This document shows, piece by piece, positions 1 to 64,000 of a DNA stretch of 64,000 nt. Positions within the stretch are counted from its first letter, which is position 1, and the number at the start of each line of letters is the position of its first letter. The stretch spans positions 124,001-188,000 of the forward strand of contig NZ_VOBQ01000012.1 in NCBI RefSeq assembly GCF_007833165.1, read 5' to 3'. The notes under the pieces were generated by a model. The model had not been told where the DNA came from. It worked only from the letters and a program-made list of their open reading frames with translations, and did not search any database. A program made the translations under genes and the position numbers. The DNA is from Caenimonas sedimenti. Lineage in GTDB: Bacteria; Pseudomonadota; Gammaproteobacteria; Burkholderiales; Burkholderiaceae_C.

Positions 1-4
1 GGCG

Positions 5-180
5 CGAGTCCGCAGGCGCAGTGATCTGCGTCAAGGACTCGTAACGCGGCGCATGGCCTTTTTGGCCGCAACCCGAAGGGAACGTGCCTAAAACCGCGCC
101 ATGCGTCGTTCCACTCCTAGCCAAGGCGGCCAGCCTTGGCGTCGTCGTGCGCCTAGCCTGGCGCGGTTTTAGGCACGTTC
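5..180. repeat. Intergenic nested inverted repeats
   Basis: This gene-free stretch contains three palindromes. A 7-bp pair (cgagtcc at 5-11, ggactcg at 35-41) encloses a smaller stem (cgcag/ctgcg, 17-21 and 26-30). A perfect 22-bp inverted repeat has arms at 80-101 and 159-180. Inside it an 8-bp stem (gccaaggc 120-127, gccttggc 133-140) has a 5-base loop. The arrangement suggests a large cruciform or RNA hairpin, perhaps a dispersed intergenic repeat or the terminator region of a gene to the left. There is no T-run after the 22-bp stem, so a simple intrinsic terminator is unlikely. A short reading frame crossing the repeat is just the palindrome read through. Bases 181-273 show nothing further. 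Confidence 0.7.
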
Positions 181-273
181 GCATCGTCAAAAATGGCGTT
201 AACAGGCCCTCATTATCCCAGCCATGGCACGATGGAGCCTGCCAGCTCGCCAAACAGCTGACGTATTCATGAA

Positions 274-972
274 ATGATTCCTGCCTTGATCCTGATTCCC
301 GGCCTGGCCGGTGACGCCGCCATGTGGCGCCGTCAGCTGGAAACACTGGCGGCGTACCGGCCCGTCGTGACCGACGTGCAGACCCGGTTCGACTCCATCC
401 CCGCGATGGCCGCTGCGTTGATCGACGAGCATCCTGGACCCCTGGTTCTGTGCGGCGCTTCGATGGGCGGAATGATCGCGATGGAGGCCACGCGCCAGGC
501 ACCGGCCCGCGTCGCGGGGCTGGCGTTGCTGGGAACGTCGGCGCGGCCCGAAACCGATGACATGCGTGCCGTGCGCGAGGCCGCGATCGCCCTGTTCGAA
601 GAGGGGCGCGTGGCGGAGGTCATCGAACCCAACGTGCAGTTCGCCTTCCACCCCGACAACGCGCCCCGGCTGGCGGCGGACTATCTCGACTTCGTTCTTC
701 GCGCGGGCGCGGAACAATTGATCCGTCAGAACCGCGCCGTGATCGCGCGGCCGGACGCCCGCACGCATCTCCCTCAGCTGCGCTGCCCCGTGCTGGTGGT
801 GTGCGGTGACTCGGATGTGATCGCGCCGCCGGAGTGCTCGCGCGAGATCGCGCAGCTGGTGCCGCAAGCTCAGCTGGAACTCGTGCCGCAATGCGGTCAC
901 ATGCTGACGATGGAGCAGCCGGAAGCGGTGAACGCGGCGCTGCTGCGCTGGCTGGAAACCCTGCCTCGTTAG
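274..972 (+). CDS. Alpha/beta-fold hydrolase
   Basis: A 232-residue cytoplasmic alpha/beta hydrolase with no signal peptide. The nucleophile elbow reads GASMGG (serine near residue 69) after the strand PLVLC, a GDSDVIAPPE segment near residue 177 supplies the usual acid, and the GHMLTMEQPE segment near 208 carries the catalytic histidine. The order nucleophile, acid, histidine is that of the family of small esterases and 3-oxoadipate enol-lactonase-like enzymes. The substrate cannot be read from the sequence. The gene is convergent with coaD, with only three bases between the two stops. An enol-lactonase role is conceivable given the pca genes elsewhere in the window, but they are 30 kb away and this is not supported further. 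Confidence 0.85.
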   Translation: MIPALILIPGLAGDAAMWRRQLETLAAYRPVVTDVQTRFDSIPAMAAALIDEHPGPLVLCGASMGGMIAMEATRQAPARVAGLALLGTSARPETDDMRAVREAAIALFEEGRVAEVIEPNVQFAFHPDNAPRLAADYLDFVLRAGAEQLIRQNRAVIARPDARTHLPQLRCPVLVVCGDSDVIAPPECSREIAQLVPQAQLELVPQCGHMLTMEQPEAVNAALLRWLETLPR

Positions 973-975
973 CGC

Positions 976-1476
976 TTACTCGCGGCCCAGGCTCCGGACC
1001 TTCTCGACCAGCCGGTGCTGCACGGTGTCGGAGACGAACTTGTCCACCTCACCGCCCAGGATGGCGATCTCGCGCACGAAAGTGCTGCTGATGAACTGGT
1101 AGCGGTCGCTGGGCGTCATGAAGACGGTTTCCACTTCCGGCATCAGGTGCCGGTTCATGCCCGCCAGCTGGAACTCGTAGTCGAAGTCGGTCACCGCCCG
1201 CACGCCACGCACCATGGCCTTGGCGCCGCGCGCCACCACGAAGTCGCGCACCAGGCCCTGGAAGCCCTCGACCGTGACCTGCGGAAAGGCCGAAAGCGCG
1301 TCCCGGGCCATGTCCACCCGCTCCTGCAGCGTGAAGAGCGCCTTCTTGTGGTGCCCCGCCGCCACCGCGACGATGACCGTTCCGAACAACTGCACGGCCC
1401 GCCGGACCACGTCTTCATGTCCCAGGGTCATCGGGTCGAACGTGCCGGGGTAGACGGCGATCACATCGTAGGCCAT
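976..1476 (-). CDS. coaD: Phosphopantetheine adenylyltransferase
   Basis: CoaD transfers AMP from ATP to 4'-phosphopantetheine, giving dephospho-CoA, the penultimate step of coenzyme A synthesis. The 166-residue length is normal. The nucleotidyltransferase signature YPGTFDPMTLGHEDV lies at residues 9-23 with the catalytic H20, followed by VRGVRAVTDFDYEFQ near 90 (pantetheine binding) and the ISSTFVREIA motif near 128, all typical of bacterial CoaD. A GAGGAG ribosome-binding site sits six bases before the ATG. It lies downstream of rsmD on the same strand (45 bases apart), an rsmD-coaD order common in proteobacteria. Confidence 0.97.
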   Translation of the reverse strand: MAYDVIAVYPGTFDPMTLGHEDVVRRAVQLFGTVIVAVAAGHHKKALFTLQERVDMARDALSAFPQVTVEGFQGLVRDFVVARGAKAMVRGVRAVTDFDYEFQLAGMNRHLMPEVETVFMTPSDRYQFISSTFVREIAILGGEVDKFVSDTVQHRLVEKVRSLGRE

Positions 1477-1521
1477 GGAACTCTCCTCAACGCCGGCACT
1501 TCAGGCCACTGGTTCGGCGCA

Positions 1522-2085
1522 TTATGCAGTGCGGCGCAGCAGGTGCGCGTGGACCGCGCCGGCCCGCATGTGGCGCGCCGCGGCCAGGCCAAAAGGCGCC
1601 AATTCGGCCTCGCCCCAGGCCACCGGCGCTTCGAGATAGATGGAGCCGGCATCGGTGACCAGCGGCGCGGCCGCGGCGAGGGCCTTGTCGAAGAGCCCGG
1701 CGTCGAACGGTGGATCCACGAAGACCAGGTCGAACCGGCCCGGCGAAAAGCCCGCCATCACGCTCAGGGCGTTGCCACGCTGCACGCGGACGGCGGCGGC
1801 GGACAAGCGCGCCGCCACGGCACGCAGGTTGTCGACCAACTGGGCCTCAGACTCGACCAGCAGCACCTCGGCCGCGCCCCGCGAGGCAGCCTCCAGGCCG
1901 AGGGCGCCGGTGCCGGCGAAAGCATCGAGGCAGCGCCAGCCTGTGAGGTCCTGCCCCAGCCAGTTGAACAGGGTTTCGCGCACGCGGTCCGGCGTGGGGC
2001 GCAGGCCCGGCTTGTCCGCCACGGCCAGGCGGGTTCGCTTCCACTGGCCGCCGATGATGCGGACTTCGTTGGGCAAACGAGGCAA
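1522..2085 (-). CDS. rsmD: 16S rRNA (guanine-966-N2)-methyltransferase
   Basis: RsmD methylates G966 of 16S rRNA in the assembled small subunit using SAM. The 187-residue protein has the N-terminal RIIGGQWKRTRL substrate segment, SAM motif I LDAFAGTGALG (residues 53-63) and the catalytic N6/N2-methyltransferase motif DPPF (124-127). The only reasonable start is a TTG at 2085. It is preceded by GAGG overlapping the stop codon of the M16 peptidase gene upstream, which points to translational coupling. coaD follows on the same strand. Confidence 0.95.
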   Translation of the reverse strand: MPRLPNEVRIIGGQWKRTRLAVADKPGLRPTPDRVRETLFNWLGQDLTGWRCLDAFAGTGALGLEAASRGAAEVLLVESEAQLVDNLRAVAARLSAAAVRVQRGNALSVMAGFSPGRFDLVFVDPPFDAGLFDKALAAAAPLVTDAGSIYLEAPVAWGEAELAPFGLAAARHMRAGAVHAHLLRRTA

Positions 2086-2094
2086 GGAAAGCCT

Positions 2095-3444
2095 CTACTG
2101 CCGCGCGGGCTGGCCGCCCAGCACGACGCTGACCATGCGTTCCGGCTGCAGCTTGCGCGCGAAGGCGGACTTGATGTCGGCCACGCTGATGCGCTCGACC
2201 TGCTTCGTCCACGTGTCCAGGTAGTCCAGCGGCAGGTCGTTCCAGGCGATGGAGGCGAGGTTGTCCAGCAGCTTGCGGTTGCTGTCGATGCGCAGCGAAA
2301 AGCCGCCGATCATGAAATCCTTGGCGGCCTTCAGCTCCTGCTCGGTCGGGCCTTCGGTCACGAAGCGCTGCAGGACTTCGCGCGAGACCTGCACGGCCTG
2401 TGCGGCCTGGTCCGGCCGCGTCTGCAGACCGAGCGTGAACGCGCCCGCGTGCAGGCCCGGATTGAAATAGCTGTAGACGCTGTAGCTCAGGCCGCGCTTC
2501 TCGCGCACTTCGGTGGAGAGGCGCGAGACGAAGCCGCCGCCGCCCAGGATGTAGTTGCCCAGCAGCATGGGGAAGAAGTCGGGGTCGTTCCGCTTGTACC
2601 CGGGCTGGCCGATCAGCACGTGGGCTTGCGCCGAAGCGAACGGGATGTTGCGCTCCGCCGCCGCCGCCAGGGTGGGCACCTCCGCCACCGGCGGCAGCGG
2701 CGCGCAGCCGCTGTCGGCCGGCAGGCGTGACAGCAAGTCCTTGACGATCTGGTCGGCCTGCGCGCGCGTGACGGCGCCGACCAGGCTGACCTTGGCGCGG
2801 CAAGGCTGCACCAGCTTGTAATGCGCGCGCATGTCTTCCACGCTGATGCGGCCCAGCGTGGCTTCCGTCATGTCGTACCCATAGGGATGGCCGCCGTAGA
2901 CGGCTTCGGCATAAGCACGGCTGGCGATGGTCGCGGGCCGCGTGTTCGCTTCACGGATGGCGGCCGCGGTGCGCTGGCGTTCGCGCTGCCACACGTCACC
3001 GGGGAACGACGGCTCGCCGATCTGGCGGGCGCCGAGCTGCACCGCCTTGGCCAGCAGGTCGGGATAGGTGAGGGAACGCAGCGTGAAGCTCATGCGGTCG
3101 CTGCCGGCACTGGCGCCAAAGCCCGCGCCCAGGTCGGCCCAGGCCTCGCTCAACTGGTTTTCGTCGAGGGCGGGCTCCCCGCCTCGCGCCGCGAGCCCCT
3201 TGGAGGTCATGCTGGCCGTCGTGCTGGCCAGCCCCGCCTTCTCCGCCGGGTCGCGCCGCCCGCCGGCATCGAAATCGAGCTGCACGTCCACCATCGGCAG
3301 CGTCGGACTTTCGACCAGCCACACCTGCGCCCCGCTGGGTTGTTTCCATTGCTGGATGGGCAGCGCGGCGAAAGCCGCCGGCACCACCGTGACCAGCGCG
3401 AGCGCCGCCACCGCGCGGACTGTCTTCATGTTGATTGCTTGCAT
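2095..3444 (-). CDS. M16-family peptidase homologue, non-catalytic subunit
   Basis: A 449-residue exported protein of the pitrilysin/mitochondrial processing peptidase family. An N-terminal hydrophobic stretch ending in AAFA looks like a cleaved signal peptide, placing it in the periplasm. The zinc-binding HXXEH motif is absent. The C-terminal half keeps the substrate-binding arginine/tyrosine signature (EKRGLSYSVYSYF near residue 310). This is the expected form of the inactive partner in a two-gene M16 pair; the catalytic partner is immediately upstream, 15 bases away. The start at 3444 is preferred because AAAGAAG lies nine bases before it; an in-frame ATG at 3429 has no ribosome-binding site. 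Confidence 0.9.
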   Translation of the reverse strand: MQAINMKTVRAVAALALVTVVPAAFAALPIQQWKQPSGAQVWLVESPTLPMVDVQLDFDAGGRRDPAEKAGLASTTASMTSKGLAARGGEPALDENQLSEAWADLGAGFGASAGSDRMSFTLRSLTYPDLLAKAVQLGARQIGEPSFPGDVWQRERQRTAAAIREANTRPATIASRAYAEAVYGGHPYGYDMTEATLGRISVEDMRAHYKLVQPCRAKVSLVGAVTRAQADQIVKDLLSRLPADSGCAPLPPVAEVPTLAAAAERNIPFASAQAHVLIGQPGYKRNDPDFFPMLLGNYILGGGGFVSRLSTEVREKRGLSYSVYSYFNPGLHAGAFTLGLQTRPDQAAQAVQVSREVLQRFVTEGPTEQELKAAKDFMIGGFSLRIDSNRKLLDNLASIAWNDLPLDYLDTWTKQVERISVADIKSAFARKLQPERMVSVVLGGQPARQ

Positions 3445-3459
3445 GAGGGTTTGCTTCTT

Positions 3460-4878
3460 TCAGTGGCGCAGCGGGGTGGCCGGCGTGCGCGGCTTGCGGT
3501 TCGGGTCGACGGGCAGCGGCAGCAACACGCCGATGGTCAGGCGATCGTCGCCGAAGTACTTGGCCGCGACGGCCTTCACCTGTTCGCCGGTGATCGCGCG
3601 CAGGCGTGCGATGAGGCGGTCCCCGGTGTCGAGCGGCAGGCCCATGATCCAGGCGCCGCCCAGCTCGCGCGCCTGGTTCATGACGGAGTCGAGCTTGTAC
3701 ACCTCGGAGGCGATCCAGCGGGTCTTGACGCGCTGCAGTTCGGCCTCGGTGACGCCGTCGCGCGCGACCTTGGCAACTTCGGCGCGCAGGGCCGCCTCCA
3801 CTTCGGCGGGCGTCTTGCCCGGTGCCGGCACGCCGCTCAGGTGGAACAGCTGCGGGCCGCGGCCCCACAGGCCGTTGCCGGCGCCGACGCTGTCGGCCAC
3901 GCGGTTCGGCCCTTGCGTCAGCGCGCGATCCAGCCGCGCGCCGCTGTAGCCGTCGAGCACGGCGGCCAACACCGTGAGCGCCAGCGCATCGTCGTTGTCG
4001 CCGCCAGGCTCGAACGAGGTCAGCTGCGGCACCTTGAAGGCCATGCCCACATAGGCTTGCTCCGCGGGCGCCTTGAATTCCAGCCGGCGCACGCCGGCCT
4101 GCTCCGGCTCGGCGCGAGGCTTGCGCGCGGGCACGGGGCGGGCCTGCAGCGAGCCATAGTGCTTCTCGGCCAGCCGGCGCACGGCGGCAGGGTCGACGTC
4201 GCCCGCCACCACCACGGCCGCGTTCGCGGGCACATACCAGCGGCGGTAGAAGTCGCGCGCGTCCTGCGGCGTCATGGCATCCAGGTCGCTCATCCAGCCG
4301 ACGACGGGGCGGCGATAGGGCGATGCCTGGTAAGCCACCCCACGCAGCTGTTCGTAGAGCATGGAACGCGGAACGTCTTCGGTGCGCTGGCGCCGCTCTT
4401 CCTTCACCACCTCGAGCTCGCGCACGAACTCCTCGTCGGCCCACTGGTTCTTCGCGAAACGGTCCGCTTCCAGCCGCATGACGTCCTCGAGCTTGTCGCT
4501 GGGGATCTGCTGGAAGTAGCCCGTGGCATCCATCGTGGTGAAGGCGTTCTCGCGGCCGCCCAGTGCCGCCACGCGGCGCGAATACTCACCCGGCTTCACG
4601 TCGGCCGTGCCCTTGAACATCATGTGTTCCAGCACGTGCGCCACGCCGGAGGTGCCATCCACTTCGTCCATGGCACCCACGCGCACCCACATCATGTGCA
4701 CGGCGGTGGGGGCGCGGCGGTCGGGCTTGACGATCAGGGTGAGCCCGTTGGAAAGCGTGAACTGTTCCGCCTTGGCCTGGGCGGGGGCGGGGCCGGTGGA
4801 TTGGGCCTGGAGGGTGAGAGCGGCCGTGGCAAGGAGGGCGAGAAATGAGAGCGAGCGGAGCCGTTGGAGCTGTTTCAT
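3460..4878 (-). CDS. M16-family zinc metallopeptidase, catalytic subunit
   Basis: A 472-residue periplasmic zinc peptidase of the pitrilysin family. The signal peptide covers about residues 1-25 (cleavage after LQAQ is plausible). The inverted zinc motif HVLEH is at 81-85, with the third ligand probably E160 or E161 in the ELEVVKEE segment, about 76 residues downstream as the family requires. Two LuxS/MPP-like domains follow. It probably forms a heterodimer with the HXXEH-less homologue encoded next. Substrates are unknown; such pairs clear exported peptides. The gene diverges from ftsY across 29 bases, an arrangement seen in many Burkholderiales. Confidence 0.94.
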   Translation of the reverse strand: MKQLQRLRSLSFLALLATAALTLQAQSTGPAPAQAKAEQFTLSNGLTLIVKPDRRAPTAVHMMWVRVGAMDEVDGTSGVAHVLEHMMFKGTADVKPGEYSRRVAALGGRENAFTTMDATGYFQQIPSDKLEDVMRLEADRFAKNQWADEEFVRELEVVKEERRQRTEDVPRSMLYEQLRGVAYQASPYRRPVVGWMSDLDAMTPQDARDFYRRWYVPANAAVVVAGDVDPAAVRRLAEKHYGSLQARPVPARKPRAEPEQAGVRRLEFKAPAEQAYVGMAFKVPQLTSFEPGGDNDDALALTVLAAVLDGYSGARLDRALTQGPNRVADSVGAGNGLWGRGPQLFHLSGVPAPGKTPAEVEAALRAEVAKVARDGVTEAELQRVKTRWIASEVYKLDSVMNQARELGGAWIMGLPLDTGDRLIARLRAITGEQVKAVAAKYFGDDRLTIGVLLPLPVDPNRKPRTPATPLRH

Positions 4879-4907
4879 AGAATCCTCTGATTCTAGAAAC
4901 CCGCGCG

Positions 4908-5975
4908 ATGTTCAGTTTCTTCCGGAAAAAACCCGCACCCACCTCCGCCCCGCCTGCTGCCCCAGCCCCCGCCACCGCCGCTCCCACCGCGCCTCCGGCT
5001 GCGAAGACGGGTGGTTTGATCGGCAGCGCGCTGGTCGCGCCGATGGAGGTTCCGGTCGCGCCCGCAGTAGCCCCGGAACGGCAGAGCTGGCTGAATCGCC
5101 TGAGCGACGGGCTGCGCAAGACCGGCTCCAGCATCTCGCTGGTGTTCACCGGTGCAACGATCGACGACGCGCTCTATGAAGAGCTCGAAGCGGCGCTGCT
5201 GATGGCTGACACAGGCGTCGCCGCCACCGAATTCCTGCTGAACGAGGTCAAGCGCAAGGTGCAGGCGAGCGGTGCCACGAGGCCGGTGCAGGCCAAGAAC
5301 ATCCTGGTGGATGCGCTGACCCAGCTGCTCAAGCCGCTGGAAAAGCCACTGGTGATCGGCGAGCGGCAGCCTACCGTGATCATGGTCGCCGGCGTCAACG
5401 GCGCGGGCAAGACCACGTCCATCGGCAAGCTGACGCGGCACCTGGCCGACGGCGGGGCCTCGGTGCTGCTGGCTGCGGCGGACACTTTTCGCGCGGCCGC
5501 GCGCGAGCAGCTGGCCGTCTGGGCCGACCGCAACCGCGTGGAGATCGTCAGCCAGGAAGGCGGCGACCCGGCCGCCGTCAGTTTCGACGCCGTGACCGCC
5601 GGCCGGGCGCGCGGCAAGAACGTGGTGATCGTCGACACGGCCGGCCGCCTGCCGACCCAGCTGCACCTGATGGAAGAGCTGCGCAAGATCAAGCGCGTGG
5701 TGACCAAGGCCGAGGCCACGGCGCCGCACGAAGTGCTGCTGGTGATCGACGGCAACACGGGGCAGAACGCGCTGCAGCAGGTCAAGGCCTTCGACGAGGC
5801 CCTGGGCCTGACCGGCCTGGTGGTGACCAAGCTCGACGGCACGGCCAAGGGCGGCGTGCTGGCCGCGATCGCGCAGGAGAAGCCGATCCCCGTCTACTTC
5901 ATCGGCGTGGGCGAGAAGCTCGAAGACCTGGAGACTTTCAACGCGCGGGAATTCGCCCTCGCGCTGCTGGCCTGA
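4908..5975 (+). CDS. ftsY: Signal recognition particle receptor FtsY
   Basis: FtsY is the membrane-associated GTPase that receives SRP-ribosome complexes at the SecYEG translocon. The 355-residue protein has a short proline/alanine-rich N-terminus (residues 1-60, replacing the acidic A domain of E. coli), an N domain helical bundle (about 65-145) and the NG GTPase: G1 GVNGAGKTT near 163, DTFRAAAREQL near 192, DTAGR near 244, and TKLDGTAKGG near 307. All residues of the SRP GTPase family appear intact. It stands divergent from the M16 peptidase pair and convergent with cutA (4 bases between stops). Confidence 0.97.
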   Translation: MFSFFRKKPAPTSAPPAAPAPATAAPTAPPAAKTGGLIGSALVAPMEVPVAPAVAPERQSWLNRLSDGLRKTGSSISLVFTGATIDDALYEELEAALLMADTGVAATEFLLNEVKRKVQASGATRPVQAKNILVDALTQLLKPLEKPLVIGERQPTVIMVAGVNGAGKTTSIGKLTRHLADGGASVLLAAADTFRAAAREQLAVWADRNRVEIVSQEGGDPAAVSFDAVTAGRARGKNVVIVDTAGRLPTQLHLMEELRKIKRVVTKAEATAPHEVLLVIDGNTGQNALQQVKAFDEALGLTGLVVTKLDGTAKGGVLAAIAQEKPIPVYFIGVGEKLEDLETFNAREFALALLA

Positions 5976-5979
5976 AGGC

Positions 5980-6372
5980 TCAGGCGCCCGCGGGCATCAC
6001 CACCTCACCGCGCACCCAGTGCGCGTAGTCCGGCGAGGCAATGGCTCTCCAGCATGTGTACTGCGGCACGTCGTATGGGTGTTGAGCGCCCAGGAACGTG
6101 CGCAGCGCCGGCTCGGCTTCGGGGATGGTCTTGAGCGTGAGGCGGATCTCGGTCTCCTCGCAGACCTGGCCCTGCCAGCGGTAGATCGACACCAAGCCGG
6201 CATCGAGCTGGACGCAGGCCGCCAGTCGCGCGTCAATCACCGCGCGCGCCAGCTTTTCGGCATCCGGCCGGGAACCCACCGCCGTCGTGACAGTCAGAAT
6301 TTCCAGTTGTTCACGGTCTTCCATCGCGGCCCACTTCGAGAATGGGTGCATTGTCCGCCGCTGCGGCTTCAC
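5980..6372 (-). CDS. cutA: Divalent-cation tolerance protein CutA
   Basis: CutA1 family: a small trimeric protein of ferredoxin-like fold linked to copper and divalent cation tolerance. The core runs from ILTVTTAVGS through LAACVQLDAG, the SIYRWQGQVCEETEI segment and YDVPQY to a C-terminal tryptophan, all family hallmarks. The longest frame begins with GTG at 6372, overlapping the upstream stop in a GTGA. ATG codons at 6351 and 6324 are alternatives, and the 6324 start (MEDREQL, 114 residues) best matches the usual family length. I give the longest frame; the N-terminus is uncertain. Confidence 0.88.
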   Translation of the reverse strand: MKPQRRTMHPFSKWAAMEDREQLEILTVTTAVGSRPDAEKLARAVIDARLAACVQLDAGLVSIYRWQGQVCEETEIRLTLKTIPEAEPALRTFLGAQHPYDVPQYTCWRAIASPDYAHWVRGEVVMPAGA

Positions 6373-6818
6373 CCCGGACGTGGATGCCGCAACAGTTCGG
6401 CCGGCATCCCGACCAGCTCTTCCGGCGCGCCCTCGGCGGTGCAGTGCGCCTGGAACCAGAGGCCTTCGAAATGGGTGTGCTCGAGGATCACAGAGGCAGC
6501 CACGACTTTGCGGATCTTGCCGTCGAGCACCGGCAGGTTCTGCAGCAGCACCGGCATGACGGGGTCCCAGCGCAGGATGCGGATGTAGCCCGCGAAAGCC
6601 ACGAAGCCCTTGGGCCCGGTGCCGGATCGGCGGACCCCGATCTCGACACTGTCGGCCGGGACGAGCATGCGGCGCATCACGTCCACGATGATGCGCATGT
6701 AATAGTTTTCGATGTCGCTGTGGGTCAGCTCGGACGACAGCGCGGCATGGCCGGGCATGCCGCCACCGGCCAAGGGATCATCCTTCCTGGGAAAGACCCG
6801 TCCGATGATGCCCTTCAT
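6369..6818 (-). CDS. Conserved hypothetical protein, unknown function
   Basis: A 149-residue protein that I do not recognise. The start at 6818 is chosen because a perfect GGAGGT ribosome-binding site lies seven bases before it; an upstream in-frame ATG at 6872 has none. It begins MKGIIGRVFPRKDDP and appears soluble, with a mixed alpha/beta composition and the segment SVEIGVRRSGTGPKGFVAF near the middle, but no clear enzymatic motif, signal or membrane segment. It overlaps cutA by four bases, so the two are probably co-transcribed. It is divergent from rpoH and shares an intergenic region containing CIRCE, so a stress link is possible but only inferred from position. Confidence 0.8.
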   Translation of the reverse strand: MKGIIGRVFPRKDDPLAGGGMPGHAALSSELTHSDIENYYMRIIVDVMRRMLVPADSVEIGVRRSGTGPKGFVAFAGYIRILRWDPVMPVLLQNLPVLDGKIRKVVAASVILEHTHFEGLWFQAHCTAEGAPEELVGMPAELLRHPRPG

Positions 6819-6965
6819 GTCCCGACCTCCGTGGCGGTGGCGAACCACCGTCTTGTTACAACCTGTTTCCATGGTACTGGAAGCATCCGGGCTTCCAACA
6901 AGGGTTACACCTCCGGAACCCCGGGATTACCCGTAATAAGGTATTGTGGTCATGGAACCAGGGCC

Positions 6966-6992
6966 TTAGCACTCGATCCAACGGAGTGCTAA
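6966..6992. promoter_or_regulatory. CIRCE element (HrcA operator) upstream of rpoH
   Basis: A perfect inverted repeat, TTAGCACTC (6966-6974), nine bases (6975-6983), GAGTGCTAA (6984-6992), identical to the classical CIRCE consensus bound by the heat-shock repressor HrcA. It lies 31 bases before the rpoH start codon, where HrcA binding would block transcription or the leader mRNA would form a hairpin. Control of rpoH by HrcA links the two heat-shock circuits. hrcA itself is not in the window. Confidence 0.93.
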
Positions 6993-7004
6993 TATTCCCC
7001 GCTT

Positions 7005-7019
7005 CAGAAGGAGTTTCTG
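7005..7019 (+). promoter_or_regulatory. Hairpin presenting the rpoH Shine-Dalgarno sequence
   Basis: The leader contains CAGAA (7005-7009), GGAGT (7010-7014), TTCTG (7015-7019): a 5-bp stem whose loop carries the ribosome-binding site GGAG, ending three bases before the ATG at 7023. The stem is weak, so it might open with temperature, but the Shine-Dalgarno bases are in the loop rather than paired. Whether it matters is inference. Confidence 0.45.
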
Positions 7020-7022
7020 CTC

Positions 7023-7958
<936 letters not shown>

Positions 7959-7978
7959 CGTGCCAAACGCACCACACG

Positions 7979-8001
7979 AGCCCGGTTCTCCCGGGCTTTT
8001 T
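7979..8001 (+). terminator. Intrinsic terminator of rpoH
   Basis: AGCCCGG (7979-7985) pairs with CCGGGCT (7991-7997) around a 5-base loop and runs into TTTTT (7997-8001), 21 bases after the rpoH stop. Confidence 0.92.
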
Positions 8002-8079
8002 CATGGGCGTCCCGAACGCTTGCGGGCATATGTCACACGTGCGCCGGATCCACGAAGCGGCTCACTGTAACAATCGGTG

Positions 8080-9822
8080 ATGGCTGTTGGCATGCGAGCT
8101 TGGTGGACAGTGCTGTTGTGGCTGGTGGGCGGTGCCCTGGCCGCGACGCTGGCACGGGATGCAGCCGCTTCGTCCGGCGCGGTTCCGGCCTCTCCGCCCG
8201 TGGTGCTGGATGCGACGCCGCGCGTGCTGCCGCTGGCCGGGCTCAGCCGCTACTGGATCGATCCCAAGGGCGACCAGACCATCGATGGCCTGGAGGTCGC
8301 GGGAGATACGATTCCCTGGAAGCTGACGCGCACCGGCCAGCAGGAGCGCCTGGACGGTGGGCAGGCGCTCTGGATCCAGTTCGACGTCGCCGCGCGCCAC
8401 GGGCGCTGGTATCTCGAGATCCCGAATGCCGGGCTGGACCGGGCCCAACTCTTCTACCGCGATGCGAGCGGCGCCTGGGCCATGCAGCAGACCGGGGACC
8501 ATCTGCCCTTCCATGCCTGGCCGGTTCCCGGCCGCGTGCCGACCTTCGCGCTGGACGACGACCCGAACCGGACCATCCGCTACTGGGTGCGGATCGAGCA
8601 CGACCGGGTGGACTTTTCAGCGCCGCTCCTGATCTACGACCAGGCCACATTGATCGCGGAACGCGAGCGCGAACAGTTCCTCCTGGGCGCCTACTTCGGC
8701 CTGGCCGCGATGATCGCGCTGGCGGCGCTCGGCAGCGGCGTGGTGTATCGGGACAAGTGCTTCCTGAGCTATGCGGTCTACGTGTTCTTCCTCGGATCGG
8801 GCCAGCTCGCCCGCCTGGGCATCACCGGCCAGCACCTCTGGCCCGACGCCTTGCTGTGGAATCAGATGGCGGCCACCGTCCTGCCCGGCCTCTCGACGGC
8901 CGCGGCGCTCTGGTTCATGAAGGTGGTGGCCGAACCGGCGCGTTTCTCGCGCGCCCTCGACCTGGCCGTGTGGGCCTTGATCGCGGCCATGCTGGGCGCT
9001 GTCGGCGTCGACGCGGTGGTGGACACGCGCGACAGCCTCAAGCTGCTCCTCGCGCTGGCGGCGGTTTCGATCGCGGCCGTGGCAGGCCTCATCATGCTGG
9101 CCTGGGCCGCGGGGGACAAGGGCATCCGGCTGGTCGCCCTCGCATTCCTGCCTCTGCTCGTGCTGGCGCTATTTCCCATCGCGCGCAGCATGAATCTGAT
9201 CCCCAACAGCCTGCTCACGCGCTACGGCGTCTTCATCGGCGCGATGCTGGAGATGCCGATCCTCTACTACGCGCTGAGCGTGCGCAGCAACCGCCGCCGC
9301 GAGGGCGAACTACGGGCCGCGGCGTTGTCGCACACGGACGCGCTGACCGGGCTCGCGCATCGCGCCGGCATGCTGCAGCGCCTGCAGACGGTGCTGGCGC
9401 GCGCGCGCAGCCAGAAGCAGTCCTGCGCGCTGCTGGCCGTCCGCATCGCCAACATCGACGCCATCCTGCAGGAGTTCGGCGCGGCCACGGTCGAGAAGGC
9501 GCTGGTGGTCGCGGCTTCCCACCTGCGGCGCGCGGCCACCGACATCGACCTGGCGGCACGCATGGGCCCGAACGAATTCGCCCTGCTGATCGAAAGCCCC
9601 ACCTCCGCCACGCTGGCCGGTTCGCGCGCCCAGCAACTCGTGGCGGACGGGCTGCGGCTGGCGCCCGCGCTGCCGGGCGGCGTGACGCTGAAGTTCCATG
9701 TGGCCGTGGCCATGTTGCCGCACGCCGAACTCGACGCCGAGGAAAGCCTGCGCTGGGTGCTGGATGCGGTCAATGACATGCCTCTCGACACGCGCAAACT
9801 GATCCGCACTCTGAATTTCTAG
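8080..9822 (+). CDS. 7TM-DISM sensor with degenerate GGDEF domain
   Basis: A 580-residue membrane signalling protein. An N-terminal signal segment (residues 1-30) is followed by an extracytoplasmic 7TMR-DISMED2-like domain (about 45-190), seven transmembrane helices (about 195-400) and a C-terminal GGDEF-family domain beginning at TDALTGLAHRAGML. The signature loop, normally GGDEF, reads GPNEF (near 496-500), losing the second glycine and the metal-binding aspartate, so diguanylate cyclase activity is unlikely. It may bind GTP or c-di-GMP or act as a scaffold. A GTG at 8077 directly before the ATG is an alternative start; neither has a good ribosome-binding site. It stands alone after the rpoH terminator and is convergent with the AlkC-like gene. 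Confidence 0.88.
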   Translation: MAVGMRAWWTVLLWLVGGALAATLARDAAASSGAVPASPPVVLDATPRVLPLAGLSRYWIDPKGDQTIDGLEVAGDTIPWKLTRTGQQERLDGGQALWIQFDVAARHGRWYLEIPNAGLDRAQLFYRDASGAWAMQQTGDHLPFHAWPVPGRVPTFALDDDPNRTIRYWVRIEHDRVDFSAPLLIYDQATLIAEREREQFLLGAYFGLAAMIALAALGSGVVYRDKCFLSYAVYVFFLGSGQLARLGITGQHLWPDALLWNQMAATVLPGLSTAAALWFMKVVAEPARFSRALDLAVWALIAAMLGAVGVDAVVDTRDSLKLLLALAAVSIAAVAGLIMLAWAAGDKGIRLVALAFLPLLVLALFPIARSMNLIPNSLLTRYGVFIGAMLEMPILYYALSVRSNRRREGELRAAALSHTDALTGLAHRAGMLQRLQTVLARARSQKQSCALLAVRIANIDAILQEFGAATVEKALVVAASHLRRAATDIDLAARMGPNEFALLIESPTSATLAGSRAQQLVADGLRLAPALPGGVTLKFHVAVAMLPHAELDAEESLRWVLDAVNDMPLDTRKLIRTLNF

Positions 9823-9829
9823 GGCCTGT

Positions 9830-10639
9830 TCAGGCATCGATGCTGCGCAGTGCGCGCCGCGTGATGTAGTGCGTCGCGGGCGGCACGCGCCCGCGCGTCC
9901 AGCGTTCGCAGACCTCGCGCACCCAGTCGGGTTGCGTCTTGGCCGCATCGTTCAGCCAGTTGGCCACCGAGTTCTGCACGTACCGGCTTTCGTCGGCCCG
10001 CAGGGGCTCGAGCAGGGGCAGCGCACGCCAGGGCTCGGCCTTCAGCTGCTCGATCTGCGCGCACCACACCCCCCGCGGCCGTGTGGCTTCGCTGGCGAAG
10101 CGGCGGATGTTGGCGTCGGCGTCCGTGACCCACGGCCGCAGCAAGGCCACGGCATCATCCACATCGCCGGCGATCTCGTCGCGCACGGCCATCCACGCCA
10201 TTTCGCGCACGCCGAAGTGGGTGTCGGCGGCAAAGCGCCGCACCGCGCGCAGCTTCTCTTGCAGCGTCTGCCCGGAGAAGACCAGCCATTGCGCCGCCCA
10301 GGACCGCGCGACGTCGCTCGGATGCGTCGCCAGTGCGTGGGCGACTGCGTCGCGATCGGCGCGCGCCGACGCCATGTCGTACAGGGCGCGCGCGATGTGC
10401 GCGTGGCGCCGCACCGGCTTGAACGCCGGCAGCATCGCCAGCGTGTCGCTGAGGCGCTCTGCCCGCGGCTCCAGCCCGATGGCCGCGGCGACGTTCGTGG
10501 CCAGCCGGGCCAGGTCGAGCGCCAGGAATTCGTTCAGGTTGACCGTCGGGATCGCGCCCGCGTTGAGCGCATCCACCACCTCCGGCGGGATCAGCGCGAT
10601 GCGTGCCGCGCCCTTGCGTCCCAGGAGGTGCTGCACCAT
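9830..10639 (-). CDS. AlkC-like HEAT-repeat protein (DNA alkylation repair family)
   Basis: A 269-residue all-helical protein. The segments FGVREMAWMAVRDEI, NIRRFASEATRPRGVW and YVQNSVANWLNDAAK match the HEAT-like repeats of the AlkC/AlkD 3-methyladenine glycosylase superfamily, closest to the COG4335 type. These enzymes grip alkylated DNA with stacked helix pairs. I cannot confirm the catalytic residues, so base-excision activity is inferred from the fold. The ATG at 10639 lies 11 bases after the stop of the SCO gene, so it looks like the last gene of the oxidase-assembly transcript, perhaps only a positional passenger. Confidence 0.78.
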   Translation of the reverse strand: MVQHLLGRKGAARIALIPPEVVDALNAGAIPTVNLNEFLALDLARLATNVAAAIGLEPRAERLSDTLAMLPAFKPVRRHAHIARALYDMASARADRDAVAHALATHPSDVARSWAAQWLVFSGQTLQEKLRAVRRFAADTHFGVREMAWMAVRDEIAGDVDDAVALLRPWVTDADANIRRFASEATRPRGVWCAQIEQLKAEPWRALPLLEPLRADESRYVQNSVANWLNDAAKTQPDWVREVCERWTRGRVPPATHYITRRALRSIDA

Positions 10640-10650
10640 GGCCGTCGCCG

Positions 10651-11232
10651 TCAGGCCTTCAGCAGCAGCTTCAGGTCGTCCGCCAGGGCTTGCGCGCCAC
10701 TGCCGTAGCGGGTGTACAGGCGCAGCCTCCCCTGCGGGTCGTAGACGAAGCTCGCGGCCGAATGGTCCATCGTGTAGCTGCCCGGCGTCTTGCCCTCGAC
10801 CTTCTTGTAGTAGACCTTGAAGTCTTTCGCCATGGCCGCGGTCTGTTCGGGCGTGCCGCGCAGGGCGACGAAGCCGGGATCGAAGTTCGCCATGTAGGCC
10901 TTCAGCACGTCCGCGGTGTCCCGCTCCGGGTCCACCGTGACGAAGATGCCCTGCACCTTGGCGCCGTCCGCGCCCAGCAGCTTCTTCGCCTGAGCCAGCT
11001 CCGCCAGCGTGGTGGGGCAGACGTCCGGGCACTGCGTGAAGCCGAAGAACACCACCACCACCTGGCCGGCGAAGTCCTTCAGGCTGCGCGGCTTGCCGTT
11101 CTGGTCCGGCAGGTTGAAGTCGCGTGCGTACTCCGCGCCCGTGATGTCCACCGAGCGGAAGGAAGGCTTGCTGTCCATGCAGGCGGCGGCGGCGAGCGCG
11201 AGCCCGGAGAGAAGGATGGTGCGGCGGTGCAT
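10651..11232 (-). CDS. SCO1/SenC-family copper chaperone
   Basis: SCO proteins deliver copper to, or reduce, the CuA site of cytochrome oxidase subunit II. The 193-residue protein has a lipoprotein-like signal (LALAAAAC, C18), a thioredoxin fold, the copper motif CPDVC (C68, C72) and the third ligand H157 in MDHSAASF. The ATG at 11232 follows the ctaB stop closely, consistent with co-transcription with ctaA and ctaB. It would act in the periplasm, anchored to the membrane. Confidence 0.94.
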   Translation of the reverse strand: MHRRTILLSGLALAAAACMDSKPSFRSVDITGAEYARDFNLPDQNGKPRSLKDFAGQVVVVFFGFTQCPDVCPTTLAELAQAKKLLGADGAKVQGIFVTVDPERDTADVLKAYMANFDPGFVALRGTPEQTAAMAKDFKVYYKKVEGKTPGSYTMDHSAASFVYDPQGRLRLYTRYGSGAQALADDLKLLLKA

Positions 11233-11240
11233 GGTCTGGC

Positions 11241-12113
11241 TCACAGCAGATAGTGATCGATCAGGAGCGCCGCGAACAGGGCGCTCAGGTGGATGAGGGA
11301 GAAGCGGAAAGTCTCGCGCGCGAGCGCATCGGAGTACTCGCGCCACAGCCGGAAGCTGTACCAGGTGAAGCCCGCGCTCAGCACCACGGCCGCGGCGAGG
11401 TACAGCCACGAACTCATGCCGTAGGCGAAAGGCATCAGGCACGCCGCGAACAGCACCAGCGTGTACAGCAGGATCTGCAGCCGCGTGAACTCGTTGCCGT
11501 GCGTCACCGGCAGCATCGGGAGGCCCGACTTGCGGTAGTCCTCCACGCGGTACAGCGCCAGCGCCCAGAAATGCGGCGGCGTCCACAGGAAGATGATCAG
11601 GAACAGGATGAGCGCTTCCGGACCCACGGTCCCGGTCATCGCGGCCCAGCCCAGCACCGGCGGCATGGCGCCGGAGGCGCCGCCGATCACGATGTTCTGC
11701 GGCGTCAGCGGCTTCAGGATGACGGTGTAGATGACGGCGTAGCCGATGAAGGTCGCCAGTGTCAGCCACATGGTGAGCGGATTCACCCAGGCGTAGAGGA
11801 TCCACGAACCGAGCGAGCACAGGGCCGCCGAGAACACCAGCGCCTGCAGGTCGCTGAGTTCGCCCTTGGCCGTCGGCCGCCAGGCGGTGCGGCGCATCTT
11901 CGCGTCGATACCCTTCTCGACCAGGCAATTGAACGCGGCGGCCGCGCCCGCCACCAGCCAGATGCCGAAACAGGCGATGGCAGCCCGCGCGATTTCACCT
12001 CTGCCCGGCAGACCGGGGACCGCCAGCACCATGCCGATCAGCGCGCAGAACACGATGAGCTGCACGACGCGCGGCTTCGTCAGCGCATAGAACTGGCGCA
12101 GGGTCGCGGTCAC
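11241..12113 (-). CDS. ctaB: Protoheme IX farnesyltransferase
   Basis: CtaB (CyoE, Cox10) attaches a farnesyl group to heme b, giving heme O. It is an integral membrane UbiA-type prenyltransferase of about nine helices. The first aspartate-rich motif region reads [15 protein letters not shown] and the second is [23 protein letters not shown] near the N-terminus and [11 protein letters not shown] are family signatures. I place the start at a GTG (12113, VTATLRQF), which has AAGGG nine bases upstream. A longer frame from 12224 would run 56 bases into ctaA and adds residues of biased composition. Length 290 residues is normal. Confidence 0.94.
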
Positions 12114-12168
12114 TGGACGACCCTTCGCGCTGCGCGCTGCGGGATTCGCCTTGGGGCGGCCCGGCGGC

Positions 12169-13317
12169 TCATGCGGAGACCTCGCGCCGGCGCACCCGCT
12201 CGCCCGCGCGAACCGGGGTTGCACGACTTTCGCAGACGGCCCAGGTGAACACGATCACCAGGCCGGCGGCGCCGGCCGTATGAGCAACGGCGGCTACCAA
12301 CGGCCAGCCCAGGACCACATTGGACAGCCCGGAAGCGAACTGCCAGAGGGCCAGCCCCGCCAGCCAACGCGCCTGGCGATGGAGGGGGCCCCGCCACAGC
12401 CGCCAAGCCAGCGCCAGCAGTGCGGCGAAAAGCACGTAAGCGACCAGACGGTGGCTGTAGTGGATGGCGGTGAGCGCGGCGAAGGTGACATGCTCCCCGC
12501 TCCCTGCCTTGCCCAGTTCGCGCCACAGCTCGAAGCCCTGGCGGAAGTCCATTGCTGGCCACCAGGCGCCCTGGCACGCCGGGAAATCACTGCAAGCCAG
12601 CACAGCGTAGTTGGTGCTGACCCAGCCACCCAAAGCGATCTGCAGCCAGAGCAGCCCGAACGCCGCCAGCAAGGCTGCACGCTGGTTCCCCGGCAGCAGT
12701 TGCGGCCCGGTCCCGCGCTGCGCCTGGGCGTAAGCCACCGCCTGCAGGCACAGCAGCGCGAGCCCCAGCATGCCGCCCAGCAGGTGCAGGGTGACGATGG
12801 CCGGGAACAGCTTCATGGTGACCGTGAGCGCACCGAAGGCACCTTGCAGGCAGACCCACACCAGGGTGAGCGCAGGCCACCAGGGGCTCACCGGGACCCC
12901 GCGTTTGCGTTGCATCCACGTCGCCACCGCCAGGGTGAGGATCAGCACGCCGACGCCCGTGGCCAGGTACCGATGGACCATCTCGATCCAGGCCTTGCCG
13001 TGCGTCACCGGGCCCGTCGGCATCTGCGCCTGGGCCTGGCTGATCTCGGCATGCGCCCCGCTCGGGCTCGCGTTGCCGTAGCAGCCCGGCCAGTCGGGGC
13101 AGCCCAGGCCGGAATCGGTGAGGCGGGTGAAGGCGCCGAACAGCACGAGATCGAATGTGAGGAACAGCGTCAGCACCGTCAGTGCGGCCAGGCGCTGCGC
13201 CGGCGCGGCCTGCTTGTTGCGCAGCCACACCCACGCGAGCGGGCCCAGCGCCACCGCGATGCCGAGCAGCATCAACTGGAGCACCGGCGCGAGGTCGTAA
13301 AGGGGCTGCGTGTCCAT
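12169..13317 (-). CDS. ctaA: Heme A synthase (Cox15/CtaA family)
   Basis: CtaA oxidises the methyl group of heme O to give heme A for cytochrome aa3. The 382-residue membrane protein has eight predicted helices in two four-helix halves. Heme-ligating histidines are seen in [27 protein letters not shown] and VAHTAGAAG. The cysteine pairs in the periplasmic loops ([11 protein letters not shown] and CSDFPAC) are typical of the proteobacterial type. The start at 13317 (MDTQPLYD) overlaps the upstream stop by one base (TGATG). A much longer frame to 13494 is an artefact. Confidence 0.94.
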
Positions 13318-14036
13318 CAGCGGCCCGGCTTGTCCCAACCGGCGGAACCGCGCATCAGGCGCTCCAGGTCCTTGCGGACTTTCGCCGCATGCGCGGCGTC
13401 CTGCCCGGGCGGGAAACGCATCATCCAGTGACCCAGCGGGTCGACGACGTAGAGGTGGTCCGGCAGGGCTTGGCCCGGCGCAGGCTGCAGCCATTGCGCG
13501 AGCTGCGGGCCGTCGACGCGGACCACGGTGGCCTGCGCCAGCGCCGCCTTCAAGGCGTCCCGCGGCGCCACACCATCGGACACCAGCCAGACCCAGTCCA
13601 GCCGCTCCTTGTCCTTGCCCAAGCCTTCACGCAACTGCCGCTGCAGGTACAGATGCTTCTCGCAGGCCGCATCGCAGCCCCCGCCGGCCACGCTGACCAG
13701 CAGCCACTGCCCCTTGAGCGACGGCAGGGCCACCGTCTTCCCCTGCAGATCGGTGCCGGTGAGGGCTGGCACCGGCCGTTGCGGCTCGATCAGCTCGCCG
13801 AAATTGCGGCGGCCCTCCGGACGGATGACGTAGTAGGTGAGATAGGACGCGATCACCGGAGCGGCGCAGACCAGCAGCACGGCCAGCATCTTCCAGCGGC
13901 CGGTGGCGGTGCGGCGCGCGTCCTCCAGCGCCGCTTCCTGTGGCACAGGCAGCGAATGCACAGTCAGCCCCAGCGGCTGGTCATGCACCGGGGGCGGCTC
14001 GACGGCGGCGGGGGACGATGAATTGGAACCAGACAT
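13317..14036 (-). CDS. Membrane-anchored thioredoxin-like protein of the oxidase cluster
   Basis: A 239-residue protein with a cytoplasmic N-terminus, one transmembrane helix (about residues 50-70, MLAVLLVCAAPVIASYLTYY) and a periplasmic domain resembling an SCO/thioredoxin fold: LKGQWLLVSVAGGGCDAACEK, with a CXXXC pair near residues 121-125 where SCO has its copper motif, and HLYVVDPLGHWMMRF near the end. Such proteins are regularly found between surf1 and ctaA in betaproteobacteria and presumably help assemble the copper or heme centres; the exact role is not established. Its first 56 bases overlap the end of surf1. Confidence 0.82.
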   Translation of the reverse strand: MSGSNSSSPAAVEPPPVHDQPLGLTVHSLPVPQEAALEDARRTATGRWKMLAVLLVCAAPVIASYLTYYVIRPEGRRNFGELIEPQRPVPALTGTDLQGKTVALPSLKGQWLLVSVAGGGCDAACEKHLYLQRQLREGLGKDKERLDWVWLVSDGVAPRDALKAALAQATVVRVDGPQLAQWLQPAPGQALPDHLYVVDPLGHWMMRFPPGQDAAHAAKVRKDLERLMRGSAGWDKPGR

Positions 14037-14706
14037 AGAGGATGGTGATCAGGCCGCTCATGGCCCACCACTGGAAGGCGTAGCCGTAGTTCTTGTCCGC
14101 GCCGGTCGCGGGTTGCGGCCAGTCGCGCAGCAGCCCTTCCGACGGCGCGCCGGTCTGCTGCACCGACAGGGGCAGCAGGGGCAGGCCGGTTTCGGCCCGG
14201 AAGCGGCCCAGGTCGAGATTTTGCCGGATGGCGCCCTTCTCTTCCTGGTCGAATGCATATAGCTTGGCGGGCGGCGGGGCCAAGCGTCCGGCGACCTCGA
14301 CCTCGCCGGCCGGCGTCTGCACCGTGGGCAGGCGGTCACGCTGGCTGAAATCGCGCTGCACCCAGCCGCGCTGCACCAGGACCACGCCGCCGGAGCCGGC
14401 CAGCCGCAACGGCGTCACCACATAGAAGCCCGGCCTGGCCCGCATCTGCCGGTTGTCGAGGTAGATCGTGCGCTCGGGCACCCAGGCCCCCCGCAGCACG
14501 ACCCGGCGATGCAGCAGGTCGCCTGGCGCGGACGCACCCGCCCACGCATCAGCCGCCACCGGCGGCAGGGCTTGGCGCGCCTCCATCGACTGGTGCAGCG
14601 CGATCTTCTCCTGGGCCCGCCCCCACTGCCAGAACCCCAGCCCCAGCGTCACGGCGACGCCCAAAGCAGCCGCCAGCGCGATCAGCCCCGCTTTCACGCC
14701 GCGCAT
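13981..14706 (-). CDS. SURF1-family cytochrome oxidase assembly protein
   Basis: SURF1 (Shy1) helps insert heme A into oxidase subunit I. The 241-residue protein has the classic topology: an N-terminal helix (residues 6-27), a periplasmic domain, and a C-terminal helix (SGLITILYVWFQFIV). Family signatures present include LGFWQWGRAQEK, the RRVVLRGAW segment, PGFYVVTPL, VLVQRGWV and the C-terminal NYGYAFQWWAM. It is divergent from the DUF2909 gene and starts the leftward surf1-ctaA-ctaB-sco run. Confidence 0.93.
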   Translation of the reverse strand: MRGVKAGLIALAAALGVAVTLGLGFWQWGRAQEKIALHQSMEARQALPPVAADAWAGASAPGDLLHRRVVLRGAWVPERTIYLDNRQMRARPGFYVVTPLRLAGSGGVVLVQRGWVQRDFSQRDRLPTVQTPAGEVEVAGRLAPPPAKLYAFDQEEKGAIRQNLDLGRFRAETGLPLLPLSVQQTGAPSEGLLRDWPQPATGADKNYGYAFQWWAMSGLITILYVWFQFIVPRRRRAAPGA

Positions 14707-14730
14707 GCCTGCCCGCCGATAATCGGGGCC

Positions 14731-14952
14731 ATGACGTACCTCGTGGTCCTTGCGTTCGTGGCCATCCTCGGCAGCCTGGCTTCGGCCCTGTATTTCATGA
14801 TGAAGGACGGGCAGGACGGCAAGCCGAAGACCAGCAACATGGCGCGCGCGCTGGCGTTCCGTGTCGGCTTTTCGATCCTGCTGTTCGTGTGCATCCTGCT
14901 CGCCTGGAAGTTCGGCTACATCCAGCCGACGGGGATTCCGCTCTCGAAATAA
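14731..14952 (+). CDS. DUF2909-family twin-helix membrane protein
   Basis: A 73-residue protein with two transmembrane helices (about 4-23 and 43-62) joined by a charged loop (MMKDGQDGKPKTSN). Its length, topology and position between surf1 and ctaE match the DUF2909 proteins found in cox clusters of beta- and gammaproteobacteria. Function is unknown; a role in oxidase assembly is inferred from context. A longer frame begins further upstream but overlaps divergent surf1. The start codon at 14731 is the first that leaves surf1 intact. Confidence 0.87.
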   Translation: MTYLVVLAFVAILGSLASALYFMMKDGQDGKPKTSNMARALAFRVGFSILLFVCILLAWKFGYIQPTGIPLSK

Positions 14953-14953
14953 G

Positions 14954-14977
14954 AAGGGCCGCGCAAGCGGCCCTTTC
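14954..14977. terminator. Bidirectional terminator between DUF2909 gene and ctaE
   Basis: A 9-bp perfect stem (AAGGGCCGC 14954-14962, GCGGCCCTT 14967-14975) is closed by a GCAA tetraloop. A-rich and T-rich flanks on both sides make it plausible for both convergent genes. Confidence 0.85.
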
Positions 14978-14997
14978 TCGTCGGGGTCCGGTCCGGC

Positions 14998-15879
14998 TCA
15001 GAGCCAATAGACCAGAATGTAGAGGCCCAGCCACACCACGTCCACGAAGTGCCAATACCAGGCGGCGCCTTCGAAGCCGAAGTGCTTGTCGGCCGTGAAG
15101 TGGCCCTTCATCAGGCGCAGCGTGATGAACAGCAGCATCAGCATGCCGATGAACACGTGGAAGCCGTGGAAACCGGTCAGCATGAAGAACGTCGAGCCGT
15201 ACGCGCCCGAGGTCAGCTTCAGGTTCAGGTCGCTGTAGGCGTGGAAGTATTCGTAGCCCTGCACGAACAGGAAGACCAGGCCCAGCAGCACGGTGAGCCA
15301 CATGAAGGCGATCGTGCGGCCGCGGTGGTTTTCGCGCAGGGCATGGTGCGCGATCGTCAGCGTGACGCCCGAGGACAGCAGCAGCGCCGTGTTGATCGTC
15401 GGCAACCAGAACGGCGTCATCGTCTGGAAGGGCTCGATGATGCCCGCCGGGGACGCCGTTGCGCCGACCCCGCGGCTGGGCCAGATCGCCTTGAAGTCCG
15501 GCCAAAGCAGCGAGTTGTCGATGCCGCCCAGCTCCGGGACGGAATGCGCGCGCATCCACCACAGCGCCGTGAAGAAGGCCCCGAAGAACATCACCTCGGA
15601 GAAGATGAACCAGCTCATGCTCCAGCGGAACGAGAGCTCGATCTTGCGGCCGTACTGCCCGCCTTCGCTCTCGCGGATGGAATCGCGGAACCACTGGAAC
15701 AGCACGCCGAACAGCCACAGCAGGCCGAAAGCGAACGAATACACGCCCCAGTCGGCGCCGTTGATCCAGTTGGCGAGCCCGAAGAACAGGAAGAACAGCC
15801 CGAAAGCGGCGAACGCCGGATGGCGCGAGGGCTGGGGGACGAAGTAGTGCGGCGTGGTGCCGTGGGCGCTGGCGCTCAT
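14998..15879 (-). CDS. ctaE: Cytochrome c oxidase subunit III
   Basis: A 293-residue seven-helix membrane subunit of the aa3 oxidase; it stabilises the catalytic subunit and bounds the oxygen entry path. Family features include FRWSMSWFIFSEVMFFGAFF with the conserved glutamate, the ENHRGRTIAFMWLTVLLG segment, and the C-terminal GFHGFHVFIGM followed by WYWHFVDVVWLGLYI. The ATG at 15879 has AGGAG seven bases upstream; a TTG directly before it is less likely. It is the last gene of the leftward ctaC-ctaE unit and is closed by the hairpin terminator. Confidence 0.96.
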   Translation of the reverse strand: MSASAHGTTPHYFVPQPSRHPAFAAFGLFFLFFGLANWINGADWGVYSFAFGLLWLFGVLFQWFRDSIRESEGGQYGRKIELSFRWSMSWFIFSEVMFFGAFFTALWWMRAHSVPELGGIDNSLLWPDFKAIWPSRGVGATASPAGIIEPFQTMTPFWLPTINTALLLSSGVTLTIAHHALRENHRGRTIAFMWLTVLLGLVFLFVQGYEYFHAYSDLNLKLTSGAYGSTFFMLTGFHGFHVFIGMLMLLFITLRLMKGHFTADKHFGFEGAAWYWHFVDVVWLGLYILVYWL

Positions 15880-15912
15880 CAAAGACTCCTGATTCTCGAT
15901 TCTTGCAATTCT

Positions 15913-16089
15913 TCAGACGATCCAGTTGACCAGGGCGATGAGGGCTCCGACGAACAGCGCGACGGCCACCAGGGCCACGGCGATGATGTGGAAGGGATTC
16001 AGCTTGCCCAGGTCCTTTTCGTATGCACTTTTCTTGCGGATGCCCAGAAACGCCCAGGCCACCGCCTGGACCGTCTCGAGCAGTTTCAT
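15913..16089 (-). CDS. DUF2970-family small membrane protein
   Basis: A 58-residue protein with a charged N-terminal half (AFLGIRKKSAYEKDL) and one C-terminal transmembrane helix ending in LVNWIV. The motif WAFLGIRK is typical of DUF2970 proteins, which sit between ctaG and ctaE in Burkholderiales. The ATG at 16089 overlaps the ctaG stop as ATGA, indicating coupling. The function is not known; context suggests oxidase assembly. Confidence 0.88.
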   Translation of the reverse strand: MKLLETVQAVAWAFLGIRKKSAYEKDLGKLNPFHIIAVALVAVALFVGALIALVNWIV

Positions 16090-16646
16090 AAGGGCGCGGG
16101 CGGCGTCTTGGACCCCACCTCGAAAAACGTGTAAGACAGCGTGATGGTGGTCACGTCCTTCGGCAGCTTGGGGTCGATCACGAAGGCCACCGGCCATTGC
16201 TTCTTCTCACCCGGCGCCAGCTGGTACTGGTTGAAGCAGAAGCACTCCAGCTTGTTGAAATGGGCGGAAGCCTGCCGCGGCGCGTAGCTGGGGATGGCCT
16301 GGGCCGCCATGGCCCGGTTCTGCACGTTCTGGAATTCGTACATCACCGTCGCCAGCTGGCCCGGATGCACCTGGATCGATGCGAGCGCGGGCTTGAACTG
16401 CCAGGGGCCGCGCGCGTTCGCGTCGAATTCCACCGTGATCGTCCGGCTCTTGTCGACCTGCGAGTTGGCCGCCGCCGTCGAGGCGCCCGGCACCTGCTTT
16501 TCGCCCAGCGCCAGGATGTTGATGCCGGTGATCTCGCAGATGTGCTTGTAGATCGGGATCAGCGCATAGCCGAACCCGAACATGCCCACCGCCACCACGG
16601 CGAGCTTGCGCACCATCTTCAGGTTCTCGTCGCGCCGGGCCGTCAT
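16086..16646 (-). CDS. ctaG: Cytochrome c oxidase assembly protein CtaG (Cox11)
   Basis: CtaG delivers copper to the CuB site of subunit I. The 186-residue protein has one N-terminal helix (about 12-30), then a periplasmic immunoglobulin-like domain. The copper-binding motif is ECFCFNQ (cysteines near 135 and 137), and the third conserved cysteine lies in YKHICEITG after the helix. DPKLPKDVTTITLSYTFF is the family's C-terminal signature. It lies between the small assembly protein gene and the DUF2970 gene in one overlapping run. Confidence 0.95.
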   Translation of the reverse strand: MTARRDENLKMVRKLAVVAVGMFGFGYALIPIYKHICEITGINILALGEKQVPGASTAAANSQVDKSRTITVEFDANARGPWQFKPALASIQVHPGQLATVMYEFQNVQNRAMAAQAIPSYAPRQASAHFNKLECFCFNQYQLAPGEKKQWPVAFVIDPKLPKDVTTITLSYTFFEVGSKTPPAPL

Positions 16647-16650
16647 CGCT

Positions 16651-16764
16651 TCAGCGCCCCATCAACCAGGTCTTGGCGATGAAGCCGACGAAGAAGATGA
16701 CCACGATGGACGCCAGGACCAGCGCCATGCGGACGTTCTTCTTGCGTTGCTCGTCGTCGGCCAT
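16651..16764 (-). CDS. Cytochrome oxidase small assembly protein
   Basis: A 37-residue single-helix protein (MADDEQRKKNVRMA, then a helix of about 20 residues ending KTWLMGR). Its ATG overlaps the ctaD stop by one base (TGATG), and ctaG follows four bases after its stop, so it is tightly embedded in the oxidase operon. Tiny membrane proteins in exactly this position are known in betaproteobacteria as oxidase small assembly proteins. A second ATG directly upstream (16767) is an alternative. Confidence 0.85.
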   Translation of the reverse strand: MADDEQRKKNVRMALVLASIVVIFFVGFIAKTWLMGR

Positions 16765-18476
16765 CATGCGGCTTTCGGCGCCTCCGGGGCGACGTGCACG
16801 GCTTCCTTGCGCTCCGGCTGCACGCGCGTGTCGAGAATGCGCGTCGCGGTCGCGTCCAGGCGCGGGGGCGTCTCGAAGGTATGGAAGGGCGCCGGCGACG
16901 GGACTTCCCATTCCAGGCCTTCCGCACCCTTGCCGTCCGGGTCGTTCCACGGGCGTTGCGGGGCGGGCTCACCCTTGCCGCGCATGCAAGGCAGCACGAC
17001 GAAGAAGAAGAAGTACACCTGCGCGATGCCGAAGGCGAAGGCGCCGACGGAGGCGATCGCGTTGAAGTCCGCGAACTGCATCGGGTAGTCGGCGTAGCGG
17101 CGCGGCATGCCGGCCAGGCCCAGGAAGTGCATCGGGAAGAACGTGACGTTGAAGGCAATCAGCGTCCACCAGAAGTGGATCTTGCCGCGGCTTTCGACGT
17201 ACATCACGCCCGTCCACTTGGGCATCCAGTAGTAGACACCCGCGAACATCGCGTAGAGCGAGCCGGCCACCAGCACGTAGTGGAAGTGCGCCACCACGTA
17301 ATAGGTGTCCTGCAGCAGCAGGTCGATCGGGGCCATCGCCAGGATCAGGCCGGTGAAGCCGCCCATCGTGAACACGAAGATGAAGCCCACGGCGAACAGC
17401 ATGGGCGTCTCGAAGGTCATCGAGCCCTGCCACATCGTCGCGATCCAGTTGAAGATCTTCACGGCCGTGGGCACGGCGATCAGCATCGTCGCGTACATGA
17501 AGAACAGCTGGCCGGTCACTGGCATGCCGGTCGTGAACATGTGGTGCGCCCACACGATGAACGACAGGATGGCGATGGACGACGTCGCGTAGACCATCGA
17601 GGCGTAGCCAAAGAGGCGCTTGCGGGCGAAAGCCGGGACCACCTGGCTCACGATGCCGAACGCCGGCAGGATCATGATGTAGACCTCGGGGTGGCCGAAG
17701 AACCAGAAGATGTGCTGGTACATCACCGGGTCGCCGCCGCCGGCGGGGTTGAAGAACACGGTGCCGAAGTGGCGGTCGGTCAGCGTCATCGTGATCGCGC
17801 CGGCCAGGACGGGCATCACGGCGATCAGCAGGTAGGCGGTGATCAGCCAGGTCCAGGCGAACATCGGCATCTTCATCAGCGTCATGCCCGGGGCGCGCAT
17901 GTTGAGGATGGTGACGATGATGTTGATCGAGCCCATGATCGACGAGGCGCCGAGGATGTGCATCGCGAAGATGCCGGCGTCCATCGACGGGCCCATCTGC
18001 AGCGTGAGCGGGGCGTAGAGCGTCCAGCCGGCGGCTGGGGCGCCGCCGGGCATGAAGAACGAGCCCAGCAGCATGATGCCCGCGGGCACCATCAGCCAGA
18101 AGCTGAAGTTGTTCATGCGGGCGAACGCCATGTCGGGCGCGCCGATCTGCAGCGGGATCATCCAGTTCGCGAAGCCCACGAAGGCCGGCATGATCGCGCC
18201 GAACACCATGATCAGCCCGTGCATGGTGGTGAGCTGGTTGAACAGCTCCGGGTTCACGATCTGCAGGCCGGGCTGGAACAGCTCGGCGCGGATCAGCAGC
18301 GCCAGCACGCCGCCGAACATCAGCATGAAGAACGCGAACAGCAGGTACAGCGTCCCGATGTCCTTGTGGTTGGTCGCGTAGACCCAGCGCCGCCAGCCGG
18401 CGGGCGCGTGGTCGTGGTGGTCGTCGTGGGCGTGATCGCCGGGGGCGTGGCCGTGGGGATCGAGAACTGCGCTCAT
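16764..18476 (-). CDS. ctaD: Cytochrome c oxidase subunit I
   Basis: The catalytic subunit of aa3 oxidase, holding heme a and the heme a3-CuB oxygen-reduction site, with 12 transmembrane helices; 570 residues. The CuB/tyrosine cross-link motif FGHPEVYIMILPAFG, the histidine pair in VWAHHMFTTG, and the heme ligands in HFHYVLVAG and LTTMHGLIMVFG are all present. A histidine-rich N-terminus (HGHAPGDHAHDDHHDH) precedes the first helix. It follows ctaC by 13 bases and begins with an ATG at 18476. Confidence 0.97.
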   Translation of the reverse strand: MSAVLDPHGHAPGDHAHDDHHDHAPAGWRRWVYATNHKDIGTLYLLFAFFMLMFGGVLALLIRAELFQPGLQIVNPELFNQLTTMHGLIMVFGAIMPAFVGFANWMIPLQIGAPDMAFARMNNFSFWLMVPAGIMLLGSFFMPGGAPAAGWTLYAPLTLQMGPSMDAGIFAMHILGASSIMGSINIIVTILNMRAPGMTLMKMPMFAWTWLITAYLLIAVMPVLAGAITMTLTDRHFGTVFFNPAGGGDPVMYQHIFWFFGHPEVYIMILPAFGIVSQVVPAFARKRLFGYASMVYATSSIAILSFIVWAHHMFTTGMPVTGQLFFMYATMLIAVPTAVKIFNWIATMWQGSMTFETPMLFAVGFIFVFTMGGFTGLILAMAPIDLLLQDTYYVVAHFHYVLVAGSLYAMFAGVYYWMPKWTGVMYVESRGKIHFWWTLIAFNVTFFPMHFLGLAGMPRRYADYPMQFADFNAIASVGAFAFGIAQVYFFFFVVLPCMRGKGEPAPQRPWNDPDGKGAEGLEWEVPSPAPFHTFETPPRLDATATRILDTRVQPERKEAVHVAPEAPKAA

Positions 18477-18489
18477 GGTTTACCTCGTC

Positions 18490-19650
18490 TTACTTGCCAC
18501 GCTGAGCCAGCACTTCGGCGGGCTGCACGAGCTGCTCGGTCTTGTTCGACCACGTGTTCTTGGTGTAGCTGATCACGGCCGCCAGATCGGTGTCGGACAG
18601 CTGCTTCCAGGCGGGCATGGCGCCCTTGCCATTCAGGACAATGGCGATTTCCTGGCTCTTGTCGGCGGCCAGCACGATGGGCGAACCGTCCAGGGCCTTG
18701 ATGGGGCCGGCGCCCTTGCCGTTGGCCTGGTGGCAGGCGGCGCAGTTGTTGGCGTAGACCTTTTCGCCGCGCGCCACGATGTCGGTCATGGTCCAGACCT
18801 TGGTGGGGTCGTCCTGCTTGGCCGCCATTTTCTTCTTCTCGCCATCGACCCACTTGCTGTAGTCGGCGGCCGAAAGCACCTTCACGTGGATCGGCATGTA
18901 GGCGTGTTCCTTGCCGCACAGCTCGTAGCACTGGCCGTAGAAATCGCCGGTCTTCTCGCTGCGGAACCAGGTGTCGCGCACGAAACCGGGGATGGCGTCC
19001 TGCTTCACGCCGAAGGCGGGGATGCCCCAGGCGTGGATGACGTCGTTGGCCGTGGTGATGATGCGGATCTTCTTGTTGACGGGGACGACCATGGGGTTGT
19101 CCACCTTCAGCAGGTAGTCCGTGGGGATGTCCGCGCCCTTGGCGCCGTCGTTCGAAATCTCGCGGTGCGTGCTGTCCAGCGTCGAGAGGAAGCTGACGCC
19201 CTGACCTTCGCCGGACAGGTAGTCGTAGCCCCACTTCCACTGGTAGCCGGTGGCCTTGATGGTCAGGTCGGCGTTGCTGGTGTCCTTGGAGGCGACCAGC
19301 ACCTTGGTGGCGGGCAACGCCATGCCGATCACGATCAGGAAGGGGATGATGGTCCAGATCACTTCCACCGTGACCGACTCGTGGAAGTTGGCGGGCTTGT
19401 GGCCGACCGACTTGCGGTGCTTCCAGATCGAATAGAACATCACCGAGAACACGGCGATGAAGATCACGATGCAGGTGATCAGCATGAACCAGTGCAGCCA
19501 GGAGATTTCCACCGCGATGCGGGTGGCGGCCTCGTGCAGGTTCAGCTGGCGCACCGCGGGGCCGCCGGGAAGGTCCTGCACGGCGTGGGCCGTGCCGGCG
19601 CATGCGGCAGCCGCCGCCGCCAGCGCTCCGAACTTGGAATTACTCGTCAT
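18490..19650 (-). CDS. ctaC: Cytochrome c oxidase subunit II with fused cytochrome c domain
   Basis: Subunit II carries the CuA electron entry site and here also a C-terminal class I cytochrome c domain (caa3-like). From this start it is 386 residues: signal peptide ending in AHA, two transmembrane helices, the CuA cupredoxin domain with GQCYELCGKEHAYM (ligands C, C, H, M), then the heme motif CAACH near residue 295 and a possible axial methionine in GAMPAW. The ATG at 19650 has GAGG nine bases upstream; an ATG at 19686, overlapping the upstream stop as ATGA, has its Shine-Dalgarno too close. Either start leaves a signal peptide. Confidence 0.94.
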   Translation of the reverse strand: MTSNSKFGALAAAAAACAGTAHAVQDLPGGPAVRQLNLHEAATRIAVEISWLHWFMLITCIVIFIAVFSVMFYSIWKHRKSVGHKPANFHESVTVEVIWTIIPFLIVIGMALPATKVLVASKDTSNADLTIKATGYQWKWGYDYLSGEGQGVSFLSTLDSTHREISNDGAKGADIPTDYLLKVDNPMVVPVNKKIRIITTANDVIHAWGIPAFGVKQDAIPGFVRDTWFRSEKTGDFYGQCYELCGKEHAYMPIHVKVLSAADYSKWVDGEKKKMAAKQDDPTKVWTMTDIVARGEKVYANNCAACHQANGKGAGPIKALDGSPIVLAADKSQEIAIVLNGKGAMPAWKQLSDTDLAAVISYTKNTWSNKTEQLVQPAEVLAQRGK

Positions 19651-19682
19651 CGTTTTCAGCCTCAAGCCTTCAAAAATCCGTT

Positions 19683-20180
19683 TCATTCCTCGCGCAGCGC
19701 CTGGCGGATCTCGCGCGCCAGCGCGGGCCGCAGTTCCGGCCGCAGGTAGCGCCCCACGGTCATCCGGCGGCCCTGCCCCGACACCTCGATCAGCGAGCGG
19801 TCGTCCGCGGCCGGCTCCACCCGGACGCGGTCGCGGTCGAATTCCGCCCGCTCCAGCCGGCCCGCGTTCTCGAGCTCCACCACCAGCCGCCGCCCCTGCA
19901 GCGAAATGTGCTCACCGTCGGCCGCATGGCGCGCATACGCCATGAAGGCCAGCCCCACCGCGGCCAGCTCCAGCCAGGCGAAGGGAAGGATCAGCAGCGC
20001 GCCCTGGAACCAGAAGAACGTTCCGATCCCGAGCGACACGACGCAAAGCGATCCGTAGACCCAGCCCAACTGCGCCGGCGTCACAGAACAGTTCCGCCTC
20101 AGGAACCAGTGGATGTTCTGGCCCTGGACAGTGGCGAAACGGAAGACGGGGTTCGGCACAGGCGACGCACGAAAAATCAA
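19683..20180 (-). CDS. DUF2244-domain membrane protein
   Basis: A 165-residue protein with two closely spaced transmembrane helices (about 45-85, LGWVYGSLCVVSLGIGTFFW and the next helix) followed by a cytoplasmic beta-rich domain ending in RYLRPELRPALAREIRQAL. This is the DUF2244 architecture, commonly just upstream of ctaC in Burkholderiales and alphaproteobacteria. Function unknown. The first available start is TTG (20180); a GTG at 20159 is an alternative. Its stop overlaps an alternative ctaC start. Confidence 0.83.
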   Translation of the reverse strand: MIFRASPVPNPVFRFATVQGQNIHWFLRRNCSVTPAQLGWVYGSLCVVSLGIGTFFWFQGALLILPFAWLELAAVGLAFMAYARHAADGEHISLQGRRLVVELENAGRLERAEFDRDRVRVEPAADDRSLIEVSGQGRRMTVGRYLRPELRPALAREIRQALREE

Positions 20181-20267
20181 CCGCGCATTGTATCCGTTGT
20201 GCCCGGGGGCCTTCCCGCCGGGTCCGCCGGGGTGAACCCGCGAGCAGGGGGAAAACTACGCTGAAAT

Positions 20268-21161
20268 CTACCGCCGGACGCCCCGGTCGGATTGCAGCAT
20301 CGCCCGCATGTCCCGCAGGGAAACCGCGCTCTGCTCGCTGACCCGGGCCCGCGGGACCGGCTTCAGGGCATGGCCGTAGATCACCTCGAACGTCAGGTGG
20401 AGCCGGCCATCCTCGCCGCGCAGCCCTTCGGACAAGGCGGCTTCCAGGCGTTGCCGCCAGCCGCGGCCGCGCAGCGCCGGGAAGCGTTCTGGGTGCAGGT
20501 TGGCGCCCAGCTCCCGCAATTCCGCCAGCAGGCGTGCGGGTGTCTCGAAGCTGAGGGTCAACCGCTCCATGTCCATCACCGGTTCGGCGAAGCCCTGGCC
20601 GACCAGCATGTCGCCCCAGTCGTGCATGTCGGTGAATTCGTGTCCCGGCGGTGGCCAGCCGGCCTGGGCATAGACCGCACGCAGCTCGCGCAGGGTGTCG
20701 GGCCCCAGGCAGGAAAACATCAGGAAGCCATCGATCGCCAGCGCCCGGTGCCACTGCGCCAGCAGTGCCTGCGGGTCGGCCACCGTGTGCAGCTGCATGT
20801 TGGCCCAGAGCATGTCCAGCGAATCGTCGGGGGGCACATCGAAAGCCAGGGGCGGGCCACCCAGACGGCGCCACCACGGCCTGGCGAGGGCCGCGCGGGC
20901 GGCCTCGGCGTGCCGCGCCTGGTGCTCCACCACGTGGCACGCGGCCGCCGGGTAGCGCCGCGCCACCAGTCCATGCCCCTCCAGGCCGCCTCGGGCCGGC
21001 TGCCAGTCGGCCCAGGCACGCGGCGTCCGCTTGATCCACTGCAGGCGGTCCTCCATGCGGCGCGCCACCTCTTCGTGCAGCCAGGGGGACTGCGGTGGCG
21101 CGGCTCGCTCCCAGCGCGCGGCCGCGGCGGGCGCGATGGTGGGTGGACGTTCTGCTGCCAT
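20268..21161 (-). CDS. BioC-like methyltransferase with degenerate SAM motif I
   Basis: A 297-residue protein related to BioC, the malonyl-ACP methyltransferase that opens pimelate synthesis for biotin. Recognisable BioC features are DMLWANMQLHTVADPQALLAQW (post-motif), GFLMFSCLGPDTLRELR and EFTDMHDWGDMLVGQGFAEPVMDMERL. The glycine-rich SAM loop (usually DxGCGTG) is replaced by DWQPARGGLEGHG at about 52-64, so cofactor binding may be altered or lost. The start at 21161 lies 23 bases from divergent comF. No other bio gene is in the window, so a biotin role is inference. Confidence 0.75.
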   Translation of the reverse strand: MAAERPPTIAPAAAARWERAAPPQSPWLHEEVARRMEDRLQWIKRTPRAWADWQPARGGLEGHGLVARRYPAAACHVVEHQARHAEAARAALARPWWRRLGGPPLAFDVPPDDSLDMLWANMQLHTVADPQALLAQWHRALAIDGFLMFSCLGPDTLRELRAVYAQAGWPPPGHEFTDMHDWGDMLVGQGFAEPVMDMERLTLSFETPARLLAELRELGANLHPERFPALRGRGWRQRLEAALSEGLRGEDGRLHLTFEVIYGHALKPVPRARVSEQSAVSLRDMRAMLQSDRGVRR

Positions 21162-21184
21162 GGGGCGCCGAGTATATTGACCCG

Positions 21185-21892
21185 ATGCGGACCGGCTGGT
21201 TGCCCAACTTCTTCGCGGCGGCCGCGCCCAGCTGCTGCGCCGTCTGCGGCGCCTGGCCGGCCCAGCCCGTCTGTGCGGCGTGCACGGCGCGGTTCGCGGC
21301 ACCGCAGCCGCGCTGTACGCGCTGCGCCTTGCCGGTCCCCGCCGGGCTCGCCACCTGCGGCGCCTGCCTGCGGAATCCGCCGCCGCTGGACGCCTGCTTC
21401 GCCGCCGTGCCATACGCCTATCCCTGGTCCGGGTTGGTCGCGCGTTTCAAGTTCCAGGGCGAGCCGGGGTGGGCGGACAGCCTGGCCGCGCTGCTGCGCG
21501 CCGTCGATGGCGTCGCGGCAGCGTGCCGGAGCGCCGACCTGGTGCTGCCCATGCCACTGGACGACACGCGCCTGGCGGAACGCGGCTTCAACCAATCGCT
21601 GGAACTGGCGCGGCGGCTGGCGCCCGAACGCACGGAGGCGCGCCTGCTGCTGCGCCTGCGCGCCACCGCACCGCAGGTCACGCTCGCCCACGCCGAACGG
21701 CACGCCAACGTGCGTGGCGCCTTCGGCGTGGAGCCGCTGCGCTTTAGCGACATCCGGGGCAAGCGGGTGTTGCTGGTCGACGACGTGATGACCAGCGGCG
21801 CTTCGCTGCATGCGGCCGCCGCCGCCCTGCGTGCCGCCGGTGCGGACCAGGTCAGCGCGGCCGTCTTCGCCCGCACCGACGAGCCGGGTTGA
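21185..21892 (+). CDS. ComF-family phosphoribosyltransferase-like protein
   Basis: A 235-residue ComF/GntX-type protein. An N-terminal zinc-ribbon-like region holds cysteine pairs (C18/C21, C30/C33, C44/C47, C58/C61), followed by a phosphoribosyltransferase fold with the PRPP loop VLLVDDVMTSGAS near residue 197. ComF proteins are linked to DNA uptake and single-stranded DNA handling in natural transformation. The window contains a type IV pilin but no other competence genes. The ATG at 21185 avoids overlap with the divergent BioC-like gene. trmL follows 18 bases downstream. Confidence 0.88.
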   Translation: MRTGWLPNFFAAAAPSCCAVCGAWPAQPVCAACTARFAAPQPRCTRCALPVPAGLATCGACLRNPPPLDACFAAVPYAYPWSGLVARFKFQGEPGWADSLAALLRAVDGVAAACRSADLVLPMPLDDTRLAERGFNQSLELARRLAPERTEARLLLRLRATAPQVTLAHAERHANVRGAFGVEPLRFSDIRGKRVLLVDDVMTSGASLHAAAAALRAAGADQVSAAVFARTDEPG

Positions 21893-21910
21893 GAGCCGAC
21901 AATCGGCCGC

Positions 21911-22378
21911 ATGTTCCGTATCGTCCTGGTCGAACCCGAAATCCCGCCCAACACCGGCAACGTGATCCGGCTCGCCGCCAACACCGGCTGCAGCTTGCAC
22001 CTGGTCGAGCCGCTGGGCTTTTCGATGGACGACAGGCACATGCGCCGCGCCGGGCTGGACTATCACGAATATGCCGAAGTCCGGCGGCATGCGAGCTGGC
22101 AGGCCCTGCTGGACGCCGAACAGCCACGGATCGACCGCATGTTCGCCTTCAGCACCAAGGCGAGCCGGCCATTGCATGAGGTGAGCTTCGAAGCCGGAGA
22201 CTGGTTCGTCTTCGGTGCCGAGACGCGCGGGCTCCCGGAAGCACTGCTGGCGAGTTTCGCGCCGGCCCAGCGGTTGCGCTTGCCGATGCGGCCCGGGCAG
22301 CGCAGCCTCAACCTGTCGAATGCGGTGGCGGTGAGCGTGTTCGAAGCCTGGCGGCAGCTCGGCTTCGAGGGCGCCTAG
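21911..22378 (+). CDS. trmL: tRNA (cytidine(34)-2'-O)-methyltransferase TrmL
   Basis: TrmL is a homodimeric SPOUT methyltransferase that 2'-O-methylates the wobble base of two leucine tRNAs. The 155-residue length and the motifs [19 protein letters not shown] (N-terminal), [10 protein letters not shown] and [18 protein letters not shown] (the knotted SAM site) are diagnostic. The gene probably shares a transcript with comF. A candidate structured RNA with its own terminator follows. Confidence 0.95.
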
Positions 22379-22389
22379 GAATTTCGATC

Positions 22390-22538
22390 CAGGACACAAA
22401 CGCAATACTTGGTTGCGAGCGGCTGTGTTTGAAAACCAACGGCCGAGCCCGCAACTGGGAAGGAACCGGCCCTGACACGGCAGGCTAGCAACCCAGACTC
22501 CTCCCTTCCTCGGCCCGCCTCGCGCGGGCCGTTTTTTT
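22390..22538 (+). ncRNA. Candidate structured RNA with terminator, class unknown
   Basis: Between trmL and the convergent MaoC gene lies a strongly foldable non-coding stretch. By eye it forms a rod: stem 1 GGTTGCgAGC (22411-22420) with GCTaGCAACC (22484-22493), one mismatch; stem 2 GCTGTGT (22422-22428) with ACACGGC (22475-22481), one G-U; a lopsided bulge (22429-22440 against 22473-22474); stem 3 GGCCG (22441-22445) with CGGCC (22467-22471); and a terminal CCC/GGG hairpin (22448-22450, 22457-22459). An excellent intrinsic terminator follows at 22511-22538. No coding frame fits. A rod with an asymmetric bulge recalls 6S RNA, but I cannot match it to that or any family. The 5' end is unknown, and it may instead be a processed trmL 3' UTR. 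Confidence 0.55.
22511..22538 (+). terminator. Intrinsic terminator after the candidate RNA
   Basis: CGGCCCGC (22511-22518), loop CTCGC, GCGGGCCG (22524-22531), then seven T (22532-22538). This is one of the best terminators in the window and is oriented rightwards. Confidence 0.93.
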
Positions 22539-22551
22539 GGAAGCTGCCCGT

Positions 22552-23007
22552 TCAGGGATAGCGGCGCGACAGCGACTCGGCCACGCACACCGGCTTCTCG
22601 ACTCCTTCGCGCTGGATCTGCACTTTCCAGGTCATCTGCTTGCCGCCATTGTCGATGTCGTCGCAGGCCAGCAAAGTCATCGCGGCACGCAGCCGGCTGC
22701 CCACCGGCACCGGGCCGGTGAAGCGCACCTTGTTCAAGCCGTAGTTCACGCCCATGCTGGTGTTGTCGATCCGCATGGCGGACTCGAAGAACTTCGGCAC
22801 CAGCGACAAGGTGAGGAAACCGTGCGCAATCGGCGCGCCGAACGGCCCGGCCTTCGCCCTTTCCACGTCGACGTGGATCCACTGGTGGTCGCCCGTGGCT
22901 TCCGCGAAGAGGTTCACCTGCTCCTGGGTGATGGTGATCCAGTCGCTGACGGCCACTTCCTGGCCGACCAGCGCGGGCAAAGCGGCCAGCGATTCAATGA
23001 TCTTCAT
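22552..23007 (-). CDS. MaoC-family (R)-specific enoyl-CoA hydratase
   Basis: A 151-residue single hot-dog-fold hydratase that adds water to trans-2-enoyl-CoA, or a related dehydratase. The catalytic hydratase-2 motif is ATGDHQWIHVD, with D40 and H45 in D-X4-H spacing, followed by GPFGAPIAHGFLTLS. Such enzymes feed (R)-3-hydroxyacyl-CoA into polyhydroxyalkanoate synthesis or serve beta-oxidation; the substrate is not evident. It lies 28 bases downstream of the ParA-like gene on the same strand. Confidence 0.92.
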   Translation of the reverse strand: MKIIESLAALPALVGQEVAVSDWITITQEQVNLFAEATGDHQWIHVDVERAKAGPFGAPIAHGFLTLSLVPKFFESAMRIDNTSMGVNYGLNKVRFTGPVPVGSRLRAAMTLLACDDIDNGGKQMTWKVQIQREGVEKPVCVAESLSRRYP

Positions 23008-23035
23008 CGCCCCAATGTAACGAACCCCGCGCGGC

Positions 23036-23653
23036 TCAGCTGTCCAGCCAGCGACAAATGCCTTCCCACTGCTCGAGGTCCCGTTCGACCCGGCCGGGCG
23101 CGACGTCGAACAGCGTCAGCCCCCGCGCCGCGAGGTGGATGTAGTTCTGCGTCGGGCGGAGAGTGCCCAGCACCGGCAGGCCAAGACTGTCGACGAACTC
23201 CTGCAGCTTGTCGGCGGCGATGGTGCGCTGGTCGACCCGCGTGCCGATGATGCCGACCTTCGCCTTGGCGCCGTCCTTGAACGTGGCCAGCTCATCCAGG
23301 AAGCCCCGCGTGGCGAAGATGTCGAAGATGCTGGGCTGCAAGGGCACGACGATCTTGTCGGCCACCTTCAACGCCTCCTTGACCATGCGGCCGTGCATGC
23401 CGGCGGGCGTGTCGAGGACGACGTGGGTGGTGCCCTTGGGCGGCTTCACGATGTGGTCGTCGCCCACCTCCCAGGTGGCGATGGGGCGGGCGCCGGGCGG
23501 CCGCAAGCCCAGCCAGAGCCGGGACGACTGCTGCCGGTCGGCATCGCCGAGCATCACCTGGTGCCCCCGGGACGCGAAGTAGCCGGCGATGTTGGTGGCC
23601 ACCGTCGATTTCCCGACGCCGCCCTTGGGGTTGGCTACGACCACGACCGGCAT
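23036..23653 (-). CDS. ParA-family ATPase (orphan)
   Basis: A 205-residue ParA/MinD-type deviant Walker ATPase. Walker A is KGGVGKS (residues 10-16, with both lysines), the switch I-like aspartate is in GDADRQQSS, and Walker B is VVLDTPAG. It is short and lacks an N-terminal DNA-binding domain. No ParB, chemotaxis or cellulose partner lies beside it, so its cargo (plasmid, protein cluster, carboxysome-like body) is unknown. Single ParA genes of this type are common on Burkholderiales chromosomes. Confidence 0.9.
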   Translation of the reverse strand: MPVVVVANPKGGVGKSTVATNIAGYFASRGHQVMLGDADRQQSSRLWLGLRPPGARPIATWEVGDDHIVKPPKGTTHVVLDTPAGMHGRMVKEALKVADKIVVPLQPSIFDIFATRGFLDELATFKDGAKAKVGIIGTRVDQRTIAADKLQEFVDSLGLPVLGTLRPTQNYIHLAARGLTLFDVAPGRVERDLEQWEGICRWLDS

Positions 23654-23712
23654 GGGGGGCTCCTGGATTGCGCCGCGCGGGAGGCGCGGCGGTTTGCGCT
23701 ATGTTAGCGGGC

Positions 23713-24354
23713 ATGGATGAGATGGCAACCGGGCAGACTGCCCCCCGCGTGGTCCTGCTGGCCGCGCACCCCAACTGGCGCGAATCCCGGGTGAACCGCC
23801 TGCTGCGCGACCGCGCGGCGAGCCTCCCCGGCGTGGCCGTGCGCGACTTGTACGGCGCGTACCCCGACTACGACATCGACATCGCCGCCGAGCAACAGCA
23901 GGCCGGCGGGGCGGACCTGATCGTGCTATTGCACCCGATCCAGTGGTATTCCATGCCTGCGCTGCAAAAGCTCTGGCTGGATGAAGTGCTGGCCTACGGC
24001 TGGGCCTACGGGCCGGGCGGCACCGCGCTCCAGGGCAAGGACCTCTGGCTGGTCGCCACGACGGGCGGCCCGGAGAGCTCCTACCACCCGCAGAGCTACA
24101 ACCGCTACTTCTTCGACGCCTTCCTCCCGCCCTACGAGCAGACCGCGGCGCTTTGCGGGATGCGCTTCCTGCCGCCGCTGCTGCTGCACGGGGCGCACCG
24201 TGCCAGCCCTGACGAGATCACGCAGCACGTCCAGGTGTTCGGCGAACGCCTGGCAAGCTACCCGGACTGGCCGGAAATGGCGGAGCTGGACGCCTGCCCG
24301 GCCTGTGAAGTGCCGCAGGTCGATCGGCCCGCCGTGACCGCGGGGAGCCAGTAG
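23713..24354 (+). CDS. KefF-like NAD(P)H quinone oxidoreductase
   Basis: A 213-residue flavodoxin-fold NAD(P)H dehydrogenase related to KefF/MdaB. The FMN-binding loop is LLAAHPNWRESRVNRLL, and the family block LHPIQWYSMPALQKLWLDEV and GWAYGPGG follow. KefF-type proteins bind to and activate the KefC potassium efflux system and also reduce quinones. The next gene, starting one base after its stop, encodes a KefC-like antiporter, which supports that pairing. Starts at 23668, 23713 and 23722 are possible; 23713 gives the usual length. Confidence 0.87.
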   Translation: MDEMATGQTAPRVVLLAAHPNWRESRVNRLLRDRAASLPGVAVRDLYGAYPDYDIDIAAEQQQAGGADLIVLLHPIQWYSMPALQKLWLDEVLAYGWAYGPGGTALQGKDLWLVATTGGPESSYHPQSYNRYFFDAFLPPYEQTAALCGMRFLPPLLLHGAHRASPDEITQHVQVFGERLASYPDWPEMAELDACPACEVPQVDRPAVTAGSQ

Positions 24355-24355
24355 C

Positions 24356-26197
24356 TTGGAACACGCACCCGCCTGGCTGACCAGCAGCCTCATTTACCTG
24401 GGCGCCGCGGTCATCGCCGTGCCGCTCTCGAAAGCCATCGGCCTGGGCTCGATCCTGGGCTACCTGGCGGCCGGTATCGCCATCGGGCCCTGGGGCCTCG
24501 GCCTGGTCACGAACGTCGAGGACATCCTGCACTTCGCCGAATTCGGTGTCGTGCTGATGCTGTTCCTGATCGGCCTGGAACTGGAACCGCGCCGCCTCTG
24601 GAGCCTGCGCCGCCCCATCTTCGGCTGGGGCAGCGCGCAGGTGCTGGGCTGCGCGGCCCTGTTGTTCGCGGCGGGGGTCGCGGCGGGCGCCCCATGGAAG
24701 ACCGCCCTGGTCGCCTCGCTGGGCCTGGCCCTCTCGTCCACCGCCATCGCGCTGCAGGTGCTGGGCGAGCGCCACCTGCTGCCCACCAGCAGCGGCCAGG
24801 CCGGTTTTTCCATCCTGCTGTTCCAGGATGTCGCCGCCATCCCGATCCTGGCGCTGGTGCCGTTGCTGGGCGTGGCGCAAGCGGAGCATGCCGCGGATGC
24901 CAACCAGTGGCTGGAAGCGCTGAAGGTCGTCGGCGTGATCGGCGGCATCATCCTCGGCGGCCGCCTGCTGCTGCGGCCCACCCTGCGCTGGATCGCGAAG
25001 AGCGAAACGCCGGAAATCTTCACCGCCGCCGCCTTGCTGCTGGTGGTGGCGATCGCCGCGCTGATGCTGTTCGTGGGGCTTTCGATGGCGCTGGGCGCCT
25101 TTCTCGCCGGCGTGCTGCTGGCCGAGAGCGAATACCGGCGCGAACTGGAAACCGACATCGAGCCGTTCAAGGGCCTGCTGCTCGGCCTCTTCTTCATCGC
25201 CGTGGGCATGAGCATCGACTTCGGCGTGCTGGCCCGCTCGCCCGGCGTCATGGCGGCCATCGTGCTGGCCCTGCTGTTGCTGAAAGGCGTGGTCATCTGG
25301 CTGATCGCCAGGCCCATGGGCATCCCCTTGCAGGAACGGCCCGTGTTCACGCTGCTGCTGGCCCAGGGCGGCGAGTTCGCCTTCGTGGTGTTCCAGGCGG
25401 CGGCCGGGGCGCGTGTCTTCCCGGCGGAAACGGCCTCGCTGCTGATCGGCGCGGTGGCTGTGTCGATGCTCGTGAGCCCGCTGCTGCTGGTGGCCATCGA
25501 CCGCTGGCTCCTGCCGCGCTTCGCGCAGGGCCAGCGCACGATGGATGAGATCAGCGAGCCGCAGGACGCCCCGGTGATCATCGCGGGCTTCGGCCGCTAC
25601 GGGCAGATCATCGGCCGCATGCTCGGTGCGCAAGGCATCAAGGCCACGGTGCTGGACCACGACGCCGACATGATCGAGGCCGCCCGCTCCTTCGGCTACC
25701 AGGTGCACTACGGCGACGCGACACGGCTCGACCTGCTGCGCACCGCGGGCGCCACCCGCGCCAGGGTGCTGGTCGTCGCGGTCGACGACAAGGAGCAGTC
25801 GCTGCGCATCGTCGACCTGGCGCGCGAACACTTTCCCGGCCTGGAGATCGTGGCCCGTGCCCGCGACGTGACGCACTGGAACGCCCTGCGCGACCGCGGG
25901 GTGATGCGGGTCGAGCGCGAGGTGTTCGAATCCAGCCTGCGCAGCGCGCGCACCGTGCTCGAAGTGCTGGGTTCGGCGCCGCACGAGGCGCGCAGGCACG
26001 CGATGCGCTTTCGCCGGCACAACCTCGAACTGTTCGAGAAGATGTACCCGCACCACAAGGACCGGGCGAAGCTCATCGCGGTGGTGAAGGAAGGGCGCCA
26101 GCAGCTGGAGGAGCAGATGGCGAGCGAGCGCGCCGAACTCGCCGGACGCGGCCACCGCGGTGAACGGCGGCCGCCGGGGTGGGACAAGGACGACTAG
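24356..26197 (+). CDS. KefB/KefC-type monovalent cation:proton antiporter
   Basis: A 613-residue CPA2-family antiporter: about 12 transmembrane helices (1-390), then a cytosolic TrkA-N nucleotide-binding domain with PVIIAGFGRYGQIIGRML and the acidic end of the second strand (VLDHDADMIEAARS). These proteins export potassium in exchange for protons, in Kef systems gated by glutathione adducts to protect against electrophiles. The conserved transport segment LSSTAIALQVL is present. The start is TTG (24356) with GGGGAG upstream. The preceding KefF-like gene forms a probable operon. Glutathione regulation is inferred from the pairing. The stop overlaps the convergent TauE-like gene in a shared CTAG. 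Confidence 0.92.
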   Translation: MEHAPAWLTSSLIYLGAAVIAVPLSKAIGLGSILGYLAAGIAIGPWGLGLVTNVEDILHFAEFGVVLMLFLIGLELEPRRLWSLRRPIFGWGSAQVLGCAALLFAAGVAAGAPWKTALVASLGLALSSTAIALQVLGERHLLPTSSGQAGFSILLFQDVAAIPILALVPLLGVAQAEHAADANQWLEALKVVGVIGGIILGGRLLLRPTLRWIAKSETPEIFTAAALLLVVAIAALMLFVGLSMALGAFLAGVLLAESEYRRELETDIEPFKGLLLGLFFIAVGMSIDFGVLARSPGVMAAIVLALLLLKGVVIWLIARPMGIPLQERPVFTLLLAQGGEFAFVVFQAAAGARVFPAETASLLIGAVAVSMLVSPLLLVAIDRWLLPRFAQGQRTMDEISEPQDAPVIIAGFGRYGQIIGRMLGAQGIKATVLDHDADMIEAARSFGYQVHYGDATRLDLLRTAGATRARVLVVAVDDKEQSLRIVDLAREHFPGLEIVARARDVTHWNALRDRGVMRVEREVFESSLRSARTVLEVLGSAPHEARRHAMRFRRHNLELFEKMYPHHKDRAKLIAVVKEGRQQLEEQMASERAELAGRGHRGERRPPGWDKDD

Positions 26198-26952
26198 GCG
26201 CCGACCGCGTCCCAGACCAGCTTGCACCCGGTCAGGAACATGCCGATGTAGATCAGGCGGTAGAACAGCAACGGCTGGATCCGGTGTGCCAGCTTCACGC
26301 CCACGATCACGCCGATGGGCGCGAACGGCAGCAGTGCCAGCGAGGTGCTCATGTTGCGCATGTCCAGCAACCCCAGCCAGGCATACGGCACCCACTTGCT
26401 CAGGTTCACGGCGAAGAAGAACACGGACATCGTCGCCGTGAACACCAGCGGCGGCAACCGCATCGGGATGACGTACGCGTTGACCGGCGGTCCGCCCGCA
26501 TGCGCGACGAAGCTGGTGAAGCCCGATGTGACGGTGAGCAGCGCGCCCAGCCATTTCGGCGGGTGCGGGCTGTCGGGCCGCGGAGGGAACAGGAGGCGTT
26601 GCGCCAGGAAGAGCAAGGTGCAGACGCCCACGATGCCGGCGACCGTGCGCGCATCGAGCATCTTGAACAGCAGCGTGCCGACGAGGGTGCCGACCAGGCC
26701 CAACGGCACCAGGAACTTGATCAGGTCCTTGTCCCAGTGCTTTCGGAAGGCGGCGAGGCCCATCACGTCCATCACGAACAGGATGGGCATCAGGATCGCC
26801 GCGGCCTGCGGCACCGTGACCGCCAGCGCCATCATGGGCACCGCCAGCGAACCGAAGCCGGCGCCGAAGCCGCTCTTGCTCACCCCCAGCAGCAGGACGG
26901 CGGGGATCGCGACGGCGTAGAAGAAAGGATCGGTGACCAGCGGGAGGCTCAA
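26194..26952 (-). CDS. TSUP-family (TauE/SafE) permease
   Basis: A 252-residue membrane protein with about eight helices in two repeats. The segments LLGVSKSGFGAGFGSLAVPMMAL and GFTSFVAHAGGPPVNAYV are the paired glycine-rich signatures of the TauE/SafE family, which export or import sulfite, organosulfonates or small carboxylates. The substrate is unknown. The only upstream start is TTG at 26952, which sits inside a perfect 7-bp palindrome with the GGAGG Shine-Dalgarno sequence in one arm, so translation may be weak. Confidence 0.85.
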   Translation of the reverse strand: MSLPLVTDPFFYAVAIPAVLLLGVSKSGFGAGFGSLAVPMMALAVTVPQAAAILMPILFVMDVMGLAAFRKHWDKDLIKFLVPLGLVGTLVGTLLFKMLDARTVAGIVGVCTLLFLAQRLLFPPRPDSPHPPKWLGALLTVTSGFTSFVAHAGGPPVNAYVIPMRLPPLVFTATMSVFFFAVNLSKWVPYAWLGLLDMRNMSTSLALLPFAPIGVIVGVKLAHRIQPLLFYRLIYIGMFLTGCKLVWDAVGA

Positions 26953-26977
26953 GCCTCCATTGTCTCCGGACCGCGGC

Positions 26978-27520
26978 TCACTTCACGCGCGCGGCCAGTT
27001 TCTGCAGCGACACCAGCAGGTCGCCGATGAACTTGGCGGTGGCCTCGTCGGTCAGTGTGCCCTGCGGGTCGAACTTCGTCTGCGCATTGGCGATGAACAC
27101 CTCGGGCTTGTTGACGGTGAAGGTGTTCATGAAGACCAGCACCTTGCGCAGGTCGTACTGCATGCGTGCCGTGCCGACCGGGCCCATGCTGGCGCCCATG
27201 ATGGCCACGGGCTTGCCGTCGAACGGCGGTTCGGGCGGGCGCGACATCCAGTCGAGCGTGTTCTTCAGCACGCCGGGAATGGAGAAGTTGTACTCGGGGG
27301 TGACGATCAGCAGCGCGTCGGCGGCGCGCACCTGCGCTTTCAGCGCCGTCACGGCTTCGGGTTCACCGGCCGTGCGCACGTCCTCGTTGTAGAAGGGGAT
27401 GGGCGTGAGATCGGCGATGGTGAGCCGCATGCCGGCGGGCACGAGCTTCTGGGCCGCGAGCAGCGCCATGCGGTTGTACGAATCCTTGCGCAGGCTGCCG
27501 CAGATGCCGAGTACGTTCAT
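26978..27520 (-). CDS. NADPH-dependent FMN reductase
   Basis: A 180-residue flavodoxin-like reductase. The phosphate-binding loop is GSLRKDSYNRM and the flavin-contact segment is TPEYNFSIPGVLKNTLDWMSRP, as in the SsuE/ChrR/azoreductase group. It would use NADPH to reduce FMN, quinones or metals. It lies 65 bases after the NTF2-like gene on the same strand, so it could be the tail of the pca-type operon, supplying reduced flavin; that is an inference. The ATG at 27520 is clear. Confidence 0.9.
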   Translation of the reverse strand: MNVLGICGSLRKDSYNRMALLAAQKLVPAGMRLTIADLTPIPFYNEDVRTAGEPEAVTALKAQVRAADALLIVTPEYNFSIPGVLKNTLDWMSRPPEPPFDGKPVAIMGASMGPVGTARMQYDLRKVLVFMNTFTVNKPEVFIANAQTKFDPQGTLTDEATAKFIGDLLVSLQKLAARVK

Positions 27521-27585
27521 GAGGGACTTCCAGGGAAATGGTTCAGAGCTTCATTCTGGCCGAATGCCGAGCGTGCGTGCCCATT

Positions 27586-28209
27586 TCAGCGTTCCAGTGG
27601 GCCGCCGGCGAGCCAGCGCTCGCCTCGCCGATAGAGCTCCTGCACCACGTCACCTTTGAGCATGGGCATGTCCATCTTGACCTTGTAGCCGATGCGCGTC
27701 TGGATGTATGCCAGGTGGCGGTAGCCTTCCGGAAAGGTCGCGAGCAACGCCTGGTCGAGCTTGAGCTGCGCGGTCGGATCGACCGGGTCGATGCGGTCCT
27801 TCTCGTAGATCGGCTGGCGATGCAGGACTTTCCAGCGGCCTTCATGGCGCGTGACGAAATCGTGGAAGCGCCCGGTGCAGACCACGTCGCACAACACCGG
27901 ACCGTCCGCCCCTTCGACCATGCCGCGCTGGGAGATCGTCATCTTGGTCTGCGCGATGGCCCGGTCGCCGGCCACCTCGATCGCGGAGCCGCCCAGGAAA
28001 TGAAGGATGCTCACGCCCTTGGCCCAGCCCTCCTGCGTCACGCGGATGAAGTCCTGGAACGGGCCCTGGAACCAGGTCGCCATCATCACGCCGTCGGGAT
28101 GCCAGCAGGTCGCGAAGCGGTCCCAGTCGCCGGCGTCGCGCCAGACGGCCCAGCGCTCCACCAGCTCGCGAATGAGTTGCTTGTCCTGGAGGTCGTTGTG
28201 ATCGCTCAT
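27586..28209 (-). CDS. NTF2/SnoaL-like protein
   Basis: A 207-residue soluble protein of the cone-shaped NTF2-like fold (SnoaL-like; nuclear transport factor 2 family). Evidence is the helical start QLIRELVERWAVWRDAGDWDRFATCWHPDGVM, the GRFHDFVTRHEGRWKVLHRQ strand pair and the length. Members are isomerases, dehydratases or dioxygenase small subunits, and the active site varies, so no reaction can be assigned. Its ATG overlaps the stop of the DsrE-like gene by four bases (ATGA), making co-translation likely. It is the seventh gene of the run that starts at pcaI. Confidence 0.82.
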   Translation of the reverse strand: MSDHNDLQDKQLIRELVERWAVWRDAGDWDRFATCWHPDGVMMATWFQGPFQDFIRVTQEGWAKGVSILHFLGGSAIEVAGDRAIAQTKMTISQRGMVEGADGPVLCDVVCTGRFHDFVTRHEGRWKVLHRQPIYEKDRIDPVDPTAQLKLDQALLATFPEGYRHLAYIQTRIGYKVKMDMPMLKGDVVQELYRRGERWLAGGPLER

Positions 28210-28661
28210 GGCCGGATGTAGGACCATCCTTGCTGCTGGCGCTTCATCAGTTGCGTCACACCGGCCGGCACGTAGCCCAGGTCCGGCAGCATGTCGGACT
28301 TGGCCAGCTTCTGGTTGGTCATCGTGTTCTCGCACGCCACCACCTGGATGCCGGCCTTCATGGCGCTCGCGATGCGCGCCGCGGCCGGTGAACCCGCCTT
28401 CAGCATGTTGATGCCGGGTCCGTACACGACGATCTCCAGTTCCACGGCATCGGCGCCCAGGTCCGCCTGCACGTTGTAGGCGTTGTTGAGCGCGAGGCCC
28501 CATTTCGCCGGATCGTTGTCGCTCACCTGGAAGACAACCTTGTTGGGCCGGGCGGGCGCCGCGGCCTGCATCGGGGCGCAAGCAGCAAGTGAAGCACCGG
28601 CGAGCAGCACGGCGCCGGCGGCGATGAAGCGCCGGCGTGCCGGGGCGTGGGAAAGGGGCAT
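28206..28661 (-). CDS. DsrE/DsrF-like exported lipoprotein
   Basis: A 151-residue protein with RRR followed by a hydrophobic stretch and a lipobox (ASLAAC, C28), so a Tat- or Sec-exported lipoprotein. The mature part resembles the DsrE/YchN sulfur-relay fold: KVVFQVSDNDPAKWGLALNN at the start, ELEIVVYGPGINML, and a conserved cysteine C110 in GIQVVACENTM. DsrE-like proteins carry sulfur on that cysteine, but periplasmic members have no defined role. A good AAGGAG lies before the ATG. It overlaps the NTF2-like gene and follows the serine hydrolase by 21 bases. Confidence 0.82.
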   Translation of the reverse strand: MPLSHAPARRRFIAAGAVLLAGASLAACAPMQAAAPARPNKVVFQVSDNDPAKWGLALNNAYNVQADLGADAVELEIVVYGPGINMLKAGSPAAARIASAMKAGIQVVACENTMTNQKLAKSDMLPDLGYVPAGVTQLMKRQQQGWSYIRP

Positions 28662-28682
28662 GCGACTTCTCCTTGAGTGTGT

Positions 28683-29960
28683 TCAGGCAGCCCCCAGCAT
28701 ACGGCCCAGGGCCAGCAGCGCAGGCAAGGTCAACGGATCGTTCGCGGCACTCGCCGCGACGGGGTGCGAGGCGAAACGGGCCACCACCAGTTCGGCCTTG
28801 GGCGCGACGTAGAGCCGCTGGCCGTGGATGCCCCGGCCCTCGAAGGCACCGTGCTCGTTGTGCGTGACCCACCACATGCTGCGGTAGGAATAGCCGGGCA
28901 GCAGCGTGTAGCCGGCCTTGGCGAACTTCGCCGGGTCGGCGCCGCCACGGATGTCCGCCACCACGGCCGCGGGCAGCAGCTGCCGGCCGCCCCAGGCGCC
29001 GTCGCAGCGCATCAGCTCGCCGAAGCGCGCCATGTCGCGCAAGGCGGCGTTGAGGCCGCCGCCGCCCATGGGCACCCCGATCGGGTCCACGGTGAGGTAG
29101 CCATCCTGCTCGCAGCCCAGGGGCGCCCAGATGCGCTGCGACAGCATGTCGGCCAGCGCCACGCCGGTGACGCGCTTCATCACCCAGCAGAGCAGCTCGG
29201 TGTTGACCGTCTTGTAGGCGAAGGCTTGGCCGTGTTCGCCTTCGGGCCGCAAAGTCTGCAGGTACTCGTAGAAGTTCTGCGCGCCGCTGTAGCCGGCAGG
29301 ACGTGGACGCAGGCCACCGGCCCGCGAGTAGTCCCAGATCTGCGCTTTCGGGTCGGAGTACAGCTCGGAATACGCCACGCCGATCTGCATGTCCATCACC
29401 TGGCGCAGCGTCGCGTTCGCGTAGGCGGTCCCTTGCATCTCCGGCAGGTAGTGCGGCACCAGCCTGGTCTCGTCCAGCACGCCTTCGTGCACCAGCGCCG
29501 CCGCCAGGGTGCAGGCATACGACTTGGTGATGGAGAAGCAGCTGTGCGGCACGTGCGCCTGCAACGCGCCGAAGTAGCGCTCGTAGATGCGCTTGCCGCG
29601 GTGCAGGACCACGATGCCGTCGGTGTAGGTGTCGTGCAGGGCGGCGTCCCAGCGGCGCGGCTGCCCGTTCATGTCGGTGAACGGCAGGGCGTCGATGGCC
29701 GCGGCGTCGGCGGGCGATGGCTGGCCCAGCGGGCTCGCCGCGGTCTCGCCGCGCCAGACGTTGGCGGTCGGCACGAGCTCGCGCATGTGCGACAGGCTCC
29801 AGCGGATCTCGGGAAAGGCGAAAAACCGGTCGCCCGCGAAAGTCACCCGCCGTTCGGCCGCCGGCGGCGTGCCCTGCATCCAGCCCAGCACGTTGGGGTC
29901 GGACGCTGGCCCGCCGAGGTAGCGCTTGCCGTCGAATTCGAGCGTGTCGGTGGCATCCAT
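28683..29960 (-). CDS. Class C beta-lactamase-like serine hydrolase
   Basis: A 425-residue member of the penicillin-binding/class C beta-lactamase fold, the group that also contains esterases such as EstB and 6-aminohexanoate-dimer hydrolase. The SXXK motif is SITK, with nucleophile S143 and base K146; the second motif may be Y197-S-E. There is no signal peptide, which argues for a cytoplasmic esterase or amidase rather than a cell-wall enzyme. AAGGA lies eight bases before the ATG. It lies in the gene run with the maleylacetate reductase and pca genes, so it may release an aromatic or carboxylate substrate; this is inference. Confidence 0.87.
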   Translation of the reverse strand: MDATDTLEFDGKRYLGGPASDPNVLGWMQGTPPAAERRVTFAGDRFFAFPEIRWSLSHMRELVPTANVWRGETAASPLGQPSPADAAAIDALPFTDMNGQPRRWDAALHDTYTDGIVVLHRGKRIYERYFGALQAHVPHSCFSITKSYACTLAAALVHEGVLDETRLVPHYLPEMQGTAYANATLRQVMDMQIGVAYSELYSDPKAQIWDYSRAGGLRPRPAGYSGAQNFYEYLQTLRPEGEHGQAFAYKTVNTELLCWVMKRVTGVALADMLSQRIWAPLGCEQDGYLTVDPIGVPMGGGGLNAALRDMARFGELMRCDGAWGGRQLLPAAVVADIRGGADPAKFAKAGYTLLPGYSYRSMWWVTHNEHGAFEGRGIHGQRLYVAPKAELVVARFASHPVAASAANDPLTLPALLALGRMLGAA

Positions 29961-30016
29961 GCTTGCAGTCCTTGCCGGGCAAAGACTGGCAGGCTACGCC
30001 CCAGGCGGGCGGGCGG

Positions 30017-31080
30017 TCAATCGGGGCTGGGCCGGGTGCCGTCGAAAGCGTTCTGCAGCAGGCGCCGCAGGGCCTCGCGTTCGAGCGGACGCGGGTTGGG
30101 GTACTGGTTCTGCAGCGCGATGTCGAGCGTGCGGTCCAGGTCCTGCTGGCGCAGCCCGATGTCGCGCAGGGCGAGCGGCGCACCCAGCGCGCGGGCCAGG
30201 TCGTAGACGGCCTGCGCCGCGTCCGTGCCGCCCAGCGCACGCGCGATGCGCCGCATGGCGTCCGGCGCGGCCCGGCCGTTGTAGGCCAATGCATGCGGCA
30301 GGACGATGGTGTGCGTTTCCGCATGCGGCAGGTTGAAGCTGCCGCCCAGCGTGTGGCACAGCTTGTGGTGCAGCGCCATGCCGACGTGGCCGAGCACGGT
30401 GCCGCATAGCCATGCGCCGTACAGTGCATCGGCGCGCCCCGCCAGGCCCCGGGGGTCACGCACGATGGCCGGCAGCGCCTGGCCCAGCGCGCGGATGCCC
30501 TCCTCCGCCATCAGCGCCATCACGGGGTTGCCGTCGGCCGAGTAGAGCCCTTCGGCGGCATGGGCGATCGCGTTGATGCCGCTGGTGGCGCTCAGCGCGA
30601 CCGGCAGGCCCAGGGTGAGCTCCGGGTCGTAGATGACCGTGCGGGGCAGCACCCGCATGTCGCGGCCGGTCTTCTTGACGCCGGCCTCGGTGATGCCGTA
30701 GATCGGCGTCATCTCGCTGCCGGCATAGGTGGTGGGAATGGCGATGATCGGCAGGCCCGAATCCAGCGCAATCGCCTTGCCGAGCCCGGTGGTCGAGCCG
30801 CCGCCGATCGCCACGGCGCAATCGGCATCGAGGCGCCGCGCGGCTTCGCGCGCTTCACGCGCGCTTTCGATGGGGACGTGCATCACCGCCTGGTCGAAGA
30901 TGCCGGCGGCGCGGTCGCCCAGCAGCCGCATCACTTTCTGTGCCGAGTCACGCTGCTGGGGCGTGCACAGGACAAGTGCGCGTCGGGCACCCAACGCCTC
31001 GATCTCCTGCCCCAGTTGGGCCATCTTCCCGGCCCCGAAGATGACCCGGGCCGGCTGGCTGGTGTACAGGAAGGGCTGCA

Positions 31081-31081
<1 letters not shown>
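30017..31081 (-). CDS. Maleylacetate reductase
   Basis: An iron-containing alcohol dehydrogenase-type enzyme reducing maleylacetate to 3-oxoadipate with NAD(P)H, at the end of hydroxyquinol and chlorocatechol degradation. Signatures are PARVIFGAG near the N-terminus, AIGGGSTTGLGKAIAL (nucleotide binding), IPTTYAGSEMTPIYGIT, and the histidine-rich block HHKLCHTLGGSFNLPHAETH, which is specific to maleylacetate reductases. Length is 354 residues from a GTG start at 31081 that overlaps the pcaF stop by one base (TAGTG). Position directly after pcaIJF supports the assignment, as its product is their substrate. Confidence 0.92.
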
Positions 31082-32286
<1,205 letters not shown>

Positions 32287-32314
32287 GGTGTGTTTCCTTG
32301 GGTCTTTCGGTGGC

Positions 32315-32959
32315 TCATGGGGCCATGATCGGCAATCCCACGAGCTGCTCCAGTTCCGCATGCGACAGCCCGGGCACGGTGTCGATCAGGCGCAGGCCGC
32401 GCGGCGTGCATTCCAGGGTGGCGAGGTCGGTGTAGACGCGCTTCACGCAGGCGATGCCGGTGAGCGGGTAGCTGCAGCGCTCCACCAGCTTGCTCTCGCC
32501 CTGCTTGGTGAGCAGGTCCATCATCACCCAGGTCTGTTTCGCACCGACAGCCAGGTCCATGGCGCCGCCCACCGCCGGAATCGCGCCCTCTTCGCCGGTG
32601 TGCCAGTTGGCCAGGTCCCCGGTGGCGGACACCTGGAAGGCGCCCAGCACGCAGATGTCCAGGTGGCCGCCGCGCATCATGGCGAAGCTGTCGGCGTGGT
32701 GGAAGTAGGCGCCACCAGCCAGCAGCGTCACGGGCTGCTTGCCGGCGTTGATCAGGTCGTAGTCTTCGGTACCGGCAGCGGGTGCCGGGCCCATCCCCAG
32801 GATGCCGTTCTCGCTGTGCAGCAGCACTTCCAGGCCCTGCGGCAGGTGATTCGCCACCAGCGTCGGCATGCCGATGCCGAGATTGACGTACGCGCCTTCG
32901 TGGATGTCGCGGGCGACCCGTTGGGCGAGCTGGTCCTTGGTTCGTCTGGCGTAGCTCAT
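32315..32959 (-). CDS. pcaJ: 3-oxoadipate CoA-transferase subunit B
   Basis: PcaJ with PcaI transfers CoA from succinyl-CoA to 3-oxoadipate. The 214-residue protein has the start AQRVARDIHEGAYVNLGIGMPTL and the catalytic glutamate in LHSENGILGMGP (near residue 51), plus GGHLDICVLGAFQV, as expected for the beta subunit. The ATG at 32959 lies one base after the pcaI stop; an upstream in-frame ATG at 32983 would overlap pcaI. The same fold covers acetoacetate CoA-transferases, so substrate specificity rests on pcaF and the maleylacetate reductase next door. Confidence 0.93.
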   Translation of the reverse strand: MSYARRTKDQLAQRVARDIHEGAYVNLGIGMPTLVANHLPQGLEVLLHSENGILGMGPAPAAGTEDYDLINAGKQPVTLLAGGAYFHHADSFAMMRGGHLDICVLGAFQVSATGDLANWHTGEEGAIPAVGGAMDLAVGAKQTWVMMDLLTKQGESKLVERCSYPLTGIACVKRVYTDLATLECTPRGLRLIDTVPGLSHAELEQLVGLPIMAP

Positions 32960-32960
32960 G

Positions 32961-33662
32961 TCAGGCCGCCTTCTGGAAGCCACCGGCTTGCGTTGCCGTA
33001 CGCGGCACCTGCACGATGCGATGCACGAAGATGCCGGGCGTGACCACCGTCTCCGGGTCCAGTTCCCCGAGCGGCACGATCTCGTGCACCGAGGCCACGG
33101 TGCGGCGCGCCGCCATCGCCATCACCGGCCCGAAATTGCGCGCGGCCTTGCGATAGGTGAGGTTGCCCCAGCGGTCACCGCGCTCGGCCTTGATCAGCGC
33201 CAGTTCGGCATGGATCGGCGACTCCAGCACGTACATGCGCCCATCGATCTCGCGCGTCTCCTTGCCCTTGGCGAGTTCGGTGCCGTAGCCTGTCGGCGTG
33301 AAGAAGCCGCCGATGCCCGCACCGGCTGCGCGGATGCGTTCGGCCAGGTTGCCTTGCGGCACGAGTTCCAGTTCGACCTGCCCGCTGCGGTACAGCGCGT
33401 CGAACACCTGGCTGTCGGCCTGGCGCGGAAAGCTGCAGATGACCTTGCGCACCCGGCCGGCCTTCAGCAGGGCCGCCAGGCCGTGGTCGCCGTTGCCCGC
33501 GTTGTTGTTGACGATGGTGAGGTCGCGCGCGCCCTGGGCGATGAGCCCGTCGATCAGCTCGCCGGGGATGCCGGCCGTGCCGAAGCCGCCGACCATGACC
33601 GTCGCGCCGTCGGGGGTGCCGGCGAGTGCCTCGGCCACGGAGGGCGCAATCTTGTCGATCAT
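32961..33662 (-). CDS. pcaI: 3-oxoadipate CoA-transferase subunit A
   Basis: Alpha subunit of the CoA-transferase. Family features: ATVMVGGFGTAGIPGELIDGL near the N-terminus, NNNAGNGDHGLAALLKAGRV, the GGFFTPTGYGTELAKGKE loop and WGNLTYRKAARNF. From the ATG at 33662 (MIDKIAPSV) it is 233 residues; an ATG at 33683 is also possible and neither has a strong ribosome-binding site. It is the first gene of the leftward catabolic run and is divergent from the DUF1841 gene with about 45 bases between, so the promoter must be compact. No regulator gene is adjacent. Confidence 0.93.
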   Translation of the reverse strand: MIDKIAPSVAEALAGTPDGATVMVGGFGTAGIPGELIDGLIAQGARDLTIVNNNAGNGDHGLAALLKAGRVRKVICSFPRQADSQVFDALYRSGQVELELVPQGNLAERIRAAGAGIGGFFTPTGYGTELAKGKETREIDGRMYVLESPIHAELALIKAERGDRWGNLTYRKAARNFGPVMAMAARRTVASVHEIVPLGELDPETVVTPGIFVHRIVQVPRTATQAGGFQKAA

Positions 33663-33707
33663 GGTCGGGGGAATTCTAGACATTCACCAAAGTGCTAGCC
33701 TTGGCCC

Positions 33708-34142
33708 ATGTTCAATCCCAGCCAGGAAGAGGTGCGGCGATTCTTCTGCGCCGTGCACACCAAATCGAGGGGCGGCGCGCCCATGGATGCGCTTGAAACG
33801 CTGGCCGGGCAGTGGCTAGCCGAGCATCCCGAGTACCACCCCGAGGTGGAGGATGCGGACGCCGCCGTCGCCCGTGTCTACGACGGCGCGGGCGGCCGGA
33901 CCAATCCATTCCTGCATCTTTCGATGCACCTGTCGATCAGCGAGCAGTGCTCCATCGACCAGCCGCGCGGCATCCGCCAGGCGGTGGAGCTGCTGGCGGC
34001 GCGGCGCGACTCATTGCACGACGCGCACCACGAAGCGATGGAGTGCCTGGGGCAGATGCTGTGGGAGAGCCAGCGGTCGGGGCGGCCGCCGGATGGGGAG
34101 GCTTACGTGGCCTGCGTGCAGCGGCGCGCGACAAAGGATTGA
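33708..34142 (+). CDS. DUF1841-family protein
   Basis: A 144-residue soluble protein beginning MFNPSQEEVRRFFCAV, the hallmark of the DUF1841 family of beta- and gammaproteobacteria. NPFLHLSMHLSISEQ and an alpha-helical C-terminus with HDAHHEAMECLGQMLWE follow. The histidines in the last block suggest metal binding, but the function is unknown. It is divergent from pcaI and is followed by a long hairpin before the convergent cytochrome gene. Confidence 0.88.
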   Translation: MFNPSQEEVRRFFCAVHTKSRGGAPMDALETLAGQWLAEHPEYHPEVEDADAAVARVYDGAGGRTNPFLHLSMHLSISEQCSIDQPRGIRQAVELLAARRDSLHDAHHEAMECLGQMLWESQRSGRPPDGEAYVACVQRRATKD

Positions 34143-34146
34143 CCTC

Positions 34147-34228
34147 GTAGGCTGGGGTGAGCGCGCAGCCGAACCCCAGCGATCCAGCGCCTGCTGGGGT
34201 TCGGGCTGCGCCGCTCACCCCAGCCTAC
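34147..34228. repeat. Long near-perfect hairpin, REP-like copy 1
   Basis: GTAGGCTGGGGTGAGCG (34147-34163) pairs perfectly with 34212-34228, and the inner arms 34165-34180 and 34193-34209 pair with one extra G, leaving a loop of about 12 bases. It sits between two convergent genes and has no T-run. The GTAGGCTGGG...CCCAGCCTA core recurs at 62313-62344, which suggests a dispersed palindromic family that may also end transcription. Confidence 0.85.
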
Positions 34229-34241
34229 GCAAGGCGACGAC

Positions 34242-34970
34242 CTATCGGAATTTGCTCTCAGGAACGACTTTCAACTCACCCTCGAGCGACCCCACATACC
34301 CCGACAGCGCCTTCAATTCCGCATTCGAGAATTGCTTGGCGATGGCCGCCATGACGCCGTTGCTGCGGCCGACGTTGGCGTTGTTGTCCGCCTTGTAGGC
34401 CTTGAGCGCGACGAACAGGTAGTCGGCGTGCTGGCCGGAGATCTTCGGGTAGCTCGGGTCGATCGGCTTGGACAGGTTGGCGCCGTGGCACGAGGCGCAG
34501 GCCGCCTTCTGCAGCAGCGCGGCCACTTGCGGGCTCGGCTCGCGGCTGGGCTTGTCGGCCAGCGTCTTGCCGTCCTTGCCGTGGTTCTCGTAGTAGGCCG
34601 AGATGTCCTTCACGTCCTGGTCGGTCAGCGAATCCGCGATGCCGCGCATCGTCGGGTGCTTGCGCTCACCGGTCTTGTAGGCGTTCAGCGCGGCGGCGAT
34701 GTACTTGGCGCTCTGGCCGGAGATCATCGGCACGCGATGCACCTCGGGGAAGCTGGCCTGGTAGCCCTTGATGCCGTGGCAGCCGATGCACATGGCGACC
34801 TTGGCCTCGATGGACTTGGCACCGGCGGGCGCCGGGGCCGGGGCGGCTGGCTTGGCGCCTGCCGCGGCAGGCGCCGCCGCCGGCGCGGAAGCGGCGGGAG
34901 CCTGTGCCTGGGCCAGGTTGGTCGCGCAAGCGACACCCAGGGCGAAAAGCGTGGTCAACAACTTGTTCAT
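34242..34970 (-). CDS. Diheme cytochrome c (c4 type)
   Basis: A 242-residue periplasmic cytochrome. The signal peptide ends at AQAQ, followed by a low-complexity alanine/proline linker (about residues 23-50) and two class I heme domains with CIGCH (near residue 62) and CASCH (near 158). Axial methionines are likely in VPMISGQSAKY and the matching second-domain position. Cytochromes c4 pass electrons to terminal oxidases; the aa3 oxidase in this window is a possible acceptor. The gene is divergent from the MoxR gene. Confidence 0.92.
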   Translation of the reverse strand: MNKLLTTLFALGVACATNLAQAQAPAASAPAAAPAAAGAKPAAPAPAPAGAKSIEAKVAMCIGCHGIKGYQASFPEVHRVPMISGQSAKYIAAALNAYKTGERKHPTMRGIADSLTDQDVKDISAYYENHGKDGKTLADKPSREPSPQVAALLQKAACASCHGANLSKPIDPSYPKISGQHADYLFVALKAYKADNNANVGRSNGVMAAIAKQFSNAELKALSGYVGSLEGELKVVPESKFR

Positions 34971-35071
34971 TTTGCGCGCACAATCCCAGCAGAGAGGTCC
35001 GTTTCGATCAACCGGCGATTATATCGAGGGCGCTCCCCGCCCCCGTTCCGCCAGCACCCTGCCCCATCCCC

Positions 35072-35914
<843 letters not shown>

Positions 35915-35922
35915 ATCGCGCC

Positions 35923-36138
35923 ATGCATCCGCTGCTGCTCGAAGGCCTGACCGACGCCATCGGCTTCGTGGGCGGCGCACTGGTCGCCTACTGGCTCGGC
36001 AAGCTGTTGGGATTCGATCCGCTGGCCCCGGGGTATGGCGGCAGCACGCTCGGGGGCATCGTGCTGGTCGGCCTGGGCGGCGGCCTGGGTCTGCAAGTGG
36101 CGCGCCGCTGGCGCGCGAAAGCCAGGAAGGGCGAGTGA
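35923..36138 (+). CDS. Small glycine-rich membrane protein
   Basis: A 71-residue protein with two predicted transmembrane helices (about 11-27 and 41-58) rich in glycine, and a basic tail (ARRWRAKARKGE). I do not recognise the family. It begins eight bases after the MoxR stop and its own stop overlaps the next start (TGATG), so it is part of the MoxR-VWA operon and may anchor the complex at the membrane; that is inference. Confidence 0.72.
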   Translation: MHPLLLEGLTDAIGFVGGALVAYWLGKLLGFDPLAPGYGGSTLGGIVLVGLGGGLGLQVARRWRAKARKGE

Positions 36139-36737
36139 TGCGCAAACCCGAACCCGTCACGCTGGAGGCGCCCTCCGTCCGGCTGGAGCCGATGACGGCG
36201 GACCACGTGGCCGCGCTCGAGGCGGCCGCGCGCGACGGCGAACTCTGGAACCTGCGCGTCACTTCGGTGCCCGCGCCGGGCGAAGCCGCCCAGTACGTGC
36301 AGGATGCCCTCAAGGGCCGCGACAAAGGCCACATGCTGCCCTTCGTCGTGGTCGACACCGCGAGCGGCCGCGTGATCGGCAGCACGCGCTACCACGACAT
36401 CGTCGTGCCGGTGGAACGCGTGGAGATCGGCTACACCTGGTACGGCAAGAGCTGGCAGCGCAGCCACGTCAACACCACCTGCAAGCTGCTGCTGATGTCG
36501 CACGCCTTCGAGACGCTCGGCGCCCAGCTGGTGGGCTGGCGCACCGACAACTACAACTTCGCCAGCCAGCGCGCGATCGAGCGCCTGGGCGCGAAAAAGG
36601 ACGGTGTGCTGCGGCACCACTCGCCGCGGCGCGACGGAACCATCCGCGACACGGTGATGTACAGCATGACCGCCGGCGAATGGCCGGAGGTGAAAGCGCA
36701 CCTGCAATATCAGCTGACCCGGCCCCGGGAGACCTGA
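36138..36737 (+). CDS. GNAT-family N-acetyltransferase
   Basis: A 199-residue acetyltransferase resembling the RimJ/RimL type. Beginning RKPEPVTLEAPSVRLEPMT, it has the beta4 strand VERVEIGYTWYGKSWQRSHVNTTCKLLLM (the acetyl-CoA pyrophosphate loop follows) and the C-terminal VGWRTDNYNFASQRAIERLGAKKDGVLRHH typical of this group. The substrate may be a protein N-terminus or an amine. The ATG at 36138 overlaps the upstream stop (TGATG) and has AGGAAGG seven bases before it; a GTG three bases earlier is less likely. It sits between MoxR and VWA genes, so modification of a component of that system is possible. Confidence 0.87.
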   Translation: MRKPEPVTLEAPSVRLEPMTADHVAALEAAARDGELWNLRVTSVPAPGEAAQYVQDALKGRDKGHMLPFVVVDTASGRVIGSTRYHDIVVPVERVEIGYTWYGKSWQRSHVNTTCKLLLMSHAFETLGAQLVGWRTDNYNFASQRAIERLGAKKDGVLRHHSPRRDGTIRDTVMYSMTAGEWPEVKAHLQYQLTRPRET

Positions 36738-36738
36738 C

Positions 36739-37929
36739 ATGCTCATCGACTTCTTCTACACCCTGCGCAGTGCCAAGCTGCCGGTCTCGGTCAAGGAATA
36801 CCTGGTCCTGCTCGAAGCGGTGAAGGAGGGCGTGGTCGGCCCCGAGAGCGACGGCGCCTACAGCATGGACGACTTCTACTTCCTTTCGCGCACGGCGCTG
36901 GTGAAGGACGAGAAGCACTACGACAAGTTCGACCGCGCCTTCTCCGCCTACTTCAAGGGCGTCGAAATGCTGGCCGACTTCACCAAGGACATCCCGCTCG
37001 AGTGGCTGCGCAAGAACCTCGAGCTCGAACTCTCGCCGGAAGAACGCGCGAAGATCGAGAAAATGGGCTGGGACGAGCTGATGGAGACGCTGAAGAAGCG
37101 CTTCGAGGAGCAGAAAGAACGCCACGAGGGCGGCAGCAAGATGATCGGCACCGGCGGCACCTCGCCCTTCGGCGCCTACGGCGTCAACCCGCAGGGCATC
37201 CGCATCGGCCAGGACAAGAGCCGCAACAAGAGCGCGGTGAAGGTCTGGGACCAGCGGGCCTACAAGGACTACGACGACACGCAGGAGCTGGGCACGCGCA
37301 ACATCAAGATCGCGCTGCGCCGCCTGCGCAAGTTCGCGCGCGAGGGAGCGGCCGACGAACTCGACCTCGACGACACCATCCGCTCCACCGCCGCCAACGC
37401 CGGCTGGCTGGACATCAAGATGGTGCCAGAGCGCCACAACAACGTGAAGGTGCTGCTCTTGATGGACGTGGGCGGCACCATGGATGAACACATCCACCGG
37501 GTGGAAGAGATGTTCTCCGCGGCCAAGGCGGAGTTCAAGCACCTGGAGTTCTACTACTTCCACAACTGCGTCTACGACTTCATGTGGAAGAACAACCGGC
37601 GGCGCTTCAGCGAGAAATTCCCGACCTGGGACATCATCCGCAAGTACAACAAGGACTACAAGCTGATCTTCGTGGGCGACGCCACCATGAGCCCCTACGA
37701 GATCCTGCAGCCGGGCGGCAGCGTGGAATACAACAACGAGGAAGCCGGCGCCGAGTGGATGCAGCGCCTGACCAATGCCTTCCCCAAGTTCGCCTGGATC
37801 AACCCGGAGCCGCAGGGCGTCTGGCAATACCGGCAAAGCATCAGCGTCATGCAGCAGCTGGTGAACCACCGGATGTACCCGCTCACCATCAAGGGCCTCG
37901 AAGAAGCCATGCGGCTGCTGACGAAGTAG
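36739..37929 (+). CDS. VWA-domain CoxE-like protein
   Basis: A 396-residue cytosolic protein of the CoxE/VWA type that pairs with MoxR ATPases. The N-terminal 230 residues are charged and helical (LRSAKLPVSVKEYLVLLEAV, EKMGWDELMETLKKRFEEQ), followed by a von Willebrand A domain. The metal-ion site, usually DXSXS, reads DVGGTMDE near residue 242, keeping the aspartate and threonine but replacing both serines with glycine. FVGDATMSPYEI may complete the site. It starts one base after the GNAT stop. With MoxR it probably works as an ATP-driven chaperone; the client is not in the window. Confidence 0.9.
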   Translation: MLIDFFYTLRSAKLPVSVKEYLVLLEAVKEGVVGPESDGAYSMDDFYFLSRTALVKDEKHYDKFDRAFSAYFKGVEMLADFTKDIPLEWLRKNLELELSPEERAKIEKMGWDELMETLKKRFEEQKERHEGGSKMIGTGGTSPFGAYGVNPQGIRIGQDKSRNKSAVKVWDQRAYKDYDDTQELGTRNIKIALRRLRKFAREGAADELDLDDTIRSTAANAGWLDIKMVPERHNNVKVLLLMDVGGTMDEHIHRVEEMFSAAKAEFKHLEFYYFHNCVYDFMWKNNRRRFSEKFPTWDIIRKYNKDYKLIFVGDATMSPYEILQPGGSVEYNNEEAGAEWMQRLTNAFPKFAWINPEPQGVWQYRQSISVMQQLVNHRMYPLTIKGLEEAMRLLTK

Positions 37930-37977
37930 CAACACCTTCGTTTCGATTTGTAGCCGGATTGCAGCTCGGCTGCTAGC

Positions 37978-40218
37978 ATGCGGCGGGTGAGCACAGGCCG
38001 CCTTTCCATCCTCGTCGAGGAAGACGTCGATCTTCCCCTCCCCAAGGCGGCCGGAGGGGCGCTGACGGGCGGCCTCCTGGCGCTGGGCACCATCCTGCCG
38101 CAGACGCTGGCGCTGGTGGCCATCGCCTATGCGCCGCTGCTGCTGGTGGGCCTGCCCCTCAACCCCCTGTGGTGCCTGTGGTCCGCCATCGCCGGCATCA
38201 CGATCATGTTCATCCTGGCGCGCGGCGGCGGCGCGATCTTCGGCGTGCGTCCGGGCGCGGCGCTGCTGTACGCGTCCACCCTGACCACCTGCATCGGCCT
38301 GGCGCCCTCCCTCAAGCTGCAGGCCGCGGGCGTGATGGCGCTCGCGGCGGCCTGCATGACCGTCGCGGGCATCGTCATCTGGCTGTCGGTGCGCACCGGC
38401 GCCACCGCCTTCGCCCGCTACCTGCCGGCCCCCGTGGGCCGCGGCCTCAGCCTCGGCTTCGGCCTCACGATCCTCTGGATCCAGGTCAAGACGCTGGGAG
38501 GCTGGTTCATCAACGCCAAGGGCGGCTTCCAGTACCCCATCGCCGCGATCGCCGCGGCCTTCCTGGTGCTGGTGCTGCTGGCCGTGGCGCTCCCCTGGCG
38601 CAAGAAGCACCCCAACAAGCCCTACCTGCTGCTCTTGCTGCCCGTTGCGGCCGCTGTCGTCTGGGGCATCGAGTACGTCACCAGCATCCCGTTCGGCTGG
38701 ATCGCAGCACCGGCAGTCAAGGCTCCGATGGACCTGCTGCCGCTTTGGCTGCCGCAGAATCTGGGCGGCGCCGTGCCGCAGGTGGACCACTTGCAGGCGC
38801 TGCTGCCCGTGATCACCGTGCTGATCGGGCAGGCGTTGTTCGTCGCCTTCACTTTCATGGTGGACGCCGCCGGCAACGCCGCGGCGCTGGAGAACCTCAC
38901 GGGCGATGCCTACGACCTCAACGGCGAGTTGCGCGCCAGCGCCATCACCATGATCACGTTGCCGTGGTTCGGCCTGGTGCCGGCCTCGAGCATGATCGCC
39001 GCGACGCGGCCCCTTTACGACAACGGCATCAAGAACGCGCAGGCCATCTGGCTGGGCAACCTGGTCGTGATCGCCGGGCTGCTGGGCCTGGTGGGGCTGG
39101 TCTGGCTGGGCCTGAACCGCTTGCCGCTGGTCTATGTCGTGGCGGCGCTGGTGATCATCGGCCTGAACCTGCTCGAGCCCAGCCTGTTCGAGCGCCCCGG
39201 CCGCAGCCAGGGCGAGCGCCAGATGTGGTGGCAGACATGGCTGATCGGCCTCGTCTTCGCGCTCTCCAGCGGCATCTTCGCCATGCTGGCCGGCTTCGCC
39301 GTGGCGGTCGGCCAGCTGGTGAAAGGCGTCGAGGGCACCATCATCCGCTCGACCTACACCTTGAAGGACATCCGCTCGCGCCGCTGGCGCAACGAGGAAG
39401 AAGACGCGCTGATCCGCCGCTCGGGCGAGCGCTGCGTGGTCATCGCGCTGCAAGGCACCGCGAGCTTCGCCGTCGCCCGGCGCATCCGCGAGGAGATCAG
39501 CCGCCTGGTCAACCCGAAGAACATGGACGTGCTGCTGGTCGATGCGCACCGCGTGACGCACTGGGACCTGACCGCGCTGGAAGCCTTCAAGCGCATGGCC
39601 GACGAGTTCCAGCGCACGCACGTCGAATTCATGCTGAGCCACCCGACCGCCGACGTGCGCAAGATGCTGTCCGAAACGATCATGATGTTCAGCAACACCG
39701 ACAAGGCGCTGGAGTGGGCCGAGAACGAAATCCTGCGCCGCCAGGGCATCGCCCCGGCGCTGCAGAACAAGCCGTACTCGCGGGTCGATGCCCTGCCCCT
39801 GGTGGCCGAGATGAGCGACGAAGGCCGGCGGCTGCTGTCCAGCCATGGCAAGGTGATCACGGTGGCGGCCGGCATGCCCGTGTTCAATGCCGGCGACAAC
39901 GACGGCTCGCTGCTGGTGGTGCTGGCCGGCAACGTCAGCATCGAGGTGCCCGCGGCGCCGGGCTCCGAGGCGCTGCGCGTGGCGAGCTTCGGCACGGGCA
40001 TGGTCTTTGGCGAGATGGCCTTCCTCGATGGCACACCGCGATCGGGCAAGGCCACCGCCACCAGTTCCTGCCAGCTGTTCCTGCTGTCCCGCAACAATTT
40101 CGCCACCTGGGCCCAGCAATATCCGCATGACGCGCAGCTGCTGTTGAACAACATCGCCAAGCAGCTGTCGCACCGGCTGCGCTTCACCACGGGACAGCTG
40201 ATCGCCGTGAATGCCTAG
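37978..40218 (+). CDS. SulP transporter fused to STAS and cyclic-nucleotide-binding domains
   Basis: A 746-residue fusion. Residues about 20-450 form the multi-helix SulP anion transporter core (PLPKAAGGALTGGLLALGTI, AFTFMVDAAGNAAALENLTG). A STAS domain follows (about 475-570, CVVIALQGTASFAVARRIREE, DAHRVTHWDLTALEAFKRM). A cyclic-nucleotide-binding domain ends the protein (about 620-740) with a phosphate-binding cassette FGEMAFLDGTPRSGKATA. Sulfate, bicarbonate or dicarboxylate import gated by cAMP or c-di-GMP is plausible, but ligand and substrate are unproven. The start at 37978 follows the VWA gene by 48 bases. tRNA-Arg lies directly downstream. Confidence 0.9.
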   Translation: MRRVSTGRLSILVEEDVDLPLPKAAGGALTGGLLALGTILPQTLALVAIAYAPLLLVGLPLNPLWCLWSAIAGITIMFILARGGGAIFGVRPGAALLYASTLTTCIGLAPSLKLQAAGVMALAAACMTVAGIVIWLSVRTGATAFARYLPAPVGRGLSLGFGLTILWIQVKTLGGWFINAKGGFQYPIAAIAAAFLVLVLLAVALPWRKKHPNKPYLLLLLPVAAAVVWGIEYVTSIPFGWIAAPAVKAPMDLLPLWLPQNLGGAVPQVDHLQALLPVITVLIGQALFVAFTFMVDAAGNAAALENLTGDAYDLNGELRASAITMITLPWFGLVPASSMIAATRPLYDNGIKNAQAIWLGNLVVIAGLLGLVGLVWLGLNRLPLVYVVAALVIIGLNLLEPSLFERPGRSQGERQMWWQTWLIGLVFALSSGIFAMLAGFAVAVGQLVKGVEGTIIRSTYTLKDIRSRRWRNEEEDALIRRSGERCVVIALQGTASFAVARRIREEISRLVNPKNMDVLLVDAHRVTHWDLTALEAFKRMADEFQRTHVEFMLSHPTADVRKMLSETIMMFSNTDKALEWAENEILRRQGIAPALQNKPYSRVDALPLVAEMSDEGRRLLSSHGKVITVAAGMPVFNAGDNDGSLLVVLAGNVSIEVPAAPGSEALRVASFGTGMVFGEMAFLDGTPRSGKATATSSCQLFLLSRNNFATWAQQYPHDAQLLLNNIAKQLSHRLRFTTGQLIAVNA

Positions 40219-40242
40219 ATGGCGCGCACGTGGACAGCCCCC

Positions 40243-40248
40243 TACAAT
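40243..40248 (+). promoter_or_regulatory. Possible -10 box of the tRNA-Arg gene
   Basis: TACAAT lies 10 bases before the tRNA, just after the transporter stop codon. No convincing -35 hexamer is visible at the normal distance, so this is a weak call. Confidence 0.35.
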
Positions 40249-40258
40249 GGCGCCCGCC

Positions 40259-40333
40259 GCCGCCGTAGTTCAATGGATAGAACGAGCGCCTCCTAAGCGC
40301 TAGATGTGGGTTCGATTCCCGCCGGGGGCGCCA
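40259..40333 (+). tRNA. tRNA-Arg (anticodon CCU)
   Basis: A 75-base cloverleaf with encoded CCA. Anticodon stem AGCGC/GCGCT encloses the loop CTCCTAA, with anticodon CCU at 40292-40294, reading AGG. The T arm GTGGG-TTCGATT-CCCGC and the D arm GTTC/GAAC are normal. The acceptor stem pairs GCCGCCG (40259-40265) with CGGGGGC (40323-40329), which leaves a G-G mismatch at the fourth pair (40262 with 40326). AGG codons are rare in such a GC-rich genome, so this is a minor isoacceptor. Confidence 0.95.
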
Positions 40334-40422
40334 GCCGGGCGTCCGCCAGTCTCCGGGACCGTCCCGTCCCTGCAGCTTGAGCGCTCCTCGAACCCCGCAT
40401 CACCGATGCAGTGCACCGGCCA

Positions 40423-40833
40423 TCAATTGGTGACCGGTTGGGTGATTGGCTTGCCCTTGTCCACCACGAACGTGATGGCAACACGCGCAGGAGTATCGCC
40501 AACGTTCGTTGCCTGATGGATCAGACCTTTGGGGTTGTGATAGACATCGCCTGCCGTCACCCGCCGTGCTGCACGGCCTTCGGCAGTGAGCTCGAGTGTG
40601 CCTTGAAGAACGACGGTGTACTCATCTCCTGGGTGCGTGTGGCGGCCCGTCGTACCTCCAGGCGCGAACTCAACCGCGAGCATGACTGTCTCTTTGGTGT
40701 CGTCCCCGCTCAGGGTCGTTCGCAGTAGCGGCTTCGCAGTCATCCCGGACGCTTGAGCAGAGGCAGTTGTCGATGCCAAGCACGCGAGCAACATGCCGAA
40801 TACGACTGCGATGGGGAAGCGACTACGGATCAT
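40423..40833 (-). CDS. Secreted cupin-domain protein
   Basis: A 136-residue periplasmic single-domain cupin. The signal peptide runs to about residue 27 (TASAQA). Cupin motif 1 is GRHTHPGDEYTVVLQGTLEL, with two histidines and a glutamate as metal ligands, and motif 2 is DVYHNPKGLIHQATN. Secreted cupins of this kind are of unknown substrate and can be small oxygenases, isomerases or sensors. It stands alone, convergent with the tRNA and divergent from the small gene behind the SOS-like box. Confidence 0.9.
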   Translation of the reverse strand: MIRSRFPIAVVFGMLLACLASTTASAQASGMTAKPLLRTTLSGDDTKETVMLAVEFAPGGTTGRHTHPGDEYTVVLQGTLELTAEGRAARRVTAGDVYHNPKGLIHQATNVGDTPARVAITFVVDKGKPITQPVTN

Positions 40834-40903
40834 GGTCTGTCCTGCGAAGTGGAAGGGCTATGGTACAGCTCGCAGCGCAAAGCCGGCACGCCGCGCTGCA
40901 ATG

Positions 40904-40923
40904 TACTGTATGCTTTTACAGTG
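40904..40923. promoter_or_regulatory. SOS-like LexA box
   Basis: TACTGTATGCTTTTACAGTG contains CTGT (40906-40909), eight bases, then ACAG (40918-40921), the LexA-box layout used in E. coli and many betaproteobacteria, with flanking bases TA and TG close to consensus. It ends 24 bases before the ATG of the small unknown gene at 40948 and 70 bases before the divergent cupin gene. Chance occurrence cannot be excluded. Confidence 0.6.
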
Positions 40924-40947
40924 TCAATACAAGCACTGGAAAACCTC

Positions 40948-41307
40948 ATGCCGTACCCCTATTTCGTCGCGCTCGTCAATGCGCCCGCCCTCACATCGAC
41001 CGCCCGGGTCGAAGCCGAAGGCCGATATGCAAAGTCGCTGGAGAGCGCGTTCGGCGGCCCGGACGGCGTGGCTGCCGCGTTCAAGGCCTGGAGCGCCGCG
41101 CTGGACACTGCGCCCGAGGACCTGGACGCCGACACGATGGCCCTGGCAGCCCGCTGGCACCGTGTGGCCGATCAAGCGCGCCAAGAGGGGATGCGAGGCC
41201 TCGGGGAGGCGCCCGGCGCGCACTTCGAAGTGCGGCTGCCGATCAGCGGCATTCTGCTGGCCAACAGCCCCGGGACGGCTGCGAACGCGCTGAGACCGTC
41301 GGCGTGA
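40948..41307 (+). CDS. Small unknown protein behind an SOS-like box
   Basis: A 119-residue soluble protein that I do not recognise. It begins MPYPYFVALVNAPALTSTAR, contains an acidic helical middle (FKAWSAALDTAPEDLDADTM) and ends with a less structured, proline-poor tail. There is no signal peptide, membrane segment or catalytic motif. A GTG at 40921 in the same frame would overlap the LexA-type box; the ATG at 40948 is preferred. If the box is real it would be DNA-damage inducible. The base composition is slightly less GC-rich upstream, which could point to recent acquisition. Confidence 0.55.
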   Translation: MPYPYFVALVNAPALTSTARVEAEGRYAKSLESAFGGPDGVAAAFKAWSAALDTAPEDLDADTMALAARWHRVADQARQEGMRGLGEAPGAHFEVRLPISGILLANSPGTAANALRPSA

Positions 41308-41346
41308 ATCCGAGCCGTGACGAGCGGAAGCATGTACTCTCTTTGC

Positions 41347-41622
41347 ATGACCCATGCTCTTCCCCGCTTCATCTCCACCGCCGCCGCGTTCGGGGCATTG
41401 TTGGCCGGATGCGCCGTCGATCCAGGCTTCATGCCGGCCGCTGAAACGCGATCACTGAATAACCCCGGCCCCGCCGTCGTGGTGACCCCTGTGGTTGCGG
41501 CAACCATTGCCTCAACCCAAGAGGTGACCTGCCGGGCCGAAGCGTATCGCCGATCGTTCGAGGACCCCGCGGCGCGGGACCTGATCTACGGTCAGGCCTA
41601 CCGGGACTGCATGCGCCGATAG
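41347..41622 (+). CDS. Small lipoprotein of unknown function
   Basis: A 91-residue exported protein. The hydrophobic signal and lipobox FGALLAGC (cysteine at residue 22) mark a lipoprotein; the mature part has a proline/valine-rich stretch (GPAVVVTPVVAATIAST) and a C-terminal region with two cysteines (VTCRAEAYRR and YRDCMRR) that may form a disulfide. No family is recognised. Starts at 41317 (GTG) and 41332 (ATG) are alternatives; 41347 gives the most typical signal peptide. It is convergent with purT (6 bases between stops). Confidence 0.65.
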   Translation: MTHALPRFISTAAAFGALLAGCAVDPGFMPAAETRSLNNPGPAVVVTPVVAATIASTQEVTCRAEAYRRSFEDPAARDLIYGQAYRDCMRR

Positions 41623-41628
41623 ATTTCC

Positions 41629-42855
41629 TCAGGCCCGGCGCGGCTTCACCCGGGCCGCTGCCTGCTTCGCCACGGCGCGGGCCTGATCGGTGTCCGCACC
41701 GCGCGCCAGCGCCACGCCCATGCGTCGCTTGCTGAAGCTCTCGGGCTTGCCGAACAGGCGCAGATCGGTCCCCGGCAGGGCCAACGCTTCATCGACGCCG
41801 TCGAACACGATGCCCTGGGCTTCCATGCCGCCATAGATCACGGCACTGGCGCCCGGGTTGCGCAGGCTGGCATCCACGGGCAGCCCCAGGATGGCACGTG
41901 CGTGCAGTTCGAACTCGCTCTGCCACTGCGTGATCAGTGTCACCAGGCCCGTGTCGTGCGGCCGCGGGCTGACCTCGCTGAACCACACCTGCTCGCCCTG
42001 CACGAACAGCTCCACGCCGAACAGGCCCAGGCCGGCCGGTTCGCCCTGCAAGCCCTGTCCCAGGTTGTCGGTGACGGCCTTGGCAATCTCGCGCGAGCGC
42101 TGCAGCGCCTGCGGCGGCATGGGCATGGGCTGCCAGCTCTCCACATAGTCGCCGCTCACCTGCACATGGCCGATGGGGTCGCAGAAGTGCGTCTGGATGC
42201 TGCCGTCGGCCGCCCGGGCCCGCACGGTGAGCAGCGTGATCTCGTAGTCGAAGGCGATGAAGCCCTCGACGATCACGCGGCCGTGGCTCACGCGGCCACC
42301 CGCCATCGCGTAGTCCCAGGCTTTCTGCACATCGGCGGGTCCTTCGATCTTGCTCTGACCCTTGCCGCTGCTGCTCATCACGGGCTTGACGATGCAGGGG
42401 TAGCCGATGCCCGCATCGATGGCGGCCTGAAGTTCGGCCAGCGAATCGCAGAACTGATAGGGGCTGGTCGGCAGGGCCAGCGTCTCGGCCGCCAGGCGGC
42501 GGATGCCTTCGCGATCCATGGTCAGGCGCGCGGCGCGGGCCGTGGGCACCACCTTCACCACCCCGGCGGCTTCCAGCTCCTGCAGCATCGGCGTGGCGAT
42601 GGCCTCGATCTCCGGCACCACCAGGTCGGGCTTCTCGGCCTCGATCAGCGCCTTCAGCTGCGCCGGATCGCTCATGGTGATGGTGCGCGCATGATGCGCC
42701 ACCTGGTGGCCGGGGGCATGCTCATAGCGGTCCACCGCGATGGTTTCCACGCCCAGGCGCTGCAGCGCGATCAGCACTTCCTTGCCCAGCTCGCCGGCTC
42801 CCAGCAGCATGACCTTGGTGGCATGGGGAGACAGGGGCGTGCCGAGCGTGGTCAT
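41629..42855 (-). CDS. purT: Formate-dependent phosphoribosylglycinamide formyltransferase
   Basis: PurT makes formyl-GAR from GAR, ATP and formate, the folate-independent version of the third step of purine synthesis. The 408-residue ATP-grasp protein has the N-terminal [22 protein letters not shown], the P-loop-like region [30 protein letters not shown] and GLFGVELFV with [10 protein letters not shown] (metal ligands). The ATG at 42855 matches the usual start; the longer frame to 42900 is unlikely. It probably stands alone, 81 bases after the preceding gene. Confidence 0.95.
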
Positions 42856-42936
42856 GGTGGGCCTTGAGAAATCGGGTGGAGGAAAAGCGCAGGCCCGCAC
42901 TGTACCCGGCTGCGTGCGGCGACCCGCAGACTGCCG

Positions 42937-43371
42937 CTAGGAGCAGGAGGTCGGCTCGGCGCCTGACACAGAGGACGCCTGGCGGTCCAGCGGCGCCGGA
43001 TCGCTGCCCGGCGGGCTCGTCAGCCAGTCGATCGCGGCCTCGGGCAAGTCGAACATGCGCACGTCGAGGCCATCGCGCCGCGCCACCTTCTCGCCCGCAC
43101 GCGTCATCCGATGCGGCCGCACGAGCGAGGCGACACGGGAGATGTGGATCATGCTCGCGGCGACTTCCTTGCCGATCTGCGCGTGTTCCGCCGCGGTGAA
43201 ATGCGTGCGCACGCCGCGCAGGTCGAACAGCACCGGCCGGCCGGCCCAGGCGTCGCTTTCGATGCCGATCAGGTGGAGCATGGAGATGAACTGGTCGAGC
43301 GAAGGCTGGCCCTTCAACTCCACCCGGACGAACGCCGGGTTGCGCTTGATGATGTGGACATCGAAGCTCAT
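42937..43371 (-). CDS. SpoIIAA-like/STAS-fold protein, unknown function
   Basis: A 144-residue soluble protein. FVRVELKGQPSLDQFISMLHLIG and GRPVLFDLRGVRTHFTAAEHAQIGKEVAAS resemble the alternating strand-helix layout of SpoIIAA-like STAS proteins, though the phosphorylatable serine cannot be confirmed. The last 25 residues are disordered. The ATG at 43371 follows GGAAG; an earlier ATG at 43392 is possible. Its role is unknown and the neighbours (purT, cytochrome c) give no clue. Confidence 0.65.
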   Translation of the reverse strand: MSFDVHIIKRNPAFVRVELKGQPSLDQFISMLHLIGIESDAWAGRPVLFDLRGVRTHFTAAEHAQIGKEVAASMIHISRVASLVRPHRMTRAGEKVARRDGLDVRMFDLPEAAIDWLTSPPGSDPAPLDRQASSVSGAEPTSCS

Positions 43372-43447
43372 TGCTTCCACACCTTGCCACAACAGGGGCC
43401 GGGTGTGGCGGAAATTTGGGCCGCCGCCCGCCCGCCGTCGTCGAAAA

Positions 43448-44041
43448 CTACCGGAAGTGGGCCAGATAGTGGGCCAGGTCCGCCAGTTCGGTGTCCTTCA
43501 GGCCGTACAACGATGCCGCCATGATGGTGTCGCGGCCCAACCCGGGCTGGTCGCGGAACTGCTTCATCGACAGCAGCAGGAAGGGCTCGTGCTGGCCCGC
43601 CAGACGCGGAATCTGCTGGCGGCCCGAATAATCCGGCAGGTGGCAGCTGGCGCACAGCATCTTCGCGGCCAGTGCCTCGCCGCGTTTCCACGTCGCGTCG
43701 TTCACCGTGCCCGTGCGCGCCGCCGGCTTCTGCTCGGCGAAGTACTGCGCCATCGCCACGATCTCGGCATCCTTCACGCCATCGAGCAGTCCCTTCATCT
43801 CGGGGATATTGCGCAGACCCTCGCGGATCAGCACCAGCTGGTTCTCCAGGAACAGCCGGGGCTGCCCTGCGAGCGACGGCGTGGTGGGGATCTGCGAATT
43901 GCCCTGCGGTCCATGGCAGGCCATGCACAGCTGCAGTTGCGGCGACGGCGCGGACTGGCCTTGCGCCAGTCCCGGGCCCGCGATGAATGCTGCGACGGCA
44001 GCGGCGGCCCGAACGAGCCGCCGCGCTCCGTCAACGCGCAT
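43448..44041 (-). CDS. Diheme cytochrome c, partner of the sugar dehydrogenase
   Basis: A 197-residue periplasmic cytochrome with signal peptide (ending AQGQ) and two class I heme sites, CMACH near residue 40 and CASCH near 131, with LAGQ segments (SLAGQPRLFL and RLAGQHEPFL) in each half. The ATG at 44041 lies 11 bases inside the dehydrogenase gene, so the two are co-transcribed and the cytochrome is the likely electron acceptor of the dehydrogenase. A longer frame to 44095 adds no signal peptide. Confidence 0.88.
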   Translation of the reverse strand: MRVDGARRLVRAAAAVAAFIAGPGLAQGQSAPSPQLQLCMACHGPQGNSQIPTTPSLAGQPRLFLENQLVLIREGLRNIPEMKGLLDGVKDAEIVAMAQYFAEQKPAARTGTVNDATWKRGEALAAKMLCASCHLPDYSGRQQIPRLAGQHEPFLLLSMKQFRDQPGLGRDTIMAASLYGLKDTELADLAHYLAHFR

Positions 44042-45266
44042 AGCTGATGCGGTAGATGGCGCCGACCTGCTCGTCCGAAAGCAGCAGGGAGCCATCGGCC
44101 TGCTGCAGGAAGTAAACCGGCCGGCCCCAGAAGGTGTCGGCGTCCGCGTTGGCGAAGCCCGTGACGAACGGCGTCACGCGCGCATTGGCGCCGCTGGCGT
44201 CACTGCTCACCATGACCACGTCGTAGCCGAACTTCTTGGAACGGTTCCAGGAACCCTTGCGCGCGACGAACATCGCGTTGCGGTATTCGGGCGGGAACAT
44301 GGCGCCCGTGTAGAAGTGCAGCCCCATCGCCGCGGCGTGCGGCCCCATGCCGGCGACCGGCAGCGTGACGCCATCGCAAGCCCGGTCCTTGCGGATGTCG
44401 CGGTCCGCGATGCCGTTGGCATGGCAGTACGGAAAGCCGAAGTTCTGGCCGGGCCGCGCCATGCGGTTGAGCTCGTCCTCGGGGCTGTCGTCGCCCATCC
44501 AGTCGCGCCCATGGTCGGTGAACCAGAGTTCGCGTGTGACCGGGTGCCAGTCGAACCCCTGCGTGTTGCGCACGCCGCGCGCGACCACTTCCATGTTGGA
44601 GCCGTCGGCGTCGTAGCGGCGGATCTGCGCATACGGTTCGCCGGGGATGCAGATGTTGCAGGGCGCGCCGAAGGGCACGTAGACCTTGCCGTCGGGGCCG
44701 AAGCGGATGTACTTCCAGTTGTGGTGCTGTTCAGGGGGCAGGTTGAAGCGCGCCGTCAGGTCCACCGGCTGCGCGTTCGGGTTGCGGTCGATGCCGTCGT
44801 AGCGCAGCACCTTGTCGATGGCGAAGACGTAGAGCGCGCCGTTGTGGAAGGCCACCGCCGGCTGGTTCAGCTTGTCCACGACGACGCGGCTGGTGCGCTC
44901 GCGCCCGTTGTCGGTGATCTCGTAGACGCGCCCGATGCCGCGCGTGCCGATGTAGATCTTGCCGCTGTCGCTGCGCGCCATCGCGCGGCCGCCGGGGGTT
45001 CCATGCGACCACAGCTCGATGCGGAAGCCCGGCGGCAGCTTGAGGTTCTGCACCGGGATCTCCGCTGGCGGCGTCGCCGTCAGCTTGCCCGGCAAAGGGG
45101 CCAGCCGCGATGCGGCCTGATTCGCGTCCCGCCCTTGCTGCCATGCGGGCGCACCAGCCGGCACCGGCCCGGCCACGGGCGAAACAGTGGGCGGTGCGGA
45201 GGACGGCATCTGCGCGCAACCCGCCGCCAGCCAGACGAGGGTCGTCGCGATCAGGAACTTGTGCAT
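44031..45266 (-). CDS. PQQ-dependent sugar (sorbosone-type) dehydrogenase lipoprotein
   Basis: A 411-residue protein with lipobox LAAGC (C17), so anchored in the envelope. The mature part is a six-bladed beta-propeller of the soluble glucose/L-sorbosone dehydrogenase type: PPGFRIELWSHGTPGGRAMARSDSG, YIGTRGIGRVYEITD, IRFGPDGKVYVPFGAPCN and ELWFTDHGRDWMGDDSPEDELNRM are recurrent blade motifs. It would oxidise an aldose or sorbosone with PQQ as cofactor, passing electrons to the cytochrome encoded next. The substrate is not certain, and pqq synthesis genes are not in the window. AAGGAAA lies six bases before the ATG. Confidence 0.9.
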   Translation of the reverse strand: MHKFLIATTLVWLAAGCAQMPSSAPPTVSPVAGPVPAGAPAWQQGRDANQAASRLAPLPGKLTATPPAEIPVQNLKLPPGFRIELWSHGTPGGRAMARSDSGKIYIGTRGIGRVYEITDNGRERTSRVVVDKLNQPAVAFHNGALYVFAIDKVLRYDGIDRNPNAQPVDLTARFNLPPEQHHNWKYIRFGPDGKVYVPFGAPCNICIPGEPYAQIRRYDADGSNMEVVARGVRNTQGFDWHPVTRELWFTDHGRDWMGDDSPEDELNRMARPGQNFGFPYCHANGIADRDIRKDRACDGVTLPVAGMGPHAAAMGLHFYTGAMFPPEYRNAMFVARKGSWNRSKKFGYDVVMVSSDASGANARVTPFVTGFANADADTFWGRPVYFLQQADGSLLLSDEQVGAIYRISYAR

Positions 45267-45352
45267 GGCGTTTCCTTGGAAGAATGGGCAGCGGCAATGC
45301 TAGGCGCGCCCGGGGGTGCGGGCGCGAGGGTTTCCACCGATCGGCGAGGGAC

Positions 45353-45838
45353 TCAGGCGCCCCGGCAGGAATGCGGCAGCAGGCGCGCGGGGATGCCCTG
45401 GGCGGGCCGGGGCCCGCAGACCCACTTGAACACCGGCTGGCCCAGGTGGCCGGCGACGGCCGGGTCCTTCACCGTCGTGTTGTCGTGGTAGGGCGTCAGG
45501 ACGATCGCGCGATTGTCGATGTCCAGGTCGTCGAAGCCCAGCGCCACCACGGTGATGGCGCCCTTGTCGTCGGTGGAAATCGTCTTGACGTAACGGCTGG
45601 CAACGGCGCTGACGTTGCAGCCGAAGGTGGCGGCGGACACCGCCGTCGTGCCGGACTGCACGTAGACGTCGGTCACGGTGGTGCGGCAGGCGGAGGCCGC
45701 CAGGACCACTTCGGTCAGCTTCGCGCGCTTGGAATAGTCCTGGTACATGGGCATCGCCACCGCGGCCAGGATGCCGATGATGGCGACCACGACCAGGATC
45801 TCGATCAGGGTGAAACCACGGTTCCTGGCCTCGCGCAT
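45353..45838 (-). CDS. Type IV pilin (PilA-like)
   Basis: A 161-residue prepilin: a short leader MREARNRG, the prepilin peptidase site G8/F9, FTLIE with glutamate 5 of the mature protein, and the hydrophobic helix [26 protein letters not shown]. The globular part contains the cysteine pair typical of a C-terminal disulfide loop (VCGPRPAQ ... LLPHSC). The start at 45838 has GAGGAG six bases upstream; an earlier ATG at 45880 is less likely. It is a single gene, so the assembly apparatus lies elsewhere. Confidence 0.92.
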
Positions 45839-46065
45839 CCGCCGCTCCTCGTTGTGCACTGCAAAAAATGCCACGCGCATATCCTACAACCCACGGCGCG
45901 CTCTCCTACAGACGCCCGCCACCGTGCCGGTAACTTTGGAAGTGCGTGCCGCCTTGCGCCTCGTTACCGCTGTGACGCTCCACTTGCAACCACTGTCACG
46001 CCATAGCCACAAGCGCGGCCTACCATGAAGAAGAACCAGCAAGAGACAAGAACCTGGAGAGTCCG

Positions 46066-46290
46066 ATGACTTCCGACTACCGGATCGAGAGCAACCAGCC
46101 CATCGCCGGGCGGCTTTGGCCCGCGCAGGGCTCCCAACAGCTCGATGTGAGCGACCTGTCGCTCGCCATCACACTCGCCGCCAAGTCATTCACCCCCAGC
46201 AGCGAAATCCGCGTGGTGCACGTGCCCACCGGTGAAATCATCTTCCGCAAACCGCCCAAGGCCCACGCCGAGTGGACCGGGGAGCTTTGA
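46066..46290 (+). CDS. Small protein of unknown function
   Basis: A 74-residue soluble protein beginning MTSDYRIESNQPIAGRL, with a beta-rich pattern (SSEIRVVHVPTGEIIFR) and no signal. The GGAG in ctggagagtccg supports the ATG. It ends one base before the stop of the convergent response-regulator gene. I do not recognise a family. The 227 bases to its left hold the divergent pilin promoter region and nothing else that I can identify. Confidence 0.6.
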   Translation: MTSDYRIESNQPIAGRLWPAQGSQQLDVSDLSLAITLAAKSFTPSSEIRVVHVPTGEIIFRKPPKAHAEWTGEL

Positions 46291-46677
46291 CTAGCCTTGG
46301 GCGCCTGGGCGCTTGAGGACTTCCTCGATGCGCTCCAGCAGCTCCGAAAGCTGCGCGCGCTTCGACACGCCGGGCCGCCCGCTCACCATGCCGTCCATGT
46401 CCTTGGTCTCCGAGGGCGACACCAGTGACGTGAGGTAGATGAAGGGAATGCGCGCCGTGAGCGTGTCTTCCTCCAGCACCTTCGCCACCTCGCCGCCGCT
46501 CATCTCCGGCATGTCGATGTCGCACAGGATGACGTCCGGCAGGTGGGTGCGCGCGAGCGCCGCGGCCTCGGTCGCATCGACCGTCGAGACGACGTCGAAC
46601 ACCTTTGACAGCTTGGCCGTCAGGTACACGAGCACCGAATCATCGTCGTCGATCAGCAGGATCTTGCGTTTGTCCAT
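46291..46677 (-). CDS. CheY-like response regulator (receiver only)
   Basis: A 128-residue stand-alone receiver. Acidic pocket LLIDDDDSV, phosphoacceptor in LCDIDMPEMSGG (near residue 53), the switch threonine/serine in FIYLTSLV and the lysine in SKRAQLSELL. There is no output domain, so it acts through protein contact. It lies 51 bases downstream of the large hybrid kinase on the same strand and is probably its partner. Confidence 0.93.
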   Translation of the reverse strand: MDKRKILLIDDDDSVLVYLTAKLSKVFDVVSTVDATEAAALARTHLPDVILCDIDMPEMSGGEVAKVLEEDTLTARIPFIYLTSLVSPSETKDMDGMVSGRPGVSKRAQLSELLERIEEVLKRPGAQG

Positions 46678-46728
46678 GTGGGCAGCCCCTCGTTCTCGTC
46701 TTTCGCCAATGGTACAGCGCGGACGCCT

Positions 46729-49700
46729 TCAAGCCCCGGCCGTGTGGAACCGGATTTCCACGGTATCGAGGTGCCGCCGCAACTGTTCCGCCGACTCGCT
46801 CACCTGTTGGGCGGAAACGCTTTCGAAATCTTTCTCCAGCGCGCGGCTGCATTCGCTCGCCCAGCTGAACCCGTAAAGGGCGAAGCTGCCGGCCAGCTGG
46901 TGGGCCAGCCGGCGCACCTCCGGGCGGTCACCCCGCCCGGCCGCCGTCTCCAGTTCACCGATCAGCGTGCGGCGCGAGGCGACGAAGCCGGCGAGCACGG
47001 GCTCGATGTCCGGGTCCAGCACCACGACGTCGCCCAGGCCCTGGTGCAGCTCCACCAGCGCCTGCTGGATCGCCTCGCGCGTGACCGGCTTCGTGAGGTA
47101 GCGGTCGAAGCCGGCGTCCAGCGCGCGCTGCTGCGTCTCGGCATCCTCATGCGATGAGAGCGCCACCATGGCGCAGCGCGCGCCACCGCGCGCCGCTTCC
47201 ATTTCGCGCAGCAGGACCACGGCTTCCAGACCACCCATCACGGGCATGTCGAGATCCATGAAGATCATCTCGGGCCAGGCCTTCTCGGCCTGCGTCAGCG
47301 CGAAGCGGCCGTTGATGGCCGTGTCGACCGTGAAAGGCGGGTCGGGCAGGAAGCGCCGCACGATCAGGAGGTTGTATTCGTCGTCATCCACCAGCAGCAC
47401 GCGCACCGGCGGCAGGCTGGCCAGCCGCGCCGGGTCCACCGCGCGCTGCTCGCCGGCGTGCCGCAGGGTGGCCGGTACCTGGCCCGCCGGCGCCGCGCGC
47501 AGCAGCACCCGCAGCGTCGTGCCCTCCTCGTCGCTGCTTTGCATGGTCACGGACCCGTCCTGCACCTTCGCCATCAGGTGCGCGGAATACGCGCCCAGAC
47601 CCGTGCCGCTCGCCTTGCCCAGCGTGGCGTACTTCCGGAAGAAGCTCCCGCGGATCGCCAACGGCACCGCGCCGCGGTTGTGGATGCTGAGCGCCACCTG
47701 GCCGTCCTCCGCGGCCTCGATCGTGATCTGCACCTTGCCGCCTTCGGGCGAAGCTTCGACGGCGTTCTTCAGCAGGTTGGCGATCAGCGAGTAGCAGAGC
47801 AGCTCCTCGGCCCAGGCATAGGGCGCGCCGTCGGCCTGGACGTCGATCCGGACCTCCTTGGCGGCCGCGTGCACGCGCACGTCCGCCATCACCTTCTGTG
47901 CCAGGTCGACCAGGTCCACCGCGTCGGGCCGGAAGATGTAGTTGCCCTGCTCCATCTTGTAGAGATCGAGCGAGAGGTTGACCATGGAGAGGATGCGGTA
48001 GCCTGCACGCTCGATGATGCCCAGCAGCTCGTCGGCCTCGGGGCCGATGTTGCGCTCCTCGCGCAGCAGCCGCGGCACCGCGACGATGCTGTTCAGCGGC
48101 GTCTTCAGGTCGTGCCGGCCGATGCGCTCCACCTCCTCGCGCAGCCGCACGTTTTCCTTCAGCGCCTCGTTCTGCTGCTCCAGCTGGTCGGCCTGCGCCG
48201 CGATCTGGTCGCGCGACGCACGCAGCACTTCCTGCTGGGCGTGCCGCTCGCTGATGTCGATGACGGCGGCGATCCAGCGCACGGCGAAATCGTTCGAGTC
48301 CCGCACCGCGACGCCACTCACCTGGACCCACGCATAGGTGCCGTCCGCGCGCAGCATGCGGTATTCCTCGGGCGCGTAGTACTCGCCGCGCGGGCCCTCG
48401 GGGCCCTTGCCGCGGATGAAGGTGATCCAGCGCCGGGTGATGCGCTCCCGGTCCTCGGGATGGATCATCACCTTGAAGTAGTCCGGCCAGTTGGAAGTGT
48501 CGGCATCGGGCGAGTAACCGCGGATCTCGCGGAAGCGCGGCGAGTAGTAGGTCTGGTGCGTGTGGCCGTCCCAGTCGACGATGCCGACCTGCGCGGCGCG
48601 CACCACCACCTCGAGCCGGGTGACCAGGTCGTCGATGTGCTTCATGCGCTCGGCGATCTCGTCGCGCGAGCGGCGCAGGGCCTCCTCCTGCTCGCGGAAG
48701 CGCGTGACGTCGAGGTAGGACGTGATGAAGCGCCGCGTGCGGCCGCTCGCATCGACCTGGGCGATGCCTTCGGCATGGATCCAGATGTAGCTGCCGTCGC
48801 GCCGGCGCAGCCGGTACGACATGGGTTCGCCCGGGTCCTGGTCGCCGCCGCCCGGCTTGCGCCGGATCATGGCCTTGAATTCGGCGCGGGCCCGCTCGCG
48901 GTCGTCGGGATGCATCATCTCGAAGATGCTCGGCCAGCCGGAACTGTCTGCGTCGGCTGCATAGCCCAGCATTTCCTTGAAGCGCTCCGTGTACGTGACG
49001 ACGTCGCGGTTGGCGTCCCAATCGCCGAAGCCGGCGCGGGTCGACCGCACCAGCAGGCCCAGGCGCTCGCGCTCGGTGCTGAGCGCGCGCTCCATCTGGT
49101 GCTTGTCGGAAATGTCGACGCTGGCGACCAGCACGCCGATGTTGCGGCCCTCGCCGTCCACCATCACCGTGCGGCTCTGCATGTAGCGGCGGCCGTTGTA
49201 GTCGTATTCGATGGCCGGCTGCACCACGTCCGGCCCCAGCGCCAGCGCCTCGCGGTCGAGCGCCAGCGCGCTGGCGGCGGCGGGATCTCGCACGCCTTCC
49301 AGCGAGGCGCCCAGCACGCTGTCGCGCGACAGGCCCATGTAGCGCTCCCAGGTCCGGTTCACGTAGAGGTACTTGCCCTCGGGGTCGCGCAGGGCCAGGC
49401 CCAGCGGCACGGAATCGAACAAGTCGTCGATGAACTTCAGCCGGTCGGACATCTCGATCTCGTGCTGCTTGCGCTCCGAGACGTCGATGAAGGACCAGAG
49501 GAAGCGCAACGGCCGCCCATTGGCGCCGCACACCGCGATGCCTTCGGCGTGCACCCACAGCGCCCAGCCCCCCCGCTGCAGCAGGCGGCATTCGAGCGGC
49601 TCCAGCGTGCGCACGCCACTGCGCACGCTGCGGTCGCGCAGCTGGCTCTCGAAGTGTTCGCGCACGCGCTCGCGGTCGTCCGCGTGGACCATCTCGTAGA

Positions 49701-51099
49701 AGTTCGGCGCGGGCGCCGCATCGGCCGCCACCGGCAGGCCCAGCATCTCCCGGAAGCGCTGGGAATAGGCGAGCGTGCCGTCGGCCACCGCCCAATCGAG
49801 CACGCCGGCCTTGGTGGAGCGCACCAGCAGGTCGGCGCGCTCGCGCTGCTCGATGGAGCGCAGTTCCTGGGCGGACAAAGCCCGCGCGAAGCGTTGCGCC
49901 AGCATCACCGCCGGCGCCATCGCGAAGAAGAACAGGGCGTAGGGAACCAGGCCGTCGCGCTGCAGCCAGGAGAAGTTCATCGTGTCGTGCGCGGAAGCGG
50001 CGGCGAAGATCGCCAGCCCGCCCAGCAGCCAGGCGGCGTTGCGCTCGCCGTTGCGCAGCAGCAGCGCCAGCTTCACGGCACAGTACACGGCGATGGCGGC
50101 GGCACCCCAGATCAGCACCGGCACGAGCACCGTGAATGTGCGCGCGGTCGTCGCCAGCACCACCAGAGAGGACAGCCCGGCCCAGAGAACGACGAGCCGG
50201 ACCGGCCAGCCGCGCACCTGCCGCGGATAGATCGCCCCGAGGAACAGCACGTAGACGGCGGTCGACCAGTACCAGCACAGGAAGACGACGCGCAGGTACC
50301 CGTCCCAGCCCAGGGGGGCCAGCAAGGGCTCGAGCACCCGGCTGCCGGTGAGGGCGAGGCCGCAGCCGACGCTGAGCGAAAACAGCCCGAACCAGAGCGG
50401 GCTGCGGTCCTGCCGCCGCGCCAGCCAGAACAGCAGCGGCATCACGACCATCGCGGCGAGCACGCCGAGCGTGAAGACGTCGCGCATCACGGCGCGCTCG
50501 CGCAGCGCATGCAGCTGCGCGGCCGTCCCGAACTCCATGCTGCGGACCAGGCCGCCGCGCCGCATGTCATGGTTGGAGATGTGCACCGCCAGCCGGATGG
50601 GGCACGCCACTTCCCCGAGATCGGCGATCTGCCGGACCGGCGCGGGCCGGGCGAGGTTGGGGTCGGCGGCGGGGGTGCCCTGCTGGGCGACGAGCCGGCC
50701 ATTGGCGAAGACGCGGACGGCGCTGTGCTGCACCGGCAGGGCGAGCGCCAGGCCCCGGGCCTGGTAGCAGTCGATGATCAGGCGGTAGGTGCCATGGCCG
50801 TCGGGGCCGGGGGGCCCGCCGGGGTACGGCGCGTCGTTCCAGCCGCCCGGCACCCGCACCGGGTGGCCGGGCGCCGCGGCCGGCGAACCGACCAGGTCCG
50901 GCTCCTCGAAGCGGGCCCAGACCAATTCCCACTGGCCGTCGAGGTTCAGCGTGCCGTCGCGGGCGAAGTCCCAGTCGCGCAGGTCCAGCACGCCGCCGCT
51001 GATGGCGGGCGGCGCGCGGCGCGCAACCTCGCGCCCCCCGCAGGCGGCCAACGCCACGAGCAGCAGCACGCACGCCGCTTTCCAGAAAGTCCCCGCCAT
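46729..51099 (-). CDS. Large hybrid sensor histidine kinase (DISM-7TM, four PAS, HisKA, REC, Hpt)
   Basis: A 1,456-residue phosphorelay protein. Order: signal/lipobox-like start (VALAAC, C20); DISMED2-type extracytoplasmic domain (about 35-200); seven-helix DISM segment (about 205-400); four PAS domains (about 425-550, 560-680, 690-810, 825-955) with PAC ends such as SERKQ and SERHAQQ; coiled coil; HisKA with the H-box GRHDLKTPLN near 996; HATPase with NLLKNAVEA and GTGLGAYSAH; a receiver (LLVDDDEYN near 1236, MDLDMPVMGG near 1281); and a C-terminal Hpt (RLAHQLAGSFALY, histidine near 1401). The start at 51099 avoids overlapping the divergent gene; ATG 51129 is an alternative. Ligands are unknown. 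Confidence 0.93.
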   Translation of the reverse strand: MAGTFWKAACVLLLVALAACGGREVARRAPPAISGGVLDLRDWDFARDGTLNLDGQWELVWARFEEPDLVGSPAAAPGHPVRVPGGWNDAPYPGGPPGPDGHGTYRLIIDCYQARGLALALPVQHSAVRVFANGRLVAQQGTPAADPNLARPAPVRQIADLGEVACPIRLAVHISNHDMRRGGLVRSMEFGTAAQLHALRERAVMRDVFTLGVLAAMVVMPLLFWLARRQDRSPLWFGLFSLSVGCGLALTGSRVLEPLLAPLGWDGYLRVVFLCWYWSTAVYVLFLGAIYPRQVRGWPVRLVVLWAGLSSLVVLATTARTFTVLVPVLIWGAAAIAVYCAVKLALLLRNGERNAAWLLGGLAIFAAASAHDTMNFSWLQRDGLVPYALFFFAMAPAVMLAQRFARALSAQELRSIEQRERADLLVRSTKAGVLDWAVADGTLAYSQRFREMLGLPVAADAAPAPNFYEMVHADDRERVREHFESQLRDRSVRSGVRTLEPLECRLLQRGGWALWVHAEGIAVCGANGRPLRFLWSFIDVSERKQHEIEMSDRLKFIDDLFDSVPLGLALRDPEGKYLYVNRTWERYMGLSRDSVLGASLEGVRDPAAASALALDREALALGPDVVQPAIEYDYNGRRYMQSRTVMVDGEGRNIGVLVASVDISDKHQMERALSTERERLGLLVRSTRAGFGDWDANRDVVTYTERFKEMLGYAADADSSGWPSIFEMMHPDDRERARAEFKAMIRRKPGGGDQDPGEPMSYRLRRRDGSYIWIHAEGIAQVDASGRTRRFITSYLDVTRFREQEEALRRSRDEIAERMKHIDDLVTRLEVVVRAAQVGIVDWDGHTHQTYYSPRFREIRGYSPDADTSNWPDYFKVMIHPEDRERITRRWITFIRGKGPEGPRGEYYAPEEYRMLRADGTYAWVQVSGVAVRDSNDFAVRWIAAVIDISERHAQQEVLRASRDQIAAQADQLEQQNEALKENVRLREEVERIGRHDLKTPLNSIVAVPRLLREERNIGPEADELLGIIERAGYRILSMVNLSLDLYKMEQGNYIFRPDAVDLVDLAQKVMADVRVHAAAKEVRIDVQADGAPYAWAEELLCYSLIANLLKNAVEASPEGGKVQITIEAAEDGQVALSIHNRGAVPLAIRGSFFRKYATLGKASGTGLGAYSAHLMAKVQDGSVTMQSSDEEGTTLRVLLRAAPAGQVPATLRHAGEQRAVDPARLASLPPVRVLLVDDDEYNLLIVRRFLPDPPFTVDTAINGRFALTQAEKAWPEMIFMDLDMPVMGGLEAVVLLREMEAARGGARCAMVALSSHEDAETQQRALDAGFDRYLTKPVTREAIQQALVELHQGLGDVVVLDPDIEPVLAGFVASRRTLIGELETAAGRGDRPEVRRLAHQLAGSFALYGFSWASECSRALEKDFESVSAQQVSESAEQLRRHLDTVEIRFHTAGA

Positions 51100-51127
51100 C
51101 AAGCTAGGATATGCCAACAAGGCTCCC

Positions 51128-52681
51128 ATGCGCCACCTTCTCATCTTCATCGCGCTGATGCTGGCTTCCGCCGCGCCCTCATTCGCGCAGAAGCTGGAGC
51201 CCGTCACGCTGCAGCTGAAATGGAAGCACCAGTTCCAGTTCGCGGGCTACTACGTGGCGGTCGAGAAGGGCTACTACCGCGACGCCGGCTTCGAGGTGAA
51301 GCTGGCGGAGGCGCAGGGCGAGGACACGCTGGATGCGGTGCTGGCCGGCAAGGCGCACTACGGCGTCGCCGGCTCCGAGCTCGCGCTGCGGCGCGCCCTC
51401 GGCGACCCCGTGGTGGCGCTGGCCACCGTGCTGCAGCATTCGGCCCTGGCGCTGGCGGTGCGCGGCGGCACCAGCCTGACCGTGCACGACCTCTCGGGCC
51501 GCAAGGCGATGCTCTCGCCGCACGACCAGGAATTGCTGGCCTACCTGAAGCGGGAGGGCCTGGCCGGCGGCCGGGTGCAGCAGGTGCCGCAAAGCTACGA
51601 CATCAACGACCTGGTCACCGGCAAGGTGGACGCCTTCTCCGTCTACACCACCGACCAGGTGTGGCAGCTGCGCAAGGCCGGGCTGGCCTACACGCTGCTG
51701 TCGCCGCGCGCCGGCGGCATCGATTTCTACGGTGACACGCTGTTCACCACCGAAAAGCGGGCGCGTGGCGAGCCGGAACGCGTGCGGGCCTTCCGTGAAG
51801 CCAGCCTGCGCGGCTGGCAGTACGCGATGGACCACTCGGCGGAAACGGTGGACCTGATCCTGGCGCGCTACAGCCAGCGGCTGCCGCGCGAACACCTGTT
51901 GTTCGAAGCAGCCGAGATGGCGCGGCTGATGCAGCCGCAGCTGATCGAGATCGGCCACATGAACCCAGGCCGCTGGCGCCACGTGGCCGGCGTCTATGCC
52001 GAGATCGGCATGCTGCCCCGCGGCTTCTCGCTGGACGGCTTCCTGTTCGACGACGTGTCGCGCGGCACGCGCGGCCCCGATCCCTGGTTGATCGGACTGG
52101 GGCTGCTGGCCGCCGGGTCGCTCGCCGCGGCCGGCTGGTTGTTCCTGCGCTACCAGCGTCTGCGTTCGCAAGTGCAGCCCGTGGTCCCCATGCCTGCGCC
52201 CATGGCCGAAGGCGCCACGGCGGACGACGCAGCGGACGACCTGTTCAGCCTCGACTACCTGCGCCGCACCTTGCCGCGCGAACTGGAGCGGGCGCGGCGC
52301 GAGGGCGCCACGCTGCAGCTGGCGTGGCTGCGGGTCAACGAGCCGCTCCAGCCCGACGGCGGGCCGGCCGCGGCCGGCAGCCTGGTGCGTGCGCTGGCGG
52401 CGCTGGTGGCCCAGCGTTCCCAGGGCGGCGACTTCGCCTGCCACGCCGGCCGGGGCGAACTCGCGTGGGTGCTGCCAGGGGAGGCCTCGGACGCTGCCGC
52501 GCAGCGGCTGCGAGCCCTGGCGGCGGACTTCGCGCGGCAACCGGTGTGGTCGGGCCTGATCGAACTGAAGGGCACGGTGGCCTGGGGCCTGGCCGCCTTT
52601 CCGCATGACGCCGCCGACGCGCAAGCGCTGTTGCGCATCGCCGCCGAAAGGGTCAGCGCGCCGAACGCAGCGTCCGGCTGA
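51128..52681 (+). CDS. NMT1/THI5-like periplasmic sensor with degenerate GGDEF domain
   Basis: A 517-residue membrane protein. Signal peptide (1-20, ending SFAQ), an NMT1/THI5-like periplasmic binding domain (about 25-315; LKWKHQFQFAGYYVAVEKGYY is the signature start), one transmembrane helix (about 322-342) and a C-terminal GGDEF-like domain starting FSLDYLRRTLPRELERARREG. In place of GGDEF the loop reads GRGEL (near 437), so no cyclase activity is expected. NMT1 domains bind pyrimidine precursors, sulfonates or nitrate-like ligands. It is divergent from the large kinase with only 28 bases between, so the two may form one sensory unit. AAGG lies six bases before the ATG. Confidence 0.88.
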   Translation: MRHLLIFIALMLASAAPSFAQKLEPVTLQLKWKHQFQFAGYYVAVEKGYYRDAGFEVKLAEAQGEDTLDAVLAGKAHYGVAGSELALRRALGDPVVALATVLQHSALALAVRGGTSLTVHDLSGRKAMLSPHDQELLAYLKREGLAGGRVQQVPQSYDINDLVTGKVDAFSVYTTDQVWQLRKAGLAYTLLSPRAGGIDFYGDTLFTTEKRARGEPERVRAFREASLRGWQYAMDHSAETVDLILARYSQRLPREHLLFEAAEMARLMQPQLIEIGHMNPGRWRHVAGVYAEIGMLPRGFSLDGFLFDDVSRGTRGPDPWLIGLGLLAAGSLAAAGWLFLRYQRLRSQVQPVVPMPAPMAEGATADDAADDLFSLDYLRRTLPRELERARREGATLQLAWLRVNEPLQPDGGPAAAGSLVRALAALVAQRSQGGDFACHAGRGELAWVLPGEASDAAAQRLRALAADFARQPVWSGLIELKGTVAWGLAAFPHDAADAQALLRIAAERVSAPNAASG

Positions 52682-54260
52682 GCAGGATCACGGGCACCAG
52701 GCCCACGAGCACCAGCGCGAGCGATGGCAAAGCCGCCTCGCCCAGGCGCTCGTCGCGTGCCAGCTGGTAAGCCACGACGGCGAGCGTGTCGCTGTCGAAC
52801 GGCCGCAGGACCAGGGTGGCGGGCAGCTCCTTCATGACGTCGACGAACACCAGCAGCCCGGCGGCGGCGGCCGAGCGCTTCAGCAGGGGCCAGTGCACCC
52901 GCGCGAGCAGGGACATGCCGCCGGCACCCAGCATGCGCGCGGAATCGTCCAGGCTGGCGGGAATGCGTGCGTAGCCGCTCTGCACCGACTGCAGCGCGAC
53001 CGACACGAACCGCACCAGGTAGGCCCACACGATCCCCAGCATCGTGGCCGTCATCCAGTAGCCGGCGCCGCTTTGCGGCCAGGTCCGCTGGAGCCAGCCG
53101 ACCGGCAGCAGCAGGCCCACGACCAGCACCGCGCCCGGCACGGCGTAGCCCAGGCCGGCGAGCTGGGCGACGCCGCGCGTCAGGGCGTTCGGCGAGCGGC
53201 GCAGCTGAAACGCCAGCAGCAAGGCCGCGGCGACCGCGAGCGCCGCGCTGATGGCGCCCAGGCGCAGGCTGTTGAAGCTCCAGGCCAGGAAGCGGTCCCA
53301 GGGCAGCACCGACCAGTCGGCCAGCAGCGGGCGCAGCATGAAGGCGACCGGCAGCACGAAACCCAGGAGCACGGGCAATCCACACACCGCCCAGGCCACC
53401 CAGCGCTGGCCGCCCCGCAAGGGCACGGGCAACGCCTCGGCGCCGCCCGCGCGCGTCCCGGCCGCGAAGCGCAGCCGGCGCTGGGCCCGCAGTTCGAGGC
53501 CGAGCAGCAAGGCCACAACCACCAGCAGCATGGTGGCCAGTTGCGCGGCCGCAATCCGGTTGTCCATCGCGAGCCAAGCCTTGTAGATGCCCGCGCTGAA
53601 GGTCTGGATGCCGAAGTAGCTGGCGACGCCGAAATCCGCCAGCGTCTCCATCAAGGCCAGCGCCATGCCGGCCGCCACCGCCGGCCGCGCCAGGGGGAAG
53701 GCGACCCGGCCGATGCGCCGGGCCAGCGGCGCGCCCAGCAGTCGGGCCGCCTCCATCAGGTGCGCCGCCCGCTCGGCCAGGGCCGCGCGCACCAGCAGGT
53801 AGACATAGGGATAGAGCGTGAAGATGAAGACCCAGGCCGCGCCCGGCAGGTTGCGCACTTCCGGGAACACGCGGCCCTGGAGGCCGAACTGGCCGCGCAC
53901 CCAGCTCTGGAACGGGCCGCTGAACTGCAGGAAATCGGTGTAGGCGTAAGCGACCACATACGCCGGCATGGCCAGCGGGAGCAGCAAGGCCCATTCGAAG
54001 ACGCGGCGGCCCGGGAAATCGAACAACGTCACCGCGGCCGCCGTGGCGGAGCCGACGACAGCCACGCCCACCGCCACCGCCAGGCAAAGCACCACGCTGG
54101 TGACGACGTACCCGGGCAGCACGGTCGCCGCCATCTCCCTCAGGATTTGCCCGCTGGCGGCGTTCCAGTCCAGCCAGGACGCCGCGACGGAAAGCACCGG
54201 CAGCAGCAGCAGGACGGCCAGCAGGACCAGGGGAACATCGCGCAGCCGGCGCAGGAACAT
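52653..54260 (-). CDS. Iron(III)-type ABC transporter permease (FbpB-like)
   Basis: A 535-residue inner-membrane permease with about 12 helices in two fused halves, as in ferric-iron FbpB/SfuB systems. EAA loops appear in each half: MEAARLLGAPLARRIGRVAFPLARPA and LDDSARMLGAGGMSLLARVHWPLLKRS. The start at 54260 (MFLRRLRDVP) leaves the Fur-like box outside the gene; the longer frame to 54302 would run through it. Its last 29 bases overlap the convergent sensor gene. The ATPase gene is divergent; no periplasmic binding protein gene lies near. Confidence 0.91.
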   Translation of the reverse strand: MFLRRLRDVPLVLLAVLLLLPVLSVAASWLDWNAASGQILREMAATVLPGYVVTSVVLCLAVAVGVAVVGSATAAAVTLFDFPGRRVFEWALLLPLAMPAYVVAYAYTDFLQFSGPFQSWVRGQFGLQGRVFPEVRNLPGAAWVFIFTLYPYVYLLVRAALAERAAHLMEAARLLGAPLARRIGRVAFPLARPAVAAGMALALMETLADFGVASYFGIQTFSAGIYKAWLAMDNRIAAAQLATMLLVVVALLLGLELRAQRRLRFAAGTRAGGAEALPVPLRGGQRWVAWAVCGLPVLLGFVLPVAFMLRPLLADWSVLPWDRFLAWSFNSLRLGAISAALAVAAALLLAFQLRRSPNALTRGVAQLAGLGYAVPGAVLVVGLLLPVGWLQRTWPQSGAGYWMTATMLGIVWAYLVRFVSVALQSVQSGYARIPASLDDSARMLGAGGMSLLARVHWPLLKRSAAAAGLLVFVDVMKELPATLVLRPFDSDTLAVVAYQLARDERLGEAALPSLALVLVGLVPVILLSRTLRSAR

Positions 54261-54280
54261 GGAGATAGAGCCACCTGTGA

Positions 54281-54300
54281 TGCAAATGAGAATTGTAAGC
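54281..54300. promoter_or_regulatory. Fur-like box between divergent ABC genes
   Basis: TGCAAATGAGAATTGTAAGC (54281-54300) contains AAATGAGAAT and resembles the NAT(A/T)AT hexamer series of Fur boxes. It lies 20 bases before the permease start and 16 before the ATPase start, in position to repress both genes with iron. The match is partial. Confidence 0.5.
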
Positions 54301-54316
54301 ATCTAGAATCGCAGGC

Positions 54317-55423
54317 ATGCATGTCGCCTTGCAGAAGCTCAGCGTCCAGTACGCGGGCCGGCCCCGCCCGGCGGTCGATGGCGTGTCGCTGGGGCTGCGC
54401 GCCGGCGACATCGGCGTGCTGATCGGCCCCTCCGGCTGCGGCAAGACGACGCTGCTGCGGGCGGTCGCCGGGCTGGAGCCTGCGAGCGCCGGCGAGATCC
54501 AGCTCTCCGGGCGCACCGTCGCCGGAGCCGGCATCCAGGTGCCGGCCGAGGAGCGGCAGATCGGCATGGTCTTCCAGGACTACGCCCTCTTCCCGCATCT
54601 CGACGTCGGCAACAACATCGCTTTCGGCCTGCACCGGCGCATGAGCAAGGCCGAACGGCAGGCCCGGGTGGCCGAAGTGCTGGCGCTGGTGGGCCTGGCG
54701 GGCAGCGAGAAGCGCATGCCCCACGAGCTGTCAGGCGGCCAGCAGCAGCGCGTGGCCCTGGCGCGTGCACTGGCGCCACGGCCGCAATTGCTGCTGCTCG
54801 ACGAGCCTTTCTCCAACCTCGACGTCGACCTTCGCGAGCGGCTCGCCCACGAAGTGCGCGGCATCCTGAAGGCGGCGCAGGCGACGGCACTGTTCGTGAC
54901 GCACGACCAGCTGGAGGCTTTCGCCATCGGCGACGCCATCGGCGTGATGCACGAAGGCGCGCTGCACCAGTGGGATGACGCATACACGCTGTACCACCGG
55001 CCGGCCACTCGCTTCGTTGCCGACTTCATCGGCCACGGCGTGTTCGCGCCCGCGACCCTCAAGCGCGTGGGCAACCAGGTGGTGGTGCACACGGCATTGG
55101 GCGCATTGAGCGACGGCGCGGAATGTCCATGGCCGACGGCCTTCAGCGCCGGCCAGTGCGAGGTGCTGCTGCGCGCCGACGACATCGTGCATGACGACGA
55201 CGCGCCGGTGAAGGCGGAGATCCTGCGCAAGGCGTTCCGCGGCTCGGAGTTTCTCTACACGTTGCGCCTGGCCACGGGCGAAACGGTGCTGGCCCACGTC
55301 CCCAGCCACCACGACCACAAGGTCGGCGAGTGGATCGGCATCCGCGCGGAGGTCGACCACGTGGTGACGTTCCAGCGCGAGGCGGGCGCGGCCGCGCCGC
55401 CGGTCGTTTCGTTCCCGGGCTGA
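54317..55423 (+). CDS. Iron(III)-type ABC transporter ATP-binding protein (FbpC-like)
   Basis: A 368-residue ATPase of the CUT/Fbp group. Walker A is GPSGCGKTT, signature LSGGQQQR, Walker [13 protein letters not shown], the H-loop FVTHDQLEA. The C-terminal part from about 240 is an OB-like TOBE domain ([11 protein letters not shown]). It pairs with the divergent permease; a Fur-like box lies between them. Substrate assignment to iron rests on family resemblance and that box. Thiamine, phosphonate or polyamine transport cannot be excluded. Confidence 0.91.
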
Positions 55424-55432
55424 GATCCGCGC

Positions 55433-56125
55433 TCAGCGCGCGGTCCAGGCGAACGCCACCAGATCGCACTGCTGCGCAGGCGAGCGGCGCTCGACCAGCG
55501 CCAGCAGGTCATGAACGTCCACCAGGGCAATGCCGTGCGCGCGCGCGAAGCGCCTGGCGTCGGCGGTGAAGCCGCTGGTGGTGACGAAGGTCCCGCGGGC
55601 GACGTCACGGGACACCATCGCACCCTGCAGTTCGCGCAGTTCCTTCACACCCGCCAGGTGGCCGGCCCACTGCCGGCACTGGATCAATTCGACCGGCCGC
55701 ATGGCGTCGGCGGGATGCAGCCAGAGGTCCGCGCTTTCCGCATCGATGCGCTCGACCCGGATGCGGCGGCCAGGCTGTGCGAACAACTCGCCGCAGATGG
55801 CCGTGAAGCCTTGCGGCGTGAGCTGCTGGAACAGGGGTTCGCTCCAATGGGACGCGGGCGCCTGCGGATCGGACGTTGCGGTGGCCGCCGGCCGGATCGG
55901 GCGCAGCACCAGCCAGGTGATCAGCGCGGCGGCCCCGCAGGCCAATGCATACGGTGCGAGCACCCGCAAGCTGCCCGCCGCCGCGTGCAACAGCGGATGC
56001 GTCGAAGGCGCGAGCAGCGCGGCGGCGCCCAGCAGCGTGGTGCCGAGCGCGGTGGCGGCCACCCCCTTGCCGAGCAGCATCCCGGCGGGCGGCAGTTCGG
56101 TGGGTTTGCGGTACATGATGTGCAT
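55433..56125 (-). CDS. Membrane protein with degenerate Mrr-like endonuclease domain
   Basis: A 230-residue protein with two transmembrane helices (about 19-38 and 55-78) and a C-terminal PD-(D/E)XK fold of the Mrr/restriction-endonuclease-like type: FTAICGELFAQPGRRIRVERI, ADLWLHPADAMRPVELIQCRQW, and GTFVTTSGFTADARRFARAHGIALVD. In Mrr the core is QCK; here it is QCR, so catalysis is doubtful. GGAG precedes the ATG at 56125. No methylase or other restriction gene is adjacent; function unknown. It is convergent with the ABC ATPase. Bases 56126-56273 hold no gene. Confidence 0.75.
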   Translation of the reverse strand: MHIMYRKPTELPPAGMLLGKGVAATALGTTLLGAAALLAPSTHPLLHAAAGSLRVLAPYALACGAAALITWLVLRPIRPAATATSDPQAPASHWSEPLFQQLTPQGFTAICGELFAQPGRRIRVERIDAESADLWLHPADAMRPVELIQCRQWAGHLAGVKELRELQGAMVSRDVARGTFVTTSGFTADARRFARAHGIALVDVHDLLALVERRSPAQQCDLVAFAWTAR

Positions 56126-56273
56126 GGCGTGCTCCAGGGTGCGATGGAGCCGATTAAAGGCGCGCCTGCTTCGCACTTCAAGGCCGGACGCAACGCGGAT
56201 GGCCCTTTGCCCCAAAGCTTCACCGGCAGGACGCCGCGAGGCGACGCAAGGTGCAACTTGGTCACACCACTAG

Positions 56274-57023
56274 TTAACGCCTCGCTTCGCGCTGGCGCAA
56301 CGCGGCGACAGCATCCTGCAAGTCCGCCGCCCACCGGCGGCGGTCCCGCCCGTCGGCCGATTGCGGCTCACCGAAGCGCACGCGCGCTTCGAACGGCGGC
56401 CCGGCCAGCGTGCGCCAGAGCGATGCAACCAGCGTGTCGTCGCCGAGGTAGAGCGGACCGACGCTGTCCGCGCCCGTCGCGAGGTCCACGAAGCGCAACG
56501 CCACCGGCTGCACGGGCGCCTGCGCCGAAATCGCGGCCTGGATCAGGTTCGCATGGAACGGCAGCAGCTCGCGGCCGTCGCCCGTCGTCCCTTCCGGAAA
56601 CACCGCGACGATCTCGCCCGCCTGCAAGCTCTCGGCCATGTGATGCACGACCCTCAGCGCATCGCGCCGCTTGTCGCGCTCGATGTACAGCGTGCCGCCT
56701 CCGGTCGCGAGCGTGCCGATCAGCGGCCACTGCCGCACCTCGGACTTGGCGACGAAGCGGCAATGGCGTGCCGCATGGATGACGAGGATGTCGAGCCACG
56801 ACAGGTGGTTGGACACCACCAGCAACGGCCCTTGCACCGGCGGCTGCCCTTGCACCTTCAGGGCGATCCCGAGCACCGCGAGCATCTGGCGCGACCAGAG
56901 CTGCACGCGCGCCTGGCGGCGCTGCTGCGGCCAGCGCGGGAACAGGAAGACGATGATGAACCAGCCGCGGATGGCGAGCAGCAGCACGCGGAACAGGCGC
57001 CACGCCACCCGCAGCATGTTCAC
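56274..57023 (-). CDS. 1-acyl-sn-glycerol-3-phosphate acyltransferase (PlsC-type)
   Basis: A 249-residue membrane-bound acyltransferase that acylates lysophosphatidic acid, or a related lysolipid, to phosphatidate. The catalytic NHLSWLD motif carries H73 and D78 in HX4D spacing. The substrate-phosphate motif is FPEGTTGDG near 142. An N-terminal hydrophobic helix (about 8-29) anchors it. It begins with GTG at 57023 overlapping the pyrC' stop (GTGA); ATG at 57017 is an alternative. It is the last gene of the pyr run. Confidence 0.9.
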   Translation of the reverse strand: MNMLRVAWRLFRVLLLAIRGWFIIVFLFPRWPQQRRQARVQLWSRQMLAVLGIALKVQGQPPVQGPLLVVSNHLSWLDILVIHAARHCRFVAKSEVRQWPLIGTLATGGGTLYIERDKRRDALRVVHHMAESLQAGEIVAVFPEGTTGDGRELLPFHANLIQAAISAQAPVQPVALRFVDLATGADSVGPLYLGDDTLVASLWRTLAGPPFEARVRFGEPQSADGRDRRRWAADLQDAVAALRQREARR

Positions 57024-58324
57024 GTGGCCTGCCAGCCCTCGAAAGCCACCTGCCCGCCGACGATCGTGCAGCGCACGCGGCCCGGCAGTTCGTGCCCGCT
57101 GAAGGGTGTGTGCCGGCCCTGGCTGCGCAGGGCATCCGGCGCAACCACCCAGGCTTCATTCGGATCGAAGATGCAGATGTCGGCCACGCCGCCATCGATC
57201 AACTGGCCGGCGCTCGCCTGCAGCGTACCCAGCGCGGGGCCCAGCACCCGCGCCGGTTCGCTGGTGAGCACGGCCAGGGCGCGCGACAGGCCGACGCCGC
57301 TTTCCTGGCCCCACTTCAACGCCAGGCCGAGCAACAGTTCCAGGCCGGTGGCACCTGGCTCCGCTTCGGCGAAGGGCAGCATCTTGCCGTCTTCGTCCAC
57401 CGGCGTGTGGTCCGACACGAGTGCGTCGATGGTGCCGTCCGCCAGGCCTTCGCGCAGGGCATCGCGATCGCGCTGCTGACGCAACGGCGGCTGCAGCCGC
57501 ATCCGGCTGTCGAAGTAGCCGATGTCCACGTCGGTCAGGTGCAGCGAGTTGATGCTGACATCGCAGGTGACGGGCAGGCCTTCGGACTTGGCGGCCCGCA
57601 CCAGCCCGACGCCGGCGGCGCTGCTGATGCGGCAAAGATGCACGCGCGCGCCGGTGACCCGGACCAGCTCGAAGATGACGTGCAGCGCGATGGTTTCGGC
57701 AGCGACCGGCACGCCGCTCAGGCCCAGCCGCGTGGCGAGCGAGCCGCTGGCGGCCACGCCCTGGCCGAGGAAGTGCTCCTGCGGCCGCAGCCACACGCCG
57801 TAGCCATAAGTCGCTGCGTATTGCATCGCGCGCTGCAGCACCTGCGTGTTGACCAGCGGCACCTCGGCCTGGCTGAAGCCGACGCAGCCGGATTCGGTGA
57901 GTTCCGCCATTTCTGTCAGCACTTCGCCCTGCAGCCCGCGCGTGAGCGCGCCCAGCGGGAAGACGCGCGACTGGTGCAGTTTCTCGGCGCGGAACTTCAG
58001 CATGTCGACCAGGCCGGGCTCGTCGAGCACCGGGTCGGTGTCGGGCGGGCAGACCAGGCTGGTGACGCCGCCCGCCACCGCCGCGGCCATCTCGCTTTCC
58101 AGCATGCCTTCATGCTCGTGGCCCGGCTCGCGCAGGCGCACGGCCAGGTCCACCAGGCCGGGCGCCACGATGCAGCCGCGGGCGTCGATGACCTTGTTCG
58201 CGCTGAAGCCGGCCGGTGTGCTGCCGACGGCGATGACGCGGCCCGCGGCCAGCGCCACGTCGCAGCGCTCGTCGAAATTGCGCGCCGGGTCGATGACGCG
58301 GCCGTTGCGGATCAGGATCTTCAT
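57020..58324 (-). CDS. pyrC': Dihydroorotase homologue PyrC', probably inactive
   Basis: A 434-residue member of the dihydroorotase family, located between pyrB and plsC. The zinc-binding HXH of active enzymes is replaced by D59-L-A-V-R-L-R65. The later NTNP-type motif reads DTDP, the usual HIST histidine is arginine (HLCRISS), the HH pair is NSLH, and DHAPH is DHTPV, so several zinc ligands are missing. The fold is otherwise conserved. In Pseudomonas such a protein is inactive and forms a complex that stabilises aspartate carbamoyltransferase; the same role is inferred here. It overlaps pyrB by four bases. Confidence 0.9.
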
Positions 58325-59298
58325 GCGCTGCGCTCCTCGTCGCGGGCACTCGCGACGATGCTCATCACGGCCATGCGCACCGCGATGCCGAAGGTCACCT
58401 GCGGCAGGATCACGCTCTGCTTGCCGTCGACCACCGCCGAATCGATCTCGACGCCGCGGTTGATGGGCCCCGGGTGCATGACGATCGCATCGGGCTTCGC
58501 CAGGGCGAGGCGCTCCGGCGTCAGGCCGTAGCGCTTGAAGAATTCCTGCGACGAGGGCAGCAGCGCGCCGCTCATGCGCTCGTTCTGCAGCCGCAGCATG
58601 ATGACGACGTCGCAGCCCTTCAACCCTTCTTCGAGCGAATGGAAGACCCGCACACCCATCTGCGCCATGTCACCGGGCACCAGTGTCTTCGGGCCGACGA
58701 CGCGCACTTCGGCGCAACCGAGCGTGGTGAGCGCGTGGATGTCCGAGCGGGCCACGCGCGAATGCAGCACGTCGCCGACGATGGCCACGGTGAGGTTGCT
58801 GAAGTCCTTCTTGTAATGCCGGATCGTGTACATGTCCAGCAGCCCCTGCGTGGGGTGCGCATGCCGGCCGTCGCCCGCGTTCACCACGTGCACGTGCGGC
58901 GCGACGTGCTGCGCGATCAGGTACGGCGCCCCCGACTCGCTGTGCCGCACCACGAAGATGTCGGCCGCCATCGCGGACAGGTTGGCGATGGTGTCCAGCA
59001 GGGATTCGCCCTTGCTGGCCGAGGAGCGCGCGATGTCGAGGTTGATCACGTCGGCCGACAGCCGGGTGGCCGCGATCTCGAAGGTCGTGCGCGTGCGCGT
59101 GCTGTTCTCGAAGAACAGGTTGAACACGCTCTTGCCGCGCAGCAACGGGACCTTCTTGACTTCGCGGTCGCTGACGCTCACGAAGTTGGAGGCCGTGTCG
59201 AGGATGTGCGTGAGGATCTCGCGCGGCAGGCCTTCCACCGACAGCAGGTGGATCAGCTCGCCGTGCTTGTTGAGTTGCGGGTTGCGTTGGGACAGCAT
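58321..59298 (-). CDS. pyrB: Aspartate carbamoyltransferase catalytic subunit
   Basis: PyrB condenses carbamoyl phosphate and aspartate to carbamoyl-aspartate, the committed step of pyrimidine synthesis. The 325-residue protein has the carbamoyl-phosphate loop [12 protein letters not shown], the [12 protein letters not shown] loop, the [12 protein letters not shown] motif and [12 protein letters not shown]. The ATG at 59298 fits the family; a longer frame to 59346 would overlap pyrR. It overlaps pyrC' by four bases (ATGA), consistent with the dodecameric PyrB-PyrC' complex of this lineage. Confidence 0.96.
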
Positions 59299-59302
59299 GG
59301 GA

Positions 59303-59812
59303 TCAGGCGCCTTCCACCTCGAAGCTGAAGCGGCCCGCCGCATCACGCGCGAGTGCGAGTTGCTGCGTGGCCGGCAGGCTCACGCGCGCGCCGGCGAAAT
59401 CGGCCTGCACCGGCAGTTCGCGCCCGCCGCGGTCCACCAGGACGGCAAGCTGCACACTGGCGGGCCGTCCGTAGTCGAACAACTCGTTGAGCACGGCGCG
59501 GATGGTGCGGCCGGTGTAGAGCACGTCGTCGAGCAGCAGCACGTGGGCGCCGTTGACGTCGAAAGGCAGTTGCGTCTGGGCGCTGGCCGCCAGACCGCGG
59601 CGCGCGAAATCGTCGCGATGCATGGCCGAGGAGATGACGCCGGCGGCGCCCGCGAGGCCAAGGTCCTTCTGCAGTCGCTCGGCCAGCCAGGCACCGCCGG
59701 AGGTGATGCCGACCAGCAGGGTATCGGGCGTCCGCAGGGCACGGACCCCTCGCAGCAATTCGCCGTACAGCGCCTCGGCGTCGAGGGTCAGGGCCCCAGG
59801 GGGAGAGCTCAT
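59303..59812 (-). CDS. pyrR: PyrR pyrimidine regulatory protein/uracil phosphoribosyltransferase
   Basis: A 169-residue protein with the PRPP-binding loop [16 protein letters not shown], the diagnostic region of PyrR. In Gram-positive bacteria PyrR attenuates the pyr operon with UMP; in proteobacteria its regulatory role is uncertain and it may act mainly as a uracil salvage enzyme. It overlaps ruvX by four bases (ATGA) and precedes pyrB. No clear attenuator is visible within the tightly packed run. Confidence 0.93.
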
Positions 59813-60219
59813 GGAAGGCTCCTCAAGAATTGCTCCAGGATGATGCAGGCGGCGCCCGCGTCGGCATCGCGCGCGCCGCTGGCCAGGGCTTCCGTCGTGC
59901 TGTAGCGCTCATCGACTTCGTAGACCGGCAGCGCGCAGCGGCCGCGCAGCTGGCGCGCGAACTTGCGCGCCCGGGCGGTATTGTCGTGGCTGGCGCCATC
60001 GGGATGGAAGGGGACACCGACCACCAGGGCATCGGGCTCCCATTGCTTCACCCGGTCGGCAGCGGCAGCCAGGCGCGCTTCGCCTTCGGCGCGGATGGTG
60101 GCTTGCGGTGTCGCGGTGCGCAGCAGGCGGTTGCCCGTGGCCACACCGGTCCGCTTGAGGCCGAAATCGAAAGCGAGAAAAGTTTGGAAGTGGGCGGGGA
60201 CGTCGGCCGGCGGGCTCAT
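59809..60219 (-). CDS. ruvX: Putative pre-16S rRNA nuclease/Holliday junction resolvase RuvX (YqgF)
   Basis: A 136-residue RNase H-fold protein. The catalytic aspartate is in AFDFGLKRTGVATGN, and the later conserved segments VVGVPFHPDGASHDNTARAR and YEVDERYSTTEA are typical of YqgF. Members process the 5' end of 16S rRNA. The ATG at 60219 overlaps the yqgE stop (ATGA). The yqgE-ruvX-pyrR-pyrB order is common in proteobacteria. Confidence 0.92.
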   Translation of the reverse strand: MSPPADVPAHFQTFLAFDFGLKRTGVATGNRLLRTATPQATIRAEGEARLAAAADRVKQWEPDALVVGVPFHPDGASHDNTARARKFARQLRGRCALPVYEVDERYSTTEALASGARDADAGAACIILEQFLRSLP

Positions 60220-60815
60220 GCGTGCCCGGCGCTCGGCGAGAGCATCCAAGATTCGAGGCCCAGCAGCTTGAGCGCCTTGTCGTAGCGCTGCTCGATGGGC
60301 GTGTCGAAGATGACGCTGGGGTCGGCCCCGACGGTGAGCCAGCTGTTCTCGGCCAGCTCGGACTCCAGCTGGCCCTCGCCCCAGGCCGAATAGCCCAGCG
60401 TGACCAGCAACCTGCGCGGGCCGGCTCCGGTGGCGATGGCTTCCAGCACATCCTTGGAGGTCGTCATTTCCAGCCCGCCCGGGATCGTCATCGTGGACGC
60501 ATAGACCGATTCACTGGCGTCGGCCCCCTCGGCCACCACAGCTTCGTGCAGGACGAAACCGCGCTCCGTCTGCACGGGCCCGCCTTGCAGCACGGGCGTG
60601 CTCGCCAGGTCGTCGCGGCCCAGCGGCAGGTCGACCTTGTCGAACAGGTTCTGCAGGTTGATGTCGGTCGGCTTGTTGATCATCAGCCCGAGCGCGCCGC
60701 GCGGGCTGTGTTCGCACAGGTAGACGACCGACTTCGCGAAGGCGGCGTCCTGCAGGCCGGGCATCGCAATCAGGAAATGATGCGTCAGGTTGATCTGGTC
60801 GGCATCGGGCGGCAT
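60216..60815 (-). CDS. YqgE/AlgH-family protein
   Basis: A 199-residue conserved protein of the YqgE/AlgH fold: NLTHHFLIAMPGLQDAAFAKSVVYLCEHSPRGALGLMINKP at the start, VLQGGPVQTERGFVLHE in the middle and LLVTLGYSAWGEGQLESEL near the end. The biochemical role is not established. The ATG at 60815 is the normal start; a GTG at 60842 would overlap the divergent photolyase gene. It heads the pyr run, which spans six genes to plsC. Confidence 0.93.
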   Translation of the reverse strand: MPPDADQINLTHHFLIAMPGLQDAAFAKSVVYLCEHSPRGALGLMINKPTDINLQNLFDKVDLPLGRDDLASTPVLQGGPVQTERGFVLHEAVVAEGADASESVYASTMTIPGGLEMTTSKDVLEAIATGAGPRRLLVTLGYSAWGEGQLESELAENSWLTVGADPSVIFDTPIEQRYDKALKLLGLESWMLSPSAGHA

Positions 60816-60834
60816 GATCCGGTATTGTAATTCG

Positions 60835-62301
60835 ATGGACACGACCTATGCGGCCGGCCTCGTCTGGCTGCGCCGCGACCTGCGGCTGGCCGACCACGCG
60901 GCCCTCTACCATGCGCTGAAGGCCTGCAAGCAGGTCTGGCTCGCGTTCGTCTTCGACACGGACATCCTGGACGGGCTGCCGCGGCGGGACCGGCGGGTGG
61001 AATTCATCCGTGAATCGCTGGTTGAGCTTGACGAGGCGCTGCGCGACGCAGGCGGGCCGGATGGAGGACTCATCGTGCTGCACGGCCCGGCGCGACGGGA
61101 GATCCCCCGCCTCGCGCATGCCTTGGGTGTGCAGGCGGTGTTCTGCAATGCCGACTACGAGCCGGCGGCGGAAGCCAGAGATGCGGAGGTGGCAACGGCG
61201 CTCGGCAGCACCGGGATCGCCCTGCACCCTTTCAAGGACCAGGTGATCTTCGAGCGGCAGGAAGTGCTCACGCGCACCGGCACGCCCTACACGGTCTTCA
61301 CGCCGTACAAGACCGCGTGGCTGGCGAAACTCGACGCGTTCTATCGGAGCGCCTACCCTGTCGAGAAGTACCTCGCGGGCCGGCTCGCGGCCCGGCCGAA
61401 GGCATCGCGTCGCGCGGTGCCCGGCCTGGGCGAACTGGGCTTCGAGCGGACCAACCTCCCGGATCTGAAGATCCCCGTTGGGGCCTCCGGCGCAGCCGCC
61501 CTGCTCCAAGACTTCCTGCCGCGCATGGACCGCTACCAGGTCCAGCGCGATTTCCCCGCGTCGAAGGGGCCGAGCTACCTCAGCGTGCACCTGCGCTTCG
61601 GCACCGTGTCGATCCGTGAGCTCGCGCGCCGGGCGCACGCGGCGGCGGCATCTGGCGACGCAGGTGCCGGCACCTGGCTCAGCGAGCTCGTGTGGCGTGA
61701 CTTCTACTTCCAGGTGCTCAGCAACTTCCCGCATGTCGTGGACGGAAGTTTCAAGCGCGAATACGACCGCATCCACTGGGAGGAAGGCGCCGATGCCGAC
61801 CGGCTGTTCGCCGCCTGGTGCGAAGGACGGACGGGCTTCCCACTGGTCGATGCCGCGATGGCCCAGATCAACCAGACCGGCTACATGCACAACCGGCTGC
61901 GCATGGTGGTGGCGAGCTTCCTGTGCAAGGACCTGGGGATCGATTGGCGCCGCGGCGAGCGCTACTTCGCGGAGAAGCTCAACGACTACGACCTGGCGGC
62001 CAACAACGGTGGCTGGCAGTGGGCGGCCTCGTCCGGCTGTGATGCGCAGCCGTATTTCCGCATTTTCAACCCGGTGAGCCAGAGCGCGAAGTTCGACGCG
62101 GACGGCAAATTCATCCTGCGCTACCTGCCGCAGCTGGCGAAACTGCCGAAGCCGCTGCTGCATGCGCCCTGGACGGCGCGGCCGGTGGACCTGGAGGCGG
62201 CGGGCATCCGGCTGGGGCACGACTACCCGCTGCCGATCGTGGACCATGCGCAGGCGCGCGAGGTGACGCTGGCGCGTTACGCAGTGGTGAAGGGCAGGTA
62301 G
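60835..62301 (+). CDS. phrB: Deoxyribodipyrimidine photolyase
   Basis: A 488-residue class I CPD photolyase that uses blue light, FAD and an antenna pigment to split cyclobutane pyrimidine dimers. N-terminal GLVWLRRDLRLADHAAL (antenna domain); FAD-binding C-terminal segments SYLSVHLRFGTVSIRELA, LVWRDFYFQVL, YMHNRLRMVVASF and NNGGWQWAASSGCDAQPYFRIFNP with the electron-transfer tryptophans. The ATG at 60835 is only 19 bases from the divergent yqgE start. Confidence 0.95.
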   Translation: MDTTYAAGLVWLRRDLRLADHAALYHALKACKQVWLAFVFDTDILDGLPRRDRRVEFIRESLVELDEALRDAGGPDGGLIVLHGPARREIPRLAHALGVQAVFCNADYEPAAEARDAEVATALGSTGIALHPFKDQVIFERQEVLTRTGTPYTVFTPYKTAWLAKLDAFYRSAYPVEKYLAGRLAARPKASRRAVPGLGELGFERTNLPDLKIPVGASGAAALLQDFLPRMDRYQVQRDFPASKGPSYLSVHLRFGTVSIRELARRAHAAAASGDAGAGTWLSELVWRDFYFQVLSNFPHVVDGSFKREYDRIHWEEGADADRLFAAWCEGRTGFPLVDAAMAQINQTGYMHNRLRMVVASFLCKDLGIDWRRGERYFAEKLNDYDLAANNGGWQWAASSGCDAQPYFRIFNPVSQSAKFDADGKFILRYLPQLAKLPKPLLHAPWTARPVDLEAAGIRLGHDYPLPIVDHAQAREVTLARYAVVKGR

Positions 62302-62312
62302 GAGTCGGAAAG

Positions 62313-62344
62313 TAGGCTGGGTCCGTTGCGCGGAACCCAGCCTA
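62313..62344. repeat. Short hairpin, REP-like copy 2
   Basis: TAGGCTGGGT-CCG (62313-62325) pairs with CGGAACCCAGCCTA (62331-62344) with one bulged base, around a 5-base loop. The GTAGGCTGGG core repeats that of the hairpin at 34147-34228. It lies between the photolyase and the convergent chemotaxis kinase and could block read-through. Confidence 0.75.
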
Positions 62345-62364
62345 TGGCGCAGGGACGCGAGACC

Positions 62365-64000
62365 TCAAGCCGTCACAGCCTGCGTGCAGTAGTGCTTCAC
62401 CAGGCTCAGCAGCTCTTCTTCCGAGTACGGCTTGCCCAGGTAGTTGTTGACGCCCAGTTCGCGCGCATGCTCACGGTGCTTCTCGGCGATGCGGGACGTG
62501 ATCATCACGATCGGCAGGTCCTTCAGGCGCGCGTCGCCGCGAATGTTGCGGGCCAGGTCGAAGCCGTCCATGCGCGGCATTTCGATGTCGGAGAGCACGA
62601 CCGAGGGCCGCTCGTCCGCGAGACGCTCCAGGGCCTGCAGGCCGTCGGCCGCGAGCGACACCCGATAGCCTTCGCGCTGCAGCAGGCGCTGCGTGACGCG
62701 GCGCACGGTGATGGAATCGTCCACCACCAGCACCAGGGGGATCGCGGGGGCCGCCGCCATCACGTTCGCCGGCGTGGCCGACTGGCCACCGGCCTGCTCC
62801 AGCATCTCCGGCTGGGCGCGGTCGGCGCTCAACTGGCGCGCGCGCTCCCCGTACACCTGCGTCAGGGCCACCGGGTTGTAGATCAGGACCACGGCGCCGG
62901 ACGCCAGCACCGTCATGCCGGCCAGGCCGGGCAGGCGGGCCAGTTGCGGGCCGAGGTTCTTCACCACCACTTCCTGGTTGCCCAGCACTTCGTCGACGTG
63001 CACCGCGACACGCTGCGCGGCGCTTCGGAAGATCACGATGGGCACGGTCTTGCCCTGCGGCTCGACGGTGCGGGTCGACGACTGCAGCAGCGCGCCGGAC
63101 CAGAAGAACGGCAGCTGCTCGCCGCCGAACTCCAGGCTGCCGCTGTTGTACGCCTGCTCGACTTCCTTCTGCGTGGCGCGGCGCACCAGTTCGACCAGGT
63201 TGGCCGGCACGCCGATGGCGAGCTTGCCCGAACGGACCATCACCACCTGCGTCACCGCGGTCGTGAGGGGCAGCACCAGCTTGAAGCTGCTGCCCTGGCC
63301 GGCCTGCGTGCGCGTTTCGATCCGGCCGCCCAACGCGGCCACTTCCGAGCGCACCACGTCCATGCCGATGCCGCGGCCGGCGAGTTCGGTCACCTGCGTC
63401 GCGGTCGAGAAGCCCGGCAGGAAGATCAGGTTGGCGGCCTCGTCGTCCGAGATCTGCTGGTCGGGCGTGATCAGGCCCTGCTGCAGCGCCTTGTCGCGGA
63501 TGCGGCCCAGGTTGAGGCCGGCGCCGTCGTCCTGGAATTCGACCGAGACGTCGTTGCCTTCCTGGCGCACGTGGATGACGATGGTGCCGCTGGCGTCCTT
63601 GCCGGCGCCGGTGCGCACGTCGGGCACCTCGACACCGTGCGCCACGCAGTTGCGCAGCAAATGCTCGAACGCCGGCGTCATGCGGTCCAGCACGCCGCGG
63701 TCCATTTCGATCGAGCCGCCCAGGATGTCCAGCTTCACCTGCTTGGCGCTCTCCTTGGCCGCCAGCCGCACCACGCGGTACAGGCGGTCGGAGATGCCTT
63801 CGAACTCCACCATGCGCGTGCGCAGCAGGTCGCGCTGCAACTCGCGGGTCTGGCGGGCCTGGGCGATCAGGTCGTCTTCGGTCGCTTCCACCACGCGCTG
63901 GATGTTGCGCTGCACGGTGGCGACGTCGTTCACCGACTCCGCCATCATGCGCGTGAGTTCCTGCACGCGCGTGAAACGGTCGAACTCCAGCGGATCGAAC
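62365..64000 (-). CDS. CheA/ChpA-type hybrid kinase, 3' part, truncated by window edge
   Basis: The reading frame is open to the right edge, so the N-terminus is outside the window. Seen here, in order: end of a dimerisation helix, an HATPase domain (FEHLLRNCVAHGVEVPD, GRGIGMDVVRSEV), a CheW-like domain (about 63,300-62,850) and a C-terminal receiver (LVVDDSITVRRVTQRLLQ, LSDIEMPRMDG, KPYSEEELLSLV). This is the layout of CheA/PilL/ChpA kinases controlling flagellar or twitching motility. The mature gene is probably much longer, possibly with several Hpt domains. With a pilin in the window, a ChpA role is plausible but unproven. Confidence 0.93.
   Translation of the reverse strand, partial: FDPLEFDRFTRVQELTRMMAESVNDVATVQRNIQRVVEATEDDLIAQARQTRELQRDLLRTRMVEFEGISDRLYRVVRLAAKESAKQVKLDILGGSIEMDRGVLDRMTPAFEHLLRNCVAHGVEVPDVRTGAGKDASGTIVIHVRQEGNDVSVEFQDDGAGLNLGRIRDKALQQGLITPDQQISDDEAANLIFLPGFSTATQVTELAGRGIGMDVVRSEVAALGGRIETRTQAGQGSSFKLVLPLTTAVTQVVMVRSGKLAIGVPANLVELVRRATQKEVEQAYNSGSLEFGGEQLPFFWSGALLQSSTRTVEPQGKTVPIVIFRSAAQRVAVHVDEVLGNQEVVVKNLGPQLARLPGLAGMTVLASGAVVLIYNPVALTQVYGERARQLSADRAQPEMLEQAGGQSATPANVMAAAPAIPLVLVVDDSITVRRVTQRLLQREGYRVSLAADGLQALERLADERPSVVLSDIEMPRMDGFDLARNIRGDARLKDLPIVMITSRIAEKHREHARELGVNNYLGKPYSEEELLSLVKHYCTQAVTA

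What the first reader, a model, noticed from the sequence alone, without database searches (positions are those of the whole stretch)
27586..33662. Orphan maleylacetate/beta-ketoadipate operon with three unusual extra genes
pcaI, pcaJ, pcaF and a maleylacetate reductase overlap or nearly touch, followed by a serine hydrolase, a DsrE-like lipoprotein and an NTF2-like protein. The end of the pathway is complete but there is no ring-cleavage or monooxygenase gene. The extra genes may handle an ester or amide of an aromatic or a chlorinated carboxylate, and an FMN reductase follows.
Basis: partly seen in the sequence, partly recalled or inferred. Interest (0 to 1): 0.6.

Follow-up and report, generated by a model that had tools for sequence, protein, structure and literature searches.

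The report
Bacterial cofactor-free hydroxybenzoate decarboxylase-like gene
A soil-type bacterium keeps the last steps of an aromatic-ring breakdown pathway next to a small gene whose active site matches fungal enzymes that remove the acid group from plant phenols, an enzyme kind not tied to this bacterial pathway in the papers found here.

Summary
The operon is real: pcaI-pcaJ-pcaF-maleylacetate reductase-serine hydrolase-DsrE lipoprotein-"NTF2-like" protein run head to tail on the minus strand. The surprise is the last gene: its only strong matches among solved structures are the fungal cofactor-free hydroxybenzoate decarboxylases PPP2 and AGDC1 (structural Z 15.4-16.0, next entry 7.9). Eight of eleven named AGDC1 active-site residues are identical and essentially invariant in 114 homologues; the essential fungal potassium ligand is not kept. 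In 6 of 8 plasmid regions read, an intradiol dioxygenase and maleylacetate reductase genes lie within 3 kb. I read it as a decarboxylase feeding the hydroxyquinol pathway; activity and substrate are inferred. The pathway is not truly orphan: the genome holds a hydroxyquinol-type dioxygenase and a candidate ring hydroxylase on other contigs. In relatives the same slot spans 30 bp to 77 kb and holds ring-cleavage genes in 9 of 29, so the window is probably a reduced version. The serine hydrolase is NylB-like and has macA or pcaF beside it in 11 of 16 genomes; DsrE looks like a passenger.

The parts
32961..33662 (-). pcaI, 3-oxoadipate CoA-transferase alpha subunit
   Evidence: TIGR02429 381 bits, cut-off 128.5; ATG at 33662 read
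32315..32959 (-). pcaJ, 3-oxoadipate CoA-transferase beta subunit
   Evidence: TIGR02428 286 bits, cut-off 243.6
31081..32286 (-). pcaF, 3-oxoadipyl-CoA thiolase
   Evidence: TIGR02430 711 bits, cut-off 597
30017..31081 (-). macA, maleylacetate reductase (Fe-ADH fold); GTG start overlaps the pcaF stop by 1 nt
   Evidence: 3w5s 3e-122 and 3hl0 4e-122, both named maleylacetate reductase; best overall 3jzd 2e-157, named only iron-containing alcohol dehydrogenase
28683..29960 (-). serine hydrolase, NylB/beta-lactamase-like, SITK motif at residues 143-146
   Evidence: PF00144 113 bits; 4gb7 8e-66; motif
28206..28661 (-). DsrE-like protein with a lipobox-type N-terminus (by eye), Cys28 and Cys110; probably a sulfur-related passenger
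   Evidence: PF02635 37 bits; 1l1s 5e-17
27586..28209 (-). SnoaL_4/NTF2-like protein, proposed cofactor-free hydroxybenzoate decarboxylase related to AGDC1/PPP2 (W20, R24, D25, T45, W46, H70, Y135, Q170 shared with AGDC1; F71, L72 and R131 differ)
   Evidence: PMC7862292
26978..27520 (-). NADPH-dependent FMN reductase-like protein; an fmnR homologue follows snoaL, often after a Bug receptor gene, in a part of the relatives
   Evidence: PF03358 151 bits; fmnR in 22 and Bug in 70 of 80 loci, order
26194..26952 (-). TauE/SafE-family exporter, end of the variable slot
   Evidence: PF01925 115 bits
33708..34142 (+). DUF1841 gene, anchor at the other end of the slot
   Evidence: PF08897 181 bits; found in 58 of 60 genus genomes
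24356..26197 (+). KefB-type transporter gene, second anchor of the slot (type named by eye)
   Evidence: 52 of 60 genus genomes at E<=1e-150

Best explanation
The operon carries maleylacetate to central metabolism (MacA, then PcaIJ, then PcaF) and adds a bacterial AGDC1/PPP2-like, cofactor-free decarboxylase (27586-28209) that removes CO2 from a hydroxybenzoate to give hydroxyquinol or a phenol one hydroxylation away from it. The proposed chemistry is that of the fungal enzymes: Arg24 anchors the carboxylate, Trp20/Trp46 twist it out of plane, Thr45/Tyr135/Gln170 hold ring hydroxyls, and the His70-Asp25 dyad protonates the ring carbon so that CO2 leaves. Ring hydroxylation and ring cleavage are supplied by genes on other contigs of the same genome (C24, C11). 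The NylB-like hydrolase probably releases the acid from an ester or amide. The arrangement is a reduced version of a larger catabolic island that fills the same slot in related species (slot 45-77 kb in seven of them). Shown by tools: gene content, homology, conserved residues, linkage, slot variation. Inferred: decarboxylase activity, substrate, flux, order of steps, direction of the evolutionary change.
For: PDB profile search with 15 homologues: 7jmr (PPP2) 6e-38 and 6w54 (AGDC1) 8e-35, next 8e-5; the window protein alone 2e-28 and 2.5e-24, next 6.5e-4. Foldseek's first ten rows are all PPP2/AGDC1; VIA-align Z 16.0-15.4 for the four PPP2/AGDC1 entries, then 7.9. Of eleven residues that PMC7862292 names around the AGDC1 site (mapped by hand on the printed alignments) eight are identical; among 114 distinct homologues at 55% identity or more these eight are invariant except Tyr135 (113 of 114). 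Linkage: intradiol dioxygenase and macA both within 3 kb in 6 of 8 plasmid regions read; in 80 Comamonadaceae-type loci a dioxygenase homologue somewhere in 55, macA in 29, either in 57. Co-occurrence in 60 genus genomes: dioxygenase 37/37 of snoaL+ against 12/23 of snoaL-; macA 33/37 against 5/23 (Fisher p 4e-6 and 2e-7, not corrected for kinship). The own C11 dioxygenase is closest to hydroxyquinol 1,2-dioxygenase 1tmx (4e-78), catechol dioxygenases following at 2e-34.
Against: The fungal K+ ligand E88, essential in AGDC1 (E88A dead), is Leu72 here in 114 of 114 homologues, R87 is Phe71, and Y146 (Val in PPP2) is Arg131: potassium dependence and specificity must differ. AGDC1 does not act on 2,4- or 2,5-dihydroxybenzoate (PMC5605622), acids that could feed hydroxyquinol most simply. 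The NTF2 fold also hosts dehydratases and LinA with the same His-Asp dyad. In a phylum sample 13 genomes besides the own one had a close homologue: a dioxygenase lay adjacent in 2, and 11 had neither dioxygenase nor macA in the 12.5 kb fetched (ten of one family, nine of them one genus). In 23 of the 80 loci neither was found (some short contigs). Four snoaL+ genus genomes (G002, G029, G046, G048, the last 79% complete) have no macA match. In two remote homologues at 28-31% identity Gln170 is Leu and in one His70 is Arg. Residues 22-47 of the AF2 model, which hold three of the eight residues, are below pLDDT 50.
Confidence: 0.62

Rival explanations
1. The NTF2-like protein is a lyase or tautomerase acting after ring cleavage, for example 3-hydroxymuconate to maleylacetate, or a dehydratase, using the shared His-Asp dyad.
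For: [quoted passage not shown] PMC7862292); adjacency to the dioxygenase and macA rather than to an acid-forming enzyme.
Against: Those structures score Z 6.5-7.8 against 15-16 for the decarboxylases, and the Trp clamp, Arg24 and the hydroxyl-binding Thr/Tyr/Gln set are kept. The tautomerisation is thought to be spontaneous (recalled).
Confidence: 0.2
2. Plain beta-ketoadipate tail: pcaIJF and macA serve several peripheral routes and the last three genes are unrelated passengers left by island turnover.
For: pcaF alone, pcaIJF alone, pcaF-serH and pcaIJF-snoaL all occur in this slot in relatives, so content looks modular; dsrE shows little linkage.
Against: snoaL and serH recur with macA, pcaF or dioxygenase genes; snoaL overlaps its upstream neighbour and is strongly conserved (81-91% identity in the 80 best loci, several Comamonadaceae genera).
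Confidence: 0.18
3. The slot was short originally and the long islands of relatives are later expansions, so the window is not a reduced version (a question of history, compatible with any reading of function).
For: On the flank-gene tree the full islands form mainly one clade, with one more (G017) elsewhere; the tree is midpoint-rooted and I did not examine its support values.
Against: Other Comamonadaceae genera already have lysR-dioxygenase-...-Dabb-snoaL-Bug in one block, some followed by tauE-kefB, and G022, inside the clade of reduced slots, keeps the dioxygenase next to snoaL.
Confidence: 0.3

Closest known systems
AGDC1 gallate decarboxylase (Arxula adeninivorans) and PPP2 (Madurella mycetomatis), PDB 6w54/7kd9 and 7jmr/7jmv
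   Same: Homology over nearly the whole chain, same fold, identical Trp clamp, His-Asp dyad, carboxylate Arg and hydroxyl-binding Thr/Tyr/Gln
   Different: 25-32% identity; K+ ligand Glu replaced by Leu; Tyr/Val at the specificity position replaced by an invariant Arg; bacterial; linked to macA and intradiol dioxygenase genes; activity untested
Hydroxyquinol (1,2,4-trihydroxybenzene) pathway: hydroxylase, hydroxyquinol 1,2-dioxygenase, maleylacetate reductase, PcaIJ, PcaF
   Same: MacA and PcaIJF in the operon; dioxygenase and hydroxylase homologues in the genome
   Different: Genes split over three contigs; extra decarboxylase-like and hydrolase genes
NylB 6-aminohexanoate-dimer hydrolase / class C beta-lactamase-like esterases
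   Same: PF00144 fold, SxxK motif, E 8e-66 over about 350 residues
   Different: Substrate unknown; neighbours are aromatic-pathway genes
DsrE/MTH1491-like small sulfur proteins
   Same: PF02635, E 5e-17 to 1l1s
   Different: Looks like an exported lipoprotein (by eye); no linkage to the aromatic pathway established

Membership tests
AGDC1/PPP2 cofactor-free hydroxybenzoate decarboxylases | Sequence and fold homology over the chain | tested here: met
AGDC1/PPP2 cofactor-free hydroxybenzoate decarboxylases | His-Asp catalytic dyad (H86, D40) | tested here: met
   H70 and D25 in 114 of 114 homologues at 55% identity or more
AGDC1/PPP2 cofactor-free hydroxybenzoate decarboxylases | Tryptophan clamp (W35, W61) | tested here: met
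   W20 and W46 in 114 of 114
AGDC1/PPP2 cofactor-free hydroxybenzoate decarboxylases | Substrate-binding R39, T60, Y150, Q192 | tested here: met
   R24, T45, Q170 in 114 of 114, Y135 in 113 of 114
AGDC1/PPP2 cofactor-free hydroxybenzoate decarboxylases | Central potassium site with E88 (and R87 salt bridge) | tested here: not met
   Leu72 and Phe71 in 114 of 114; E88A is dead in AGDC1. So it is filed as a related bacterial variant, not as a member of the K+-dependent fungal class
AGDC1/PPP2 cofactor-free hydroxybenzoate decarboxylases | Non-oxidative decarboxylation of a hydroxybenzoate; trimer | not testable with these tools
   needs enzymology and structure
Hydroxyquinol lower pathway | Maleylacetate reductase | tested here: met
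   by homology
Hydroxyquinol lower pathway | 3-oxoadipate CoA-transferase and thiolase | tested here: met
   NCBIfam cut-offs passed
Hydroxyquinol lower pathway | Hydroxyquinol 1,2-dioxygenase in the genome | tested here: met
   by homology only, C11:121362-122249, 1tmx 4e-78; not in the operon; activity untested
Hydroxyquinol lower pathway | Hydroxylase producing hydroxyquinol | tested here: inconclusive
   C24 FAD_binding_3/Rng_hyd_C protein 66% identical to a hydroxylase found near snoaL in relatives; its nearest solved relatives (RebC, 2,4-dichlorophenol and 2-hydroxybiphenyl monooxygenases) do not fix the substrate
NylB-type hydrolase | SxxK nucleophile motif in a PF00144 fold | tested here: met
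   SITK 143-146
NylB-type hydrolase | Amide or ester hydrolysis | not testable with these tools
   needs enzymology

The most novel reading that the evidence does not exclude
A bacterial lineage found in Comamonadaceae, Burkholderiaceae, Hyphomicrobiales, Rhodococcus and Embleya, hidden under the label 'nuclear transport factor 2 family protein', consists of potassium-independent, cofactor-free hydroxybenzoate decarboxylases that supply hydroxyquinol by direct decarboxylation of a trihydroxybenzoate: an undescribed entry into the beta-ketoadipate pathway that needs neither prFMN nor a metal.
Probability: 0.35. Interest if true: 0.72.

Novelty: new variant of a known kind. Interest (0 to 1): 0.55.

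Why it matters
Zeug et al. call AGDC1 and PPP2 founding members of an overlooked cofactor-free decarboxylase group and conclude that earlier 'lactic bacteria homologs' are probably not of this type because the catalytic side chains, above all the histidine, seem absent (PMC7862292, passages). Here are bacterial proteins that keep the catalytic set, lie beside macA and intradiol dioxygenase genes in two phyla, and are annotated only as NTF2 family. If they decarboxylate, they would explain how hydroxyquinol can arise from plant-derived acids in such bacteria, offer prFMN-free catalysts for making phenols, and show how the K+ requirement of the fungal enzymes can be dispensed with. The slot comparison also shows a catabolic region whose content changes in modules between fixed flanks.

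Tried and rejected
Chance or misread genes: rejected; family matches and conservation are clear.

'Orphan pathway': rejected; searches of the own genome found the dioxygenase and a hydroxylase candidate. The second PF00775 hit (C12, 203 aa) lacks the N-terminal domain and passes no NCBIfam cut-off; not used.

DsrE as part of the pathway: not supported. In G001 it lies near (one ORF away from a short gene that looks like a cytochrome subunit) a SorA-type sulfite dehydrogenase gene (653 bits, cut-off 600); in G024 genes that look SorA/SorB-like by eye adjoin it. In G001 and G016 it is inside the aromatic island; in the other seven genomes no island gene was seen beside it, some contigs being short.

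Sulfonated-aromatic reading (TauE, DsrE, maleylacetate as in 4-sulfocatechol degradation, recalled): considered; its marker enzymes were not sought, so it is neither supported nor excluded. Chlorinated substrate and a TftG-like role for the YCII protein of relatives are recalled analogies; no YCII gene was seen in the window's neighbourhood.

Promoter scan: nothing found, uninformative. Structure model: only 30 close sequences were used, hence pLDDT 75.8 with a weak stretch 22-47. In the second look no other entry rose above Z 7.9.

Own slips: one search used a pcaI query one base out of frame (5 stops), so its pcaI column is void; later pcaI calls use proteins from relatives (on). ORF calling lost 25 of 80 loci and was replaced; that method still gave lower counts (dioxygenase 45, macA 16, hydroxylase 21 of 79 loci) than the direct tblastn (55, 29, 24 of 80), which I report.

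Literature: searches (hydroxyquinol and maleylacetate reductase with SnoaL; hydroxyquinol and maleylacetate with nuclear transport factor 2; Ramlibacter with hydroxyquinol; NTF2-like with hydroxybenzoate decarboxylase; maleylacetate reductase and intradiol with nuclear transport factor) returned 0 papers; some returned listings of 20 (of 34), 13 and 1. Of these I saw the abstract and passages of PMC7862292 and passages of PMC5605622; the rest only as listings. Nothing outside that open-access library was searched.
Full report
What is there. On the minus strand between a DUF1841 gene (33708-34142, +) and a KefB-type gene (24356-26197, +) lie pcaI, pcaJ, pcaF, macA, a serine hydrolase, a DsrE-like lipoprotein, a SnoaL_4/NTF2-like gene, an FMN reductase and a TauE-family gene. 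The first four are within 28 nt of each other or overlap; the serine hydrolase follows after 56 nt; DsrE and the NTF2-like gene share an ATGA overlap. The window is contig C49:124001-188000 of a 5.9 Mb genome in 51 contigs. By its nearest relatives it is a Ramlibacter-like member of the Comamonadaceae (titles; the organism itself is unnamed).

The NTF2-like gene. Pfam gives SnoaL_4 (63 bits) and NCBIfam nothing. Against solved structures a 15-row profile finds PPP2 (7jmr, 6e-38) and the gallate decarboxylase AGDC1 (6w54, 8e-35), then nothing better than 8e-5; the single sequence gives 2e-28 and 2.5e-24. An AF2 model of modest quality (pLDDT 75.8, pTM 0.68; residues 22-47 weak) matches the same two proteins in the first ten Foldseek rows (E 5e-13 to 5e-10) and with Z 15.4-16.0 over 172-179 residues in VIA-align, the next entry having Z 7.9.

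Active site. PMC7862292 (abstract and passages) names W35, R39, D40, T60, W61, H86, R87, E88, Y146, Y150 and Q192 in AGDC1. Mapped by hand on the alignments printed, with full-length numbering of the window protein (the stretch used starts two residues later), eight are identical: W20, R24, D25, T45, W46, H70, Y135, Q170. Three differ: F71, L72 (the potassium ligand) and R131. One search examined 117 distinct translated homologues of at least 150 aligned columns from the loci held; 114 are at 55% identity or more, and in these the eight are invariant except one His at Tyr135, the three differences being equally invariant. Of the other three (28-32%), two have Leu at Gln170 and one of them Arg at His70; the third is a partial match that keeps the Asp, Thr, His and Gln but not the clamp Trp. 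Since about a third of all columns are invariant in a set like A1, the weight lies in the identity with AGDC1 at 25-32% overall identity. The potassium site is a tested feature that is not met, so I file the protein as a bacterial variant that probably works like AGDC1/PPP2, not as a member of the K+-dependent class. Position 146 is Tyr in AGDC1 and Val in PPP2 and bears on gallate binding, so the invariant Arg points to another substrate.

Linkage. In eight plasmid regions read (homologues 59-70% identical), six have maleylacetate reductase and intradiol dioxygenase within 3 kb of the gene: Caballeronia NK8, Shinella, Rhodococcus erythropolis R138, Sinorhizobium meliloti Rm41, Agrobacterium and Embleya (the last by tblastn only, its record being unannotated there). 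Cupriavidus P-10 has a dioxygenase homologue about 10 kb away and no macA in the stretch; Bradyrhizobium elkanii has neither. In 80 loci (the best 80 of at least 575) a dioxygenase homologue is held in 55, macA in 29, either in 57; 23 have neither, several on short contigs. A frequent order is lysR (divergent), dioxygenase, transporter, YCII, Dabb, NTF2-like, Bug receptor, nitro- or FMN reductase. In a phylum sample of 398 genomes 15 had a match, 14 besides the own genome, 13 of them close homologues: dioxygenase adjacent in two, macA in one of those, and eleven without either in the 12.5 kb fetched, ten of these from a single family. So the gene is not tied to the pathway everywhere.

Co-occurrence. 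In 60 genus genomes (45 at least 90% complete and at most 5% contaminated) the gene is in 37, in four only as pieces (G034, G044, G056, G059); a hydroxyquinol-type dioxygenase (E<=1e-30 with the own protein) in 37 of these 37 and 12 of the other 23; macA (E<=1e-80) in 33 of 37 and 5 of 23. Fisher one-sided p 4e-6 and 2e-7, without correction for kinship or incomplete bins.

Rest of the pathway in the same genome. Of two PF00775 hits only that at C11:121362-122249 has both dioxygenase domains. It matches hydroxyquinol 1,2-dioxygenase 1tmx (4e-78) and 3n9t, labelled PnpC (8e-77), far better than catechol dioxygenases (2e-34), and is followed by citryl-CoA lyase-like, CaiB-like and branched-chain-type transporter genes. 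Orthologues at 81-87% occur in 14 other genus genomes, among them G046, G048 and G051, which like the window keep the NTF2-like gene without a dioxygenase in the slot. A FAD hydroxylase at C24:412426-414060 is 66% identical to a hydroxylase found near snoaL in a relative (L053) and lies near an alpha/beta hydrolase gene.

The slot. DUF1841 and kefB lie on one contig in 29 of 60 genus genomes (coordinates; distances worked out by hand); the distance runs from 30 bp (G006) through 7.5 kb (the window) to 77 kb (G017). By tblastn with representative proteins the content ranges from nothing (G006) or fmnR-tauE (G054) over pcaF (G010, G012, G021, G050 and others), pcaIJF (G005, G018), pcaF-serH (G028, G057), pcaIJF-snoaL (G046, G048) and pcaIJ-macA-pcaF-snoaL (G051), to slots with a dioxygenase (9 of 29: G001, G013-G017, G022, G037, G059). 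The seven largest (45-77 kb) also hold amidohydrolase, transporter and macA genes and, except G017, the hydroxylase; G004, G008 and G009 have such islands but no kefB on the contig. Genes without a representative are not listed. In 16 serH orthologue loci (own included) macA is next to serH in eight and pcaF in three. A tree of four flank proteins (46 of 51 genomes kept, five dropped for short sequence) places the window in a clade of mostly reduced slots in which G022 still has the dioxygenase block. Together with the same block in other genera this favours loss in the window lineage; midpoint rooting and unexamined support values leave it unproven.

Serine hydrolase and DsrE. The hydrolase is closest to NylB (4gb7 8e-66) with an SxxK motif. 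Release of an aromatic acid from an ester or amide fits and is inferred. DsrE homologues have scattered contexts, a few of them with sulfur genes; I treat it as a passenger.

Verdict. Demonstrated: homology, conserved active site, linkage, co-occurrence, slot variation. Inferred: activity, substrate, order of steps, history. On checking I mended several counts (plasmid identities, genomes without macA, pieces of snoaL, slot sizes); none of them moved my odds.

Noticed in passing
L088:7363-14263 (own contig C11) and L009, L011, L012, L017, L025: A hydroxyquinol-type dioxygenase is repeatedly followed by a citryl-CoA lyase-like (citrate synthase C-terminal domain) gene, a CaiB-type CoA transferase and a branched-chain-type ABC transporter; why a ring-cleavage enzyme travels with a citryl-CoA lyase-like protein is unexplained.
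   Followed up: partly
L161:14114-15346: A SorA-family sulfite dehydrogenase gene (above its NCBIfam cut-off) lies close to dsrE inside the aromatic island of G001; genes that look SorA/SorB-like by eye also adjoin dsrE in L121.
   Followed up: partly
L088:14777-15919 and L258:6423-7466: A methionine synthase-like (PF01717) gene lies at the end of the C11 dioxygenase module, and a protein that looks MetE-like by eye adjoins the NTF2-like gene in three genomes of the phylum sample (L258-L260); possibly a demethylation step for methoxylated acids.
   Followed up: no
L014: The record is titled Bordetella parapertussis MAG, but its NTF2-like gene is 87% identical to the window and its neighbourhood shares clusters with another betaproteobacterial MAG (L049); the bin is probably misnamed.
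   Followed up: no
L195:9461-10236: In G059 one slot dioxygenase is split over two overlapping pieces in different frames; one dioxygenase of G013 is also reported in two pieces. Such islands may be decaying or misassembled.
   Followed up: no
L252-L257: In one genus of the phylum sample the NTF2-like gene sits near sigma-factor- and response-regulator-like genes and, in four of these six loci, an htpG-like gene (names by eye), with no dioxygenase or macA nearby, although the active-site residues are kept.
   Followed up: partly
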